Shown piece by piece: positions 1-64,000 of a stretch of DNA of 64,000 bases (its first letter is position 1; each line of letters opens with the position of its first letter). The translations under genes and the position numbers were made by a program. The notes under the pieces are model-generated. The model did no database searches, was not told the origin of the DNA, and saw only the letters and a program-made list of their open reading frames with translations. Source of the stretch: Williamsia muralis NBRC 105860 (lineage in GTDB: Bacteria; Actinomycetota; Actinomycetes; Mycobacteriales; Mycobacteriaceae); the NCBI RefSeq assembly GCF_001598915.1, contig NZ_BDAP01000003.1, positions 124,001 through 188,000 of the forward strand. The letters are read 5' to 3'.

Positions 1-1
1 C

Positions 2-628
2 CTCGTGGGCGGACAGGCGATCATCTGGGTGAGCTGGCCCTGGGGGATCACCGGATCAGTGGTGGCCTTCGCCGCGACGGTCCTGGTCTCGATGATCTGG
101 AAACTGCTCTCGCAGGGATTGCAGGCGGCGCCTCAGAACTACCTCCAGGACCTCGCCGGCACCACGTTGGTGCTCGCCTGGCTGCCGTTGATGGGCGCCT
201 TCGGCGCCTCGATGGTGCTCGAAGAGCACGGTGCGGCGAGAGTCTTCACGCTGATGATCGTCGTCGCCTGTTCCGATATCGGCGGGTACATCGCGGGAGT
301 CACCTTCGGGCGGCACGCCATGGTTCCCGCGATCAGCCCGAAGAAGTCGTGGGAGGGCATGGCCGGATCCATGCTTTTCGGCATCGTCGGCGCCGTACTC
401 ACCGTCACCTACCTCGTCGACTCCCACTGGTGGATCGGACTGATCCTCGGGCCGGTGCTGGTCGTGTGCGCCACACTCGGCGATCTCGTGGAGTCACAGG
501 TCAAGCGTGATCTCGGTATCAAGGACATGGGCACGCTGCTGCCAGGACACGGCGGGATCATGGACCGACTCGACTCGGTGCTGCCGTCGGCCTTCGTGGT
601 GTGGGCCGTGCTGGGCGCGCTGCTCTGA
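2..628 (+). CDS. cdsA: Phosphatidate cytidylyltransferase, 3' part
   Basis: Makes CDP-diacylglycerol from phosphatidic acid and CTP, the branch point for membrane phospholipids including phosphatidylinositol. The reading frame is open from the window edge, so the true start lies upstream; about 208 residues are visible, with several hydrophobic membrane segments. The C-terminal family signature is complete: S-x-V-K-R, then K-D, then P-G-H-G-G-I-M-D-R-L-D near residues 163-190 of the visible part. The order cdsA then rlmN matches other Mycobacteriales. Identification is firm; only the N-terminus is missing. Confidence 0.95.
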   Translation, partial: LVGGQAIIWVSWPWGITGSVVAFAATVLVSMIWKLLSQGLQAAPQNYLQDLAGTTLVLAWLPLMGAFGASMVLEEHGAARVFTLMIVVACSDIGGYIAGVTFGRHAMVPAISPKKSWEGMAGSMLFGIVGAVLTVTYLVDSHWWIGLILGPVLVVCATLGDLVESQVKRDLGIKDMGTLLPGHGGIMDRLDSVLPSAFVVWAVLGALL

Positions 629-673
629 TCGCTCACCCGCCGCGGACTCAACCGTGGTCGGTGAAAACCGGGT

Positions 674-1078
674 TCAGGGCCGGGCCTTCTTCACCGCCCG
701 GCGAACCTGCAACATCCGAAGACTCCCGATGATCGCGGTGATGACTGCGCCGAGGATCGCCGCGACGAGCAGGCTCACGCCGAGCGGCAGGTTCACACTC
801 CAGAAGAAGAGATCGACCTGCTGCTTGTCGAGGTTCTGCAATATGAAGATCAGCAGCACGAGGGTCACCAGGACACCGATGATGAGCCCGACCCAGGCTG
901 CGCGGGTACGGGTGTGCTTCACGTCGTCGAGCGCTTTGCGCCGCTCTTCCTCGCGGTGGTCGGCGGCGGGGACATCGCTGCCGGTGTAGTCCGGGGGAGG
1001 CGCGCTGCCGGTGGTGGCCGGGTCGTACGCGGGTTCCTGCGGGTAACCCTCGGGCTGTTGGTAAGTCATGTGTTCCAT
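674..1078 (-). CDS. LapA-domain (DUF1049) small membrane protein
   Basis: A 134-residue protein with a Pro/Tyr/Gln-rich N-terminus (residues 1-40), a short charged segment (about 41-58) and two membrane spans (about 60-82 and 93-117) flanking the Q-N-L-D-K-Q-Q-V-D-L-F-F-W loop typical of LapA/DUF1049 proteins. It ends in a basic tail. In E. coli the LapA/LapB pair influences lipopolysaccharide assembly; no such role is established in actinobacteria, so function here is unknown. It lies convergent to cdsA and divergent from rlmN. A second ATG three codons downstream (1069) is an equally possible start. Confidence 0.75.
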   Translation of the reverse strand: MEHMTYQQPEGYPQEPAYDPATTGSAPPPDYTGSDVPAADHREEERRKALDDVKHTRTRAAWVGLIIGVLVTLVLLIFILQNLDKQQVDLFFWSVNLPLGVSLLVAAILGAVITAIIGSLRMLQVRRAVKKARP

Positions 1079-1177
1079 GGTGCGTCAGCGCGCACCGAAC
1101 GACAATGACGGTGATCGAATTGGCATCATCACCGGGCCGAATTGGCTTCTGTGGCCCCAGTCCGTCACCCTTGTGTT

Positions 1178-2287
1178 ATGACAAGTCCGCTGCCGCTGGT
1201 GTTCGACGCGCCCAAACGGGGCAAGCCGCCGCAGCATCTGGCCGACCTCGACGCGGCCGGCCGGGTCGCCGCAGTGACAAAACTGGGCTTACCCAAGTTC
1301 CGGGCCGACCAGTTGGCCCGCCAGTACTACGCCCGTCTCAACGCCGACCCGGCCGAGATGACGGACCTGCCTGCAGCGATGCGTGAATCCGTCGGTCAGG
1401 CTCTGTTCCCGCAGCTGATGACGGTGGTTCGCCACATTGCCTGTGACGACAACACCACGCGCAAGACCCTGTGGCGACTTCATGACGGCACGCTTCTCGA
1501 GTCGGTGTTGATGCGGTATTCCGATCGCACCACTCTGTGCATCTCGAGTCAGGCCGGCTGTGGCATGGCCTGCCCGTTCTGCGCGACGGGTCAGGGCGGC
1601 CTCGACCGCAATCTCTCCACCGCAGAGATCGTCGACCAGGTGCGCGCCGCCGCCCGGTCCATGCGTGACGGGGAGCTCGGCGACCCCGGGCGTCTCTCCA
1701 ACGTCGTCTTCATGGGAATGGGCGAACCGCTCGCGAACTACAAGCGGGTCATCGACGCCGTCCGGCGCATCACGTCACCGGCTCCCGAAGGCCTCGGGAT
1801 CTCGCAGCGATCGGTCACGGTGTCGACCGTGGGTCTGGCGCCCGCCATCCGGCGGATGGCCGACGAAGGACTGACCGTGACCCTCGCGGTGTCACTGCAC
1901 ACCCCCGACGACGAACTGCGCGACACCCTGGTTCCGGTGAACAACCGGTGGTCGGTGCGCGAGGTACTCGACGCGGCCCGCTACTACGCGGACTCCACCG
2001 GTCGTCGGGTCTCGATCGAATACGCCCTCATCCGCGACATCAACGACCAGCCGTGGCGTGCCGACCTGCTCGGGGAGAAGTTGCGCAAGGCACTCGGACC
2101 CCTGGTGCACGTGAATCTGATCCCCCTCAACCCGACGCCGGGCTCGAAGTGGGACGCGAGCCCCAAGCCCGTTGAGCGCGAGTTCGTGAGACGCGTGATC
2201 GCGCAGGGTGTTTCGTGTACGGTTCGCGACACCCGAGGCCAGGAGATCGCCGCGGCCTGCGGGCAACTCGCTGCCGAAGAGCGCTGA
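1178..2287 (+). CDS. rlmN: 23S rRNA (adenine2503-C2)/tRNA methyltransferase, radical SAM
   Basis: Radical-SAM enzyme that methylates C2 of A2503 in 23S rRNA and A37 of some tRNAs. The protein is 369 residues from the ATG at 1178; an in-frame TTG 12 codons earlier is less likely. The iron-sulfur cluster motif C-x3-C-x2-C is at Cys128, Cys132 and Cys135. The S-C-T-V-R-D motif near the C-terminus carries the methyl-accepting Cys347 followed by [11 protein letters not shown]. All catalytic elements are present, and it follows cdsA as in mycobacteria. Confidence 0.96.
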
Positions 2288-2419
2288 GGCACCTTCACCT
2301 GGCACGGCCCTCGACCGGCGCCACGCACCATGTGTGCGGCGTTCGCAGGACAAGTGGCCCGCCGTGGATCGATCAGATGCTGTACTCGTCACACACGCCC
2401 GAACAGATGAGACGAGACC

Positions 2420-3490
2420 ATGACTTCCCAGGCGCCCATGACCACGGATCAATTCGCCGACCACGTGTTCGGTGCTCTACTCGGCGCCCAGCAGGTCCAG
2501 GCGCTGTATCTGGGTGACCGGCTCGGCTGGTACGAACTGCTCGCGAAGGAAGGCCCGCTGACTCCGGCCGAATTGGCACAGCGATCCGGGTCAGCGGAAC
2601 GGTACGCCCGGGAGTGGCTCGAGCATCAGGCGGTCTCGGGCTACGTTGTCGCCGACATCGGGCCCGAGGTCACCCGATTCGCGCTGCCCGCAGAGTATTC
2701 CGAGGTTCTGGTGAACGGCGACAGCCTGTCGTACCTCGCCCCGCTGGCACGGTTGTCGGTCGCCACGGGGAGTCAGATGTCGGAACTGCTGCAGGCCTAT
2801 CGCAGCGGCGGCGGTGTGTCGTGGCAGCAACTCGGCGCCGATGCCCGCGAGGCGCAGTCGTACGCCAACCGGCCGATGTACATGGGGCAGTTGACTTCTG
2901 AGTTCCTGCCGCAAATCCCTGATCTGCATGCGTTGTTGACCGCGGGCGCGCGTATCGCCGACCTGGGATGCGGTGAGGGATGGTCGTCGATCGCCCTCGC
3001 TGTGGGATATCCGAACGTCTCAGTCGACGGCTACGACATCGACACGGACTCCGTGGCCGCCGCGCAGCGGAACGCTGTCGAGTACGGCGTGTCGGACCGC
3101 GTCACGGTGACCGTGGCCGATGCACAGTCAGAACTGGATTTCGACAGCCACGATGCGGTCTTCGCCTTCGAGTGCGTGCACGACCTCTCGGATCCGGTGT
3201 CGTTCCTCGCGACGATGCGACGAATAGCGAAACCTGGCGCACCGATCATCGTGATGGATGAACGAACGGCCGATTCCTTCACCCCTGATGCCGGGCCGGT
3301 GGAACAACTGCTGTACGGATTCTCGATCGGTTGCTGCCTGCCCGACAGCATGTCCGGCGGGGACAGCGCGGCCACCGGAACTGTCATGCGGACGTCCACG
3401 CTTGACGCCTACGCCCGGTCGGCAGGACTGGACGGGGCCTCCGTGCTCGACATCGAGCATGACATCTTCCGGTTCTACCGGCTCCAATGA
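2420..3490 (+). CDS. SAM-dependent methyltransferase with winged-helix N-terminus
   Basis: A 356-residue class I methyltransferase resembling M. tuberculosis Rv2258c. The N-terminal part (about 10-90) looks like a dimerising winged helix with L-T-P-A-E-L-A-Q-R. The Rossmann motif I, I-A-D-L-G-C-G-E-G-W, begins at residue 179, followed by an acidic motif II (V-D-G-Y-D-I-D). Substrate unknown; small-molecule O- or N-methylation is the family norm. It stands alone after rlmN with a 132-bp gap, and the next gene is convergent. Confidence 0.8.
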   Translation: MTSQAPMTTDQFADHVFGALLGAQQVQALYLGDRLGWYELLAKEGPLTPAELAQRSGSAERYAREWLEHQAVSGYVVADIGPEVTRFALPAEYSEVLVNGDSLSYLAPLARLSVATGSQMSELLQAYRSGGGVSWQQLGADAREAQSYANRPMYMGQLTSEFLPQIPDLHALLTAGARIADLGCGEGWSSIALAVGYPNVSVDGYDIDTDSVAAAQRNAVEYGVSDRVTVTVADAQSELDFDSHDAVFAFECVHDLSDPVSFLATMRRIAKPGAPIIVMDERTADSFTPDAGPVEQLLYGFSIGCCLPDSMSGGDSAATGTVMRTSTLDAYARSAGLDGASVLDIEHDIFRFYRLQ

Positions 3491-3529
3491 CGACAATCGG
3501 GTGATGCCGCGGGGCCACGCCGGTCGCGC

Positions 3530-4252
3530 TCAACCACCCAGGAGCCGCACGATGTCGGTCTGACCGAGGTTGCGTGCATTGTTGAGGGCAGTTCGTCCCT
3601 GCGCGTCCCGGATATCGGGGTTCGCACCCGCCGCGAGCAGGCGCGCCACGATGTCCTGGTACGGCGCCGAATCATCCCCGTAGACAACGGCTTCGAGAAG
3701 TGCAGTCCAGCCGGAGTAATTGATGTGGTCCAGCGGAACCCCGGCATCGATCAGCAACTGCACGGTGGTCGGGTGCCCCTTCTCCGCTGCCGGAATCAGG
3801 GCGGTGCCCCCGAATCGGTTGAGCGACCGCACATCTGCGCCGTGGTCGAGGGTGAGGACGAGTATCTCGTCGAGGCCTTCGGCGCCCGCGTAGAGATACG
3901 CGGAGTCGTCGAGATCATCCTTGGCATTGACATCGGCGCCGGCGAGGATCAGCCGTCGTGCGGTCTCGACATCATTAGCCTTGGTGGCTGCGACCAAGGG
4001 CGTGCGTCCGTCGGCGTCCCTGACCTCGAGTGCGGGATCAGGGCTGGGTGTCGACGCCGGCGGTGCCGGCGGGGGCGTTGTGGAGATGGCCGATGGACGG
4101 GTGGTCGACGGCTCGGTGCTGTCGGCGCGAGGCGACTCGGACGTGGCGGTGCACGCAGCGCACAAAAGGATCAGGCATCCCGCTGTGGCGGACAGTGCCC
4201 GTCGCAGGCGGGAGGGCGAGGACGCGACTGCGCCTACTTCTTGATCGCCCAT
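3530..4252 (-). CDS. Ankyrin-repeat lipoprotein
   Basis: A 240-residue putative lipoprotein. The start at 4252 is chosen because it puts a clean signal peptide in place: R-L-R-R, a hydrophobic stretch and the lipobox L-C-A-A-C with acceptor Cys34. A Ser/Thr/Pro-rich linker follows (about 36-75), then four to five ankyrin repeats to the C-terminus (G-R-T-P-L-V-A-A, G-A-D-V-N-A, G-T-A-L-I-P-A-A, G-W-T-A-L-L-E-A, G-R-T-A-L-N). Ankyrin repeats usually bind proteins; the partner is unknown. Its 5' end overlaps the 3' end of the upstream DUF2631 gene by 19 bp, so the two are probably co-transcribed. Confidence 0.8.
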   Translation of the reverse strand: MGDQEVGAVASSPSRLRRALSATAGCLILLCAACTATSESPRADSTEPSTTRPSAISTTPPPAPPASTPSPDPALEVRDADGRTPLVAATKANDVETARRLILAGADVNAKDDLDDSAYLYAGAEGLDEILVLTLDHGADVRSLNRFGGTALIPAAEKGHPTTVQLLIDAGVPLDHINYSGWTALLEAVVYGDDSAPYQDIVARLLAAGANPDIRDAQGRTALNNARNLGQTDIVRLLGG

Positions 4253-4488
4253 TTTCTGCGGCTGAGGATCTCGCCGCGGATCAGGATGAAGGCGAGGAGC
4301 AAGGCGAAGCCGAGCAGGAAGAGGTCTTCGACGTGACCTTCGTGATTTCCGATCATCATGACCAGCAGTGCCACGATCGACACCCATCCGGCGATCTTGA
4401 AAGTCTTGAGACCTTCGCCGTGCCAGCCGAATCGGGCCGACGGCGCATCCGCGGGCTCGCGCTTGTACTCGACCTCAGTGCTGGCCAC
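4234..4488 (-). CDS. DUF2631 small membrane protein
   Basis: An 84-residue protein starting V-A-S-T-E-V-E, with one or two hydrophobic segments (about 31-47 and 53-68) and a basic tail R-R-K-W-A-I-K-K. It resembles the mycobacterial DUF2631 protein Rv2876, which sits in the same chromosomal area. The GTG at 4488 is chosen because AGGAG lies 5 nt upstream; longer in-frame versions read through unlikely sequence. Function unknown. It overlaps the ankyrin lipoprotein gene by 19 bp. Confidence 0.8.
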   Translation of the reverse strand: MASTEVEYKREPADAPSARFGWHGEGLKTFKIAGWVSIVALLVMMIGNHEGHVEDLFLLGFALLLAFILIRGEILSRRKWAIKK

Positions 4489-4628
4489 GGCTACTCCTGA
4501 TGGTTGGGACCGACGATTCTTCCGCGTCAGCATATCGTGGGCGGTCGGGCCTCGGCCGACGTGGGGTTGGTCGGGTCGTGCCCTTTCCGGCGCCGTCTCC
4601 GCTGCGCCTTCGGTGACCCGGTGCCAGA

Positions 4629-5609
4629 ATGAACGCCGTGCCGCCGGAAAATCTTGTAAGCGCCGACTATCCGCGTGATCTGGTCGGATACGGCCGCACC
4701 CCACCGCATCCGCAATGGCCAGGTGAGGCCAACATCGCCGTGCAATTCGTCCTCAATTATGAGGAGGGTTCGGAGAACAACGTCCTCGAGGGCGACCGTG
4801 GGAGTGAGACGTTCCTGTCGGAAATGGCTGGCGCGGAATCATTTCCCAACCGGCACATGAGCATGGAGTCGTTGTACGAGTACGGTTCGCGGGCCGGCCT
4901 GTGGCGACTACTCCGCGTCTTCGACCGCCACGAACTGCCCCTGACCATCTTCGCCGTCGCACAAGCCATGGCGCGCAATCCCGAGGCCGTCGCTGCTTTT
5001 CTCGAACGGGGCGACGAGATCGCTTCGCACGGCTTGCGCTGGCTCAGCTATCAATTGGTCGACCCCGACATCGAGCGTGCCCACATGGCCGAAGCCGTCG
5101 AGATCCTCACGGAACTGACCGGGACCGCGCCGCTCGGCTGGTACACCGGCCGGGATTCGCCCAACACCCGTCGGCTGGTCGTCGAGCACGGCGGCTTCCT
5201 GTACGACTCCGACAGTTATGCCGATGACCTGCCGTACTGGGACAAGGTGACCGTCCCGGGTCGGGGCCCCGGTACCCCAGACCGCACCGTTGATCACCTT
5301 GTTGTCCCGTACACCCTCGACACCAATGACATGAAGTTCTCTTCACCCGCCGGCTTCCCCTCGGGCGACCAGTTCTTCGCCCACCTGCGCGATGCTTTCG
5401 ACGTTCTCTACGCCGAAGGTGAGGCGGGGGCCCCGAAGATGTTGTCGATCGGGTTGCACTGCCGGTTGGCGGGCCGCCCCGCTCGTACGGCAGCCCTGGA
5501 GCGTTTTCTCGACCACGTGCAGTCGCACGACAAGGTGTGGATCGCTCGGCGGGTCGACATCGCTCGCCACTGGGCCGAGCGACATCCGGCGCCGGTGACC
5601 GGCGGGTGA
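4629..5609 (+). CDS. puuE: PuuE-type allantoinase / polysaccharide deacetylase family
   Basis: A 326-residue NodB-fold hydrolase. The opening Y-P-R-D-L-V-G-Y-G and the segments V-L-N-Y-E-E-G-S-E-N, E-I-A-S-H-G-L-R-W and G-W-Y-T-G-R are those of the metal-light PuuE allantoinases of purine catabolism, which open the allantoin ring to allantoate. The central H-G (about residue 137) and the C-terminal I-G-L-H-C-R-L-A-G-R motif fit. No other purine catabolic gene is adjacent, so the substrate is inferred from family only. ATG at 4629 is used; a GTG three codons later is possible. Confidence 0.82.
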   Translation: MNAVPPENLVSADYPRDLVGYGRTPPHPQWPGEANIAVQFVLNYEEGSENNVLEGDRGSETFLSEMAGAESFPNRHMSMESLYEYGSRAGLWRLLRVFDRHELPLTIFAVAQAMARNPEAVAAFLERGDEIASHGLRWLSYQLVDPDIERAHMAEAVEILTELTGTAPLGWYTGRDSPNTRRLVVEHGGFLYDSDSYADDLPYWDKVTVPGRGPGTPDRTVDHLVVPYTLDTNDMKFSSPAGFPSGDQFFAHLRDAFDVLYAEGEAGAPKMLSIGLHCRLAGRPARTAALERFLDHVQSHDKVWIARRVDIARHWAERHPAPVTGG

Positions 5610-5668
5610 CAGGTCGCCGTGAGTCGACGTGGTCGCGCCGGTAGTACGGGATCGATCACACTGGGTGG

Positions 5669-6835
5669 GTGACCACACGCGTTCTCATCCTCGGTAGCAC
5701 CGGATCGATCGGTACCCAGGCGCTGGAGGTGATCTCAGCCAACCGTGACCGATTCGCGGTGGCCGGCCTCGGCGCCGGTGGCGGCAACGTCGACCTGCTC
5801 GCGAAGCAGATCAGCCAGTGGCAGCTCCCCGGCTCGGCGGTCGCCGTCGCCGATCCCGATGCTGCCGCACGCGTCGAGTCCGTCACCGGGACGACCGGCG
5901 TCCAGTCAGGGCCGGATGCCATGAGCGACCTGGTCGAGGCGACCGGCGCAGACGTGGTGCTCAACGCCGTGGTCGGATCACTCGGACTCAGACCGACGCT
6001 GACGGCGCTGCGATCCGGTGCCCGGTTGGCGCTGGCCAACAAGGAGTCGCTCGTCGCCGGGGGAGCGTTGGTGCTGGCCGCGGCCGGGCCGGATCAGATC
6101 GTGCCCGTCGACAGCGAACACTCCGCCATCGCGCAATGCCTACGGGCCGGGACAGCGGCCGAGGTCGACCGGCTGGTGCTCACCGCGTCCGGCGGGCCGT
6201 TCTTCGGCTGGGACGCCGCAGCACTGGAGGACGTCACCCCAGAGCAGGCCGGTAAACATCCGACCTGGTCGATGGGGCCGATGATCACCCTCAACTCGGC
6301 GACCCTGGTGAACAAGGCGCTGGAGGTGATCGAGGCCCATCTGCTGTTCGGGGTTCCATACGAACGCATAGACGTGACAGTTCACCGCCAGTCGATCGTG
6401 CATTCCATGGTCACGTTCATCGACGGCGCCACGGTCGCCAAGGCGTCTCCTCCGTCGATGAAGCTGCCGATCGCCCTCGCCCTGGGCTGGCCGGACCGCA
6501 TCGCGGGGGCGTCGACGCCGTGCGACTTCTCGTCCGCGGCGACGTGGACCTTCGAACCGGTCGACAACGCGGTGTTCCCGGCAATCGATCTCGCCCGTCA
6601 CGCCGGAACGCGTGGGGGATCGCTGACGGCGGTGTTCAACGCCGCCAATGAAGCAGCTGCCGACGGGTTCTTCGCAGGTGCCATCACCTTCCCCCGGATA
6701 GTCGGGATCATCGAGGAAGTGCTTGCAGCTGCGGATCAGTGGACCGAGGACCCAGGTACGGTGGATGACGTCCTGGCGGCCGACGCCTGGGCGCGTGAAC
6801 GCGCTCGTCTGCTCGTCGCCGGTGTGCACCGTTAG
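5669..6835 (+). CDS. dxr: 1-deoxy-D-xylulose 5-phosphate reductoisomerase
   Basis: Second step of the MEP isoprenoid pathway: converts DXP to 2-C-methyl-D-erythritol 4-phosphate with NADPH; target of fosmidomycin. 388 residues from a GTG start. The NADPH-binding G-S-T-G-S-I-G-T-Q is at residues 8-16. N-K-E-S-L-V, the metal-binding D-S-E-H-S-A-I and the N-K-x-L-E-V-I-E-A helix are all present. It is followed 29 bp later by rip1 and then ispG, so two MEP pathway genes flank the protease as in mycobacteria. Confidence 0.97.
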
Positions 6836-6864
6836 CAGGTTCTCAGAAGGGTAAGAAGCGGCCG

Positions 6865-8076
6865 ATGATGTTTGCTCTGGGCGTGGTGCTCTTTGCACTC
6901 GGGTTGCTGGCGTCGATCGCCTGGCACGAGTGCGGTCACATGTGGGCTGCACAGCGCACCGGAATGTATGTGCGGCGCTATTTCGTCGGTTTCGGCCCGA
7001 CCCTCTGGTCGACGCGACGGGGCGAGACCGAATACGGGATCAAGGCGATTCCCCTCGGCGGCTTCTGCGACATCGCGGGCATGACCACCCACGACGAACT
7101 CGCACCCAAGGACGAACCCCGTGCGATGTACCGCCAGAAGTCGTGGAAACGGGTTGTGGTGCTGCTCGCGGGTCCGGTGCAGAACCTGATCCTGGGGTTC
7201 GTGCTGATCGTGATCATGGGGCTCGCCTGGGGGTTGCCCAATCTCTCCGGATCGATTCCCGCGAAGGTGGGAGCAATCTCATGCGTCGGGCCCACCATCA
7301 CTAACGGCGACATGGCGCCGTGTACCGGTGATGGTCCCGCCGCGGAGGCGGGCCTGCAGCCGGGTGACACAGTCATCTCAGCCAACGGCCAGCGAATCAG
7401 CGATACAGCGGAGCTGAGCAAGGTTTTGCGCGCGGGCACCGCTCCGGTAGCCCTGACCGTCGAGCGCGAGGGAGAGCAGCTCGACCTGACTGTGATACCG
7501 CAGCAGGTCACCTCCACCGCGGTTGACGATAATGGCGTCACGACTACCGAGACGGTCGGCATGGTCGGCATCGCCTACGATCTCGACGCCGGAACCGAAC
7601 ATCCCTCGGCGTTGGGCGCAATCCCGGCGGCAGCGGGGTTCACCGGCGACCTGATGGTGGAGACCTGGCATTCTTTGTTGTCTTTGCCCTCGAAAATTGG
7701 GGCGTTGTGGACGTCGGTGACCGGGGGTGAGCGCGCCGCCGATACACCGGTCAGCGTTTATGGCGCATCGGTGATCGGTGGCGGGGCCGCGGAAGCGGGC
7801 GTTTGGTCCTTCTTCATATTCCTGTTGGCCAGCATCAATTTCTTCCTGGCACTCTTCAATTTGGTTCCGCTACTACCCTTGGATGGTGGACACATCGCCA
7901 TCGTCGTTTACGAGAAGGTGCGCGATTGGATGCGACGGCTACGTGGTCTCGGCGCCGGCGCGCCTGTCGACTACCTGAAATTGATGCCGGCGACGTACGT
8001 GGTCCTCGCGATCATGGGCGGATACATGGCACTGACGCTGACCGCTGACATCATCAATCCGATCAAGGTGTTCTAG
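6865..8076 (+). CDS. rip1: Site-2 intramembrane zinc metalloprotease (Rip1/RseP family)
   Basis: Membrane protease that cuts anti-sigma factors and other single-pass proteins within the membrane. 403 residues. The zinc site H-E-C-G-H (His21, Glu22, His25) is in the first span and the distal L-D-G-G-H ligand Asp340 in a later one. A PDZ domain occupies about 125-205 ([13 protein letters not shown]). In M. tuberculosis the orthologue Rv2869c controls several sigma factor pathways and virulence; the anti-sigma substrates are not encoded here. Confidence 0.94.
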
Positions 8077-8114
8077 ACCATCCGAAAACAGTTACAGATC
8101 AGGAAGTGACCCCG

Positions 8115-9290
8115 ATGAGTGCAGATGCAACCGCGATCGGTCTGGGAATGCCCGCCGCACCGCCGCCGGTTCTCGCACCGCGCCGCAAGACGCGGCAGCT
8201 ACAGGTGGGCACGGTGCCCGTCGGCAGCGACCATCCCGTGTCGGTGCAGTCGATGACCACCACCAAGACCCACGACATCAACGCGACTCTGCAGCAGATC
8301 GCCGAACTGACCGCATCGGGGTGTGACATCGTCCGGGTGGCGTGCCCGCGTCCCGAAGATGCCGAGGCGCTGCCGGCCATTGCAAGGAAGTCGCAGATCC
8401 CGGTGATCGCCGACATCCACTTCCAGCCCAAGTACATCTTCGCCGCGATCGACGCCGGGTGTGCTGCCGTCCGGGTCAACCCAGGCAACATCAAGGAGTT
8501 CGACGGCCGGGTCAAGGAGGTCGCGAAGGCTGCCGGTGATGCCGGGATCCCGATCCGTATCGGCGTCAACGCCGGATCACTCGACCCGCGCCTGCTCCAG
8601 AAGTACGGCAAGGCGACGCCGGAGGCGCTGGTGGAATCAGCGCTGTGGGAGGCGAGTCTCTTCGAAGAGCACGGCTTCGGCGACATCAAGATATCGGTCA
8701 AGCACAACGACCCGGTGATCATGGTGGAGGCCTACCGCCAGCTGGCCGCTGCCTGCGACTACCCCCTCCATCTCGGTGTCACCGAGGCCGGACCGGCTTT
8801 CCAGGGCACGATCAAGTCGGCCGTGGCGTTCGGCGCCCTGCTCGCCGAAGGGATCGGCGACACGATCCGGGTGTCGCTGTCGGCGCCGCCGGTCGAGGAG
8901 ATCAAGGTCGGCAACCAGATCCTGCAATCGCTCAACCTGCGTCCTCGTAAGCTCGAGATCGTCTCCTGCCCGTCCTGTGGACGTGCGCAGGTCGACGTGT
9001 ACAAGCTCGCCGACGAGGTGAGTGCCGGACTCGAAGGTATGGAGATCCCACTGCGGGTGGCCGTCATGGGCTGCGTGGTGAACGGCCCGGGCGAAGCACG
9101 CGAGGCCGATCTCGGTGTCGCTTCCGGAAACGGTCGCGGCCAGATCTTCGTCAAGGGTGAGGTCATCAAGACCGTTCCCGAAGCCCAGATCGTGGAAACG
9201 CTCATCGAAGAAGCAATGCGAATCGCCGAAGCGGCAGGCGAATCCGGTGACGCGGCAGGGGCAGGCGCACCGATTGTCACGGTGAGCTGA
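8115..9290 (+). CDS. ispG: 4-hydroxy-3-methylbut-2-en-1-yl diphosphate synthase
   Basis: Iron-sulfur enzyme of the MEP pathway, converting MEcPP to HMBPP (also called GcpE). 391 residues from the ATG at 8115, preferred over the GTG at 8106 because AGGAA at 8101-8105 is well placed only for the ATG. The 4Fe-4S ligands are Cys285, Cys288 (S-C-P-S-C-G) and Cys320 (G-C-V-V-N-G-P-G-E). It follows rip1 by under 40 bp and is probably in one transcript with dxr and rip1. Confidence 0.97.
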
Positions 9291-9361
9291 CTTCGCACCG
9301 AGCGGGCTGGCAGAATGGCGACGTACGCTCTCGTACGCCCGTTACTAACCTGGGAGCCGCG

Positions 9362-10198
9362 GTGCTGAAGCTGTTGGGTGACCGTCCGCTCGGCGAGCGG
9401 GACTTCGACGCGGTCAGCCAGGCTCTCGCGCTCGATCCGGTGTCGTCGTGCATGGTCGCGGCTCGGGTGGAAGATCACGGCATCAATCCGCGAGCGCTGG
9501 GCGGGGAGCTGTGGAGCAACGGGCAGCCGGTCGACTCGCTGTGTTTCTCCGGGGCCAATCTTGTTCCGCTGCTCGGTACGGCTGACGATGTGCGCACCTT
9601 CGCCGAGCGGGCCATCCGCAATCCGCGGGCCTGTTCGTCAATTGTCGGGCCGGCCGAGCTCGTGATGCCCTTCTGGGAACACACCCGTGAACACTGGGGT
9701 CCCGCCCGCGAAATCCGTTGCAGCCAGCCCTTGTTGGCTCTGGGTACCGAACCTGCCATCCGTGCGGACCCCTTCGTGCGACGGGTGCGACTGGACGAGA
9801 TCGACGCATACCTACCTGCCGCGGTCGAGATGTTCGTGGGGGAGGTGGGCATCGACCCCTGCGCTGGAGACGGTGGACGGTCCTACCGCCGCCGTATCGC
9901 AGGCCTGATCAACGCAGGTCGTGCATACGCGAAGTTCGAACGCGGCGAAGTCGTCTTCAAGGCCGAGGTCGGTGCGATGTCGCGTCGGGTCGGACAGATC
10001 CAAGGTGTGTGGGTTGCCCCGCATCGTCGCGGCACTGGCCTGGGTTCTGCGGGTACCGCGGCCGTTGTCGAAGCCATCGTGGCCGCCGGCCGTACCGCCA
10101 GCTTGTACGTCAACTCATTCAACACGCCTGCGCGCGAGGCATATCGGAGAGTCGGCATGCACGAGGTGGGTACGTTCGCGACCGTGTTGGTGGACTGA
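9362..10198 (+). CDS. GNAT acetyltransferase with DUF4081 N-terminal domain
   Basis: A 278-residue protein resembling Rv2867c. The N-terminal half (about 1-130) is the DUF4081-type domain. The C-terminal half is a GNAT fold with the acetyl-CoA loop segment G-V-W-V-A-P-H-R-R-G-T-G-L-G and the L-Y-V-N-S-F-N-T-P-A-R-E-A-Y-R-R-V-G-M ending. Substrate unknown. The GTG start at 9362 has GGGAG about 6 nt upstream. It sits between ispG and the PBP gene as in M. tuberculosis. Confidence 0.85.
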   Translation: MLKLLGDRPLGERDFDAVSQALALDPVSSCMVAARVEDHGINPRALGGELWSNGQPVDSLCFSGANLVPLLGTADDVRTFAERAIRNPRACSSIVGPAELVMPFWEHTREHWGPAREIRCSQPLLALGTEPAIRADPFVRRVRLDEIDAYLPAAVEMFVGEVGIDPCAGDGGRSYRRRIAGLINAGRAYAKFERGEVVFKAEVGAMSRRVGQIQGVWVAPHRRGTGLGSAGTAAVVEAIVAAGRTASLYVNSFNTPAREAYRRVGMHEVGTFATVLVD

Positions 10199-10279
10199 CC
10201 GACCGCAATCGGGTGGGATCGCTCCTGTCTCGCCTGCGTGGCAACCGGCTTGCAGTGCCGCGCGCAAATACGATGACCG

Positions 10280-12097
10280 GTGATGATCCGATCAATTCAC
10301 CTGTGGCCCGTTCGACTCCTCGGGATCTCCCTCGTGGTGGTCATCGGGGTCGCGTCGGCAGGTTGTGCCGGTGATGACAACGGGCCGGGCGCTGCAGCGC
10401 AACGATTTCTGAATGCTTTCGCCGATCAAGACGGCAGCCGCGCCGGAGCCCTGACCGACGATCCCGTGTCGGCGACGTCTGCGATCGACGCGACCTGGAA
10501 GGGCTTGGCCGCCACCGAGATGTCGGCCGACACAGGGCAGGTGAAGGTCACCGGGGACACGGCCACGGTCGCAACCGACTACACGTGGGAACTGCCGGGC
10601 GGGCGCACCTGGGAGTACCGGGCGACCGTGCAGATGTCCCGCAGTGACGCTGGCTGGCAGGTTCGCTGGGTGCCGTCGAACGTTCATCCGAAACTCGGTG
10701 GGAACCAGACGATGCAGCTGCGGACGCTCGAGGCCCAGCGTGCAGCGGTCCGCGAGAGCGACGGCACCAATGTGCTGGTACCGGGCACTGTGTACGACGT
10801 CAGGTTCGATGCCGCGGTGGCCGCCGATTCCGGCGCGGTCGTGTCCACCGCGACGGCACTGGCGACTGTTTTAGGTCGGTTTGCTCCGATGTCCGCGCAG
10901 GCCATCGCCGAGCAGGCAACCGGGCTGGGCGGCGAGTACTCGGTGATCACGCTCGGTCAGCGTGACTTCGATCAGGTCCGTGACCAGCTCGCGGGTCTGC
11001 CCGGGGTGTCGACGGTCGACCAGGCAGATCTCGTCCCCTCTGATCCGAAGTTCGCCCCGGCGCTGCTCACCCAGGTGAAGAAAGAAGTGTCCAAGGATCT
11101 CGAGGGCAAGGCCGGCTGGCGCGTCGTGTCGGTCAACCCGAACGGACTCGATGCCGATGTGCTGGCCGAGACCGACCCTGCCCCGGCTCCGTCGGTCCAG
11201 ATCAGTTTGTCCCGCGAAGTGCAGGAAGCGGCGCAGCGCGCGGTGGACCAACGCACAGATTTCCAGGTGGCCATGGTCGCCATCCAGCCGTCCACCGGTC
11301 GCATTCTTGCGATCGCGCAGAACGAGCTGGCCGACCGGGACGGCCAGATCGCGACCATCGGCCTCTATCCGCCCGGTTCGACCTTCAAGGTGGTCACCTC
11401 CGCAGCTGCGATCAGCACCGGGCTGGCCCAGCCATCGACCATGGTCGGGTGCCCCAGTGAGGTCACCATCGGCGAACGCAGCGTCCCGAACTACAACGGT
11501 TTCGGACTCGGCACTGTCCCGATGCAAACCGCTTTTGCCCGGTCGTGCAACACCACCTTCGCCAAACTGGCGAGCGAGATGGGTCCCTCTGATCTGACGC
11601 GGACCGCCGCATCTCTCGGTATCGGTCCCGAGTATCACGTGGTCGGCCTGCCGACGGAGAGCGGGTCGGTCCCGATCGCACCCGAACTGGTGCAGCGCAC
11701 GGAAGACGGGTTCGGCCAGGGCAAGGTGCTGACCAGCCCGTTCGGCCTGGCGATGGTGGCGGCCACGGTGGCACGCGGTTCGACACCGATCCCGTCGCTG
11801 ATCGTCGGCCGAGACACCACCATCTCAGGGCCTCACCCTGACATGGACCCGGCCGTGGTCACGAAGTTGCGCCCCATGATGCGCGAGGTGATCTCGTCCG
11901 GCACCGCGTTGCGCATGCAGGATCTCGGTGAGGTGTTCGGCAAGACCGGTGAAGCCGAGGTCGCTGCGGGTTCGCACGCCTGGTTCGCCGGCTACCGCGG
12001 TGACCTGGCCTGGGCGACGTTGGTGGTGCTCGGTGGGAGCTCGGACAACGCGGTGGCCGTCACGCACGAGTTCTTGGCGGCACTGCAGCCACGGTGA
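10280..12097 (+). CDS. Class B penicillin-binding lipoprotein (Rv2864c-like)
   Basis: A peptidoglycan transpeptidase of 605 residues anchored as a lipoprotein: hydrophobic signal and lipobox A-S-A-G-C with Cys29. After the signal comes an NTF2-like MecA_N domain (about 38-150), a PBP dimerisation region and the transpeptidase domain. The active-site motifs are S-T-F-K (Ser367, Lys370), S-C-N (Ser422, Asn424) and K-T-G (Lys555). The overall layout resembles MecA/PBP3-type low-affinity PBPs; the M. tuberculosis homologue is linked to beta-lactam response. Start is GTG at 10280 or the adjoining ATG at 10283. Confidence 0.93.
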   Translation: MMIRSIHLWPVRLLGISLVVVIGVASAGCAGDDNGPGAAAQRFLNAFADQDGSRAGALTDDPVSATSAIDATWKGLAATEMSADTGQVKVTGDTATVATDYTWELPGGRTWEYRATVQMSRSDAGWQVRWVPSNVHPKLGGNQTMQLRTLEAQRAAVRESDGTNVLVPGTVYDVRFDAAVAADSGAVVSTATALATVLGRFAPMSAQAIAEQATGLGGEYSVITLGQRDFDQVRDQLAGLPGVSTVDQADLVPSDPKFAPALLTQVKKEVSKDLEGKAGWRVVSVNPNGLDADVLAETDPAPAPSVQISLSREVQEAAQRAVDQRTDFQVAMVAIQPSTGRILAIAQNELADRDGQIATIGLYPPGSTFKVVTSAAAISTGLAQPSTMVGCPSEVTIGERSVPNYNGFGLGTVPMQTAFARSCNTTFAKLASEMGPSDLTRTAASLGIGPEYHVVGLPTESGSVPIAPELVQRTEDGFGQGKVLTSPFGLAMVAATVARGSTPIPSLIVGRDTTISGPHPDMDPAVVTKLRPMMREVISSGTALRMQDLGEVFGKTGEAEVAAGSHAWFAGYRGDLAWATLVVLGGSSDNAVAVTHEFLAALQPR

Positions 12098-12209
12098 CCG
12101 GCTCAAGCTGTTCGGGGCGGTAGTGAGCTTTGTAAAAGACATCCTGCCAATATTTTTTGTCGATTCCGGCACGGGGTGGAACCAAAACTGAGAAGCTCTC
12201 GTCAGATTC

Positions 12210-13073
12210 TTAATCGGATCGGCGGGGCACTGGAGGGGGGTACCCCGCCGATCCGTTTGTTCGACCCAAGGTGGCCCGATCCGGGGCAGTTCGATCCGGG
12301 ACCACGAGGAATTGGCCGGTGTCCGGGTGGATCCATGTCAACACCGGATGTTCGTACACCTCACTGAGCAGCGCGGCCGTCATCACCTCGCGTGTCGGCC
12401 CGGCGGCCACCATCGTGCCGCCCTTCATCACCAGCACCCGGTCCGCATACGCCGCCGCAAGCGACAGGTCGTGCACCACGATCAGGACCGCGCCGCCGTC
12501 ATGGCGCCGTTCGCTCAGTATCGTCAGCAAACGTTCCTGGTGATGGATGTCCAAGGCCGCGGTCGGTTCGTCGAGCATCAAGATGGGTGTCTGCTGAGCC
12601 AGTGCGCGAGCCAGCGCAACCCGGGCCTGCTGCCCACCGGACAGTTGGCTGAATGGCCGATCGCGCACCTGCAGCAGATCGCATTGCGTCAGTGCCGCTT
12701 CCACCACTGCTGCGGACTGCGCCGCCCGTTCGGTTCTGGACCAGGGAAAACGGCCCATCTCCACCACTTCGTGCACCAGGAATGGGTTGTCTTCACGGTG
12801 CGACTGCGTCACCAGGGCTCGCCGTCGCGCCAGCTCGACAGGGGACAGTGACCCGAGGTCAGCCCCCGCCACGGTGACCGACCCCGCGGCAAGGGGACGC
12901 AGACCCGCCAGGCCCGACAACAGTGTCGACTTTCCACAGCCGTTCGGGCCCACCAGCGCAACGATCTCGCCCGTACCGAGTTCGAGGTCCACGTCGGTCA
13001 CGATGGGGCGGCCACCGATGGCGACGTGCACGTCGCGTGCGACGAGAGCCTGCCCGGGCGTCGACTCCGTCAC
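12210..13073 (-). CDS. hmuV: Heme ABC transporter ATP-binding protein
   Basis: ATPase of the heme importer. 287 residues from the GTG at 13073, which overlaps the hmuU stop codon in GTGA. Walker A G-P-N-G-C-G-K-S-T at 42-50, Q-loop around Gln90, signature L-S-G-G-Q at 144-148, Walker B I-L-M-L-D-E-P at 164-170 and the switch His201 are all intact. The last 15-20 residues (proline- and arginine-rich) are encoded by a strong inverted repeat that looks like the terminator of the facing PBP gene. In HmuTUV/FecCDE systems the ATPase drives import of heme across the plasma membrane. Confidence 0.92.
   Translation of the reverse strand: MTESTPGQALVARDVHVAIGGRPIVTDVDLELGTGEIVALVGPNGCGKSTLLSGLAGLRPLAAGSVTVAGADLGSLSPVELARRRALVTQSHREDNPFLVHEVVEMGRFPWSRTERAAQSAAVVEAALTQCDLLQVRDRPFSQLSGGQQARVALARALAQQTPILMLDEPTAALDIHHQERLLTILSERRHDGGAVLIVVHDLSLAAAYADRVLVMKGGTMVAAGPTREVMTAALLSEVYEHPVLTWIHPDTGQFLVVPDRTAPDRATLGRTNGSAGYPPPVPRRSD
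12215..12262 (+). terminator. Intrinsic terminator-like hairpin after the PBP gene
   Basis: A perfect 13-bp inverted repeat, CGGATCGGCGGGG at 12215-12227 and its complement at 12243-12255, with a 15-nt loop, followed on the plus strand by TTTGTT. It is placed to stop transcription from the PBP gene. It lies inside the last 15 or so codons of the opposing hmuV gene, so the same DNA also codes for the HmuV C-terminus. Confidence 0.6.
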
Positions 13074-14152
13074 CAGCCGACTCCGGTGTGACGGCTGCGA
13101 CGCAGCAGCAGGAAGAACACCGGCCCACCGATCAGGGACGTGAGCATCCCCAGCGGAAGGTCGGCGCCGGTCATCAGCGTCCGAGCGCCCAGATCGGCGG
13201 CGCACACGACGATCGCCCCGCCGATGACGCTGGCGGGAAGCAGGATCACGTGCCGCGGCCCGACGATCAACCGCATGAGGTGGGGGACAACCAATCCGAC
13301 GAACATCACGATCCCGGTGAAAGCGACGGCAGCAGCGGTGAGCACCGCGACCAGCAGAATGGCGATGCGCCGAACCGTTTCCACCCTGACGCCCAGGGCG
13401 GCGGCCTGAATTTCGCCCAGCGACAACAGATCCAGCCTGCGGACCAGCAGCAGGCTCACGGCGATGGCCGCAGTCGCCACCGGCAGCACCACCCACACCG
13501 GACGCCAGCCGACACCTTGGAGCGACCCCAGCTGCCAGAAGACGATCTGTTCGCGGTCGTTGGTGTCGGCGAGGAAGGTCAGGAAGGCAATGATGCCCGA
13601 GGCGAACGCGTTGACCGCAATGCCGATGAGTATCAACATGATCGGCGACGACGATCCATCTCGCATCGACAGGGTGTAGACCACGGCCACTGTGATCAGT
13701 GCGCTGATGAAGGCGGCGCCGGCCAGCCCCCACACACTCGCCCAGATCCCGCCCGACACGATGGCCAGGCAGGCGCCGACCGCGGCGCCGGCCGACACCC
13801 CGATGACACCGGGCTCGGCGAGTGGGTTGGCCAGGACGCCCTGGAGCAGACAGCCTGCGCAGGCGAGTGTCGCCCCGACGAGCAGACCCATCACGATGCG
13901 GGGAAACCGTACGGTCCACAAGGTTTCTTCCCCATTGGGGGAGCTCGGCATCGGCCCGATGTCGAGGCCCATGTGATGCATCACCGATCCGAACACCTCG
14001 GCAGGCGGGATGTACACCTGGCCACTGGCAGCCGACCACCCGACCAAGACGACAAGCAGCGCCAGCATGAGGGCGATCACGAGGGAATTGCGGGAGAAGG
14101 CAACCCGTTTGGCGCTGCCGACAGTCGGGATCTGCTCGCGAAGTGCCTTCAC
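13070..14152 (-). CDS. hmuU: Heme ABC transporter permease (FecCD family)
   Basis: Membrane permease of the heme importer, 360 residues with about nine to ten hydrophobic spans. Family hallmarks include R-F-P-R-I-V-M-G-L-L-V-G-A, G-C-L-L-Q-G-V-L-A-N-P-L-A-E-P and the coupling-helix region near G-A-A-V-G-A. Its GTG start overlaps the hmuT stop by 4 nt and its stop overlaps the hmuV start by 4 nt, so the three are translationally coupled. Confidence 0.93.
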   Translation of the reverse strand: MKALREQIPTVGSAKRVAFSRNSLVIALMLALLVVLVGWSAASGQVYIPPAEVFGSVMHHMGLDIGPMPSSPNGEETLWTVRFPRIVMGLLVGATLACAGCLLQGVLANPLAEPGVIGVSAGAAVGACLAIVSGGIWASVWGLAGAAFISALITVAVVYTLSMRDGSSSPIMLILIGIAVNAFASGIIAFLTFLADTNDREQIVFWQLGSLQGVGWRPVWVVLPVATAAIAVSLLLVRRLDLLSLGEIQAAALGVRVETVRRIAILLVAVLTAAAVAFTGIVMFVGLVVPHLMRLIVGPRHVILLPASVIGGAIVVCAADLGARTLMTGADLPLGMLTSLIGGPVFFLLLRRSRHTGVGW

Positions 14153-15201
14153 ACGTAGATCGCTTCGGCCAGTGCCGCGAGCACCCGCCCGGTGTCGGGG
14201 CCGAAGGTGAGGATCTCGGCCTGGTCCATCTGCACCACACGCCGATTGCGCCCGGCGTCGGTCTGGGCCAGGCCCGGCAACTGCAGCACCTTGTCGATTC
14301 CGCCGACCGATTCCGCTCCTTGCGTCATCACCAGAATGACCGCGGGATCGGCGTTGATCATCGCCTCCGCGTCGACGGTGGCGAAAGAGGAGGTCAACCC
14401 GGCCGCGGTCCCGGCATCGACGCCACCGATGGCCTCGATCAGATCGTCGGCGCCCGAGCCAGGTCCGGCCAGGAGCTTGAACCTCTCACCGCGCAGGTAC
14501 AGAAATGCCATCTTCGACCCATGCGCCCGTTCGGGCACCGACGCCCGTGCCGATTCGATCTCCGCGTCGGTGCGGGCGGCAAGGGCCCGGCCCTGATCGG
14601 GCACGCCCAGAGCTCCGGCGACCGCAGTGATGAGCGGGCCGGTCGAGGCAATGGTGCGGTCCTTGGCGAACACCACGACCGTGATCCCGGCGGCGCGCAG
14701 TTGATCGATGGTCCCCGGCGGATTCACCGACTCGTCGATGAGCACCACACTGGGATCGGCGGCCAAGACCGCTTCGATGTTGACCGAGTGTCCGCTGTCG
14801 GTGATCAGAGGAAGCTGCCCCGCCTCGGGGATGACGGTGGACCGGTCACGTGCGACTACTCGTTCACCCAGCCCGAGGGAGAACACGATGTTCGCCAGGG
14901 TGCCCGAGCGATCGATCGCGATGATGCGGCTCGCGTCGGCGACCGTGACCCGTCCGCCGCCCACCGAATCCACGGTCACCGGCAACATCGGGACGGGATT
15001 GTCGGCAATCGGCTCGACGTCCGGGCCTTCGAGCGCGGCGGTCTGCGGACCGGACCGCAAGTTGTTGTCCTGCGCCGTCGAACTGTTCGCCGAGTCGGTG
15101 ATCGGCGCGGTGGAACAAGCTCCCATCAGCACGCCGATGATCATGATCAGCGCTGCGACGACCGGCGCAGTTCTTCCACCGGAAGACCGGTTCTTGACCA
15201 T
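14149..15201 (-). CDS. hmuT: Hemin-binding lipoprotein
   Basis: Substrate-binding lipoprotein of the heme importer, 350 residues. The ATG at 15201 is preferred over the GTG at 15222 because GGAG lies 7 nt upstream. The signal ends in the lipobox L-M-G-A-C with Cys29. The mature part is a class III periplasmic-binding fold (R-I-I-A-I-D-R-S-G-T-L, A-L-G-V-P-D-Q-G). Candidate heme axial ligands are a Tyr (F-L-Y-L-R-G-E) and a His (D-S-G-H-S-V-N), as in corynebacterial HmuT. A possible iron-regulator box lies directly upstream. Confidence 0.9.
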   Translation of the reverse strand: MVKNRSSGGRTAPVVAALIMIIGVLMGACSTAPITDSANSSTAQDNNLRSGPQTAALEGPDVEPIADNPVPMLPVTVDSVGGGRVTVADASRIIAIDRSGTLANIVFSLGLGERVVARDRSTVIPEAGQLPLITDSGHSVNIEAVLAADPSVVLIDESVNPPGTIDQLRAAGITVVVFAKDRTIASTGPLITAVAGALGVPDQGRALAARTDAEIESARASVPERAHGSKMAFLYLRGERFKLLAGPGSGADDLIEAIGGVDAGTAAGLTSSFATVDAEAMINADPAVILVMTQGAESVGGIDKVLQLPGLAQTDAGRNRRVVQMDQAEILTFGPDTGRVLAALAEAIYV

Positions 15202-15221
15202 CGTCGCACTCCATCCCAGCA

Positions 15222-15240
15222 CAGTGTGAGCCTTACCTTA
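15222..15240 (-). promoter_or_regulatory. Candidate IdeR/DtxR iron box upstream of hmuT
   Basis: On the minus strand the sequence TAAGGTAAGGCTCACACTG aligns with the IdeR/DtxR consensus TTAGGTTAGGCTAACCTAA at 12 of 19 positions, with the left half nearly complete and the right half weak. It sits about 20-40 bp upstream of the hmuT start, overlapping the expected promoter. Iron-dependent repression of heme uptake would be the normal logic; this is an inference from sequence match and position. Confidence 0.5.
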
Positions 15241-15296
15241 CTTAGGGCTATACGGCTGTGATCGTGCGGGGGACAGCCGCGGGTTAGGCTGGATAC

Positions 15297-16160
15297 ATGC
15301 CAGTTCGTGCCGCCCTGACCCCCGGCGAGATCTCGCCCACCCTGTCCGTGCCGTCGTTCATCCCGCGCCCCGAGTACGTGTGGAAGTCGACGGTGAACGA
15401 AGGTCACGAGCCGTGGGTTCAGACACCCGAGACCATCGAGAAGATGCGGGTCGCGAGCAAGATCGCGGCCAACGCCCTGGCCGAGGCGGGTAAAGCGGTG
15501 GCACCCGGGGTCACCACGGATGAGCTGGACCGGATCGCCCACGCGTACATGATCGACCACGGCGCGTACCCTTCGACGCTGGGCTACAAGGGCTTTCCCA
15601 AGTCCTGCTGCACCTCGCTCAACGAGGTGATCTGTCACGGGATCCCGGACTCGACCGTCATCGAGGACGGCGACATCGTCAACATCGATGTCACGGCATA
15701 CATCGACGGGGTGCACGGCGACACCAATGCCACCTTCCTCGCCGGCGATGTCGCCCAGGAGGTGGTCGATCTCGTCGACCGCACCCGCGAGGCGACGAAC
15801 AGGGCGATCAAGGCGGTGCGTCCGGGCCGGGAACTGAACGTGATCGGGCGGGTCATCGAATCGTACGCAAACCGCTTCGGCTACAACGTGGTCCGCGACT
15901 TCACCGGCCACGGGATCGGTGAGACGTTCCACAACGGTCTGGTGATCCTGCATTACGACCAGCCCAACGTCGAGACGCTGATCGAACCAGGGATGGTGTT
16001 CACCATCGAGCCGATGATCAATCTCGGCGCCCTCGAATACGAGATCTGGGACGACGGCTGGACCGTCGCCACGGCAGACCGCAAATGGACCGCGCAGTTC
16101 GAGCACACCCTGGTGGTCACCGACGCCGGGGCGGAGATCTTGACCCTGCCGGACGCCTGA
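15297..16160 (+). CDS. map: Methionine aminopeptidase type I
   Basis: Removes the N-terminal methionine from new proteins. 287 residues, with the roughly 40-residue N-terminal extension carrying P-x-x-P motifs that is typical of actinobacterial MapB (type Ic). The dimetal ligands are visible: D-V in N-I-D-V-T, D in H-G-D-T-N, H in G-H-G-I-G, E in I-E-P-M and E in F-E-H-T. It is transcribed away from hmuT and followed 26 bp later by cobQ. Confidence 0.96.
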
Positions 16161-16186
16161 CCTGTGGCTCACCTAAACCTCCGTCG

Positions 16187-17704
16187 ATGAAAGGCGCCTT
16201 GCTGGTCGCGGGCACCAGTTCCGACGCCGGTAAGAGTCTGATCGTCGCCGGGCTGTGTCGTGCGCTTCATCGTTCGGGTGTGTCGGTGGCGCCGTTCAAG
16301 GCGCAGAACATGTCGAACAACTCGGTCGTCACGCTCGACGGGGGTGAGATCGGGCGAGCACAGGCAATGCAGGCCGCGGCCTGCGGGCTGGCGCCGTCCG
16401 TGCGTTTCAACCCGGTCCTGCTCAAGCCCGGTAGCGACCGGCGCTCGCAGGTTGTGGTCCGTGGGCAGGCAGACGGGTTCGTCGGTGCGGTGGACTACCA
16501 CAGTCGCAGAGCGGCTCTGGCCGGTGTCGTGGGGGACGAATTGCGTTCACTGCGCGACGATTTCGATGTCGTCATCTGTGAGGGTGCGGGGTCGCCCGCC
16601 GAAATCAACCTCCGTGCGTCCGACATCGCCAACATGGGTCTCGCCGAGATGGGCGATTTGCCGGTGATCGTGGTCGGCGACATCGATCGCGGTGGTGTGC
16701 TGGCTCATCTGCTCGGAACGCTGGCGTCGCTCGGGGCGGCCGACCAGGCGCGCATCGCAGGTTTTGTGGTCAACAAGTTCCGCGGCGACCGATCGATATT
16801 GGAGCCGGGTCTCGAGCAACTCCACGCCCTCACCGGCCGGCCGACCATCGGGGTGATCCCGTTCGCGGAGGGCCTGTGGCTCGACGCCGAGGACTCGCTT
16901 GCCAGCGTGGTCGGGCACCCCGTGGGGCGATCTGCTCCGGCTGTGGGCACGGACCGGTTGTCGGTGGCGGCGATACGCCTGCCCCGGATATCCAACTCCA
17001 CCGACGTCGAGGCGCTGGCGTGCGAGCCGGGAGTCGACGTGCGCTGGGTGGACGACCCTGCGAGCGTTGCCGTGGCCGATCTGGTGGTGATCCCCGGCAG
17101 CAAGGCAACGGTGTCTGATCTGAAGTGGTTGCGTGCCAGGGGAATCGACTCGGCGTTGATCACCCGCTCCAGAACCGGACGGCCTGTCCTGGGGATCTGC
17201 GGCGGCTATCAGATGCTGGGCAGATCCATCACCGACGACGTGGAAGGTCACGTGGGAGAAGTCGCGGGCCTGGGGATCCTCGCCCTCGACGTCGTCTTCG
17301 GCGAGTACAAGGTGCTCCGGCAGGTGAACGGCACGGCATGGGGACATCCGGTGACCGGGTATGAGATTCACCACGGGCGGGTGGTCGCTTCCGGAGATGA
17401 CGCACTGTTGATCGATGCGGAGGCGGGCGGCGAGGGCAGTGTGCGTGGAGCTGTTGTGGGCACCCACTGGCACGGGTTGCTGGCATCGGACGGATTCCGT
17501 CGTGACTATCTCCGCCGGGTGGCCGGCCACGTCGGACGTTCCGGGTTCGTACCCGGGGAGGTGTCGTTCGAACAGGCGAGGATGTCGCAGCTCGATCTGA
17601 TCGCCGACCTGGTGGAGACCGAACTGGACATGGAGTTCATCGCCGACGTGGTCACCGCTGGGCCGAAGCCGGGGTTGCCGACGCTCACGGCCACGCTGAC
17701 TTGA
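16187..17704 (+). CDS. cobQ: Cobyric acid synthase
   Basis: Glutamine-dependent amidation of adenosyl-cobyrinic a,c-diamide at four side chains in cobalamin synthesis. 505 residues from the ATG at 16187; longer in-frame readings overlap map and are rejected. N-terminal dethiobiotin-synthetase-like ATPase with G-T-S-S-D-A-G-K-S and K-A-Q-N-M-S-N-N. C-terminal class I amidotransferase with the nucleophile in G-I-C-G-G-Y-Q and the His in G-T-H-W-H-G. It is separated from the other cobalamin genes by about 6 kb. Confidence 0.95.
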
Positions 17705-17739
17705 CCCGATCGTCGTACCCGGACACGTAGGCTGACCGG

Positions 17740-18561
17740 GTGAGTATCGAACACCGCACCCTCACCGTGGGCGACCTGCAGTTCGACGTCAGGATAGGTG
17801 GGCCGGAGAAGGCGCCGTCAGTGCTGTTGCTGCACGGATTTCCCACCACCGGAGCCTGTTTCGACGGCGTCGTCGGACGGCTGCACGATTCGGGCCTGCG
17901 CACCATCGTTCCGGACCAGCGCGGCTACAGCCCCGGAGCCCGGCCCGACGATGTCGCAGCATACGAGCTGCGGCACCTGGCCTCCGACGCCATCGGCATC
18001 CTGGACGCCCTGGGCATCGGGTACACGATGGTGGTGGGACACGACTTCGGGTCGCTCGTGGCGTGGCATCTGGCCGGCCACCATCCGGATCGGGTGACCG
18101 GACTCGTCGCGGTCAGCGTGGGCCACCCGTCGGCGATCTCGACGTCCCTGGCCGCGAGCGATCAGCGTGAACGGTCGTCGTACATCCTCGACTTCGTCAA
18201 GCCCGACGCAGAAGACACCATGCTCGCCGACGACGCGAAGATGCTGCGAGAGCTGGTTCCCGACGACAGCGTGCTGCCCCTCACCGAGCGTCCCGCGCTG
18301 ACCGCGGCGCTGAATTGGTACCGCGCGAACTTCACCGGCGACATCAAAGCGCACCTGTCGTGCCCGCCGATCGAAGCCCCCACGACGATGCTCTGGGGCG
18401 ACCAGGATTTCGCGCTGGGGCGCGAGCAGGCAGAGGGGAGTGGACGATACGTCTACTCCGACTACCGGTTCGCTGCTCTCGAAGGCGTCGATCACTGGGT
18501 GCCGCAGAATGCGGCGGCCGCGCTCGCGAGCGAGGTCGCGTTGCGTTCAGCCGTGTGGTGA
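17740..18561 (+). CDS. Alpha/beta hydrolase, epoxide-hydrolase-like
   Basis: A 273-residue alpha/beta hydrolase. The oxyanion segment H-G-F-P begins at His32. The nucleophile elbow G-H-D-F-G-S places an aspartate (Asp102) where serine esterases have serine, as in soluble epoxide hydrolases and haloalkane dehalogenases. W-G-D-Q-D and G-V-D-H-W-V-P supply the acid and the base His. Epoxide hydrolase is the more likely activity because of H-G-x-P; the substrate is unknown. GTG start, 35 bp after cobQ; the next gene is convergent. Confidence 0.82.
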   Translation: MSIEHRTLTVGDLQFDVRIGGPEKAPSVLLLHGFPTTGACFDGVVGRLHDSGLRTIVPDQRGYSPGARPDDVAAYELRHLASDAIGILDALGIGYTMVVGHDFGSLVAWHLAGHHPDRVTGLVAVSVGHPSAISTSLAASDQRERSSYILDFVKPDAEDTMLADDAKMLRELVPDDSVLPLTERPALTAALNWYRANFTGDIKAHLSCPPIEAPTTMLWGDQDFALGREQAEGSGRYVYSDYRFAALEGVDHWVPQNAAAALASEVALRSAVW

Positions 18562-18599
18562 TCCTCCCTGTCCGGTGACCCGGCCCAGGCCCGGTCCCC

Positions 18600-20024
18600 T
18601 CAGACCTCGAGGCCGAGGAGCGCGTTCTCGAGGACTTCCGGCATGGCGGGGTGGATCCAGTACTGACCGCGGGCCATGTTCTTGACGTCCAGTCCGAACG
18701 ACATGGCCTGGATGACGGGCTGGATGACCGACGGCGCCTGCGGGCCGATGATGTGCGCGCCCAGGATGCGTCCGGTGCCCTTCTCGGCGATCACCTTGCA
18801 CAGACCGGTGAGGTCCTCCATCGCCCAGCCGTACGCCACATCGCCGTAGTTCTGCACCTTGACGGTGATGTCGAGGCCGGACTGCACCGCCTCGTCCTCG
18901 GTCAATCCGACCGACGCGATCTGCGGGTGGGTGAACACCGCAGCCGGTACAAAGCGGTGGTCGAAGGATTCGAGTTCGGTGCCGTCCCAATCGCGCAGGA
19001 GGTTGGCCTGCACCACCCGACCTTCGTGATTGGCGACGTGCTTGAGCTGGTACTTCGAGGTGACGTCGCCGACAGCCCACACGTTCCGGGCCGCGGTGCG
19101 CCCGTAGGCGTCCCGGCAGACGCGGCCCTCGGAGTCGATGTCGACGCCGATCGTGTCCAGTGCCAGCCTGTCGCCGTTGGGGATCCGGCCGACAGCGACC
19201 AAGAGGGCATCTCCGGTGATGACGGTGTCGTCGGCGAGCTGCACCCGGACGTCGCCGGAATCCTCCTGCTCGACACTGTGGATCGCGGACTCGAAGTGCA
19301 CATCCCATGCGGCCGAGGCGATTTCGGTGAACCTGCGGGAGATGTCGGCGTCCTGCGCGCGCAGGAGAGCGTTGCTGCGGGCGATGATCGACACCTTCGA
19401 ACCCAATGCGCCGAACACGTGGGCGAACTCGGCCGCGATGTAGCCGCTGCCGATGATGATCAGGTGCCTGGGGAGCTCGGGTAGACGCATCACGTCTTCG
19501 TTGGTGTGGAAGTCGACCCCGCTCTCGGCGACCACGTCCTGGATGGCCGGCCTCGATCCGGCGGCCAGCACCACCTTGGTGGCCACGACCTCGTCTCCGG
19601 CAGCGGTGCGCAGCCGATACCGTCCGTCGTCGGTGACCCCGTCGAACTCCACATGACTGGTGTAGACGGTGATGTTGGTGCAGTCCTCCACTCGGTAGCG
19701 TTTACCGCCCGCCGAGATCGGATCGATCCGTCCGAAGACGCGATTCACGATGCCCGGCCAGTCGACCTTCTCCACCGAGCCCGTGACGCCGAGACGTTCG
19801 CCCTCCCGGATGGTCTGGGCGATCTCCGCGGCGTACACGAACATCTTGGTGGGGATGCAGCCGACGTTCAGGCAGGTTCCGCCGTAGATGCTCTCCTCGA
19901 AGATCGCGATCTCCTGATCGGCGAACCTCTCGTCGGGGATCGAGTTGCCGGTTCCCGAACCGATGATCGCCAGGTCCACCTCGTGCACGTGTGGATGGCC
20001 GTTGTTCGTTGTCGATTCAGCCAT
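18600..20024 (-). CDS. mtr: Mycothione reductase
   Basis: Flavoprotein disulfide reductase that regenerates mycothiol (MSH) from mycothione with NADPH, a marker of actinobacterial thiol metabolism. 474 residues from the ATG at 20024, which has GAGG 8 nt upstream; a GTG three codons earlier is less well placed. FAD motif G-S-G-T-G-N, redox-active Cys51 and Cys56 in [14 protein letters not shown] motif G-S-G-Y-I-A-A-E-F, and the C-terminal H-P-A-M-P-E base. Its start overlaps the upstream hydrolase stop by 8 bp. Confidence 0.95.
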
Positions 20025-21051
20025 GGATGACACCTCGTATCCGGTCGTTGTTGCTCGAAAGCCAGTGGTCGAGTTCGGAGTAGGCGGTGTCGCGTACCCC
20101 CGTGCGCGACAGGAAGACGTCGTGGCGGGCGCCCTCGACGGGCACGACGCTCACCCGGCCACCGAGGCAACCCGACCACTTGGCGATCTGACGGACGTCG
20201 AGAACTCCGTCTGCCGAGTCGATGTCTGCGACACTGCCGTCGGCCTCGGGCCCGCTGAGGGTCGTCTCGGTCGAATGCAGCACCAGCGAGGGAACGCCGA
20301 TGTCGAGTCCTCGGTGCAACCTGGCCTGTCCCTGACGTACCGCGCTGAGGAAACCGAACGTGACCGGATAACCCTGTAAGGGTTTGTAATTGAGGTCGTA
20401 CTCCCACTCGCCGTGCACGCTGTGGTGCAGACTCTCGCCGTAGGCACCGGAGATGTTGCGGGGTATGGCAGCCAGTGGGCGTACCCGGGCGACGCCGTTG
20501 ATCAGCGCGGTCCCGGCCGTGCGCAGGATCGGTGCGCCTTGCAGGTCGAACCACGGCGAGTTCAGCACCAGCCCGCGTGGGCGTGCCGAAACCAGGGGAT
20601 CAAGCTCCCGCGGCCTGTCGAGTGCTCGCAGCCGATCGAGCCACAGAGCGGTGATCAGGCCGCCCGTGGAGTGCGCGGCCACCAGGAGCGGAACCCCGTC
20701 GGTGCCGGCGTTGATCTCCGCGACGGCGAGGTCGAGCTCGAAGTCGTAGGCGGCCAGGTCGGTGATGTGATGAGGTGTCTGCCCCGGTCGTTGCGAACGT
20801 CCGCACTTGCGCAGATCCAACGCGTAGAAGGCATACCCGCGCTGAGCGAAGAACTCGGCGAGCGGTCGTTGGAAGAAGTAGTCGGTGAAGCCGTGGACGT
20901 ACAGCACCGCGCCGGTCACCGGACCGGTCGGTTCGTGGCGGACGAGGGTGGCGGTTATCTCACCTTCACCGTCGGGGTCGATGCCGAGGTCGAAGGTCGA
21001 TGTCGAGAAGTCGGGGCCGAGTACATCGGGCTGCCAGCGGGAAGGGGCCAC
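20017..21051 (-). CDS. Lysophospholipase-like alpha/beta hydrolase (Rv2854-like)
   Basis: A 344-residue serine hydrolase of the monoacylglycerol-lipase/lysophospholipase type. [10 protein letters not shown] near residue 50, the nucleophile elbow A-A-H-S-T-G-G, and the C-terminal G-A-R-H-D-V-F-L carrying the catalytic His. The same gene pair (hydrolase then mtr) occurs at Rv2854-Rv2855. It overlaps mtr by 8 bp, so the two are co-transcribed, though no biochemical link is known. Confidence 0.85.
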
Positions 21052-21188
21052 AATCGTTCACTGTAGATGTGCGCGCCGCCACGGGGAGTGTGCCCGAGGC
21101 AACTGCCGACCGCGTTGCAATGACCGCACCCGCATGAGAGACAATGGAACACATCCGAAAGTTCGCCGAATCAGGAAGTTGAGCCGGA

Positions 21189-22742
21189 GTGTCTGAGTCA
21201 GCAAACCCGCGCGACGGCGGAGTCATCACAACCGACATCGTGCTGGTGGGCGCAGGAATCATGAGCGCCACGCTGGGCGCGTTGATCCACCGGCTGCAGC
21301 CGGACTGGTCGATCAGTGTGTTCGAGCGCCTCGACGCGGCGGCCGCCGAGAGCAGCGATCCGTGGAACAACGCCGGTACCGGTCACTCCGCGCTCTGTGA
21401 ATTGAATTACACGCCGCAGACAGCTGACGGCGACGTCGACATCACCAAGGCTCTGCACATCAACGAGCAGTTCCAGGTCTCGCGCCAGTTCTGGGCGAAC
21501 TCGGTGGAATCAGGTGTGCTGCGGCGCCCCGAGGAGTTCATCAACCCGATCCCGCACGTGAGCTTCGTGCACGGTGAATCGAACATCGACTACTTGCGTA
21601 AGCGGTACGACAAGCTGGCGGGCGAGACCCTGTTCAAGGGGATGGAGTACATCACCGACCCCGTGGAGTTCACCAAACGTCTGCCGCTGATGTCGGCAGG
21701 CCGCGACTTCGCGGATCCGGTAGCACTCAACTGGTTCGACGGCGGAACCGACGTGGACTTCGGCGCTCTCACCCAGCAGTTGCTCGGCTACATCGGCCAC
21801 GCCGGCACGGTGAACTTCGGGCACGCGGTCACGAACCTGAAAAAGCAATCCGACGGCACCTGGATCCTGAAGGTCAAGAACCTCCGGACCAAGGAAACCA
21901 GCACGGTCAAAGCAGGTTTCGTCTTCATCGGTGCGGGCGGCGGCGCCCTGCATCTGCTGCAGAAGTCGGGAATCAAGGAAGCCAAGGGATTCGGCGGCTT
22001 CCCCGTGAGCGGCGCGTTCTTCCGCTGCACCAACCCCGATCTGATCGACGACCACGGCGCGAAGGTGTATGGCAAGGCAGCTGTCGGTGCGCCACCGATG
22101 TCGGTGCCCCACCTCGACACCCGCGTGATCAACGGCAAGGCAGGACTGCTCTTCGGACCGTATGCCGGGTGGTCGCCCAAGTTCCTCAAGGAGGGCAAGA
22201 TCACCGATCTGCCCGCCTCGATCAAACCGGGCAACCTCCTACCGATGATGTCGATCGCGCCGAAGGAGTTCGGCCTGCTGAAGTACCTGATCAGCGAGCT
22301 CGCCGCCGGACCGGCGGATCGGGTCGAGACGTTGGCGGAGTTCGTGCCGAGGGCGCAGGGCGAAGACTGGGAGCTCATCGTCGCCGGCCAGCGCGTGCAG
22401 GTCATCCGCAAGCAGGGGCGCGGCGGTGTGCTCGAGTTCGGGACCGCGGTCATCGCGGCCGAGGACGGCAGCATCGCAGGCTTGCTGGGCGCGTCGCCCG
22501 GTGCGTCCACCGCCGTCCCGGCGATGCTCGATGTCTTGCAGCGTTGCTTCCCGAAGCACTACGAGGCGTGGCAGCCGCAGCTGTCCGACATGATCCCTTC
22601 GCTGGGCCACAAACTGAATGACAATCCCCGTCTCTTCGAGCAGATCTGGGACCACACGTCCAAGGTTCTCGGACTGCAGAACACGGTCGAGACGACGCCG
22701 AATGAGCGTGGCGCTCATCTGGCGACACCGAGCACCGTGTGA
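21189..22742 (+). CDS. mqo: Malate:quinone oxidoreductase
   Basis: Membrane-associated FAD enzyme oxidising malate to oxaloacetate and feeding electrons to the quinone pool. 517 residues from a GTG start. Signature segments: [11 protein letters not shown] at the N-terminus, [31 protein letters not shown] and [12 protein letters not shown]. It is divergent from the hydrolase-mtr pair and followed 13 bp later by a GNAT gene. Confidence 0.96.
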
Positions 22743-22755
22743 TAGGCACTTGCAT

Positions 22756-23214
22756 ATGACCGCCACCGCGAGCCTGCACCGCAGCTGGGCCCAAGACATC
22801 GAGATGTCGACCCTCTACAAGATCCTGCAGCTGCGAGTGGAGGTGTTCGTCGTCGAGCAGTCGTGCCCGTATCTCGACCTCGACGGGCGCGACCTCGATC
22901 CGGACACGAGGCATCTGTGGCTCGAAGAAGACGGCGAGATCATCAGCACCCTGCGACTGCTCGAAGAGCACGAAGGCGGCAAGTCCTACCGGATCGGCCG
23001 CCTGTGCACCGACCGCGCGCACCGAGGTCAGGGCCACACAACCCGGCTGCTGCAGACGGCTCTGGCAGACGTCGGTTCGGACCTCTGCCGCATTCATGCG
23101 CAGACCTACCTCATCGACATGTACGCCAAGCACGGTTTCGTCGTCGACGGCGAGGAGCATCTGCTCGACGGCGTCCCACATGTGCCGATGGTTCGTGGCG
23201 GCGGACATCGCTGA
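22756..23214 (+). CDS. GNAT acetyltransferase (ElaA/Rv2851c-like)
   Basis: A 152-residue GNAT domain. The opening [20 protein letters not shown] and Y-x-D-L-D-G-R-D are typical of the ElaA group, as is [15 protein letters not shown] for acetyl-CoA binding. Substrate unknown. ATG at 22756 is the natural start. It lies between mqo and the chelatase gene as in M. tuberculosis and is separated from the latter by 4 bp. Confidence 0.85.
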
Positions 23215-23218
23215 CGGT

Positions 23219-25165
23219 GTGAAGGATCCGCTCTCCCGAGAAACAGCCTCAGGCGGGGGCCCTGGGCACGACAGCAATGCCGGGCTGGACCTCCCCTTTC
23301 CGTTCAGTGCTGTTGTCGGACAAGAACAGCTCAAGCTGGCGCTCATCCTCGCCGCCATCGCGCCGTCGATCGGTGGCGTGCTGATCCGGGGCGAAAAGGG
23401 CACGGCCAAGACCACCGTGGTCAGAGCGCTCGGTCCGCTGCTGCCTGCTCGCGACGACACCGGGGCATCGGTGGTGGAATTGCCGATCGGTGCCACCGAG
23501 GATCGGGTGGTCGGTTCACTCGACCTGCAGAAGATCCTGTCCGAGGGTGAAAAAGCCTTCACGCCAGGGCTGTTGGCAAACGCCGACGGGGGAGTGCTCT
23601 ACATCGACGAGGTCAACCTGCTCGCCGACCACCTCGTCGACGTGCTGCTGGACGCAGCGGCGACGGGCCGGGTGGTCATCGAGCGTGACGGCGTCTCGCA
23701 CACGCAAGCGGCCCGTTTTGTCCTCGTGGGGACGATGAACCCCGAAGAGGGTGAGCTCCGCCCGCAGCTGCTGGATCGATTCGGTCTGGCGGTGGATGTG
23801 GCCGCACCGCAGGAGATCGCGACGCGCGTCCAGGTGATGGAACGCCGACTTGCGTATGAAGACGACCCGGCAGGTTTCGCGGCACAGTTCACCGACCAGG
23901 ACGCCGAGGTCGCCGCAGCCATCGCGCGGGCACGCTCGGTGCTCGGATCGGTACGGCTGCCGCCGGCCCAACTCCGACGCATCGCGGCGATCTGCATGGA
24001 GCTCCAGGTGGACGGTCTGCGCGGTGATCTCGTGGTCGCCCGTGCGGCCCGGGCCCACGCCGCATGGCGTGGATCCGACCTTGTCGAGGACATCGACGTC
24101 CGACGTGCGGTGGAACTCGCCTTGCCACACCGACGTCGACGCGACCCGTTTGATGAGCCCGGTCTCACCGAGGACCAACTCGACGACGCCCTGCAGAAGG
24201 CGGACGAACAGTCGCACGAGCCGGACAGTCAGAACTCGGAAGAACAAGCGCCCGGGCCAGAGCCCGAGCCGCCGCCCGGCGATCCGGCGGACACCGACCC
24301 CGATCCCGACCCTGACGACCCCGGTCCGGACGGCCCGAAGGGGGGAGCGACGCCGCCGAGCGGCGGATTCTCGCCGACCCGTGCGTCGGGCAAGGTCAAA
24401 CCGATCAGTGCCGTGGGTGTCGGCGCCGGGGAGCCGGGTCGACGTTCGCAATCGCTGAGCGTACGGGGGCAGGCAGTTCGAGCGGTCACCGAAGGCGGAA
24501 GTGGCGTGCACCTGATCGGCACGGTTCTGGCCGCTGCGGAAGGCCACCTCGAGCGGGGCAACACGCGACTTCAGGTACTACCGCAAGACGTCCGGGGTGC
24601 GTTGCGCCGCGGCAAAGAAGGCAACTTGGTGGTCTTTGTCCTCGACCTGTCGGGATCGATGGCGGCCCGTAAGCGGCTGGACGCAGTGTCTGGTGCCGTG
24701 GTGTCCATGCTGCGCGATTCGTACCAGCGACGTGATCGTGTCGCCGTGGTGACGGTGCGCGGTGACGGCGCAGAGGTCGCGGTTCCGCCGACCCGGTCCG
24801 TGGACGCCGCGGTACGGAGGCTGACCGGTCTGCGCACCGGCGGACGCACGCCGCTGGCCGAAGGCCTGCTCACGGCCCGCGAGGTGATCCGCCGGAACGC
24901 ATTCAAAGAGCCTCATCGACGCCCGCTGGTGGTGGTGCTCACCGATGGCCGGGCGACAGCCGGAGCGGGCGCCTTGCCCAGGGCCGCGGCGGCGGCCGAC
25001 CGGCTCCGTCGCGACGGGACCACATCCATCGTGATCGACTGTGAGCACGGCATGATCCGTCTCGGGCTTGCGGCGACGCTCGCCCACGGCCTCGGTGGTC
25101 AGTGCGTGCAACTCGCCGACCTCACCGCCGGTGGTGTCGCGGGCGTCATCCGCGCGGCTGCTTGA
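23219..25165 (+). CDS. Fused AAA/VWA metal-chelatase subunit (ChlI-ChlD type)
   Basis: A 648-residue protein combining the two small subunits of a magnesium/cobalt chelatase. AAA+ domain with Walker [10 protein letters not shown] at 58-66, Walker [11 protein letters not shown] and L-L-D-R-F-G-L sensor region. An acidic, proline-rich linker spans about 328-376. The C-terminal von Willebrand A domain has the MIDAS motif D-L-S-G-S at 476-480 and T-D-G-R-A. Position directly before cobO and cobB points to cobalt insertion in cobalamin synthesis with a CobN encoded elsewhere. GTG start 4 bp after the GNAT gene; longer versions overlap that gene in another frame. Confidence 0.87.
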
Positions 25166-25223
25166 GCACGGATGTGTAGTCGCCGAGACACTCACAGACC
25201 ACCACACCGAGAGAGGTAGAGCT

Positions 25224-25838
25224 GTGCCACAGGGAGTTCCATCGGTCATCCCCGACGACGGTCTGACCACCCGAGCGCGCCGTAACCTGCCGGTGCTGGC
25301 TGTTCACACTGGTGACGGCAAGGGCAAGTCCACAGCAGCATTCGGGATGGCCATGCGTGCCTGGAATGCCGGCCTCGACATCGGCGTGTTCCAGTTCGTC
25401 AAGAGTGCGAAGTGGAAGGTCGGCGAAGAGTCCGCACTGACTGCGCTCGGTGAGCTGCACGCCCAGACAGGCCAGGGTGGTCCGGTGCAGTGGCACAAGA
25501 TGGGCGAGGGCTGGTCGTGGATCCGCCACTCGGGCAAGGAGTCCGACCACGCCGAGCAGGCTGCCCAGGGGTGGCTCGAGATCCGGCGCCGCATCCTCGA
25601 GAGGACCCACGAGTTCTATGTCCTCGACGAGTTCACCTATCCACTCAACTGGGGGTGGGTGGACGTCGACGACGTCATCGAGGTGCTGAGGTCCCGGGAA
25701 GGCAAGCAGCACGTGGTGATCACCGGTCGTCGCGCTCCGGCCGCGCTGGTCGACGCCGCCGACCTCGTCACGGAGATGGTCAAGACCAGACACCCGATGG
25801 ATGCCGGCCGTAAGGGTCAGAAGGGGATCGAATGGTGA
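25224..25838 (+). CDS. cobO: Cob(I)yrinic acid a,c-diamide adenosyltransferase
   Basis: Adds the 5'-deoxyadenosyl group to cobalt in corrinoids. 204 residues from the GTG at 25224 with AGAGG upstream. The P-loop G-D-G-K-G-K-S-T is at 30-37; V-F-Q-F-V-K, F-Y-V-L-D-E-F-T-Y-P-L-N-W-G and the V-I-T-G-R-R-A-P segment are diagnostic of the CobA/CobO family. Its stop overlaps the cobB start (ATG at 25832). Confidence 0.96.
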   Translation: MPQGVPSVIPDDGLTTRARRNLPVLAVHTGDGKGKSTAAFGMAMRAWNAGLDIGVFQFVKSAKWKVGEESALTALGELHAQTGQGGPVQWHKMGEGWSWIRHSGKESDHAEQAAQGWLEIRRRILERTHEFYVLDEFTYPLNWGWVDVDDVIEVLRSREGKQHVVITGRRAPAALVDAADLVTEMVKTRHPMDAGRKGQKGIEW

Positions 25839-27241
25839 CGGCTCCACCGGCACTCGTCATCGCCGCTCCGGCATCCGGTAGCGGTAAGACCACTGTCACA
25901 ACGGGTTTGATCGGCGCTCTGGCCCGGGCCGGACACCGTGTGGCGCCCTTCAAGGTCGGCCCCGACTACATCGACCCCGGTTACCACGGACTGGCGGCGG
26001 GCCGGCCGGGCCGCAATCTCGACCCCGTGCTCGTCGGCGAGGACCGCATCGGTCCGCTGTATCGGGCCGGATCCGCTGGCTGCGACATCGCCGTCGTCGA
26101 AGGCGTCATGGGGTTGTTCGATGGCCGCATCACCGAAGACCACATGCCGGCGATCGCGCCCGGATCCACCGCTCAGGTCGCATCTCTACTCGGTGCGCCG
26201 GTGGTATTGGTGATCGACGCATCCGGACACAGTCAGAGTCTCGCCGCGATCCTCCACGGGTTCGTCAGCTTCGATCCAGGCATCGACATCCGGGGTGTGA
26301 TCCTCAACCGGGTGGGTTCCCCCCGTCACGAATTCGTGCTTCGCCAGGCCTGTGCCCGCGCCGGGCTCGAGGTGTTCGGCGCCGTTCCCCGCAATGCGAA
26401 AATGGCCGTGCCCTCGCGCCACCTGGGCTTGATACCCGCTGCCGAACGCGGGCCCGAAGCGGTCGCGGCGATCGATGCCATGACCGAATTGATCGGCGGC
26501 GCAGTCGATCTGGCCGCCCTCGTCGCCGCTGCCGACATCGGCGCGGGTGCCGTCGGCCCGATGTGGTCACCGGAATCGGAGGTCGGGGTCGACGAATCTG
26601 TGTCAGGCGACAGCAGGCCGGTCATCGCGCTCGCGTCCGGTGCGGCCTTCACATTCGGGTACGCCGAACACTCCGAGCTCCTGGCCGCCGCCGGCGCGTC
26701 GGTGGTGCCGTTCGACCCCCTCACCGACCTGTTACCCGATGGGTGCTCGGGTGTTGTCATCGGTGGTGGATTCCCCGAGGAACATGCCGCCGCGCTTGCC
26801 GCCAACCGGCGGCTGCTGACCCAGCTGCGCACAGTCGCACGTTCCGGGATCCCCATCCACGCCGAATGCGCGGGACTGCTGTACCTGGCCCAGAGCCTTG
26901 ATGATCATGTGATGGCCGGGGTGCTCCCGTTGCGCGGAACCTTCGGCAAGACACTGACACTCGGCTACCGGGACGCCGTCGCCCTGACGGACTCGGTGCT
27001 GTTCGATGCCGGTTCCCGGATGCGGGGGCACGAGTTCCACCGCACCACCATCACGGCTCTCGACGGCTCGAAGCCGAGCGCCTGGGGGTGGCGGCGCGAT
27101 GGGGTGGCCCACATCGAGGGTTGGGTACAGGGCAACGTGCACGCGTCGTATCTACACACTCATCCGGCAGGTAGGCCGGAGGTCGTCGCGCGCCTGGTGC
27201 GGGCGGCGAGAACCGCGTTCGACAGCGTTTCGCAGTACTGA
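25832..27241 (+). CDS. cobB: Cobyrinic/hydrogenobyrinic acid a,c-diamide synthase
   Basis: ATP- and glutamine-dependent amidation of the a and c carboxylates of (hydrogeno)cobyrinic acid. 469 residues. N-terminal P-loop A-S-G-S-G-K-T-T at 14-21, K-V-G-P-D-Y-I-D-P and V-E-G-V-M-G-L-F-D-G. C-terminal amidotransferase with the nucleophile Cys in H-A-E-C-A-G-L. Start overlaps cobO by 7 bp. Confidence 0.96.
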   Translation: MVTAPPALVIAAPASGSGKTTVTTGLIGALARAGHRVAPFKVGPDYIDPGYHGLAAGRPGRNLDPVLVGEDRIGPLYRAGSAGCDIAVVEGVMGLFDGRITEDHMPAIAPGSTAQVASLLGAPVVLVIDASGHSQSLAAILHGFVSFDPGIDIRGVILNRVGSPRHEFVLRQACARAGLEVFGAVPRNAKMAVPSRHLGLIPAAERGPEAVAAIDAMTELIGGAVDLAALVAAADIGAGAVGPMWSPESEVGVDESVSGDSRPVIALASGAAFTFGYAEHSELLAAAGASVVPFDPLTDLLPDGCSGVVIGGGFPEEHAAALAANRRLLTQLRTVARSGIPIHAECAGLLYLAQSLDDHVMAGVLPLRGTFGKTLTLGYRDAVALTDSVLFDAGSRMRGHEFHRTTITALDGSKPSAWGWRRDGVAHIEGWVQGNVHASYLHTHPAGRPEVVARLVRAARTAFDSVSQY

Positions 27242-27301
27242 CGAGCGCGACGCCCTAGGTGCCGACCGTGCACACGAAGTGCGCTGGGTACGGTTTATCG
27301 C

Positions 27302-28573
27302 ATGTCGGACAAGGAACTCGAAGGCCAGCAGGCCGATCACTACCTGGTGGGGCTCAGTTTGTCCGGACGTCGGGTGGTGATCATCGGTGCGGGTTCGGTG
27401 GTGCAGAGACGATTGGGCACCCTCGCCCACAGCGGCGCGGACATCCACGTCATCGCCCCAGAGGCGACCCCGACCGTCGAATCGTTCCCGGGCATCACGT
27501 TGTCGCTGAGGGAATACCGCGACGGCGATCTCGCAGATGCCTGGTATGCGCTCGCGTGCACCGACGATCCCGAGGTCAACGCCGCGGTGGTGGCTGAAGC
27601 CGAATCACGGCGCATCTTCTGTGTTCGCGCCGACGATGCGCGGCACGGTACCGCCGTGACCCCTGCGTCGTTGCGGCACGACCACCTGAGCATCGGAGTG
27701 CTGGCCGGTGGGGACCATCGACGGTCTGCCGCGGTCAGGACAGCGATCGGTCAGGCGCTGGGCGGCGGCGAGTTGGGCGCTGCCGGTCTGGAGGCGGCTG
27801 CGCACGGTTCACAGCCACCCGGTGTCGCGCTCGTCGGAGGTGGTCCTGGTGACCCGGATCTGATCACGGTGCGTGGTCGGCGGTTGCTCGCCGCTGCCGA
27901 TGTGGTCGTCGCCGATCGCCTCGCGCCGCCGGCGCTGCTCGCCGAGCTGGGACCGCACGTGGAGATCATCGATGCCGCGAAGGTCCCCTACGGACGGGCT
28001 ATGAAGCAGGAGTCGATCAACGAGGTACTCATCGACCGCGCCAAGGCAGGCAAGTTCGTGGTCCGCTTCAAGGGCGGGGATCCGTACGTGTACGGCCGGG
28101 GATTCGAAGAACTCGCGGCATGTGTGGCCGCGGGAGTGCCGGTGACGGTGGTCCCCGGGATCACCAGCGCCATCGCCGGTCCGTCGGCCGCCGGCATCCC
28201 GGTGACGCACCGGGGGATGACCCACGAGGTGGTGGTGGTCTCCGGGCACATCCCGCCCGATCATCCCGACTCCCTCGTCGAATGGCCTGCGCTGGCGAAG
28301 ATGCGCGGCACCATCGTGCTGATGATGGCCGTCGAGCGACTCGACGTGTTCACCGCGGCGCTGCTGAAAGGCGGGCGGGACGAGGCGACCCCCGTCGCGA
28401 TCATCGAGAACGCCACACTCAGCAGCCAGCGGGTCGTGCGCTCGACGCTTGCCGCGGCGGCCGCGGACGCACGCTCCCAGAACGTTCGCCCACCCGCGAT
28501 CGTGGTGATCGGTCCGGTCGCCGGGTTCGACGCGGAAACCGGCAGCACCGGGACTCCCGCGACCGGACCGTGA
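27302..28573 (+). CDS. cysG: Fused precorrin-2 dehydrogenase / uroporphyrinogen-III C-methyltransferase
   Basis: Methylates uroporphyrinogen III twice and oxidises precorrin-2, feeding cobalamin and siroheme synthesis. 423 residues. N-terminal NAD-binding region V-V-I-I-G-A-G-S-V-V-Q-R-R-L at 25-38. C-terminal SUMT domain from about 178: V-A-L-V-G-G-G-P-G-D-P-D-L-I-T, V-V-A-D-R-L, R-F-K-G-G-D-P-Y-V-Y-G-R-G, P-V-T-H-R-G. I see no chelatase-only C-terminal extension. It follows cobB by 60 bp. Confidence 0.94.
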   Translation: MSDKELEGQQADHYLVGLSLSGRRVVIIGAGSVVQRRLGTLAHSGADIHVIAPEATPTVESFPGITLSLREYRDGDLADAWYALACTDDPEVNAAVVAEAESRRIFCVRADDARHGTAVTPASLRHDHLSIGVLAGGDHRRSAAVRTAIGQALGGGELGAAGLEAAAHGSQPPGVALVGGGPGDPDLITVRGRRLLAAADVVVADRLAPPALLAELGPHVEIIDAAKVPYGRAMKQESINEVLIDRAKAGKFVVRFKGGDPYVYGRGFEELAACVAAGVPVTVVPGITSAIAGPSAAGIPVTHRGMTHEVVVVSGHIPPDHPDSLVEWPALAKMRGTIVLMMAVERLDVFTAALLKGGRDEATPVAIIENATLSSQRVVRSTLAAAAADARSQNVRPPAIVVIGPVAGFDAETGSTGTPATGP

Positions 28574-28615
28574 CAAGCTTGATTGTGAAATGGCGACCAG
28601 GCGGCGGTACCGTCG

Positions 28616-30127
28616 ATGCCCATGACCTCATCGACACGCATGTCTGCTGACGTCGGACAGACCCGCGTGTGGGGCCCGCAGATCGTCGTGCTGGGCGGTA
28701 TGCAGCTGCTCGTGGTGCTCGACGGCACGGTAGCCGCACTGGCTCTGCCCCGCATACAGACAGCGTTGGAGCTCTCCGACAGCGCCGGAGCATGGATCAT
28801 CACCGCGTACGTGCTCGCGTTCGGTGGTCTGATGCTGCTCGGCGGAAGGCTCGGCGACACCTTCGGACGCAAGAGGATGTTCGTCGGGGGCGTGGCGGCC
28901 TTCACCGTCACCTCCCTGCTCTGCGGACTCGCCTGGGATCCGTTCAGCCTGATCATCGGGCGCGGGCTGCAAGGCGCTTCGGCAGCGGTGGCCGCGCCCA
29001 CCGCAATGGCCCTGGTGGCAACCACATTCGCGCCGGGCAAACCCCGCAACCAGGCATTTGCGGTCTACGCCGCGATGACCGGGATCGGCTCGGTGGCAGG
29101 TCTGATCGCAGGAGGCGTGCTCACCGAACTGTCCTGGCGGCTGGTGTTCCTGATCAACGTCCCGATCGGTCTGCTGGTCGCGATAGGCGCCATTTTTGTC
29201 CTCCAGGAGTCACAGGGTGAGCGACTGCCGCTCGACGTCCGGGGTGCCGTACTCGGTACCGCCGGGTGTTCCCTGGTGGTGCTGGCGGTGAACGAAGGAC
29301 CCGGAGGCTGGTTACGTCCGATCGTCGTGGTCCCGCTCATCTTGGGGATCTGTGCGCTGATCGCTTTTGTGATGGTCGAGCGTCATGCCGACAATCCCAT
29401 CCTGCCGTTCAGTCTGTTCGCCAACCACAGCCGCGTCGCAGCGCTGGTCGCGATCCTGCTGGCGGGCGCCATCATCATGTGCATGGCGGTCTTCATCTCG
29501 CTGTACCTGCAGGGCATTCTCAAGTACTCACCGATCCAGAGCGGCATGGCCGTGGTGCCGTTCGCCTTCGGTCTCGGGATCGCGGCGGCCGTCGCATCCA
29601 AACTGGCGTTGCGTTTCCAGCCGCGATGGTTGGTGATCGCCGGCGGTTCGGTGGTGGTCGCGGGCTGCGCCTACGCTGCCGCGATCGCCCGCGATGCGCC
29701 CGCCTACATGCCGCACATCTTCATTCCGGTGATCGTGATCGGCGCCGGCGTGGGTATGGCGGTGATCCCGCTGACGCTGTCTGTGGTCGCCGGAGTGGGG
29801 CCCACCGAGATCGGACCGCTGACCGCGCTAGCGCAGGTGGCCCAGAACCTCGGTGGGGCGATTGCACTGGTTGCGGTCGGGGCGATGGTGACCTCGCGGA
29901 CACTGTCCGAGGGCGGGGTGACCGGCCCGGTGGAAGAGATGGACGTCGGCGAGCTCGATGCGCTCGCAAGCGGTTATGGGCTAGCGTTCGTCTGTTGCGC
30001 CGCGATCGCCGTCCTTGCCGGTGTGGTGGTGATGTTCATGCGTTTCACCCCCGAGGACGTCGCAGAGGGGCAAGCGGCTCAGGAGGCCGCTCACACCGAC
30101 ATCGACCCCAACGAACTGACTGCCTGA
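28616..30127 (+). CDS. efpA: MFS drug efflux transporter, EfpA/DHA2 type
   Basis: A 503-residue, 14-span major facilitator antiporter. Motif A-like G-G-R-L-G-D-T-F-G-R-K-R follows the second span; L-D-G-T-V-A-A-L-A-L-P-R-I and the W-x-V-F-L-I-N-V-P-I-G motif C region place it in the QacA/EfpA group. Rv2846c (EfpA) occupies the same position between cysG and proS in M. tuberculosis, where it is linked to export of lipids and drugs. ATG at 28616; ATGs at 28622 and 28640 are alternatives. The next gene is convergent, 15 bp away. Confidence 0.9.
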   Translation: MPMTSSTRMSADVGQTRVWGPQIVVLGGMQLLVVLDGTVAALALPRIQTALELSDSAGAWIITAYVLAFGGLMLLGGRLGDTFGRKRMFVGGVAAFTVTSLLCGLAWDPFSLIIGRGLQGASAAVAAPTAMALVATTFAPGKPRNQAFAVYAAMTGIGSVAGLIAGGVLTELSWRLVFLINVPIGLLVAIGAIFVLQESQGERLPLDVRGAVLGTAGCSLVVLAVNEGPGGWLRPIVVVPLILGICALIAFVMVERHADNPILPFSLFANHSRVAALVAILLAGAIIMCMAVFISLYLQGILKYSPIQSGMAVVPFAFGLGIAAAVASKLALRFQPRWLVIAGGSVVVAGCAYAAAIARDAPAYMPHIFIPVIVIGAGVGMAVIPLTLSVVAGVGPTEIGPLTALAQVAQNLGGAIALVAVGAMVTSRTLSEGGVTGPVEEMDVGELDALASGYGLAFVCCAAIAVLAGVVVMFMRFTPEDVAEGQAAQEAAHTDIDPNELTA

Positions 30128-30142
30128 CCCTGCGCGCCTCGC

Positions 30143-30886
30143 TCAGTCGGTGAGGACGATCAGCTCCCGCTCAGAGGCCACCTCGGCTCGCTGACCCCCG
30201 TCGGCGACGATTGCCGCCAGCGAGTTGATGTCGCGTACCTGTTTGCGAGACCGGATCAGGGAGCGGGCCACCACACCCTTGTGGTGCTTGTTGAAGTGGC
30301 TGACAACGGTGCGTGTGCCGTCGGGTCCCTCGGTCAGCACGGTCACCGTGATGGCGTCGGGGACCGGACCCAGTTGCTGGTAACCACCCGACCGCAGGTC
30401 GATCACCACATCCTCGCCCAGAGCTGCCAGTGCCTCGGGGAGCGCGGGTTTCCATTCGGCTGCCAAAGTCCTGAACCCCGGAATTTTCGACCCTGCGGAC
30501 AGTCGGTACGCCGGGATCAGGTCGCCCGCTCGCACGACGCCGAACAGTGCCGAGCCGACAGCGAGACGGTCGATTGCCTTGTTCTTGCCTGCCCGGCTCA
30601 GCGACGGGTAGTCGAGTGCGTCGAACAACACACCGGTGTATCGCTCGATCGCCGGTCGTGTCGGACTCGTCCACAGCTGGGCGTTCCGCTCGATCTCGGG
30701 CGTCGCCGACGCCCCCAGGCCCAGAGCCTTACGGCTTGCGTCGTGGTCGTCGGCGAGGGACACGATGGCCTCGGCCAGCTTGCGGCGGATGGGCGTCAGG
30801 GTGGGCAACGACAACGCGTCCAGGTCCAGTGGAGCGCCGCGGCCGCCTCCGGCCTTGGTCTCCGAGGGGGGTAACACGATCAGCAC
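30143..30886 (-). CDS. yaaA: Peroxide stress protein YaaA (DUF328)
   Basis: A 247-residue YaaA-family protein: opening L-I-V-L-P-P-S-E-T-K, R-Y-T-G-V-L-F-D-A-L-D-Y, F-G-V-V-R-A-G-D-L-I-P-A-Y-R-L and the C-terminal V-S-H-F-N-K-H-H-K-G. In E. coli YaaA lowers free iron and DNA damage during peroxide stress and binds DNA; the same is assumed here. Monocistronic, convergent with efpA and divergent from proS. Confidence 0.9.
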   Translation of the reverse strand: MLIVLPPSETKAGGGRGAPLDLDALSLPTLTPIRRKLAEAIVSLADDHDASRKALGLGASATPEIERNAQLWTSPTRPAIERYTGVLFDALDYPSLSRAGKNKAIDRLAVGSALFGVVRAGDLIPAYRLSAGSKIPGFRTLAAEWKPALPEALAALGEDVVIDLRSGGYQQLGPVPDAITVTVLTEGPDGTRTVVSHFNKHHKGVVARSLIRSRKQVRDINSLAAIVADGGQRAEVASERELIVLTD

Positions 30887-30966
30887 AGTGCAACACCGTA
30901 TCGCCGACGGCTCAGCCGTGACCGGGCACCGCCGGGAAGGCGTCCAGACCCCGTTAAGGTGACACC

Positions 30967-32706
30967 GTGATCACACGCATGTCGACCCTGTTCCTGCGCA
31001 CGCTGCGCGACGACCCAGCCGACGCCGAGGTACCCAGCCACCGGCTGCTGGTCCGCGGCGGTTACGTCCGTCGGGTCGCCCCAGGCGTGTACAGCTGGCT
31101 GCCCCTGGGCCTGAAGGTGTTGCGCAAGGTGGAGACCGTGGTGCGCGAAGAGATGGACAACATCGGAGGCCAGGAGATCTCTCTGCCTGCACTGCTCCCG
31201 CGCGACCCGTACGAGGTCACCGGCCGCTGGACCGAATACGGCGCCGCCCTCTTCCGGCTCAAGGACCGCAAGGGCGCCGACATGCTGCTCGGACCGACAC
31301 ACGAGGAGCTGTTCGCGCAGCTGGTGAAGGGGGAGTACTCGTCCTACAAAGACCTCCCGGTCACGCTGTACCAGATCCAGACCAAGTATCGCGACGAAGA
31401 ACGCCCGCGTGCGGGCATCCTGCGCGGTCGCGAGTTCATCATGAAGGACTCGTATTCCTTCGACCTGGACACCGACGGATCGAAGGCGTCCTACGACGCC
31501 CACCGAGAGGCGTACCAGGCGATCTTCCGCAGGCTCCAGGTCAAGTACGTCATCGTCGCCGCCACGTCCGGCGCGATGGGGGGCAGCGCGTCCGAGGAGT
31601 TCCTCGCCGAGAGCGAGGTCGGCGAGGACACCTATGTCCGCAGCCCCGAATCCGGGTATGCGGCCAACGTCGAGGCGGTCATCACCCCGGCACCGCCGGC
31701 GCGCCCCATCGAGGGCCTGCCCGAGGCGACCGTGCACGACACCGGCAACACCCCCACCATCGACACGCTCGTGGCGTGGGCCCAGGCGACCTTCCCTGAT
31801 CGCGGCTTCACCGCGGCGGACACGCTCAAGAACGTGGTCGTGAAGCTGCGCCATCCCGACGGCACGACCGAACTGCTCGCGGTGGGTGTGCCCGGGGATC
31901 GCGAAGTCGACATGAAGCGGCTCGAAGCAGCTGTGGAACCTGCTGCGCCCGAACTCATCACAGACGCCGATTTTGCTGCCAACGCCTTCCTGGTCCGCGG
32001 CTACATCGGCCCGAAGGCCCTGCAGGACAACGGTGTGCGCTACCTGGTCGACCCCAGGATCGTCGACGGCGCCGCGTGGATCACCGGCGCGAACGAGCCG
32101 GGCAAGCATGTGGTGGACCTGGTGGTCGGGCGGGACTTCGTGCCCGACGGCACGATCGAGGCCGCCGAGGTGCGCGACGGGGATCCATCGCCCGATGGCC
32201 TTGGCACCCTGGTGACCGCCAGGGGGATCGAGATCGGCCACATCTTCCAGCTGGGTACCAAGTACACCGACGCATTCGATGTGGACGTCCTCGGCGAGAA
32301 CGGCAAGCCCGTACGGCTCATCCAGGGTTCCTACGGTGTCGGCGTGTCCCGGATGGTCGCCGTGATCGCCGAGCAACACCACGACGAGAAGGGTCTGCGG
32401 TGGCCGAAGTCGGTGGCGCCCTTCGACATCCACCTCGTGATCGCGAACAAGGACGAACAGGCGTGGGCCGGGGCGCAGAGTCTGGCCGCCGACCTCGATG
32501 CAGCCGGCATGTCCGTGTTGATCGACGACCGCAAGGCGTCACCCGGAGTGAAGTTCAAGGACGCCGAACTGCTGGGCATGCCCGTGGTGGTGGTCGTCGG
32601 TCGTGGCTGGGCGAACGGGACGGTGGAGATCCGGGATCGCTTCACCGGCGAGGCCACCGAGGTCGCTTCCGACGTGGCGGTCGAGACGTTGCTTGCGGGC
32701 CGCTGA
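30967..32706 (+). CDS. proS: Prolyl-tRNA synthetase (bacterial type)
   Basis: Charges tRNA-Pro. 579 residues from a GTG start. Class II motifs: motif 2 [16 protein letters not shown] and motif 3 [14 protein letters not shown]. An inserted editing (INS/YbaK-like) domain lies between motifs 2 and 3 (about 230-385), and a C-terminal anticodon domain follows (about 475-579). Ends 1 bp from the stop of the convergent ferritin-like gene. Confidence 0.97.
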
Positions 32707-32707
32707 C

Positions 32708-33142
32708 TCAGATCGTGCTGCCGGGCAGCGCGACGGTCGACGGTGAGATCCGTAGCGCCAGACGCCATGTCGCAGCCCGACGGGCGCTGTCGGTCAATCC
32801 GCCCAGCGCCAGGCCGCGTACGGCGGCGTCCTCGGCGCGTTCCAGCAGGGCGCGGTAGGCGATCGTGCAGTCCTCTTCGGTGGACAGCGCGACGGTGAGG
32901 GCAGAAACCGGGTCGGTGATCGGCTGCGGCAGATCGTAGCCGGGTGCGGCCTCCGGCACCTCGGTCGCGGCGGTGGTGAGAGCCGCGGTCAATTCTTCTC
33001 GGCGTGATCGATGTTCGGCGGTGAACTCGGCGATGGTCTGCGCCCGGGCCGCGGCCGCGTACGCGGCCACCACCCCGTAGGTGAAGATCGTCGCGTTCTC
33101 TGCATCCAGTGTCGCCGCGAGGGCGTCGGTGGTCACGGTCAC
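32708..33142 (-). CDS. Ferritin-like DUF4439 protein
   Basis: A 144-residue mostly helical protein (Rv2844-like). The pattern A-E-N-A-T-I-F-T-Y-G-V in helix 1, E-F-T-A-E-H-R-S-R-R-E-E-L in helix 2 and E-E-D-C-T-I-A-Y-R in helix 3 gives Glu and His residues spaced like the diiron ligands of ferritin-like bundles. Metal binding and function are unproven. The GTG start overlaps the stop of the upstream Tat lipoprotein gene by 4 nt, so the two are one unit. Confidence 0.78.
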   Translation of the reverse strand: MTVTTDALAATLDAENATIFTYGVVAAYAAAARAQTIAEFTAEHRSRREELTAALTTAATEVPEAAPGYDLPQPITDPVSALTVALSTEEDCTIAYRALLERAEDAAVRGLALGGLTDSARRAATWRLALRISPSTVALPGSTI

Positions 33143-33696
33143 GAGAGTTGCACCGCCACAGCTGTTGTGGTGCCGGCGCTGATCGACCCGAGGAGGCCGG
33201 CGACATACCCCTGGGTCTGCACCGCCAGGTCACCGGTCGACCGGGCGGAGGCGATCAGCTGTGCGCGCAACTGATCGATCGTCAGTGGGGCCGGCGGGCT
33301 CGGACTCGGCGCCGCGGAACTCGATGCGCTTTCCGCGCGTCCGCTGTCGAGACGGGTGATCTCGTCGGTCAGCGCCCGTGCATGCGTGCTGCGCTCCTGT
33401 GCGATCACGGTCAGTGCGGCCGCCCGGTCGGGATTGGTCGCCACCGCGGCCGTCGCGGCAGTTGCATCGGCGTTCGCCGAGGCGACCTGGGGGAGCAGCT
33501 GGTCGGCGAGCTTTTGTTTCGCGGTGACCTCCGCGCTGTCACCGCATGCAGCCACCGTCGCCACCGCGGCCGCACCCGCCGACAACACAACCGTCGATCG
33601 CAGGAAAACCCGTCGCGTAGGACTCCAGCTGGTGGAGCCCGAGGGTTCCACGGACCTCACCAGGTCCATCGAGTTTCGTATGTCACTGACCGTCAC
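33139..33696 (-). CDS. Tat-exported lipoprotein, Rv2843-like
   Basis: A 185-residue protein with a twin-arginine signal, T-R-R-V-F-L-R-S at about 27-34, a hydrophobic stretch and the lipobox V-A-A-C with Cys51. The mature domain is an alanine-rich helical region containing N-P-D-R-A-A-A-L-T-V-I-A-Q-E-R-S-T-H-A-R-A-L, followed by a Ser/Pro linker and a second helical part. The E-R-x-x-H pattern recalls ferritin-like helices. Function unknown. Encoded with, and overlapping, the DUF4439 gene. Confidence 0.75.
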   Translation of the reverse strand: MTVSDIRNSMDLVRSVEPSGSTSWSPTRRVFLRSTVVLSAGAAAVATVAACGDSAEVTAKQKLADQLLPQVASANADATAATAAVATNPDRAAALTVIAQERSTHARALTDEITRLDSGRAESASSSAAPSPSPPAPLTIDQLRAQLIASARSTGDLAVQTQGYVAGLLGSISAGTTTAVAVQLS

Positions 33697-33908
33697 AGGT
33701 TCACATAGTGCCAGTCGCGCTCGGCAAGGGAAGACTCTGCCGGTTCGCGGTGGGTCGCGTGCCCTGCCGACCGAGCAGGTGGGCGAAACGGTGTCCGCGG
33801 GGCGTTAAGCTGATGGCCACACGCCGCATCGCCGATGCGAAGGCATGCGGCCGACTATGGACCGCTCGACATGCTGGGAACCGACAACTGCACATGGAGG
33901 AGACGCCG

Positions 33909-34505
33909 ATGCCCGGGGCAATCGACCAGGACCGGATCAGCGCACTGCTCGAGCCGATCGCCGCTCAGAACGGCTACGACGTCGAGGAACTGACGGTGTC
34001 CGCCTCCGGTGCGGAGAACGTGGTCAAGGTGGTCGTCGACCGCGACGGTGGCGCCACACTCGACGAACTGGCCGCCCTGAGCAGATCCATCTCCGAAGTG
34101 CTCGACGCTCCGGCCGAATCCGACGACTCCGTCGGCGACACGACGTCCGCCGACCCGGTCGCCGCATTCGACACCTATGTGTTGGAAGTGACATCGCCGG
34201 GCGTGGACCGCCCGCTCACGGCAGCGCGTCATTGGCGACGCGCCGCCGGCCGCAAGGTTGTCGTCGACCTCGTCGGCGAGCCGCCCGAGCGGGTCGCCGG
34301 GCGGGTGGGGCGACTGACCGACGACGAGAACAGCGTGTCGGTGGTCATCAAGTCCGGCCGGGGACTGACCACCCGGCAGATCGAGCTGGCGGCGGTACGC
34401 AAGGCGTTCGTACAGGTGGACTTCGGTGAACCGTCCCCTGCGGAACTAGAGAAGTGCGGCCTCGATCCCGAACAGATCGAGGCAAGACGGAAAGGGAACA
34501 AATGA
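33909..34505 (+). CDS. rimP: Ribosome maturation factor RimP
   Basis: Needed for 30S subunit maturation. 198 residues. The ATG at 33909 is chosen because GGAGGAG at 33897-33903 is correctly spaced; the ATG at 33894 includes that site and is rejected. The family core [12 protein letters not shown] and the C-terminal SH3-like part are present. An inserted acidic stretch (about 75-95) lies before that motif. It is the first gene of the rimP-nusA-infB operon; 212 bp separate it from the divergent Tat lipoprotein gene, so the operon promoter should be there. Its stop overlaps nusA in ATGA. Confidence 0.94.
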
Positions 34506-35527
34506 ATATCGATATCGCAGCATTGAGAATGATCGAGGCCGAGAAGGGCATCTCGATCGACACCGTCATCGAGACCATCCAGTCGGCTCTGCTGACCGCG
34601 TACCGCCACACCGACGGATTCGCCCCCCACGCGTACATCGACGTGGACCGCAAGTCGGGTCAGGTGCGGGTGATGGCGCAGGAACGTGATGAGGACGGCA
34701 ACGTCATCTCCGAATGGGACGACACACCAGAGGGATTCGGGCGGATCGCGGCGACCACCGCACGCCAGGTCATCCTGCAGCGTCTCCGAGATGCCGAGCA
34801 CGACAAGAACTTCGGCGAGTTCTCCACCCACGAGGGCGAGATCGTCGGCGGCGTGGTCCAGCAGGATGCCCGAGCGAATGCACGCGGCATGGTGGTCGTG
34901 CGGATCGGCAGCGAGGCAACGGGTCAAGAAGGTGTGCTGCCGCCGGCGGAACAGGTGCCGGGAGAGAAGTACGTGCACGGCGAGCGGATCAAGTGCTACG
35001 TGGTGGGCGTCACCCGCGGGGCGCGTGGACTCCAGATCACGCTGTCGCGAACCCATCCGAACCTGGTCCGCAAACTCTTCTCGCTTGAGGTCCCGGAAAT
35101 CGAAGACGGGTCGGTGGAGATCGTCGCCGTGGCCCGCGAGGCCGGGCATCGATCGAAGATCGCGGTGCACACCGGGGTCGCCGGGCTCAACGCCAAGGGC
35201 GCCTGCATCGGGCCGATGGGGCAGCGGGTCCGCAACGTGATGAGTGAACTGGCCGGAGAGAAGATCGACATCATCGACTACGACAACGATCCCGCGGTGT
35301 TCGTCGGTAACGCCCTCTCGCCGTCGAAGGTCATCTCGGTCACGGTGGTCGATCTGGCTGCCAAGGCGGCGCGGGTCGTGGTTCCCGATTACCAGTTGTC
35401 GCTGGCCATCGGCAAGGAAGGGCAGAATGCGCGGCTCGCGGCGAGGCTCACCGGATGGCGTATCGACATCCGTAGCGACGCCCAGCCCGATCCCGACCAC
35501 GTCGAGTCGGCGGCGGGTGCGAGCTGA
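34502..35527 (+). CDS. nusA: Transcription termination/antitermination factor NusA
   Basis: Binds RNA polymerase and nascent RNA to modulate pausing, termination and rRNA antitermination. 341 residues from the ATG at 34502. N-terminal domain (about 1-110), S1 domain (about 112-180, G-E-I-V-G-G-V-V) and two KH domains ([11 protein letters not shown] and [14 protein letters not shown]). It lacks the acidic C-terminal repeats of E. coli NusA, as is usual in actinobacteria. Confidence 0.96.
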
Positions 35528-35547
35528 CCGAAAACTCGCCGGAAAGG

Positions 35548-35928
35548 GTGGCATTGGCATCTGCAGCGCCCAGGACGGTAGACTTTGCGGTGGTCCACAG
35601 TGATCCTTCGCCCCACCGCGAGAAAATTCCGATGCGTACCTGCGTCGGATGTCGACAGTGTCGCCCGGCCACCGAACTCGTTCGGCTGGTCGTCTGCACC
35701 GACGACGGTCTCCCGGCTGTTGTGATCGACCACCGAAAGACCATGCCAGGGCGAGGAGCCTGGCTGCATCCCGAACCGGCATGTCTGGTGACGGCGGTGC
35801 AGCGCAGAGCCTTCGCAAGGGCATTTCGGCTCGGCGGGTTGACCGTCGACGCCGATCTACTGACCCGAGAGATCGAGTCGGTAGCCACACAGAGAGGCCG
35901 GCAGCAGTCGGCCACTAAGGACAGGTAG
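35548..35928 (+). CDS. ylxR: YlxR family (DUF448) RNA-binding protein
   Basis: Small basic protein between nusA and infB, a conserved position. The core [22 protein letters not shown] and A-R-A-F-R-L are diagnostic. YlxR proteins have been tied to RNA binding and, in Bacillus, to RNase P activity. The start is uncertain: GTG at 35548, TTG at 35554, GTG at 35590 and ATG at 35632 are all in frame, and none has a clearly better ribosome site. Confidence 0.85.
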
Positions 35929-36031
35929 CAGAAGACATGAGCACACCGTGAAGTTCTTGCGATGAGCACGTTTCGGACGTAGACCGAGGTCGTAGCGGGC
36001 AATGCCGCTCGACCTCCAAGTGAGGAGAGCA

Positions 36032-38956
36032 GTGGCAGGCAAGGCCCGCGTGCACGAATTGGCCAAAGAACTGGGCGTGACGAGTAAAGAAGTACTCGCC
36101 CGACTCAGCGAACAAGGCGAGTTCGTCAAATCAGCGTCGTCGACCGTAGAGGCCCCCGTGGCCCGGCGACTTCGCCAGTCCTTCCCCGGGAAGGACGCTC
36201 CCGCCGCCAACGGTGGAGCACCGTCATCAAACGCCGGAGGCAGCGCCCCGGCAGCAAAACCATCAGCAGCCAAGCCGGGTGCCGCGCGCACCCCGGCTCC
36301 TTCAGCGCCGGCACCGAGCGGTTCGGCTCCGGCCGCGCCGTCGACCGGCGCAAAGCCTGGCGCCCCGCGCCCGGCGGCTCCCGCAGCCAAGGCGACACCG
36401 GCAGCACCCCCGGCGCCCCCGGCAGCAACTCCGGCCCCGCAGAACCGGCCCGCTCCCCAGCGTCCGGCACCGGCGGCTCCTCAGGCTCCCGCAGCATCGG
36501 CAGCCTCCGCGACCCCGCCTGCGGCTCCTTCCCGTCCGGCTCCGGCCGCACGGCCGGCCGCTCCGGGCCCCAAGCCCGGTCCGCGTGCGCCGCGGGTCGG
36601 TAACAACCCTTATTCGACGGCCGCTCCGGTCGAGCGTCCGGCGCCACGTCCGGCACCCGGCGCGGGCGGTCCCCGTCCCGGCGGCGGCCAGCGCCCCGCA
36701 CCCGGCGGCGCGACCGGCGGACGCCCGGCACCGGGTCAGGGCGGTCCCCGTCCCAGCCCCGGCAGCATGCCTCCTCGTCCCAATCCCGGTGCCATGCCGG
36801 CTCGTTCGGCCCGCCCAGGCGGTCCGGGCGGACCCGGCGGAGCACGCGGCGGTCCCGGTGGCGCACGTGGCGGACCCGGCGGTGCCGGTGGTGCCCGCGG
36901 CGGTCCCGGTGGCGGCGGCGGTGGATACCGCGGCGGTCCCGGCGGCGGTGGCGGCGGAGCCCCGACAGGTGCTCCCGGTGGTCCTCCCGGTGGGTTCCGC
37001 GGACGCCCGGGTGGTGGCGGTCGTGGACGCGGCGGCGGCGCAGCCGGTGCCTTCGGTCGCCCGGGCGGTGCAGTCCGTCGTGGTCGCAAGTCGAAGCGGG
37101 CGAAACGCGCCGAGTACGAGAGCATGCAGGCTCCCGCAGTCGGCGGCGTGCGGTTGCCACGTGGCAACGGCGAGACCATTCGCCTTGCTCGCGGTGCATC
37201 GCTGTCCGACTTCGCCGACAAGATCGACGCGAACCCGGCAGCACTGGTGCAGGCGCTCTTCAATCTCGGTGAGATGGTCACGGCCACCGAATCGGTGAAC
37301 GACGAGACGCTCGAGCTGCTCGGCGGCGAGATGAACTACGTCGTGCAGGTCGTCAGTCCTGAAGACGAAGATCGCGAACTGCTCGACTCCTTCGACCTCA
37401 CCTACGGCGAAGACGCCGGTGGCGAGGACGATCTCGAGCAACGTCCGCCGGTGGTGACCGTCATGGGTCACGTCGACCACGGTAAGACGCGACTGCTCGA
37501 CACGATCCGTAACGAGAAGGTCCGCGAAGGCGAGGCCGGTGGCATCACCCAGCACATCGGTGCCTACCAGGTCCTCACCGAACTGGACGGCAACGAGCGG
37601 CTGGTCACCTTCATCGACACCCCGGGTCACGAGGCGTTCACCGCCATGCGTGCCCGTGGTGCCAAGGCCACCGACATCGCGATCCTCGTGGTCGCGGCCG
37701 ACGACGGTGTCATGCCGCAGACGGTCGAGGCCATCAACCACGCACAGGCGGCCGACGTGCCGATCGTCGTGGCGGTCAACAAGATCGACAAGGAAGGTGC
37801 TGATCCGCAGAAGATCCGCGCTCAGCTCACCGAATACGGTCTGGTTGCCGAGGACTTCGGCGGCGACACCATGTTCGTCGACATCTCCGCCAAGCAGGGC
37901 ACCAACATCGACGCGCTGCTCGAAGCAGTTCTGTTGACCGCGGATGCCTCACTCGACCTTCGGGCGAACCCGGACATGGACGCGCAGGGTGTGGCCATCG
38001 AGGCCCACCTCGACCGCGGCCGCGGCCCGGTGGCAACCGTGCTCGTGCAGCGCGGAACGCTCAAGGTCGGCGACTCGATCGTCGCCGGAGACGCCTACGG
38101 TCGTGTCCGACGGATGGTCGACGAGCACGGCGCCGATGTCACGGCGGCTCTGCCGTCGCGCCCGGTCCAGGTCATCGGTTTCACCTCGGTGCCCGGTGCA
38201 GGCGACAACCTGCTGGTCGTCGACGAAGACCGCATCGCCCGCCAGATCGCCGATCGCCGCAATGCGCGCAAGCGCAATGCGCTGGCCGCACGCAGCCGCA
38301 AGCGGATCAGCCTCGAAGATCTCGATTCGGCTCTGAAGGAGACTTCGCAGCTGAACCTGATCCTCAAGGGCGACAACTCGGGAACCGTGGAAGCGCTCGA
38401 AGAAGCGCTGCTCGGTATCGAGATCGACGACGAGGTGCAGTTGCGGGTCATCGACCGCGGTGTCGGTGGCGTCACTGAGACCAACGTGAACCTGGCCTCG
38501 GCATCGAACGCGATCATCATTGGGTTCAACGTCCGTGCCGAGGGCAAGGCAACCGAACTCGCGAACCGCGAGGGTGTCGACATCCGGTACTACTCGGTGA
38601 TCTACCAGGCCATCGACGAGATCCAGAGCGCGCTCAAGGGCATGCTCAAGCCGATCTACGAAGAGGTCGAACTGGGTCGGGCCGACATCCGTGCGATCTT
38701 CCGTTCGTCGAAGGTCGGCAACATCGCGGGTTGTCTGGTCACATCGGGCATCATGCGCCGGAACGCCAAGGCACGTCTGCTGCGCGACAACGTCGTGGTC
38801 GCCGAGAACCTCACCATCTCCTCACTCAAGCGCGAGAAGGACGATGTCACCGAGGTCCGCGACGGCTACGAATGCGGTCTCACGATCACGTACAACGACA
38901 TCAAGGTCGACGACGTCATCGAAACGTACGAGTTGCGGGAGAAGGCACGCGAATGA
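36032..38956 (+). CDS. infB: Translation initiation factor IF-2
   Basis: GTPase that brings initiator tRNA to the 30S subunit. 974 residues from the GTG at 36032 with GAGGAG just upstream, giving the usual [15 protein letters not shown] opening. After the IF2_N domain comes a very long Pro/Ala-rich then Gly/Arg-rich linker (about 56-350). The G domain has G-H-V-D-H-G-K-T from residue 479, D-T-P-G-H-E and N-K-I-D; domains II-IV follow. The last 19 residues are repeated in a short ORF immediately downstream. Confidence 0.97.
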
Positions 38957-39024
38957 CGTCGGCGACGGACATCAAGGTCGACGACGTCATCGAGACGTAC
39001 GAGTTGAGGGAGAAGGCCCGGGAG
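38897..39024 (+). repeat. Tandem repeat of the infB 3' end
   Basis: Copy 1 is 38897-38953 (end of infB, without its stop) and copy 2 is 38968-39024, separated by 14 bp. Identity is 52 of 57 bases. Changes are GAA/GAG, CGG/AGG, GCA/GCC, CGC/CGG and GAA/GAG, clustered toward the 3' end. The protein reading is unchanged. Confidence 0.9.
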
Positions 39025-39027
39025 TAA
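38953..39027 (+). CDS. 24-codon ORF duplicating the IF-2 C-terminus
   Basis: An ATG at 38953 overlaps the infB stop in ATGA and opens a 24-codon frame: M-T-S-A-T followed by [19 protein letters not shown] and TAA. Those 19 residues are identical to IF-2 residues 956-974. The two 57-bp coding copies differ at 5 bases, all synonymous. It may be a translated micro-ORF, or the scar of a duplication or recombination with a diverged infB. No function can be assigned, and expression is unproven. Confidence 0.45.
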
Positions 39028-39044
39028 TCCCGGACCAGGACGTC

Positions 39045-39338
39045 ATGTTTGTCGGCTCCCTGGAGATCGACCTACTGCTCGGAGACGTCCGGTCCCTGAA
39101 GCAGAAGCGCTCAGTGGTGCGGCCAATCGTCGCATCACTGGCGCGTCTGCGGGTTTCGGTCGCCGAGGTCGACGACCGCGATCTGCACCGCAGGGCGCGG
39201 ATCGGGGTCGCGGCAGTCGCCACCGATTCCCGGCACATCGGTGAAATACTCGATGCCAGTGAAGATCTGGTCATGCAGCGGCCTGAGGTCGAAGTGTTGT
39301 CCGTCCGGCGCAGAATCCGCAGCAGCGACGACGACTGA
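39045..39338 (+). CDS. ylxP: YlxP-like DUF503 protein
   Basis: A 97-residue member of DUF503: M-F-V-G-S-L-E-I-D-L-L-L-G-D-V-R-S-L-K-Q-K-R-S-V-V-R-P-I and V-A-E-V-D at the expected places. Such genes commonly sit between infB and rbfA; function is unknown. The ATG at 39045 has AGGA 4 nt upstream. In this genome the gene is separated from infB by the duplicated micro-ORF. Confidence 0.87.
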   Translation: MFVGSLEIDLLLGDVRSLKQKRSVVRPIVASLARLRVSVAEVDDRDLHRRARIGVAAVATDSRHIGEILDASEDLVMQRPEVEVLSVRRRIRSSDDD

Positions 39339-39411
39339 GCTCACTGCAGCACAATTACTCGAGAAGAATTCGGCTCACGGGCCGGTCTGAGAACAGAAGG
39401 AGTGAGGTCCC

Positions 39412-39900
39412 ATGGCAGACCCCGCACGGGCACAGCGGTTGGCGAAGCGGATCTCATCGATTGTCGCCACGGCCATCGCCAAGGAGATCAAGGATCCCCG
39501 GCTGGCCTACATCACGGTCACGGACGCGAAGGTGACCGGCGATCTACACGATGCAACAATTTTCTACACGGTGATGGGTCCGTCGCTCGACGAAGAACCC
39601 GATTACGCGGCGGCGGCAGCCGGTCTGGCCAAGGCGACCGGCATCCTGCGGTCGAAGGTCGGAGCCGGAACAGGCGTCCGCTTCACCCCGACACTGAGCT
39701 TTGTGTTGGACAAGGTGCCCGACACCGCACGTGATCTCGAAGAGCTACTCGAGCGTGCCCGCCAGCAGGACGAGGAAGTCGCCCGGCTGGCCCGCGATGC
39801 CGCCCCGGCCGGCGACCCGGACCCCTACAAGGAACCGGCCCGGGCCGATGGTGATCCCGGCGACGAAGGTGCGGGTACTGCGGGTGCCGGCGAAAGGTGA
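39412..39900 (+). CDS. rbfA: 30S ribosome-binding factor A
   Basis: Cold-shock and 30S maturation factor with a KH-like fold. 162 residues: [29 protein letters not shown], and [10 protein letters not shown] are family signatures. The last 35 residues are an acidic, Pro/Gly-rich tail. AGGAG is well placed upstream. Its stop overlaps the nrnA GTG start by 4 nt. Confidence 0.95.
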
Positions 39901-40871
39901 ACACCACCGAAACGGCGGCCACCTCCGCACTGCGGTCGATCGTCGACGTGCTGGCAGCTGCCGAGCACGTCACCGTCCTCTGTCATACGCGACCTGACGC
40001 CGACACCATCGGTAGCGGCCTTGCCATAGCCGGAGCACTGCGACGCCGAGGCACCGTGGTGGAGGTGAGCTTCCCCGATTCGACGACGCTACCTGCGGCG
40101 CTGGCCGAATTGCCCGGCGCGGACACGCTTGTCGAGCCGGGCGAGGTGGTCGGCCACCCCGTCGTGGTGACCGTGGACTGCGCAAGCATCCATCGTCTGG
40201 AATCGCTGGCCGCCGTTGTGGAGGCGGCGCAGTCATCGGTGGTGATCGACCACCACGCGTCCAACGACGGTTTCGGGACCATCAACTTCGTTGATCCCAC
40301 TGCCGACTGCACGGCCGAACTCGTTCTCGAGATCATTGATGCCCTCGAGGTGCCGCTCGACGTCGAGGTCGCCACCTGCCTCTATGCCGGCGTGGTCACC
40401 GACACTGGGTCATTCAAGTGGGCGAGCCCCCGATCACACAGGATCGCCGCTCGGTTGCTCGAACTGGGCGTCGACGGCCGGAGATGGACTCGGCGACTTC
40501 TCGACACCCACCGGTTCGCGTGGCTGACGATGGTTGCCGCCGCCCTCGACTCGGCGGAGCTGGTTCCCCACGCGTTTGCCGGACGCGGTCTGGTCTACGC
40601 CGTGGTCGACCACGAGTCCACCGCAGCGCTCGGCTGGGAAGAGAGCGAGAGTGTGGTGGACATCGTGCGCACCACCTCCGAAGCCGAGGTCGCGGTTGTC
40701 TTCAAGGAGGCCTCGCCGGGTCAGTGGACGGTGTCGATGCGGGCCAAGTCGGAGGTCGACCTCGTCCCGCTGGCTCGGCTACACGGCGGCGGCGGTCATC
40801 GGCTCGCGGCGGGATACGGCGCCACCGGGACGGCCACGGAGGTCGTCGGGCAGTTGTTGCGCTCGGTGTGA
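39897..40871 (+). CDS. nrnA: DHH/DHHA1 oligoribonuclease / pAp phosphatase
   Basis: Bifunctional NrnA-type enzyme that degrades nano-RNAs or cyclic dinucleotides and dephosphorylates pAp. 324 residues. DHH domain motifs: [17 protein letters not shown] and D-H-H-A-S; DHHA1 motif [11 protein letters not shown] near the C-terminus. The M. tuberculosis counterpart Rv2837c acts on c-di-AMP/c-di-GMP products. Its stop overlaps the MATE gene start in GTGA. Confidence 0.93.
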
Positions 40872-42301
40872 CCGAAGCACCCGTCGGGGAGTTCACTCCC
40901 ACCAACAGCCGAATCCTGCGGTTGTCGGCCTCGGCCCTGGTTGTTCTCGTGGCCGAGCCGTTGTACCTGATGCTCGATCTGGCCGTTGTCGGCAGGCTCG
41001 GTGGTCTCGACCTCGCAGCGCTCGGTGTCGGGGTGCTGGTCTTGTCGGTCGTCAGTACCCAGCTCACATTCCTGTCGTACGGCACGACGGCCCGGGCTGC
41101 CCAGAAGTTCGGCGCCGGCGACCGGGCAGGCGCGGTGGGCGAGGGGTTGCAGGCCACGTGGATCGCGCTGGCAGTGGGTGCGATCATCGTGGCGGTCATG
41201 CAGGTGGCCGCGCCCTGGATCCTCGAGGTGCTCACCGGCGGTGGTGAGGTGGCCACCGAGGCGGTCGACTGGCTGCGCATCGCGGTCTGTGGGGTGCCGT
41301 TGATCCTGCTGTCGATGGCCGGTAACGGCTGGATGCGCGGCGTGCAGGACACCCGGCGTCCCATTCTGTACGTGGTTGCCGGACTGGGTCTTTCGGCAAT
41401 TCTGTGCCCGATTCTGGTGCACGGACTGCTCGGTGCGCCGCACCTGGGGCTCGTGGGCAGCGCAATCGCCAACGTCATCGGCCAGAGTCTGGCCGGGCTC
41501 CTGTTCGCGATCCGCGTACTCCGCGAGTTCAGTGCGGTCACTCGCCTGACGCCGGTGGGCGCCGGACCCGGTGATCGATCGACGGTGTCCAGGCGTCCTC
41601 AGTGGACGGTCATCGCAGCGCAGCTGACCCTAGGCCGCGACCTCATCATGCGCAGTCTCGCCTTTCAGGTGTGTTTCCTGTCCGCAGCCGCCGTGGCGAG
41701 CCGGTTCGGCGTCGCAGCGGTCGCGTCCCACCAGCTCGTCCTGCAGCTCTGGAACTTCGTCGCCCTCGTCCTCGACTCGTTTGCCATCGCGGCCCAGGCC
41801 CTGGTCGGTGCCGCCCTGGGAGCCGGTGCGGTCCCGGCAGCCTGGAGAGTCGCCCGCCGCGTGATCGCTTGGTCGCTGGGTGTGTCGGTCCTCCTGGCAG
41901 CGATGTTCGCCGCGGGCAACGCCGTCTTCCCGCGAGTGTTCACCTCCGACGCCGCGGTACTCGACGAACTGTCCACGCCGTGGTGGTTCTTCGTCGCGAT
42001 GCTCCCGATCGCGGGAATCGTTTTCGCCCTCGACGGCATCCTCCTCGGGAGCGCAGACGCGGCCTTCCTGCGCACCTCGACACTGCTGTCGGCAATCATC
42101 GGATTCTTGCCGCTCATCTGGTTGTCCCTGGCGTTCGACTGGGGTCTGGCCGGTATCTGGACCGGCCTTGTCGTGTTCATGGTGCTGCGGCTGGTCACCG
42201 GTGCGTGGCGAGTGCACGGTGGCCGTTGGACCGAGGTGGCATCCGGGCGACCCCAGCGCCCTGAACCGGGTCCACCCGAACCTTCGACTACCCTCGCGTG
42301 A
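40868..42301 (+). CDS. dinF: MATE family efflux transporter (DinF-like)
   Basis: A 477-residue membrane protein with about 12 spans. The first repeat carries A-E-P-L-Y-L-M-L-D-L-A-V-V-G-R-L-G, a MATE/DinF hallmark, repeated in weaker form in the second half. GTG at 40868, overlapping the nrnA stop by 4 nt, is the start; a longer in-frame version reads through nrnA in another frame and is rejected. The same order (nrnA, dinF) occurs at Rv2837c-Rv2836c. Substrate unknown. Confidence 0.9.
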   Translation: MTEAPVGEFTPTNSRILRLSASALVVLVAEPLYLMLDLAVVGRLGGLDLAALGVGVLVLSVVSTQLTFLSYGTTARAAQKFGAGDRAGAVGEGLQATWIALAVGAIIVAVMQVAAPWILEVLTGGGEVATEAVDWLRIAVCGVPLILLSMAGNGWMRGVQDTRRPILYVVAGLGLSAILCPILVHGLLGAPHLGLVGSAIANVIGQSLAGLLFAIRVLREFSAVTRLTPVGAGPGDRSTVSRRPQWTVIAAQLTLGRDLIMRSLAFQVCFLSAAAVASRFGVAAVASHQLVLQLWNFVALVLDSFAIAAQALVGAALGAGAVPAAWRVARRVIAWSLGVSVLLAAMFAAGNAVFPRVFTSDAAVLDELSTPWWFFVAMLPIAGIVFALDGILLGSADAAFLRTSTLLSAIIGFLPLIWLSLAFDWGLAGIWTGLVVFMVLRLVTGAWRVHGGRWTEVASGRPQRPEPGPPEPSTTLA

Positions 42302-42354
42302 CGGGGCGGAAGACGAGACGGGCAGATCTGTGAACATCGGCGAGAGGACGCGAC

Positions 42355-43347
42355 ATGGCGACACTGTGGGCGATCAGTGACCTGCATGTCGCGCACCGCG
42401 GGAACGAATCGATCATCGACCGGATCCGGCCCGAGGGCGACGGCGACTGGCTGATCGTCGCCGGTGACGTCAGCGAACGTACCGACGACATCTCCGACAC
42501 CCTGCGCCGCCTCAAAGCGCGGTTCGAGACCGTGATCTGGACCCCGGGCAACCACGAGCTCTACACCACCGCCAAGGATCCCATGCAGATCTTCGGCGTC
42601 GCACGCTACGACTACCTGGTGCAGATGTGTCGCGATCTGGGCGTCGTCACACCCGAGGACATCTACCCCCTGTTCGACCCCGGTGACGGGACCGCACCGG
42701 TTCGTGTGGTGCCGATGTTCCTGTTGTACGACTACACCTTTCGACCGAAAGGCACCGTCAACAAGTTGCAGGCCCTGGCTGTCGCCAGGGAGAACAACGT
42801 GGTGGCCACGGACGAGTTCCTGTTGTCGCCCGAGCCATTTCAGACGCGCGACGCCTGGAGTCGGGCCCGCATCGACCAGACTCGCCGCCGGCTCGACCGA
42901 CTCGACCCCACCGAGCGCACAGTGCTGATCAACCACTGGCCGCTGCGACGAGAGCCCACTGACGCATTGATGTACCCCGAGTTCGCCCTGTGGTGCGGCA
43001 GTGAACTCACCGACGACTGGCATCTGCGGTACAACGCGATGTGCAGCGTGTACGGACACCTGCACATTCCCCGCACCACCTGGTACGACGGCGTGCGGTT
43101 CGAAGAGGTGTCGGTCGGCTACCCGCGCGAGTGGGGCCGCCGTGGCCTGCCGGATCCCTTGCTGCGCAAGATCGTTCCCGATGACGGTTTACTGCCCGAG
43201 TACCTGCCCGAACACGGCGCCCGGTTCGAGCTGCCCCCGGACTACAAGGAACGCGCCGAGGAGTTCGCCCAGAAGCTGGCCAAGAAACGTGAGGACGTGA
43301 AGGTGCGCCGCGCCGAGCGTGAACAGAAGCGAGACGAGACACCATGA
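42355..43347 (+). CDS. pptH: Metallophosphoesterase, phosphopantetheinyl hydrolase
   Basis: A 330-residue calcineurin-type phosphoesterase with D-L-H-V-A-H, G-D-V-S, G-N-H-E-L, N-H-W-P and G-H-L-H metal-binding motifs in order. The orthologue Rv2795c (PptH) removes the 4'-phosphopantetheine arm from acyl carrier proteins and opposes PptT. Here it directly precedes pptT and overlaps it in ATGA, supporting that role. The C-terminal 45 residues are highly charged and probably coiled. Confidence 0.9.
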   Translation: MATLWAISDLHVAHRGNESIIDRIRPEGDGDWLIVAGDVSERTDDISDTLRRLKARFETVIWTPGNHELYTTAKDPMQIFGVARYDYLVQMCRDLGVVTPEDIYPLFDPGDGTAPVRVVPMFLLYDYTFRPKGTVNKLQALAVARENNVVATDEFLLSPEPFQTRDAWSRARIDQTRRRLDRLDPTERTVLINHWPLRREPTDALMYPEFALWCGSELTDDWHLRYNAMCSVYGHLHIPRTTWYDGVRFEEVSVGYPREWGRRGLPDPLLRKIVPDDGLLPEYLPEHGARFELPPDYKERAEEFAQKLAKKREDVKVRRAEREQKRDETP

Positions 43348-43997
43348 TCGAGAAGCTGTTTCCCTCAGGGGTCGCAGTGGCCGAGTCGTTCGGCGAGATG
43401 GCCGACGCCGAGCCGATGGCCGCCGAGGCCTCGTTGATCGCCCGTGCCGTGGACAAGCGTCGTCGCGAGTTCATCACCACCCGCAACTGCGCACGAGAGG
43501 CGCTGAGCCGACTGGGTGTCGAGCCGGTGCCCATCCTGCGTGGCGACAACGGTGAACCGCTGTGGCCCCGTCAGATCGTGGGCAGCCTGACCCACTGCGA
43601 CGGGTATCGGGCGGCGGTCGCGGGCTACGCGATGCAGGTCCGTTCGCTGGGCATCGATGCCGAACCGCACGAGCCTCTGCCCGAGGGAGTTCTCGAGCAC
43701 GTCAGCATCGAGCCCGAGCGAAAGGTGTTGGCGGCCCGGGACTCGGACGTGCACTGGGACCGACTGCTGTTCTGCGCAAAGGAAGCCACCTACAAGGCGT
43801 GGTTCCCGTTGGCCAAACGTTGGCTCGGTTTCGAGGATGCGCACATCACGTTCGAGCAGACCGCAGAACGCACGGGCACTTTCCGTACCGAACTCCTCGT
43901 GGACGGTGCCACCGTGGACGGGGGCCAGCCTTTGCTCGGGTTCGATGGGCGCTGGTTGGTCCAGGACGGTCTCATCGTCACCGCGATCGTGCATTGA
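43344..43997 (+). CDS. pptT: 4'-phosphopantetheinyl transferase PptT
   Basis: Activates carrier proteins of polyketide, non-ribosomal peptide and fatty-acid synthases by adding phosphopantetheine from CoA; in mycobacteria it is essential for mycolate and siderophore synthesis. 217 residues. The magnesium-binding L-G-I-D-A-E-P and the F-C-A-K-E-A-T-Y-K-A-W motif are intact, with the N-terminal R-x-x-F-x-T-x-R-x-C-A-R-E-A-L region. Translationally coupled to pptH. Confidence 0.95.
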   Translation: MIEKLFPSGVAVAESFGEMADAEPMAAEASLIARAVDKRRREFITTRNCAREALSRLGVEPVPILRGDNGEPLWPRQIVGSLTHCDGYRAAVAGYAMQVRSLGIDAEPHEPLPEGVLEHVSIEPERKVLAARDSDVHWDRLLFCAKEATYKAWFPLAKRWLGFEDAHITFEQTAERTGTFRTELLVDGATVDGGQPLLGFDGRWLVQDGLIVTAIVH

Positions 43998-44007
43998 GGA
44001 GTAGACC

Positions 44008-44931
44008 GTGAGTTCTCGACCACCACATTCAGGCCTTGACGGCGCGGGCCTGATGATCATCGACAAGGCCGCCGGCGTCACGAGCCACGACGTCGTCGCC
44101 TCGTGTCGCAAGCTGCTCAAGACACGGCGCGTGGGGCATGCCGGAACACTCGATCCCATGGCCACAGGCGTGTTGGTCATCGGGGTGGAGCGGGCGACCA
44201 AGATGCTCGGCCTCCTCTCGCTGACCACCAAGGCGTACGACGCGACGATCCGGCTCGGGGCCACCACCGACACCGACGACGCCGAAGGCAGCGTTCTCAC
44301 CCGCACCGACACGAGCGACCTCGATCACGCGCGCATCCACACCGAGGTCAAACCGCTGACGGGGGAGATCAGCCAGATCCCGGCCCGCGTCAGCGCCATC
44401 AAGGTCGACGGTCAGCGCGCGCATGCGCTGGCCCGCGAAGGCGCCGACTTCGAACTCAAGGCCAGACAGGTGACGGTGTCTCGATTCGACGTCGTCGACA
44501 TCGAGACCGTCCAGGACGGCGACGCGGTCTACACCGACGTGCGTGTCCAGGTCGAGTGCTCGGCGGGGACCTATATCCGGTCGCTGGCACGGGACCTCGG
44601 GGCCGAACTCGGCGTGGGTGGCCACCTCACGGCACTGCGGCGCACGAGGGTCGGTCCGTTCGGGCTCGACGTGGCGCGCACGATCGCCGAATTGGCCGAC
44701 GACCCGACGGTGTCGCTCGACATCGATGCAGCAGCGCAGTTCGCCTTTGCCCATCGCAACATCACCGCGGAGGAAGCCGAGTCGATCAGTCAGGGGCGCT
44801 GGCTCGAGCCGATCGGGATGGCGGGGGTCTACGCAGCCATCGACCCTGAGGGCCACACCATCGCGCTGCTGCAGGAAAAGGGCCGCAGAGCCAGCTCGGT
44901 GATGGTGGTCCGGCCGGCGACGTTGCGCTGA
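44008..44931 (+). CDS. truB: tRNA pseudouridine55 synthase
   Basis: Makes pseudouridine 55 in the T-loop of tRNAs. 307 residues from a GTG start 10 bp after pptT. The catalytic Asp49 sits in G-H-A-G-T-L-D-P-M-A-T-G; K-A-Y-D-A-T-I-R-L-G, Q-I-P-A-R-V-S-A-I-K-V-D-G and C-S-A-G-T-Y-I-R-S-L follow in order, with a short PUA-like C-terminal domain. Confidence 0.96.
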   Translation: MSSRPPHSGLDGAGLMIIDKAAGVTSHDVVASCRKLLKTRRVGHAGTLDPMATGVLVIGVERATKMLGLLSLTTKAYDATIRLGATTDTDDAEGSVLTRTDTSDLDHARIHTEVKPLTGEISQIPARVSAIKVDGQRAHALAREGADFELKARQVTVSRFDVVDIETVQDGDAVYTDVRVQVECSAGTYIRSLARDLGAELGVGGHLTALRRTRVGPFGLDVARTIAELADDPTVSLDIDAAAQFAFAHRNITAEEAESISQGRWLEPIGMAGVYAAIDPEGHTIALLQEKGRRASSVMVVRPATLR

Positions 44932-44942
44932 GAACCGTCTCG

Positions 44943-44959
44943 GCCGAGTTCAGCTCGGC
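44943..44959. terminator. Small symmetric hairpin between truB and the MntR gene
   Basis: GCCGAG-TTCAG-CTCGGC forms a 6-bp stem with a 5-nt loop in the 33-bp gap between two convergent stop codons. There is no strong T-run on either side, so any terminator role is weak or Rho-assisted. Confidence 0.35.
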
Positions 44960-44964
44960 TCACT

Positions 44965-45693
44965 TCAGTCGGCGAGCCAAATAGCCCGTGCGGCAATGTC
45001 TCCGAGATCGATCGGGGTTCCGCCGTCGATACAGATCTCGATGGTGCCGGCAAACGGGCGACGTTCTCGGACGGCGATGGTGCGGTCGAGCGCGATGCCC
45101 ACCGAGTCGAAGTAGCGCAGCATCTCAGGGTCGGTGTCGGCGATGCGAGCGATCCGTCCGGCGGTGCCCACGTCCACATCGGCGAGCACCCGGGCCGATG
45201 GCGACGGCACCGACCCGTCCACCTGCGGTATCGGGTCGCCGTGGGGATCTCGGGTGGGGAAGTCGAGTTTCGCGTCCAGCCTCGACAGGAAGCGGTCGGA
45301 CACGGCGTGCTCGAGTACCTCGGCCTCGTCGTGCACCTCGTCCCATCCGTAGCCGAGTTCGCGGACGAGGAATGTCTCCAGCAGACGGTGCCGCCGGACC
45401 ATCAGCACCGCGGCCGTTCTGCCGGCCTCGGTGAGCGTGATCGATCCGTAGCGCTCATGCACCACGAGGTCCTGATCGGCGAGCTTGCGGATCGCCTCGG
45501 ACGCGGTGGACGGTGACACGCCGAGACGTTCGGCCAACATCTTGGTGGTGATCTTCTCCGGCCGCCATTCCTGGCCGGTCCAGATCACTTTCAGGTAGTC
45601 CTGCGTCACCGAGGACAGTTCGGACACGCCCCGCTGGTCGGCGGAGTCGGTGAGATCCTTCCCTGTTTCTTCGGGAGCATCAGATGGAGGCAC
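44965..45693 (-). CDS. DtxR-family metal-dependent repressor (MntR/SirR-like)
   Basis: A 242-residue regulator. Winged helix at about 28-85 (D-Y-L-K-V-I-W, T-T-K-M-L-A-E-R-L-G-V-S-P-S-T-A-S-E-A-I-R-K-L). Dimerisation and metal-binding helices with E-V-L-E-H-A-V-S-D. A C-terminal FeoA/SH3-like domain (about 165-242). The syntenic gene is Rv2788 (SirR, considered MntR). Manganese sensing is therefore more likely than iron. It may not be the regulator of the hmu operon, which probably answers to a distinct IdeR. Confidence 0.88.
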   Translation of the reverse strand: MPPSDAPEETGKDLTDSADQRGVSELSSVTQDYLKVIWTGQEWRPEKITTKMLAERLGVSPSTASEAIRKLADQDLVVHERYGSITLTEAGRTAAVLMVRRHRLLETFLVRELGYGWDEVHDEAEVLEHAVSDRFLSRLDAKLDFPTRDPHGDPIPQVDGSVPSPSARVLADVDVGTAGRIARIADTDPEMLRYFDSVGIALDRTIAVRERRPFAGTIEICIDGGTPIDLGDIAARAIWLAD

Positions 45694-45785
45694 CTGTCGA
45701 GCTTAGGACGCGACACCACCAGACGTCAGATCGCCATGGGGAGTTCGGTGTCGCGGTCCCGCGGGCGGGGTCGTAGGCTTGTGCC

Positions 45786-46763
45786 GTGTTGCGCTGGCGA
45801 GGGCTTGAGGATATCCCCGCGGACTGGGGCAGATGTGTGGTCACGATCGGCGTCTTCGACGGCGTGCACCGAGGTCACGCGCAGTTGATCACGACCGCGA
45901 CCAAGGCCGCCGAGGAACGTGGTGTGCCCGCGGTACTGATGACATTCGATCCCCATCCCGCCGAGGTGGTGCGCCCGGGAAGTCACCCTCCCCAGTTGTC
46001 CACCCTCACCAGGAGGGCCGAGCTCGCCGAAGAGTTGGGCATAGACGTGTTCTGCGTCATGCCGTTCACTCCCGTGCTCGCCGCCCAGTCCCCGAAGGAC
46101 TTCGCGCACGAGGTGCTGGTCGAACGCCTGCACGCGCAAGAGGTCGTGGTCGGCGACAACTTCACGTTCGGGAAGAAGGCCGCGGGCAACGTCGAGGTAC
46201 TCAGGACATACGGCGAGAAGTTCGGATTCGGCGTGCAAGCGGTGTCACTGCTGGGTGAGCATGCGGTGACGTTCTCCTCGACATACATCCGTTCGTGTGT
46301 CGACGCCGGAGACGTCGCGGCGGCGGCCGAGGCCCTCGGCCGACCCCACCGGGTGGAAGGCGTCGTCGTCCGTGGTGACGGACGTGGCCGCGAGCTGGGT
46401 TTCCCCACCGCCAACGTGGCACCGCCGATGTACTCGGCCATACCTGCCGACGGCGTGTACGCGGCCTGGTTCACCGTTCTGGGAGCAGGTCCGGTTGTCG
46501 GGCAGGTGGAACCAGGGGAGAGTTACCAGGCGGCCGTGTCGGTCGGGACCAACCCGACGTTCTCCGGACGCACGCGCACCGTCGAGGCGTTTGTTCTCGA
46601 CACCAAGGCCGACCTCTACGGCCAGCACGTCGCAGTCGACTTTGTCGGACGCATCCGAGGGCAGGTCAAGTACGAGTCGGTGCAGTCGCTGATCGACCAG
46701 ATCGCAGCCGATGTCGAAGAGACCCGTGTGGTGCTGGCATCCGGGCCCGATCCAGAGGACTGA
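45786..46763 (+). CDS. ribF: Bifunctional riboflavin kinase / FAD synthetase
   Basis: Converts riboflavin to FMN and FMN to FAD. 325 residues from a GTG start. The adenylyltransferase domain has G-V-F-D-G-V-H-R-G-H from residue 22 and T-F-D-P-H-P, then F-S-S-T-Y-I-R. The C-terminal kinase domain starts about residue 188 with G-R-G-R-E-L-G-F-P-T-A-N and N-P-T-F. Divergent from the MntR gene and upstream of rpsO. Confidence 0.96.
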   Translation: MLRWRGLEDIPADWGRCVVTIGVFDGVHRGHAQLITTATKAAEERGVPAVLMTFDPHPAEVVRPGSHPPQLSTLTRRAELAEELGIDVFCVMPFTPVLAAQSPKDFAHEVLVERLHAQEVVVGDNFTFGKKAAGNVEVLRTYGEKFGFGVQAVSLLGEHAVTFSSTYIRSCVDAGDVAAAAEALGRPHRVEGVVVRGDGRGRELGFPTANVAPPMYSAIPADGVYAAWFTVLGAGPVVGQVEPGESYQAAVSVGTNPTFSGRTRTVEAFVLDTKADLYGQHVAVDFVGRIRGQVKYESVQSLIDQIAADVEETRVVLASGPDPED

Positions 46764-46801
46764 CTCGCACGTCGGCCCGCTCGAGGGGTCCAGGCCTCGA
46801 T

Positions 46802-46831
46802 TTGGCCTGGTGACCGCCGCGCCGGTACAGT
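46802..46831 (+). promoter_or_regulatory. Candidate sigma-A promoter for rpsO
   Basis: TTGGCC at 46802-46807 and TACAGT at 46826-46831 are separated by 18 bp and match -35 and -10 patterns of housekeeping actinobacterial promoters. Transcription would begin near 46838-46840 and give a leader of about 110 nt before the rpsO start. Confidence 0.45.
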
Positions 46832-46837
46832 GGCCAG

Positions 46838-46948
46838 TCGGTGTGTGCTGCGGTTCGCGGTGGCTGCACCAAGATCTTCAAGGGTGGTGGGTCAAAACCA
46901 CCCGGAGTTCTCCCATCAACGCGCGGACGGCATTTTCAGGAGTTTCTT
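46838..46948 (+). promoter_or_regulatory. Structured rpsO leader, possible S15 autoregulatory element
   Basis: The leader contains a 7-bp stem GGGTGGT (46882-46888) with ACCACCC (46897-46903) and an 8-nt loop, preceded by a GC-rich segment that can fold on itself and followed by the AGGAG ribosome site at 46938-46942. Ribosomal protein S15 represses its own synthesis through leader RNA in several bacterial phyla, and that is the natural hypothesis here. Only the stem and spacing are seen directly. Confidence 0.4.
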
Positions 46949-47218
46949 GTGGCATTGACCGTTGAACAGAAGAAGACCATTCTCGCCGAGTACGGCCTGC
47001 ACGAGACCGACACCGGTTCTCCCGAGGCTCAGGTTGCGATGCTGACCAAGCGCATCACCGACCTCACCGAGCACCTCAAAGAGCACAAGCACGACCACCA
47101 CAGCCGTCGCGGACTCCTGCTGCTCGTCGGCCGTCGCCGTCGTCTGCTCAAGTACGTCGCCAAGGTCGATGTGCAGCGCTACCGCTCGCTCATCGAGCGT
47201 CTGGGCCTGCGCCGCTAG
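46949..47218 (+). CDS. rpsO: 30S ribosomal protein S15
   Basis: Primary 16S rRNA-binding protein of the 30S platform. 89 residues from the GTG at 46949 with AGGAG 6 nt upstream. [14 protein letters not shown][10 protein letters not shown] and [10 protein letters not shown] are the conserved RNA-binding segments. Confidence 0.98.
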
Positions 47219-47585
47219 TAAGGCCCCAACTGGCCTGCGCCGGAGGTGCCGAATGGCGCCCGGCAGGCCACTGCACCACCGAGAGTGCGAACGCCGAGGA
47301 TATCGAGTGATATCCTCGGCGTTGGCTTTTGTACCAAGAAGATCACGGCCGTTTGCGCGGCAGTACCCGGTCGGCATCTGCGGCCCGGACACACTGCAGT
47401 AGGTGAGCGGTCCTCGGTAGTGGCTCCCGGAGACACGATTCTCCGGCGGCTTCGATCGATGGCCGTCACGCGACGTGCAATTGCCTCCTCTTGGTTCAGG
47501 GCCTACTCGCGTGTGTTCGCCCGCGAGTCGACCGACCGTAAGCAGGTCGTCATCTCTGACGCCTGACGAGAGGAACCATCAACAC
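47219..47585 (+). other. rpsO-gpsI intergenic region, 367 bp
   Basis: Holds two consecutive inverted repeats after rpsO: a GGCCTGC/GCAGGCC pair near 47232-47270 and the perfect hairpin described separately. About 250 bp then precede the gpsI start at 47586. GAGAGGAA lies about 12 nt before that start. I see no convincing gene; short in-frame readings here are not family-like. A gpsI promoter and leader should lie between about 47331 and 47585. Confidence 0.6.
47290..47330 (+). terminator. Intrinsic terminator after rpsO
   Basis: A perfect 15-bp stem, AACGCCGAGGATATC at 47290-47304 and its exact complement at 47309-47323, with a 4-nt GAGT loop, followed by GGCTTTTG. It is the cleanest intrinsic terminator in the window and should separate ribF-rpsO transcription from gpsI, fully or as an attenuator. 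Confidence 0.85.
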
Positions 47586-49868
47586 ATGACTGACGTCACC
47601 ACCACAGACACCGTCGATTACGACGACGAGATCACCGAAGCCACCGCTGTCATCGACAACGGCACCTTCGGCACCCGCACCATCCGTTTCGAGACCGGCC
47701 GGCTCGCGCAGCAGGCCGCAGGCGCGGTTGTCGCCTACCTCGACGACGAGACGATGCTGCTGTCGGCCACCAGCGCCGGCAAGCACCCCAAAGACCATTT
47801 CGACTTCTTCCCGCTGACGGTCGATGTCGAAGAGCGCATGTATGCGGCCGGCCGCATCCCCGGGTCGTTCTTCCGCCGCGAAGGCCGCCCGTCCACCGAC
47901 GCGATCCTGACCTGCCGCCTGATCGACCGGCCGCTGCGCCCGTCGTTCGTCGACGGTCTCCGTAACGAGATCCAGGTCGTCGTCACCATCCTGAGCCTTG
48001 ATCCCAAGGACCTGTACGACGTGGTGGCCATCAACGCCGCCTCGGCGTCCACCCAGATTGCGGGCCTCCCGTTCTCCGGGCCGGTCGGTGGCGTGCGGGT
48101 TGCGCTCATCCCGACCGACGAGAACAAGGCCGGCCAGTGGGTCGCCTTCCCGACCGTCGAGCAGCTCGAAGGCGCCGTCTTCGACATGGTCGTCGCCGGC
48201 CGGATCGTCTCCGGCGAGGGTGACTCCGCCGATGTCGCGATCATGATGGTCGAGGCCGAGGCCACCGACAACGTGATCGAACTGATCGAGGGTGGCGCGC
48301 AGGCGCCCACCGAAGCCATCGTGGCCGAGGGACTCGAGGCCGCCAAGCCGTTCATCGCCCGTCTGTGTGAGGCACAGCAGAAGCTCGCCGCCGAGGCAGC
48401 CAAGCCCACCGGCGACTTCCCGCTGTTCCCGCCGTACGGGGACGATGTCTTCGCTGCTGTCGAGGCTGCAGGTTCGGCGAAGCTCTCGGAGATCCTGACC
48501 ATCGCGGCCAAGGCCGAGCGCGACGACAAGACCGATGAACTCAAGAGTGAGATCCTCGAGCAGCTCGCCGGACAGTTCGAAGGCCGCGAGAAGGAAATCG
48601 GCGGCGCATACCGGTCGCTGACAAAGAAGCTGGTACGCGGGCGCATCCTCACCGACCACTTCCGGATCGACGGTCGCGGTGTCACCGACATCCGCTCGCT
48701 GTCTGCCGAGGTCGCCATCATTCCTCGCGCACACGGTAGTGCCCTGTTCGAGCGTGGCGAAACCCAGATCATGGGCGTCACCACTCTCGACATGGTGAAG
48801 ATGGCGCAGCAGGTCGACTCCCTCGGGCCCGAGACCAGCAAGCGGTACATGCACCACTACAACTTCCCGCCGTACTCGACCGGTGAGACCGGCCGGGTGG
48901 GTTCACCCAAGCGTCGCGAGATCGGCCACGGCGCACTCGCCGAGCGCGCCCTGATGCCGGTACTGCCGAGCGTCGCCGAGTTCCCGTACGCGATCCGTCA
49001 GGTGTCCGAGGCCTTGAGCTCCAACGGCTCTACGTCGATGGGCTCGGTGTGCGCCTCCACGATGTCGCTGCTCAACGCCGGCGTGCCCCTGCGTGCTCCG
49101 GTTGCCGGCATCGCGATGGGCCTGGTGTCCGACGAGATCGACGGCCAGACCCGCTACGTCGCCCTGACCGACATCCTCGGAGCCGAGGACGCCTTCGGCG
49201 ACATGGATTTCAAGGTTGCAGGCACCAAGGACTTCGTGACCGCACTGCAGCTCGACACCAAGCTCGACGGCATCCCGTCGAAGGTTCTGGCATCGGCGCT
49301 CGCCCAGGCCAAGGACGCCCGCATCACCATCCTCGACGTGATGGCCGAGGCCATCGACGAGCCGGATGAGATGAGCCCGTACGCGCCCCGCGTGACCACG
49401 GTCAAGGTGCCCGTCGACAAGATCGGTGAGGTCATCGGGCCCAAGGGCAAGATGATCAACTCGATCACCGAGCAGACCGGTGCGAACATCTCCATCGAGG
49501 ACGACGGCACCGTGTTCGTCGGCGCCACCGATGGTCCGTCTGCGCAGGCCGCGATCGACATGATCAACGCCATCGCCAACCCGCAGCTGCCCAAGGTGGG
49601 CGAGCGGTTCCTCGGAACCGTGGTCAAGACCACCACCTTCGGTGCCTTCGTGTCGCTGCTCCCGGGCCGCGACGGTCTGGTGCACATCTCGAAGCTGGGT
49701 AAGGGCAAGCGCATCGGCAAGGTCGAGGACGTGGTCAACGTGGGCGAGAAGCTCCGCGTGGAGATCGCCGACATCGACGACCGCGGCAAGATCAGCCTCG
49801 TCCCCGTCGACGACGACGCGGCTTCGGCCCCGGCCGAGGCGGAGCCCGTCTCGGAGGCGAACGCCTGA
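47586..49868 (+). CDS. gpsI: Polyribonucleotide nucleotidyltransferase (PNPase/GpsI)
   Basis: Phosphorolytic 3'-5' exoribonuclease, also called Pnp. 760 residues from the ATG at 47586. Two RNase PH domains (the second with [12 protein letters not shown] and [12 protein letters not shown]), a linking helical domain, a KH domain ([13 protein letters not shown]) and an S1 domain ([13 protein letters not shown]). A short acidic Ala/Glu tail ends the protein. Confidence 0.97.
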
Positions 49869-49882
49869 GCAACGCAACAGGT

Positions 49883-51205
49883 TTGACCTCGTCGCGGCCG
49901 AAGTCCGCGTCGACCGCGAGCCACCGGGCAGTACGGAGATCCGTGCTGCCCGGCGGGCTGCGGGTGGTCACCGAACACATCCCGGGGGTCAGGTCCGCAT
50001 CGGTCGGCCTCTGGGTGGCGGTCGGTTCGCGTGACGAGAAGCCGTCGGTTGCCGGCGCTGCACACTTTCTCGAGCATCTGCTGTTCAAGTCGACGCCTAC
50101 ACGAACGGCAGCGAGTACGGCGCAGCAGATCGATGCCATCGGCGGTGAACTCAACGCCTTCACCGGCAAAGAGCACACCTGCTACTACGCGCACGTACTC
50201 GACGAGCACCTGGCCACGGCCATCGACATCGTCGGTGACGTCGTGCTGCGCGGTCGTTGCCGCGCCGAGGACGTCGAGGTGGAGAGGACCGTTGTGCTCG
50301 AGGAGATCTCGATGCGCGACGACGATCCCGAAGACCTGCTCGCCGATCTGTTCATGACGGCGATGTACGGGGACCATCCGATCGGACGGCCGGTGATCGG
50401 GTCGGCAGAATCGATCACCGACATGACCAGAACGCAGATCAAGTCGTTTCACGGTCGTCGGTACACACCCGACAAGATGGTGCTGTCGGTCGCCGGAAAC
50501 GTCTCACACGCCGACGTTCTCGCCGCAGTTCGGTCCACCTTCGCCGGTCATCTCGGCGGCGACGCCGCACCCGCCCCGATTCGTGTGGGAAGCAAGACGA
50601 TCGGTGGCCTGCCATCGCTCGAGTTGTCCTATCGCGACACCGAACAGGTACACATCCTCCTCGGTGTTCGCGCGCCGGGCAGGGGCAATCCGGATCGATG
50701 GGCACTGTCCGTGCTCAACACCGCGCTCGGGGGCGGGCTGAGTTCTCGGCTGTTCCAGGAGATCCGGGAGTCGCGAGGTCTGGCGTACTCGGTCTACTCG
50801 TCGGTTGATTCATTTGCCGACATCGGAGCATTCTCCGTCTATGCCGGTTGTTCGCCCGACCATCTGGCCGAGGTCGTCACCGTCACCGGAGAGATCCTGT
50901 CCCAGGTTGCCCGCGAGGGCATCACCGAGGAAGAACTGGTGCGCGCCAAGGGTTCGTTGATCGGCGGCATGGTGCTGGGGCTCGAGGACTCTCAGTCCCG
51001 GATGCATCGAAACGGACGCGGCGAGATCAACTACGGCAAACAGCTCTCCGTCGAACAAACGCTTCGCAAGATCGAACGGGTCACCGTGGCCGATACGAGC
51101 CGGGTGGCAAGCGAGTTGCTGAGCCGGCCCATGGGGGCCGCGGTGGTCGGCCCATACCGCTCCCGTCGGCAGTTGCCGAAATCACTGACCGGCCTGATCT
51201 GCTGA
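49883..51205 (+). CDS. pepR: M16 family zinc peptidase (PepR-like)
   Basis: A 440-residue processing-peptidase-like enzyme. The inverted zinc motif H-F-L-E-H gives His61, Glu64 and His65, and V-E-R-T-V-V-L-E-E-I supplies the downstream Glu. The C-terminal half has G-G-G-L-S-S-R-L-F-Q-E-I-R-E-x-R-G-L-A-Y, the family R/Y pair. The TTG at 49883, 14 nt after gpsI, is the best available start but lacks a strong ribosome site. The order gpsI-pepR is conserved in mycobacteria. Confidence 0.9.
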   Translation: MTSSRPKSASTASHRAVRRSVLPGGLRVVTEHIPGVRSASVGLWVAVGSRDEKPSVAGAAHFLEHLLFKSTPTRTAASTAQQIDAIGGELNAFTGKEHTCYYAHVLDEHLATAIDIVGDVVLRGRCRAEDVEVERTVVLEEISMRDDDPEDLLADLFMTAMYGDHPIGRPVIGSAESITDMTRTQIKSFHGRRYTPDKMVLSVAGNVSHADVLAAVRSTFAGHLGGDAAPAPIRVGSKTIGGLPSLELSYRDTEQVHILLGVRAPGRGNPDRWALSVLNTALGGGLSSRLFQEIRESRGLAYSVYSSVDSFADIGAFSVYAGCSPDHLAEVVTVTGEILSQVAREGITEEELVRAKGSLIGGMVLGLEDSQSRMHRNGRGEINYGKQLSVEQTLRKIERVTVADTSRVASELLSRPMGAAVVGPYRSRRQLPKSLTGLIC

Positions 51206-51233
51206 TCGGGTCCCGGCCTGGCACGATGAGTCA

Positions 51234-53087
51234 ATGGTCCAGATCGCGGAGTTCCTTGCCGCCTACCCGCCGTTCGACTCACTCGACGAGTCGGAGATCG
51301 CACGGATCGCTGCGTCGTCGCGGCTCGAGCACCACGAGTCCGGTAGCCAGATCATGGACGGATTCAGCCGGCCGGTCGAGGAACTCGCCGTTGTCGTAGC
51401 CGGCCAAGTGGAACTGTGGAACTCGCCCGATCACAAACCCGATGGCCCGGACGAGATCCTCGGGCCGGGCGGAGTGTTCGGCTACTCGGCGATGCTGACC
51501 GGATCGTCGATCGGGCCGCTGGCCGTCGCGGCCGGCCCGGTCCAGGTCTGTCGCGTCCCCAATCATGCTGTGCGTGCGGTCTTCTCGTCCCTGGCGGGCG
51601 CCGAGTTCCTTGCCCGCAAGCTCACCGTCGCGCAACGCACCGACTCGTTGTCGATCAACGACTACGGCACCGTGGACGAGCTGATCCGCACGGCCCCGGT
51701 GGTCGGCTCCGGATCGATGACGGTGCGAGAGGCCGCATCCGTCATCACCGAGCATCGCAGCGGGTACATTGTGATCCCCTGTGACGACGGGCGTTTCGGT
51801 GTGCTGACCGACCGGGACATCCGTGCCCGTGTGGTCGCCACCGGAGCAGATCTGCGGACCCCGGTGCACGAGGTCATGACCTTCCCCGCGATCACCGCGG
51901 TGACCAATGCGCCCGCTTCCGACGTACTCGTCAACATTCTGGAGCACGATCTGACCTGTGTCCCGGTGGTCGATCCGGGCGGTAAGCTCCGGGGAGTTGT
52001 TCTGCCCGGTGACTTCGTCAATGCCCCTGCGGGTATCAGTGTTGCTCTGCGAGAACAGATCACGCGTGCCGACTCGATCGACACCCTGCAGGACCGTGGC
52101 AAGCGGATGCGATACCTGGTGGCTGATCTGCTGCGACGTGGTCGGCCGTCCTTCGAGGTCACCGCCGTTCTGTCGGTGGTCACCGATGCCGTGGTGCGCC
52201 GTGCCCTCGAGATCGTCTTGGGTGGGCACCCAGAATTGGACCCCGCCGCCCTCACCTGGCTGTCGCTCGGCAGCAATGCGCGCCGGGAACCAGTTCTCAG
52301 TTCTGACGTGGACAGTGCGGTCTCGTTCGCCGAATCGGTGAACGACCCGGAGTCGATAGCGGCGTATCGCGCAGCGTTCGCCGAGGTCGGCGAGGTCTTG
52401 CGCGGCTGCGGGCTCAGCATCGACAGCAACGGCGCATCGGCAGAGATGCCACTGTTCTCCCGCACCCACAGTCAGTGGCAGGAAGCGGCCCAGCAGTGGC
52501 TGGTATCGCCCCTGGACAACAAAGGCATGATCCTGGCCTCCCTACTGCTCGACGGCCGGCCCATCTGGGGTGATCCGGGTGTCACCGCCGTGTCCGAGGT
52601 GTTCGGCAACGTGCGGTCGCATCCTGGCACCATGCGACTGCTGCTTGCCGAATCGCTGTCGTACCGAGCGAAACTCCGCTCGATGCGAGACGTGTTGTCG
52701 CGGCGCGGTGGGACATTCGACATCAAGTCCCACGCGTTGATCCCCGTGATCAACATCGCCCGGTGGGCTGCGTTGAGCGTGCAGAGTCCGGAGTTGGGTA
52801 CGCGCGCACGGCTGGGCGCCGCAGCAGGTAGCCCGATGCTCACCGAGGACAACGCCAACACACTCATCGAGGTGTTCGAGGTCTTGCAGAAGATCCGGCT
52901 GACCTACCAGGTAGCCCAACTCGACAGAGGGGAGAGGGCCACGGACGTGCTCACCATGTCCAGACTGTCACCGCTGGACCGCAGTCTTGTCGGACAGGCC
53001 GTGCGAGAGGTGTCGGCGGTCCAGCGGCGGATGGAGAACATGTCGCACTACTTGTCTGTCCGGGAGTTCGTCGACCCGCCCGCGTGA
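51234..53087 (+). CDS. cNMP-binding/CBS/DUF294 nucleotidyltransferase-like protein
   Basis: A 617-residue signalling protein. Domains in order: cyclic-nucleotide-binding-like beta roll (about 8-125), two CBS domains (about 155-270), a DUF294 putative nucleotidyltransferase with L-S-L-G-S-N-A-R-R-E-P-V-L-S-S-D-V-D-S-A (about 340-360), and a DUF294 C-terminal substrate-binding domain (about 470-610). The layout resembles GlnD-like sensors, but its target is unknown. In M. tuberculosis a different gene lies at this place between pepR and ald. Its 3' end overlaps the convergent ald gene by 40 bp. Confidence 0.85.
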   Translation: MVQIAEFLAAYPPFDSLDESEIARIAASSRLEHHESGSQIMDGFSRPVEELAVVVAGQVELWNSPDHKPDGPDEILGPGGVFGYSAMLTGSSIGPLAVAAGPVQVCRVPNHAVRAVFSSLAGAEFLARKLTVAQRTDSLSINDYGTVDELIRTAPVVGSGSMTVREAASVITEHRSGYIVIPCDDGRFGVLTDRDIRARVVATGADLRTPVHEVMTFPAITAVTNAPASDVLVNILEHDLTCVPVVDPGGKLRGVVLPGDFVNAPAGISVALREQITRADSIDTLQDRGKRMRYLVADLLRRGRPSFEVTAVLSVVTDAVVRRALEIVLGGHPELDPAALTWLSLGSNARREPVLSSDVDSAVSFAESVNDPESIAAYRAAFAEVGEVLRGCGLSIDSNGASAEMPLFSRTHSQWQEAAQQWLVSPLDNKGMILASLLLDGRPIWGDPGVTAVSEVFGNVRSHPGTMRLLLAESLSYRAKLRSMRDVLSRRGGTFDIKSHALIPVINIARWAALSVQSPELGTRARLGAAAGSPMLTEDNANTLIEVFEVLQKIRLTYQVAQLDRGERATDVLTMSRLSPLDRSLVGQAVREVSAVQRRMENMSHYLSVREFVDPPA

Positions 53088-54202
53088 GCGGAGTCGTCGA
53101 GGGGCGATGTGCCCAGCGGGATCTCGAGATCGGCCGCCACGTGCGGGCACAGCATCTCACCGCGGTGGGTGCTCAAGCCCTTGGCGAGTGCGGCGTCGCG
53201 ACGCAGCGCCTCGGTCCATCCGAGGTCGGCCAGCTTCAGTACGTACGGCAAGGTGGCGCCTGTGAGCGCCATCGTCGAGGTCCGGGCCACTGAGCCCGGC
53301 ATGTTGGCCACGCAGTAGAACACCGAGCCGTGCACCATGAACGTCGGGTCGTCGTGCGTGGTCGGTCGTGAGTCCTCGAAGCATCCACCCTGGTCGATGG
53401 CAATGTCGACAAGGACCGATCCTTCTCTCATCTCTGACACCAGCGTATTGGAGACCAGCACAGGGGCTTTCGCGCCGGGGACCAGAACCGCGCCGATCAC
53501 GAGATCGGCGTTCTTGATCGCCTCGCCGAGCGCGAGCGCGGTGCTGTACCGGGTGTGTACCCGACCGGAGAAGCGGGCGTCGATCGCACGCAGCTTGGCG
53601 ATGTCGAGGTCGAAAACGGTCACCGTTGCCCCCATACCCATCGCGATGGTTGCGGCGTTCACGCCACTGACCCCGCCCCCGATCACCACGACGTCGGCGG
53701 GGGCGGTACCCGGGACCCCGCCCATCAACACACCACGTCCGCCGGCCGACCGCATCAGGTGGTAGGCGCCGACCTGCGGGGCCAGCCGACCGGCGACCTC
53801 GCTCATCGGTGCCAGCAGCGGGAGCGAACCGTCTGCGGCCTGGACGGTCTCGTAGGCGATGGCAGTGGTACCGGATTGGAGCAGGGCGTCGGCGCACGCC
53901 CTGCTCGCCGCGAGGTGCAGGTAGGTGAAGAGCACCTGACCTTCTCGCATCAGCTCGTATTCAGGTGCGATGGGTTCTTTCACCTTGAGCAGGAGTTCGG
54001 CTTGGTCCCATACGGCTTTGGCGGTGCCCAATATCTGTGCGCCGGCCTCTTTGAAATCGGTGTCGGAGATGGCCGAGCCGGCGCCGGCGTTCTGCTCGAT
54101 GATGACCTCGTGGCCTCGCCGAGTCAGTTCGGCCACTCCTGCCGGGGTCACCGCGACCCGGTATTCGTTGTTCTTGATCTCGCGTGGGATTCCGACACGC
54201 AT
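53048..54202 (-). CDS. ald: Alanine dehydrogenase
   Basis: NAD-dependent interconversion of L-alanine with pyruvate and ammonium, used in alanine catabolism and redox balance under low oxygen. 384 residues from the ATG at 54202 with AGGAG about 5 nt upstream. M-R-V-G-I-P-R-E-I-K-N-N-E-Y-R opens the protein; active-site Lys75 and His96, the nucleotide motif G-G-G-V-S-G-V-N-A-A and D-I-A-I-D-Q-G-G-C are intact. The C-terminus is extended by about 15 residues and its coding sequence overlaps the facing gene by 40 bp. Confidence 0.96.
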   Translation of the reverse strand: MRVGIPREIKNNEYRVAVTPAGVAELTRRGHEVIIEQNAGAGSAISDTDFKEAGAQILGTAKAVWDQAELLLKVKEPIAPEYELMREGQVLFTYLHLAASRACADALLQSGTTAIAYETVQAADGSLPLLAPMSEVAGRLAPQVGAYHLMRSAGGRGVLMGGVPGTAPADVVVIGGGVSGVNAATIAMGMGATVTVFDLDIAKLRAIDARFSGRVHTRYSTALALGEAIKNADLVIGAVLVPGAKAPVLVSNTLVSEMREGSVLVDIAIDQGGCFEDSRPTTHDDPTFMVHGSVFYCVANMPGSVARTSTMALTGATLPYVLKLADLGWTEALRRDAALAKGLSTHRGEMLCPHVAADLEIPLGTSPLDDSAHAGGSTNSRTDK

Positions 54203-54325
54203 GACTTCTCCTTGTGATTGAGGTAGGTCCAAGCGTGAAACTTGTTCGATCCCGGCGCAATATATGTGACGATAATTCTCTGGAGTCGGGCTTGTACCGA
54301 CAATTCTTCGATCTTGGAGGTTCGC
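54203..54325. promoter_or_regulatory. ald-aldR divergent promoter region
   Basis: 123 bp between divergent starts. It contains AT-rich patches in an otherwise GC-rich context, including GACGATAATTCTC (54269-54281) and GACAATTCTTCG (54299-54310), which share an AATTCT core and resemble the degenerate repeats bound by Lrp/AsnC regulators. In M. tuberculosis AldR binds the ald promoter and responds to alanine. Exact operators cannot be assigned here. Confidence 0.5.
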
Positions 54326-54814
54326 GTGACACCTGAGCCGAATATTGTTCGACCGCGGACGGCCGGGTTGGATGACGTCGATCGCAAGATCTTGGCGTTG
54401 CTGCAAACCGATGCGCGTATGTCCAACAGTGCGCTGGCTGCCGAGGTGGGCATCGCCGCTTCGACCTGCCACGGCCGGATTCGCCGGTTGGTCGACATAG
54501 GAGTGGTGCGCGGGTTCTTCGCCGACATCGATCCGGCTGCCGTGGGCCGACCGCTGCGAGCGATGGTAGCGGTGAGTCTGCAATCGGACGCGCGGGGCCA
54601 GATCCGTCGCTTCGTGGCGGAGATCGGTGGGCACGACGAGGTGATCGACGTCTTCTTCCTCGCAGGTACGGACGACTACTTGCTCCATGTGGCCACCGCC
54701 GACACCGAGACGCTTCGTCAGTTCGTGGAGATGCTCAACTCGCGTCCCGAGGTGGCCGGGACGACAACGTCATTGGTGTTCGAGCACCTGCGCGGTTCGG
54801 CGCCGATCTTCTGA
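54326..54814 (+). CDS. aldR: Lrp/AsnC-family regulator of alanine dehydrogenase
   Basis: 162-residue Lrp-type regulator. The GTG at 54326 is used because GGAGG lies 5 nt upstream; an in-frame reading from 54242 runs back through the promoter region. Helix-turn-helix at about 14-58 (D-R-K-I-L-A-L-L-Q, S-N-S-A-L-A-A-E-V-G-I-A-A-S-T-C) and a RAM ligand-binding domain (about 70-150). Divergent position to ald matches Rv2779c (AldR). Its 3' end overlaps the convergent ferredoxin reductase gene by 45 bp. Confidence 0.9.
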   Translation: MTPEPNIVRPRTAGLDDVDRKILALLQTDARMSNSALAAEVGIAASTCHGRIRRLVDIGVVRGFFADIDPAAVGRPLRAMVAVSLQSDARGQIRRFVAEIGGHDEVIDVFFLAGTDDYLLHVATADTETLRQFVEMLNSRPEVAGTTTSLVFEHLRGSAPIF

Positions 54815-56014
54815 CCGGTCGATGTGTTTGCGTAGACGGGTAAAAGTGCGACCACCGCCCGCCGCGACCACTGCGACGGGCTCGTCGACGTCGCCGTACA
54901 CCGCCACGAAGCGATCCGACTCCAGATTGCCTTCGACGATGCTGGGCGATTGCCCTGCAGGTATGGTCCCGCACACCTGAAGCCTCAGATCATACTGATC
55001 CGACCAGAAGTACGGCGCCGTGTACTTCGGCGGAGGCAAGCGCAGCAGCGATCGCGCCGCTCGTCGTGCGTGGTCGAGCGCCGCCGCCCAATGTTCCTGT
55101 CGCACATGGGTAGCCGTGATGGCGTTGTACACGCGGGCACAATCTCCGACCGCGTATACGCCGGCCACCGCGGTGGCGCACTGTTCGTCGGTGAGGAAGC
55201 CGCGGTCGATCGCCATCCCGGATGCGGCAGCCCACTCGGTGTTGGGGAGGGCTCCGATTCCGATCACCACGGTGTCTGCCGGTAGTTCGGTGCCGTCGGC
55301 GAGCGTCACCGACTCCACCCGGGCGGTTCCGTTGATCGTCTCGATCGCTGTCCCGGTACGCAAGGTCACCCCGTGCCTGGCGTGCACGCTGTGTAGCCAG
55401 TGCGCCAGTCGCGCACCGAGCAGGGCCGCACCGGGGGCCTCGGACGCCTCGACGATGGTCACCGACATGCCTGCTGCTGTTGCACTCGACGCCACTTCAC
55501 ATCCGACGAAACCGGCACCGATCACAACCATGTGACCGCCGCGCCGCATGGATTCGCGGAGCTCGAGAGCATCGTCAAGGGTTCTGAGGGTGTGTACGCC
55601 GGCCATGTCTGCGCCGATCAGGGTGCGCGGCCGAGCGCCGGTCGCCACCACCACGGTCGCTGCGGTGATCGAAGTGCCGTCGTCGAGCAGTACATCGTGC
55701 CCGGCTGCGTGATGGTCGATGCCGATCGCCGAGGATCCCAGGCGCCACCGGAACTCGGTCAGGTCTTCGTCGTCGGTCAGGCCGACGGGTGCGCTGGTTT
55801 CGCCCTGGCACAGAACAGCTTTCGACAGAGGCGGCCTGTCATAGGGCAGATGGTCCTCCGCCCCGATGAGGGTGATCTCGCCGGTGTGCCCGAGTGCGCG
55901 TAGTTCGCGGGCGGTCGACAGACCGGCAAGCGAGGCCCCGACGATCGCCACGGAGGCGGTGGACGGGTCTGCGAGCGATGGTTCGGCCGTGGTGTCCGAT
56001 GGCGTCCCGCTCAC
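54770..56014 (-). CDS. FAD/NAD ferredoxin reductase of a Rieske oxygenase system
   Basis: A 414-residue reductase of the rubredoxin/putidaredoxin-reductase type. FAD motif G-A-S-L-A-G-L-S-T-A-R-E-L-R at about 24-37, NAD motif I-G-A-G-F-V-G-C-E-V-A, and the second flavin motif Y-A-V-G-D-C-A, followed by the C-terminal reductase domain with Y-F-W-S-D-Q-Y. The GTG at 56014 overlaps the ferredoxin stop by 4 nt. It should pass electrons from NAD(P)H to that ferredoxin. The oxygenase it serves is probably the GbcA-like protein 5 kb away. Confidence 0.88.
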   Translation of the reverse strand: MSGTPSDTTAEPSLADPSTASVAIVGASLAGLSTARELRALGHTGEITLIGAEDHLPYDRPPLSKAVLCQGETSAPVGLTDDEDLTEFRWRLGSSAIGIDHHAAGHDVLLDDGTSITAATVVVATGARPRTLIGADMAGVHTLRTLDDALELRESMRRGGHMVVIGAGFVGCEVASSATAAGMSVTIVEASEAPGAALLGARLAHWLHSVHARHGVTLRTGTAIETINGTARVESVTLADGTELPADTVVIGIGALPNTEWAAASGMAIDRGFLTDEQCATAVAGVYAVGDCARVYNAITATHVRQEHWAAALDHARRAARSLLRLPPPKYTAPYFWSDQYDLRLQVCGTIPAGQSPSIVEGNLESDRFVAVYGDVDEPVAVVAAGGGRTFTRLRKHIDRSEDRRRTAQVLEHQ

Positions 56015-56361
56015 GCGGCGTCGTGCCCGGAGAGCTGCAGGTAGATCCGGCCGTCCTCGACCAGGGTCTGATGAGTCCGGACCGCGATCTTCGCCGGGGG
56101 TCCCGACGGCAGTCCGGTCCGGAGGTCGAAGCAGGCTTCGTGCAGCGGGCACTCCACCGCGCAGCCTTCCACCCAGCCGTCGGCCAGCGACGTCTCCTGG
56201 TGGGTGCAGGTGTCGTCGATCGCGAACACCCCGTCTTCGGTGTGGAACACGGCGATGGGTGGTTGACCCGGGGGAGTGACACGTGCGACCTCCCCGGCCG
56301 GCAGGGCGTCGAGAGTGGACACCAAGTAGTGCTGAATGGCCTGGTCAGGAGTGATTGTCAT
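56011..56361 (-). CDS. Rieske [2Fe-2S] ferredoxin
   Basis: 116-residue electron carrier with ligands Cys52, His54 (C-T-H) and Cys71, His74 (C-P-L-H). The ATG at 56361 has GAGG 5-6 nt upstream and is preferred to an in-frame start at 56418, which lies inside the operator region. Coupled to the reductase by a GTGA overlap and divergent from the IclR gene. Confidence 0.88.
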   Translation of the reverse strand: MTITPDQAIQHYLVSTLDALPAGEVARVTPPGQPPIAVFHTEDGVFAIDDTCTHQETSLADGWVEGCAVECPLHEACFDLRTGLPSGPPAKIAVRTHQTLVEDGRIYLQLSGHDAA

Positions 56362-56402
56362 GGCAGCCTCGATGAAGTCGGTGTACAACTCACGACGGTT
56401 GA

Positions 56403-56419
56403 GTTGCGTCAGTTGCAAC
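56403..56419. promoter_or_regulatory. 17-bp IclR-type operator, ferredoxin/IclR side
   Basis: GTTGCGTCAGTTGCAAC has arms GTTGC and GCAAC around a 7-bp spacer. A degenerate second copy (56422-56438, ending ATGCGCAAC) lies 19 bp downstream. The same design recurs before the dimethylglycine-dehydrogenase-like gene, so this is probably the binding site of the IclR regulator encoded alongside. Confidence 0.6.
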
Positions 56420-56522
56420 TAAGTTCGGTATGCGCAACAGCGTCGCATCCGGCGGAGCGTCAGTCAAGCCGACCGGCCGGTTCCGGCGGTGTCCCGGGAG
56501 CGCCGCATTAGGCTGAGCGACG

Positions 56523-57302
56523 ATGACTGAAGCCGAGAGTGAAACCCGTCCCGCATCGATCCAGTCGGTGGACCGTGCCCTCCAGGTGCTGGAGATCCTT
56601 GCCCGCCAGGGTCAGGGCGGGGTGTCGGATATCGCCGACACCCTCGGAGTCCACAAGTCGACGGTGTCCCGGATCGTCTCGGTCCTCGAGGCGCGGGGGT
56701 TCGTCGAGCAGTTGTCTGATCGTGGCAAGTACCGGCTCGGCTTCACGATCGTGCGGTTGGCCGGGGCGACGATGGCGACCCGCGATCTGGGCAAAGAGAG
56801 TCGCGAGATCTGTGAGGGACTTGCCGACGAGGCCGGGGAGACGGTGAATCTGGCGATCCTGGAAGGTGATCGGGCCATCAACATCACCGAGGCGAGCGGC
56901 CCGCTCGGGATCGCGCTGCGAACATGGGTCGGGCAGAGTTCGCCCGCGCACGCGACATCCAGCGGCAAAGTCCTCCTCGCCGCCGTGCCGGAAGGGCGGT
57001 TGAGGCAGACCCTCGGCGACGAACTCGAGCGGTTCACCCCCCGCACCATCACCGACCTGACCGAGTTGCGCGAGCAGCTGCAACTGATCTCCGCGCGCGG
57101 GTGGTCCTGCGCAGTCGAAGAGCTCGAGGACGGCCTCAATGCGATCGCTGCGCCGGTTCGTGACCACACCGGCGATGTGATTGCGGCGCTGAGTATCTCC
57201 GGACCCAGCTTTCGGCTCACACCCGAGGCGATGGATGCGTTCTCGCCGCGGTTGTGTGGAGCGGCGCTGGACGTGAGCCGGAGACTCGGCTTCCCGGGCT
57301 GA
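56523..57302 (+). CDS. IclR-family transcriptional regulator
   Basis: 259-residue regulator. N-terminal winged helix at about 12-75 (S-V-D-R-A-L-Q-V-L-E-I-L, V-S-D-I-A-D-T-L-G-V-H-K-S-T-V-S-R-I). C-terminal effector-binding domain with S-P-A-H-A-T-S-S-G-K-V-L-L-A and the usual A-A-P-V-R-D segment. It lies between the divergent ferredoxin-reductase pair and the demethylation genes and most likely controls both. The inducer is unknown; glycine betaine or a demethylated product is the natural guess. Confidence 0.9.
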   Translation: MTEAESETRPASIQSVDRALQVLEILARQGQGGVSDIADTLGVHKSTVSRIVSVLEARGFVEQLSDRGKYRLGFTIVRLAGATMATRDLGKESREICEGLADEAGETVNLAILEGDRAINITEASGPLGIALRTWVGQSSPAHATSSGKVLLAAVPEGRLRQTLGDELERFTPRTITDLTELREQLQLISARGWSCAVEELEDGLNAIAAPVRDHTGDVIAALSISGPSFRLTPEAMDAFSPRLCGAALDVSRRLGFPG

Positions 57303-57375
57303 GCTGCCCGATTTGGCTGTCCGCTTGACACACGCGTGGCGCGGCTTCACCATTTGTTGCGTAGGGCACGAACGA

Positions 57376-57392
57376 GTTGCGTAATGCGCAAC
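57376..57392. promoter_or_regulatory. 17-bp IclR-type operator, catabolic operon side
   Basis: GTTGCGTAATGCGCAAC is an inverted repeat (GTTGC-N7-GCAAC) matching the site at 56403-56419 in both arms and much of the spacer. A second half-conserved copy starts 20 bp upstream (57356, GTTGCGTAGGGC). It lies about 40 bp before the first catabolic gene. Confidence 0.62.
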
Positions 57393-57430
57393 GCTCGGGC
57401 CGTCTCGCCGCAAACGTTTGGAGTCCCCGG

Positions 57431-59902
57431 GTGGTGCAACCGCGATTTCTGATCATCGGTGCGGGTGTGGTCGGATCGGCCTTGGCCGATGAGCTGACAG
57501 CGCTGGGATACACAGAGGTGACCGTCCTCGACCGCGGTCCACTCGCGCCTGGTCAGACGCCGATGACAGGTGGGTCCAGTTCGCACGCACCCGGATTGGT
57601 GTTCCAGACCAATCCGTCGCGGACCATGGCGGAGTTCGCGCGCTACACGGCCACCAAGCTCAGGTCGCTGAACACGGCGGACAGCCTCTGTTTCAACACT
57701 GTCGGCGGGCTCGAGGTTGCCACCACGCCCGAGCGACTGGCCGACCTGCACCGGAAGGCGGGCTGGGCGCAGGTCGAGGGAATAGAAGCCGCGGTCGTCG
57801 ATGTCGACGAGTGCGTGCGGCTCCATCCGCTGATCGATCGAGACATCGTTCTGGGCGGCCTGTACACGCCCGCCGATGGCCTGGCCGGTGCGCCGGCCGC
57901 GATCGGGATGCAGATGCGGCGGGCAATCGACCGGGGCGCAACGTTCTTCGGTGGCCAGCAGGTGATCGAGATCAGCCAACGGGCTGGTGTGGTGACCGGC
58001 GTCCGCACCACCGAGCGCACGTTCGAGGCCGACGTCGTGGTCTCGTGTGCCGGGTTCTGGGGCGCCGAACTCGGGAACCTGGTCGGACTGCGGGTACCCC
58101 TGGTCCCGATGGGGCACCAGTACGCCAAAACCACTGCGCTGCCCGTTCTTCGGGACCATCGTGATCAAGCGCGAGGCCACGCCGATGCGAGACTGCCCAT
58201 TCTTCGGCATCAGGACGCCGACCTCTACTATCGCCAGCACGGCGAGGCGATGGGCATCGGGTACTACGGGCATCGCCCGATGCCGGTGGACATGGCCTCT
58301 CTCGAGGAATTGACCGCGGCCCAGCCGATGCCCTCGATGCTGCCCTTCACCGATACCGACTTCGCTCCTGCCTGGACCGAGTCGATGCGTCTTCTGCCTG
58401 CGCTTGCCGAAGTCGGCGTGGTCGAGGGGTTCAACGGCATCTTCTCGTTCACCCCGGACGGGGCCCCAATGATGGGCGAACATCCCGCGCTGTCCGGATT
58501 CTGGGTGGCGGAGGCGGTGTGGGTCACGCATTCGGCCGGTGTGGCCAGGACCATGGCGCGGTGGATCACAGACGGAACCCCCGACCTCGATCTCCATGGT
58601 TGTGACCTCGCCCGGTTCACCTCCTCGCAGCTGACGGCCGATTACGTGGCCGACACGAGTGCACAGGCTTTTGTCGAGGTGTACGACATCATCCATCCCC
58701 GCGACCAACGCTCGGTGCAGCGCGGCCTCGCCAAGAGCCCGTTCCATGCGAGGCACGTGGACGCGGGCGCGGTTTTCCACACCGGCCGCGAGTGGGAACG
58801 GCCGGCCTGGTTCGAGAGCAACGCGGGAATGGTCGACAGTGACGTCCCATACCCCCACGACGGGTGGGCCCGCCGGAACTGGTCGCCGATCGTGCCGGCC
58901 GAAGCTCTCGCAACCCGCCGCCGGGTGGGCTTGTACGACATGACGTCGCTCATGCGGATCGAGGTCACGGGTGCCGACGCCACGAACTTCCTCGACAGGA
59001 TGCTGACCCGCACGGTGCGGCGACCGATCGGGACGGTGATCTACGCGCTGCTCCTGGACGAGTCCGGCGGTGTCCGCAGTGATGTGACGGTTGCCAGGCT
59101 GGGCGAGAACACCTTTCAACTCGGTATCAACGGACCGATGGACATCGACTGGCTGCAACGGCATCGAGCCGATGCCGACGTCACCGTCACCGACATCACC
59201 GCCGCCACCTGTTGCGTGGGTGTATGGGGGCCGTTGGCCCGTGAACTGGTGGCGCCTCTGTGCTCGATCGATCTGTACGACACCACACTCGGCTACTACC
59301 AGGCTGCCCGCGCGATCATCGGCGGCATTCCGGTGACCATGATGCGTATCTCCTACGTCGGCGAGCTGGGGTGGGAGATATACGCCGACGCTGCCCACGG
59401 CGAATTGTTGTGGGACACATTGGCAGACGCGGGAGAACCACTAGGTGCGGTGTGGGCGGGGCGCGGGGCGCTGGACGTGTTGCGCCTTGAAAAGGGTTAC
59501 CGCGCCTGGGGCACCGACGTGGATGCCGAGATGTCTCCCGAGGAAGCAGGGTTGTCCTTCGCGGTGGGAAAGAAGCACGACTTTCTCGGCAGGCACGCGC
59601 TCGAGGCGAGGGCGGTGCGCTCGAAGCTCCACACCCTCGTCGCTCGAGACCCACAGGCGATCGTCATGGGCGGCGAGCCGGTGACCGCGACCGGTCGCGT
59701 GGTCGGCTTTGTCACCTCGGCTGCATTCTCTGCCTTGGTGGGCCGGACGATCTGCTATGCCCGACTGGCGCCGCACCTGTCTGTCGGAGACACCGTCGCC
59801 GTGGAGTACTTCGGGGAGCTCCTCGACTTCGACATCACCGAACCGGTGCTGGTCGACCCAGAGGGAGCACGTGTCAAAGGTCTGATCGGAGTGAAAAATT
59901 GA
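57431..59902 (+). CDS. Dimethylglycine dehydrogenase-like FAD/GcvT protein
   Basis: 823-residue two-part enzyme. The N-terminal amine oxidase half has the FAD motif I-I-G-A-G-V-V-G at about 8-15 and S-S-H-A-P-G with His52, the position that carries covalent FAD in this family. The C-terminal half (about 430-815) is a folate-binding aminomethyltransferase (GcvT) domain with G-L-Y-D-M-T-S and E-L-G-W-E-I-Y. It would demethylate dimethylglycine (or a similar tertiary amine) and hand the one-carbon unit to tetrahydrofolate. The GTG at 57431 has GGAG 7 nt upstream. First gene of a four-gene coupled operon. Confidence 0.87.
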
Positions 59903-61050
59903 GTGACCGCAGCGCGGGGAACTACGACGTCATCGTCCTGGGTCTGGGTGGGATGGGCTCATCGGCCGCCTATCACCTGGCGCGCCGAGGTATGCGGGTC
60001 CTCGGGCTCGAGCGGTTCGCGCCTGCGCACGACAAGGGGTCCAGCCATGGCGGATCGAGGATCATCCGGCAGTCGTATTTCGAAGACCCCGCTTATGTGC
60101 CGCTGTTGCTGCGCTCCTACGAACTGTGGGAGGAGCTCAAGCAGAACAGCGGTGTCGACGTCTACTCGATCACCGGTGGTCTGTTCATCGGCCCACCCGA
60201 CTCGACGACCTTCTCCGGTTCACTGCGGGCATCGGAGCAGTGGGGTCTGGACCACGAGGTGCTGACCGATCGTGAGGTGCACCAGCGCTTTCCGGCCTTT
60301 GAGCCGCCCGCGGGACAGTTCGCACTCTATGAGCGTATGGCGGGTTTCGCACGACCGGAGTTCACCGTCCGGGCCCACATCGGGCTGGCAGAGCAGGCGG
60401 GTGCCGACCTCCACTTCGGAGAACCGGCGCTGTCGTGGACCGACGACGTCAACGGGGTGAGCGTGCACACCGAGGCCGGTACCTATCAGGCCTCGCAGCT
60501 CGTTGTGTGCCCGGGCGCGTGGGCGCCGAAAATACTGTCCGACATCGGGATTCGGATCAAGATCGAGCGACAGGTGATGTACTGGATCGATCACTCGCCG
60601 GGGTCGCCGTCGATGGAAGGCGGCCCGATCTACATCCAGGAGAACAACAACGTCGAGCAGATCTACGGGTTCCCGCCGATCGACGGTCCTGCAGGTGGAG
60701 CAAAGGTGGCGTTCTTCCGCAAGGGAACCGAATGCACACCGGACACGATCGACCGGGAAGTCCACCCGGATGAGCGCAGGGACATGCTGGACCGGGTCTC
60801 TCAGCTGCTTCCAGGGTTGAGCGGTCCGGTTCTGGACACGGCCACGTGCATGTACTCGACGACTCCGGACGAGAATTTTGTCATCGCCCGACACCCGCTG
60901 CACACCAACGTCTCGGTCGCCTGCGGATTCTCGGGCCACGGGTTCAAGTTCGTGCCAGTGGTCGGGGAGATACTCGCCGATCTGGTCGAGCATGGCACCA
61001 CCGACCATCCCATCGCCCTGTTCGATCCGGCCAGACTGGCGAGCGCATGA
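59899..61050 (+). CDS. Monomeric sarcosine oxidase / N-methyl amino acid oxidase
   Basis: 383-residue flavoprotein of the MSOX/MTOX group. FAD motif G-L-G-G-M-G-S-S-A near the start, G-S-S-H-G-G-S-R, and Cys317 in C-M-Y-S-T-T-P-D, the residue that covalently binds FAD in monomeric sarcosine oxidases. Expected reaction: sarcosine to glycine plus formaldehyde with peroxide release. The TTG start at 59899 overlaps the preceding stop codon and has GGAG 7 nt upstream. Its stop overlaps the next gene in ATGA. Confidence 0.87.
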
Positions 61051-62228
61051 CCGTCACCGAACCGGCGGATTCGCCGGCATCGGGGCGACATGCCTCCAGA
61101 CCCTCTTCTGCGCCTTCGGAACCGGCGTTGATTCCCACGCTGGCAGGCGAGGCGTACACCGATCCGAGTTTCTTCGCGGCCGAACAGGAACGGATCTTCG
61201 AGCGGATGTGGTTCTGTGCCGTGCTCGTCGCCGATGTGCCCACTGCCGGTTCGTTCCGCACAGTCGTCATCGGCCGAGAGAGCGTGCTGGTCGTCCGGGG
61301 TCGCGACGGGACATTACGTGCGTTCCTCAACAGTTGCCGCCACCGCGGTGCACTCATCTGTGACCAGCCCGAGGGGCAGGTGCGGCGCAACCTGCAATGC
61401 CCGTATCACGCCTGGACCTACGGGCTGGACGGAAAACTCGTCGCCGCACCCAACCTGGCCGATCTCGGTGACATCGACCGGGCCGCTTACGGTCTGATCC
61501 CCGTCGCCGCCACCGAGTGGCTCGGCTACCTGTGGGTCTGTCTGGCCGACACCCCGCCGTCGTTTGCCGACGAGGTTGTCGGCGCCGTGACGGACAGGCT
61601 CGGGAGCACGGAGTCGATCGAGCGATACGAGGTCGATCAGTTGGTACTGGGCCGACGTGAGCGGTACGAGGTCGCCGCGAACTGGAAGCTCATCATCGAG
61701 AACTTCATGGAGTGCTATCACTGCGCCACCATCCACCCGGAGTTGACCGAGGTGCTGCCGGAGTTCGCCGACGGTCTGGCGGCCCAGTACTACGTGGGCC
61801 ACGGCGCACTGTTCGGCGAGGATGTCGAAGGATTCACCGTCGACGGTTCACCCGGCCACGGGACATTGCCGGCGTTGTCGGATGCGCAAGATCGCCGGTA
61901 CTACGCGATCACGGTACGGCCGCAGGTGTTCATCAACCTGGTCCCCGACCATGTGATCGTGCACCGGATGTACCCGGTGGCGGTCGACGCCACGGTTGTC
62001 GAATGCGACTGGCTCTATCGGCGAGAAGTGGTGGATTCAGGTGCGGACCTGGACAAGTCGGTCGAGTTGTTCCATCGGGTCAACCTCCAGGACTTCGCCG
62101 CGTGTGAGCGCACTCAGCCGGGCATGTCCTCTCGTGCCTACCGCCGCGGCGGCGTACTGGTTCCCGCCGAGCACCACATCGGCGAGTTTCATGATTGGGT
62201 ACGTACGGAGGTCGATCCGGCGTCATAG
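61047..62228 (+). CDS. GbcA-like Rieske oxygenase large subunit
   Basis: 393-residue ring-hydroxylating-type oxygenase. Rieske cluster ligands Cys97, His99 (C-R-H-R-G) and Cys118, His121 (C-P-Y-H-A-W). Mononuclear iron ligands His225 and His230 in [14 protein letters not shown]. This motif and the neighbours match GbcA, which demethylates glycine betaine to dimethylglycine and formaldehyde; stachydrine demethylase is the main alternative. Its electrons probably come from the ferredoxin-reductase pair on the other side of the IclR gene. Confidence 0.87.
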
Positions 62229-62287
62229 TTGTTCCACGACACACCCGGCCGCGCGAGATCGGCCCAGGGCGAGAGGAGTCCGACCGC

Positions 62288-63766
62288 GTGGCAGATCTGT
62301 TGATCGGAGGCAAGTGGGTCGCCTCGTCCTCGGGCGAGCGACGCGATTGCATCAATCCCGCAGACGGTTCGGTGGTGGCGACGGTCGACGAGGCGAGTGC
62401 CGATGATGCTCGTGCTGCCGTCGACGCGGCCCGCGCCGCCTTCCCGGTATGGTCCGCCACCGCTGTCGCCGAGCGTGCCGCTGCTCTCGACAGCATCGCG
62501 GACCTCCTCGGCCGCGACCGCGAGCAGCTGGCCCGTATCGAGACCCTCGACACGGGGAAGACCCTGGCAGAGAGCCACATCGACATCGACGATGTGATCT
62601 CGGTGTTCCGGTACTACGCGAATCTGGCACGCACCCAGGCCGACCGGGTCGTCGATGTCGGCAACCCGGAGGTGATCTCGCGGGTGGTGGCCGAACCCGC
62701 AGGGGTCTGCGTCATGATCGCCCCGTGGAACTACCCGCTGCTGCAGATCTCGTGGAAGGTGGCTCCGGCGCTGGCTGCAGGTTGCACCATGGTGCTCAAA
62801 CCCAGTGAGGTGACCCCCCTTTCGACCATCGAGTTCGCAAAGCTGATGTCGGAGGCAGGTGTCCCGGACGGGGTGGTGAACCTGGTCCAGGGGAGCGGCG
62901 CTGCGGTCGGCGGGGCGCTCACCGACAACCCCGACGTCGATCTCATCTCGTTCACCGGTGGACTCGCCACCGGTCAGAAGATCTGCGAGGTGGCGGCCAA
63001 GCATGTCACCAGGGTTCTCGTCGAACTGGGCGGGAAGAACCCGCACATCGTTTTCGCCGATGCGCTTGCGGACGACCAGGCGTTCGCCAATTCGGTGGAC
63101 CAGGTGCTCACAGGTGTATTCCTTCATTCCGGCCAGGTGTGCTCGGCCGGAACCCGATTGATCATCGAAGAGTCGGTGGCCGATGACTTCGTCGACGCGC
63201 TGGTCACCGCGGCCGAGCAGATCGTGATGGGTCCGGGCCTCGACCCGGCGAGCAGGACCGGCCCCCTGGTGTCCGAAGCGCAGCTGCGCAAGATGCAGGA
63301 GTTCGTCCGGGTGGGTGTCGAGGAGGGAGCCGCCCTCGTCGCCGGCGGACGACAGCCCGATGACGAGGAACTCGCGTCCGGGTTCTTCTTCCTGCCGACC
63401 ATCTTCGACCACTGCGATCGGAGCATGCGGCTGATCCGCGAGGAGACGTTCGGTCCGATCCTCACCGTCGAGCGATTCAGCTCCGAGGCCGAGGCGCTCG
63501 AACTCGGCAACGACACGGAGTACGGCCTCGCTGCAGGTGTCCGCACCTTCGATGCCGCCAAGGCCGAGCGCATGGCCCGCGGGCTGCGTCACGGCACCGT
63601 GTGGGTCAACGATTTCGGCTACTACACCCCGGCCGCGGAATGGGGTGGTTTCGGGCGATCCGGCAACGGACGCGAACTCGGACCGACAGGGCTGTCGGAA
63701 TACCAAGAGCTCAAACATATTTGGAACAACACCGCGGCGCCCGCCGCGGGATGGTTTTCCGGCTAG
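62288..63766 (+). CDS. betB: Betaine-aldehyde dehydrogenase-like NAD aldehyde dehydrogenase
   Basis: 492-residue aldehyde dehydrogenase. N-terminal Rossmann part with P-W-N-Y-P-L-L-Q and F-T-G-G, catalytic Glu246 in E-L-G-G-K-N-P and nucleophile Cys285 in G-Q-V-C-S-A-G. The GTG at 62288 has GAGAGGAG upstream. In context it likely oxidises betaine aldehyde to glycine betaine, feeding the demethylation genes before it. No choline oxidase or dehydrogenase is visible in the window. Family assignment is firm; the exact aldehyde is inferred. Confidence 0.85.
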   Translation: MADLLIGGKWVASSSGERRDCINPADGSVVATVDEASADDARAAVDAARAAFPVWSATAVAERAAALDSIADLLGRDREQLARIETLDTGKTLAESHIDIDDVISVFRYYANLARTQADRVVDVGNPEVISRVVAEPAGVCVMIAPWNYPLLQISWKVAPALAAGCTMVLKPSEVTPLSTIEFAKLMSEAGVPDGVVNLVQGSGAAVGGALTDNPDVDLISFTGGLATGQKICEVAAKHVTRVLVELGGKNPHIVFADALADDQAFANSVDQVLTGVFLHSGQVCSAGTRLIIEESVADDFVDALVTAAEQIVMGPGLDPASRTGPLVSEAQLRKMQEFVRVGVEEGAALVAGGRQPDDEELASGFFFLPTIFDHCDRSMRLIREETFGPILTVERFSSEAEALELGNDTEYGLAAGVRTFDAAKAERMARGLRHGTVWVNDFGYYTPAAEWGGFGRSGNGRELGPTGLSEYQELKHIWNNTAAPAAGWFSG

Positions 63767-63796
63767 GCGAGGCGTCCTTCGAAAGGTTATGGCCCA

Positions 63797-64000
63797 ATGA
63801 CCACAACGCAACCCGGGGGCGCGCCCCCGCTCGGATCGACATCTTCGTCCGCCGACACCGGGATGGAGCATTTCGGTTACAAGCCCAGCCTCGATCGCAG
63901 TATCGGCAAGTTCGCCAGTTTCGCGGCCGGCGTGTCCTACATCTCGATCCTGACCGGCACCTTCCAGTTGTTCTACTTCGGTTTCGGTACCGCCGGTCCG
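63797..64000 (+). CDS. APC-family permease, 5' part
   Basis: The first 68 codons of a gene running off the window. A Thr/Gly/Pro-rich start is followed by S-I-G-K-F-A-S-F-A-A-G-V-S-Y-I-S-I-L-T-G-T-F-Q-L, the typical first span and sodium/substrate-site turn of amino acid-polyamine-organocation permeases. In this position it may import betaine, choline or an N-methyl amino acid. Too little is present to choose. Confidence 0.7.
   Translation, partial: MTTTQPGGAPPLGSTSSSADTGMEHFGYKPSLDRSIGKFASFAAGVSYISILTGTFQLFYFGFGTAGP

Follow-up and report, generated by a model that had tools for sequence, protein, structure and literature searches.

Directly behind infB in Williamsia muralis NBRC 105860 lies a reading frame of 24 codons that begins within the infB stop and repeats the final 19 residues of IF-2. 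The question raised by this locus is where the second tail came from, and whether it is kept for its peptide, for its RNA or for neither. We analyzed the locus in a window of 64,000 nucleotides (the whole stretch of DNA that was analysed; its genome is G000) and at the infB ends of related genomes. It is likely that the feature is a minisatellite of the gene tail, born by template switching, which forms overlapping micro-ORFs.

The repeat at the end of infB

The elements of the locus, all on the + strand, are as follows.

36002–38956, +: infB, encoding IF-2 of 984 aa (open reading frame list; Pfam IF-2, IF2_N, GTP_EFTU and GTP_EFTU_D2); its stop TGA is at 38954–38956 (open reading frame list and sequence)
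38897–38953, +: tail copy 1, the final 19 IF-2 residues and parent of the repeat (direct repeat, sequence)
38953–39027, +: micro-ORF of 24 codons with stop TAA, overlapping the infB stop by 4 nt (ATGA; open reading frame list, sequence)
38953–38966, +: inverted arm ATGACGTCGGCGAC, holding the micro-ORF ATG and the infB TGA (inverted repeats; spacer-tail complementarity, 93% to the tail centre)
38968–39024, +: tail copy 2, identical to copy 1 at 52 of 57 positions (direct repeat; 5 of 5 differences synonymous)
38977–38990, +: 3′ hairpin arm GTCGACGACGTCAT within tail copy 2, with the loop at 38967–38976 (inverted repeat; fold)
39045–39338, +: ylxP (Pfam DUF503, E 2.5e-27), starting 17 nt past the micro-ORF stop
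39412–39900, +: rbfA, the next gene in the same direction (Pfam RBFA, E 6e-26)

The two tail copies are offset by 71 bp and differ in the codon pairs GAA/GAG, CGG/AGG, GCA/GCC, CGC/CGG and GAA/GAG, five differences that are all synonymous. An earlier note on this DNA had described both an ATGA-started 24-codon ORF repeating the IF-2 end and 57-bp copies with five synonymous changes, and codon-by-codon comparison of the tails confirmed this. The tail's GTCGACGACGTCAT, once reverse-complemented, differs from the inverted arm at one base: over 14 nt, positions 38953–38966 are 93% complementary both to 38977–38990 and to 38906–38919.

The list produced for the window by Tandem Repeats Finder does not contain the infB-tail array, and a separate ungapped scan was therefore used as a control. 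It covered 464 kb of the window's genome (20 stretches of 20 kb plus the window) with a threshold of 42 identical bases in 50 at a distance of 40–160. Four places reached this threshold. The repeat is not attributed to chance because it alone among the four copies the coding 3′ end of a gene. A 161-bp query of the region matched a single place in the whole genome of G000 (E ≤ 0.001), and Rfam gave no match at gathering score between positions 38000 and 40000 of the window. The ylxP frame is also open for about 350 nt upstream, across both tail copies, giving a mechanical ORF of 215 aa (38691–39338).

Copy number in related genomes

The infB-tail feature is a 71-bp tandem repeat that varies in copy number among Williamsia genomes. 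In a comparison between species covering nine genomes, a single tail copy was found in G002, G004 and G007, two copies in G000, G001 and G003, and three in G005, G006 and G008, spaced in 71-bp steps throughout. In the infB tree, which is built on a single gene and has several weak nodes, G000 with its two copies is close to the three-copy genomes G005, G006 and G008. Short-read assembly may have collapsed three copies into the two of the window, given that the close relative G006 has identical copies 1 and 2.

In a second genus (g9; probably Gordonia) the tails of all 59 genomes were read, and units were found in six of them: three tails in G411, two in G243, a decayed second tail in G165, and one diverged unit each in G205, G379 and G348. 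The remaining 53, like the three single-copy Williamsia, have no recognisable unit; 41 of these 53 were tested for a tail remnant with none flagged at 0.01, and the other 12 have less than 20 nt to the next gene. Among genomes with one tail and 20 nt or more before the next gene, each compared with its own tail, a tail-like remnant was found in 0 of 53 (0.01 against shuffles), and 16 more have shorter intervals. Two tails are present in two of seven readable genomes of a further genus (G025 and G062; an eighth, G066, was left out of the count because its contig stops exactly at the repeat start) and in G023, the one genome representing its genus. The tail motif recovered 56 tails in 125 loci. 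Eight of the 56 were flagged, all in the Williamsia, g9, G025 or G023 groups, and a family-wide search of 401 genomes yielded no additional full-length case among the matches listed. The alignment of this junction in relatives, which the earlier note had proposed, thus gives one to three copies in nine Williamsia and units in three further genera. By eye, GAACTGAGAGAGAAGGCTCGCGAG behind tail copy 2 of G023 (L008) resembles the remnant of a decayed third tail.

An assembly artefact might be suspected here: short-read assemblies can miscount identical short repeats, and the G066 contig breaks at this very place. We regard it as extremely improbable, given that the right-hand junction is the same in four genera, with one case lying within a 5.25-Mb contig (G006), and that point changes separate the copies in most arrays.

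Likeness of the spacer to the inverted tail

The spacer between copies is 14–24 nt long. In all eight lineages it is near to the reverse complement of the lineage's own tail, each score being reached by at most 1 in 2000 base shuffles. Scores of spacers with their own tails sum to 101, a total that no reshuffling of the spacers between lineages exceeds (equalled in a fraction of 0.0012; mean 87.9), and the spacer tracks lineage-specific tail bases in G023, G025, G062 and G411. The G001/G003 spacer fits the GAT variant of single-copy Williamsia better than the present tail (13 vs 11). Inverted scores range from 11 to 17 and direct scores from 7 to 12, both being 11 in G001/G003; spacers also resemble the tail directly because the tail centre is partly palindromic.

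In G379, one of the genomes with a diverged g9 unit, 0 of 2000 shuffles equalled the agreement between the 5′ arm and the reverse-complemented infB tail of that genome; for its own unit, likewise reverse-complemented, the fraction was 0.0010. For G205 the values were 0.0010 against its own infB tail and 0.127, which is not significant, against its own unit; for G348 the match was at chance level with its own unit (0.59) and weak with its own tail (0.023). The mark of a template switch, a nearby stretch copied in inverted orientation at the junction, was found in 8 of 8 lineages and in G379, and is weak or absent in G205 and G348. A near-inverted spacer that follows changes of the tail reads as a template-switch signature. 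The inverted arm starts with ATGAC, which is what GTCAT, from the Val-Ile codons of the tail, becomes on the opposite strand. The ATGA comes from this inverted GTCAT, and the overlap between infB and the micro-ORF can therefore be a by-product.

Simple tandem duplication was considered as well. The spacer of the window is unlike the bases before copy 1 and those after the last copy, and a plain slip was rejected on these grounds.

A second tail would also be left by recombination with a diverged infB allele, as the earlier note had suggested, or by an element that integrated and was then lost. Scars of elements or alleles at gene 3′ ends are known, and this precedent, together with the second, slightly diverged tail that follows the gene, speaks for such an event. 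The extra copies, however, bear the host's own tail variants (ES in G023, II...QEKART in G025, QEKPRD in G411), the spacer is similar to the tail itself in inverted orientation, arrays of as many as three regular units occur, and a large insert between copies is absent from the genomes read. We set a foreign allele or element scar aside as very improbable, on the grounds that the copies follow the host tail and the spacer its inverted form.

Hairpin of the repeat unit

Positions 38950–38994 of the window fold with −21.7 kcal/mol (z −3.57 against dinucleotide shuffles); the hairpin of G243 has z −4.13 against shuffles of the same kind. Against base shuffles, z lies between −2.7 and −6.6 in every unit but that of G165 (15 of 16). 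Unit 3 of G006 has a single nonsynonymous difference, GAC to GCC (Asp to Ala), which pairs the one mismatch of the hairpin, and this hairpin reaches −27.0 kcal/mol, whereas the six remaining units of the clade lie between −18.8 and −20.1 kcal/mol. The change fits the hairpin arm at a cost to the peptide, as template switching between the arms of inverted repeats does in yeast (PMC8604942).

Between infB and rbfA, many single-tail g9 genomes (e.g. L162, L168 and L176) have, by eye, an inverted repeat like CTCCCCTTCC...GGAAGGGGAG, which is possibly an attenuator.

Micro-ORFs and possible translational coupling

An ATG, GTG or TTG at −4, in an ATGA, GTGA or TTGA overlap with the preceding stop, is followed by an open frame in 8 of 9 Williamsia units, and in this genus the final micro-ORF stop lies 17–19 nt ahead of ylxP. 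Units of G001, G062 and G411 have no ATG, GTG or TTG start, and that of G165 stops early. Selection on start codons at the NTGA junction was considered and given little weight: any change away from C yields a start. In G205, G379 and G348 the peptide has diverged over its N-terminal two thirds; these units keep TGATG overlaps at both ends, with infB and with rbfA. Frames are intact in 11 of 12 units near the next gene, the three diverged ones included, vs 3 of 7 among those with 91 nt or more to that gene (P 0.038, a value that ignores the non-independence of units within genome and lineage). This contrast is a hint of selection for coupling. The frames may be kept for coupling, or be intact simply because some copies are young.

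Judged from these overlaps, translation of the micro-ORF by coupling is plausible. In two other species, six gene pairs had lost nearly all coupling once their distance reached about 20 nt (PMC10666635). For this reason ylxP, with a gap of 17–19 nt, may be weakly coupled even without the unit.

Gene order behind infB differs between groups. The gene next to infB is rbfA, with no room for ylxP in between, in G023, G025, G014 and those genomes of g9 and g18 that were read; in Williamsia and in 6 of 7 outgroup genomes read it is ylxP. The YlxP encoded in the record NZ_JNYV01000001.1 (L046), which bears the name Kitasatospora arboriphila NRRL B-24581, shares 99% identity with that of the window; the record is probably a mislabelled or contaminated Williamsia assembly.

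It could be argued that the hairpin, the coupled micro-ORF or both form a selected RNA-level device, which sets the translation of ylxP or rbfA or protects or attenuates the mRNA, with the peptide irrelevant. Folding stability in all units but that of G165, covariation of the arms, the location of the window's AUG in the 5′ arm, frames that are intact mostly where the next gene is near, and the overlaps retained at both ends of the three diverged units are all consistent with such a device. Template switching by itself can, however, make and keep such arms, and the presence of units is scattered on the tree. Three units, in two genomes whose next gene is distant, are startless, and the distance of about 20 nt at which coupling is almost lost (PMC10666635) is close to the gap of 17–19 nt before ylxP, which single-copy relatives share. 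On balance we consider a selected RNA device unlikely.

Differences between copies

Within a genome, the first and last copies differ at a mean of 2.4 of 57 positions, vs 8.9 for first copies between lineages (seven lineages). Both copies of G025, both of G062, copies 1 and 2 of G411 and the same pair in G006 are identical. Copy 2 of G062 and copy 2 of G411 equal copy 1, yet have no in-frame ATG, GTG or TTG start; the case of G062 demonstrates that identity does not require translation.

Nonsynonymous differences from copy 1 occur in 7 of 16 extra copies, the decayed G165 included, although in G003 the change may have occurred in copy 1. The 15 units without G165 have 29 synonymous and 8 nonsynonymous raw differences, several of the changes being counted in more than one genome, where random change would yield 21–28% synonymous (neutral share 0.21–0.28). 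Many of these changes, however, fell in copy 1, which IF-2 constrains. Polarised onto the extra copies, by hand reading against single-copy relatives, there are about 8 synonymous and about 8 nonsynonymous changes. This is above the neutral share (P 0.008 to 0.05 from the binomial, the one part that was computed), and so mild an excess can come from homogenisation from copy 1. The window, at 5 synonymous to 0 nonsynonymous, is the extreme of the extra-copy set. Overall, constraint on infB together with homogenisation accounts better for the predominance of synonymous differences than selection on the peptide does; a weak constraint on the peptide of the extra copies may act as well.

The possibility that the peptide is translated and selected, for example as a decoy of the IF-2 C2 tail, draws on its exact identity in the window, on the raw excess of 29 to 8 and on the start and open frame of 8 of 9 Williamsia units. 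To this can be added a stretch coding for YETVEKAR, identical in the diverged units of G205 and G379; all 16 bases at which these two units differ, on the other hand, are in nonsynonymous codons. Further points against selection of the peptide are the share of units with nonsynonymous differences (with the reservation made for G003), the startless units of G001, G062 and G411, the early stop in G165, and the 53 of 59 g9 and 3 of 9 Williamsia genomes that do without a recognisable unit. Moreover, aligned to 1d1n, the piece covers just the end of the last IF-2 domain and is unlikely to fold on its own. A selected peptide is, on this evidence, quite improbable. Of the proposal in the earlier note, coupled translation thus survives as plausible, with 8 of 9 Williamsia units open. 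A conserved peptide is poorly supported, in view of the nonsynonymous changes, the startless identical copies of G062 and G411 and the N-terminal divergence in three g9 genomes, and the foreign allele is unsupported. A relative with a disrupted second copy, which the note had named as evidence against its reading, was found in G165.

Origin of the repeat

The proposed origin by template switching would proceed as follows. During replication the template switch would take place at the quasi-palindromic infB tail (GTCGACGACGTCAT): copying would reach the end of infB, jump so as to copy the tail centre backwards, return upstream and copy the whole tail, leaving tail, inverted arm and tail. Through its near-identical direct copies the array would later grow or shrink by whole units, and these copies would homogenise each other; further template switching would have that effect on the hairpin arms. 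Selection on IF-2 would keep copy 1 clean, and its synonymous changes, being shared or spread, would make the extra copies look protein-constrained. With the ATGA brought by the inverted arm, each unit would potentially be an overlapping micro-ORF from birth. By letting ribosomes continue from infB towards ylxP, the micro-ORF could make the insert tolerable in the operon, in a MIRU-like manner. The structure would then probably be largely non-adaptive, and the peptide a by-product rather than a functional molecule.

Copy-number variation, identity of the inverted arm, covariation with the tail, similarity within genomes and the mostly open frames appear in the sequences themselves. From them we infer the template-switch mechanism, homogenisation and actual translation and coupling. 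Precedents for the switching steps are found in two sources, one describing how template switching homogenises the arms of inverted repeats in yeast (PMC8604942) and the other how it creates hairpins in RNA genes (PMC8794818).

The number of such events is less certain. The right-hand junction ACGGACATC (CCGGACATC in G023) is common to 8 of 8 lineages, although no copy 1 has this codon in front of it. A common junction without a local template favours one old origin and argues against a recent event where single-copy sisters occur, such as G122. By parsimony on the tree, a single origin needs 25 losses vs 9 changes at equal cost, or 18 vs 8 without the diverged clade, and it becomes cheaper once one gain costs about five losses. 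Repeated origins, or a single ancient one followed by many losses, would account for the distribution. Long persistence of a loss-prone repeat could reflect selection.

A bolder version would be that the infB 3′ end spawned a self-renewing cassette of hairpin and coupled micro-ORF, older than the split of Williamsia from its sister genera, whose copy number tunes ribosome passage from infB to ylxP or rbfA. We judge it rather unlikely. If true, it would show MIRU-like coupled repeats arising from ordinary gene sequence.

Relation to known systems

MIRUs, the mycobacterial interspersed repetitive units, are spread over the genome. One source describes them as short gene-adjacent repeats, apparently mobile, with an ORF coupled to the next gene at −4 nt, an arrangement that likely lessens the effect of insertion (PMC12548453). 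The senX3-regX3 MIRU has 77-bp units, three identical ones of 77 bp in H37Rv and two of 77 bp plus one of 53 bp in CDC1551 (PMC4213456). The infB-tail unit resembles MIRUs in its −4 overlap, present in 8 of 9 Williamsia units, and in its variable tandem number (1 to 3 in nine Williamsia genomes, whereas MIRU variation is between strains). It differs in occupying one genomic place in G000, as located by the 161-bp query, rather than being interspersed, and in copying the upstream gene's own tail with an inverted arm resembling that tail. Judged by these features, the infB-tail repeat is MIRU-like in operation but no MIRU, set apart by its single location and its origin from the host gene.

With template-switch (quasipalindrome) mutations, as described in PMC8604942 and PMC8794818, it shares the inverted copy from a nearby template and the homogenised arms; the infB product differs by adding a full direct copy of the gene tail, a variable copy number and a coupled ORF. 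With termination-reinitiation gene pairs it shares the same ATGA and TGATG overlaps (PMC6728339 and PMC10666635), while the infB micro-ORF repeats, in 24 codons, a piece of the gene upstream of it and is no independent gene. Searches of an open-access library turned up no earlier description of the infB-tail repeat.

The infB case illustrates how a duplicate with synonymous changes only is open to misreading, since shared constraint and homogenisation can mimic selection on a peptide. A way in which coupled tandem repeats like MIRUs may be born is suggested as well: an inverted coding GTCAT brings the ATGA, and an insert in an operon may spare translation. The locus is compact, found in several genera and easy to type.

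Elsewhere in the window's genome (contig C1, L248:9519–9881), about 4.5 copies of 80 bp lie right behind a gene stop, outside long ORFs. This array carries TTCCTCCGGTTGCAACCGGAGG-like inverted repeats and is, by eye, unlike the infB tail.
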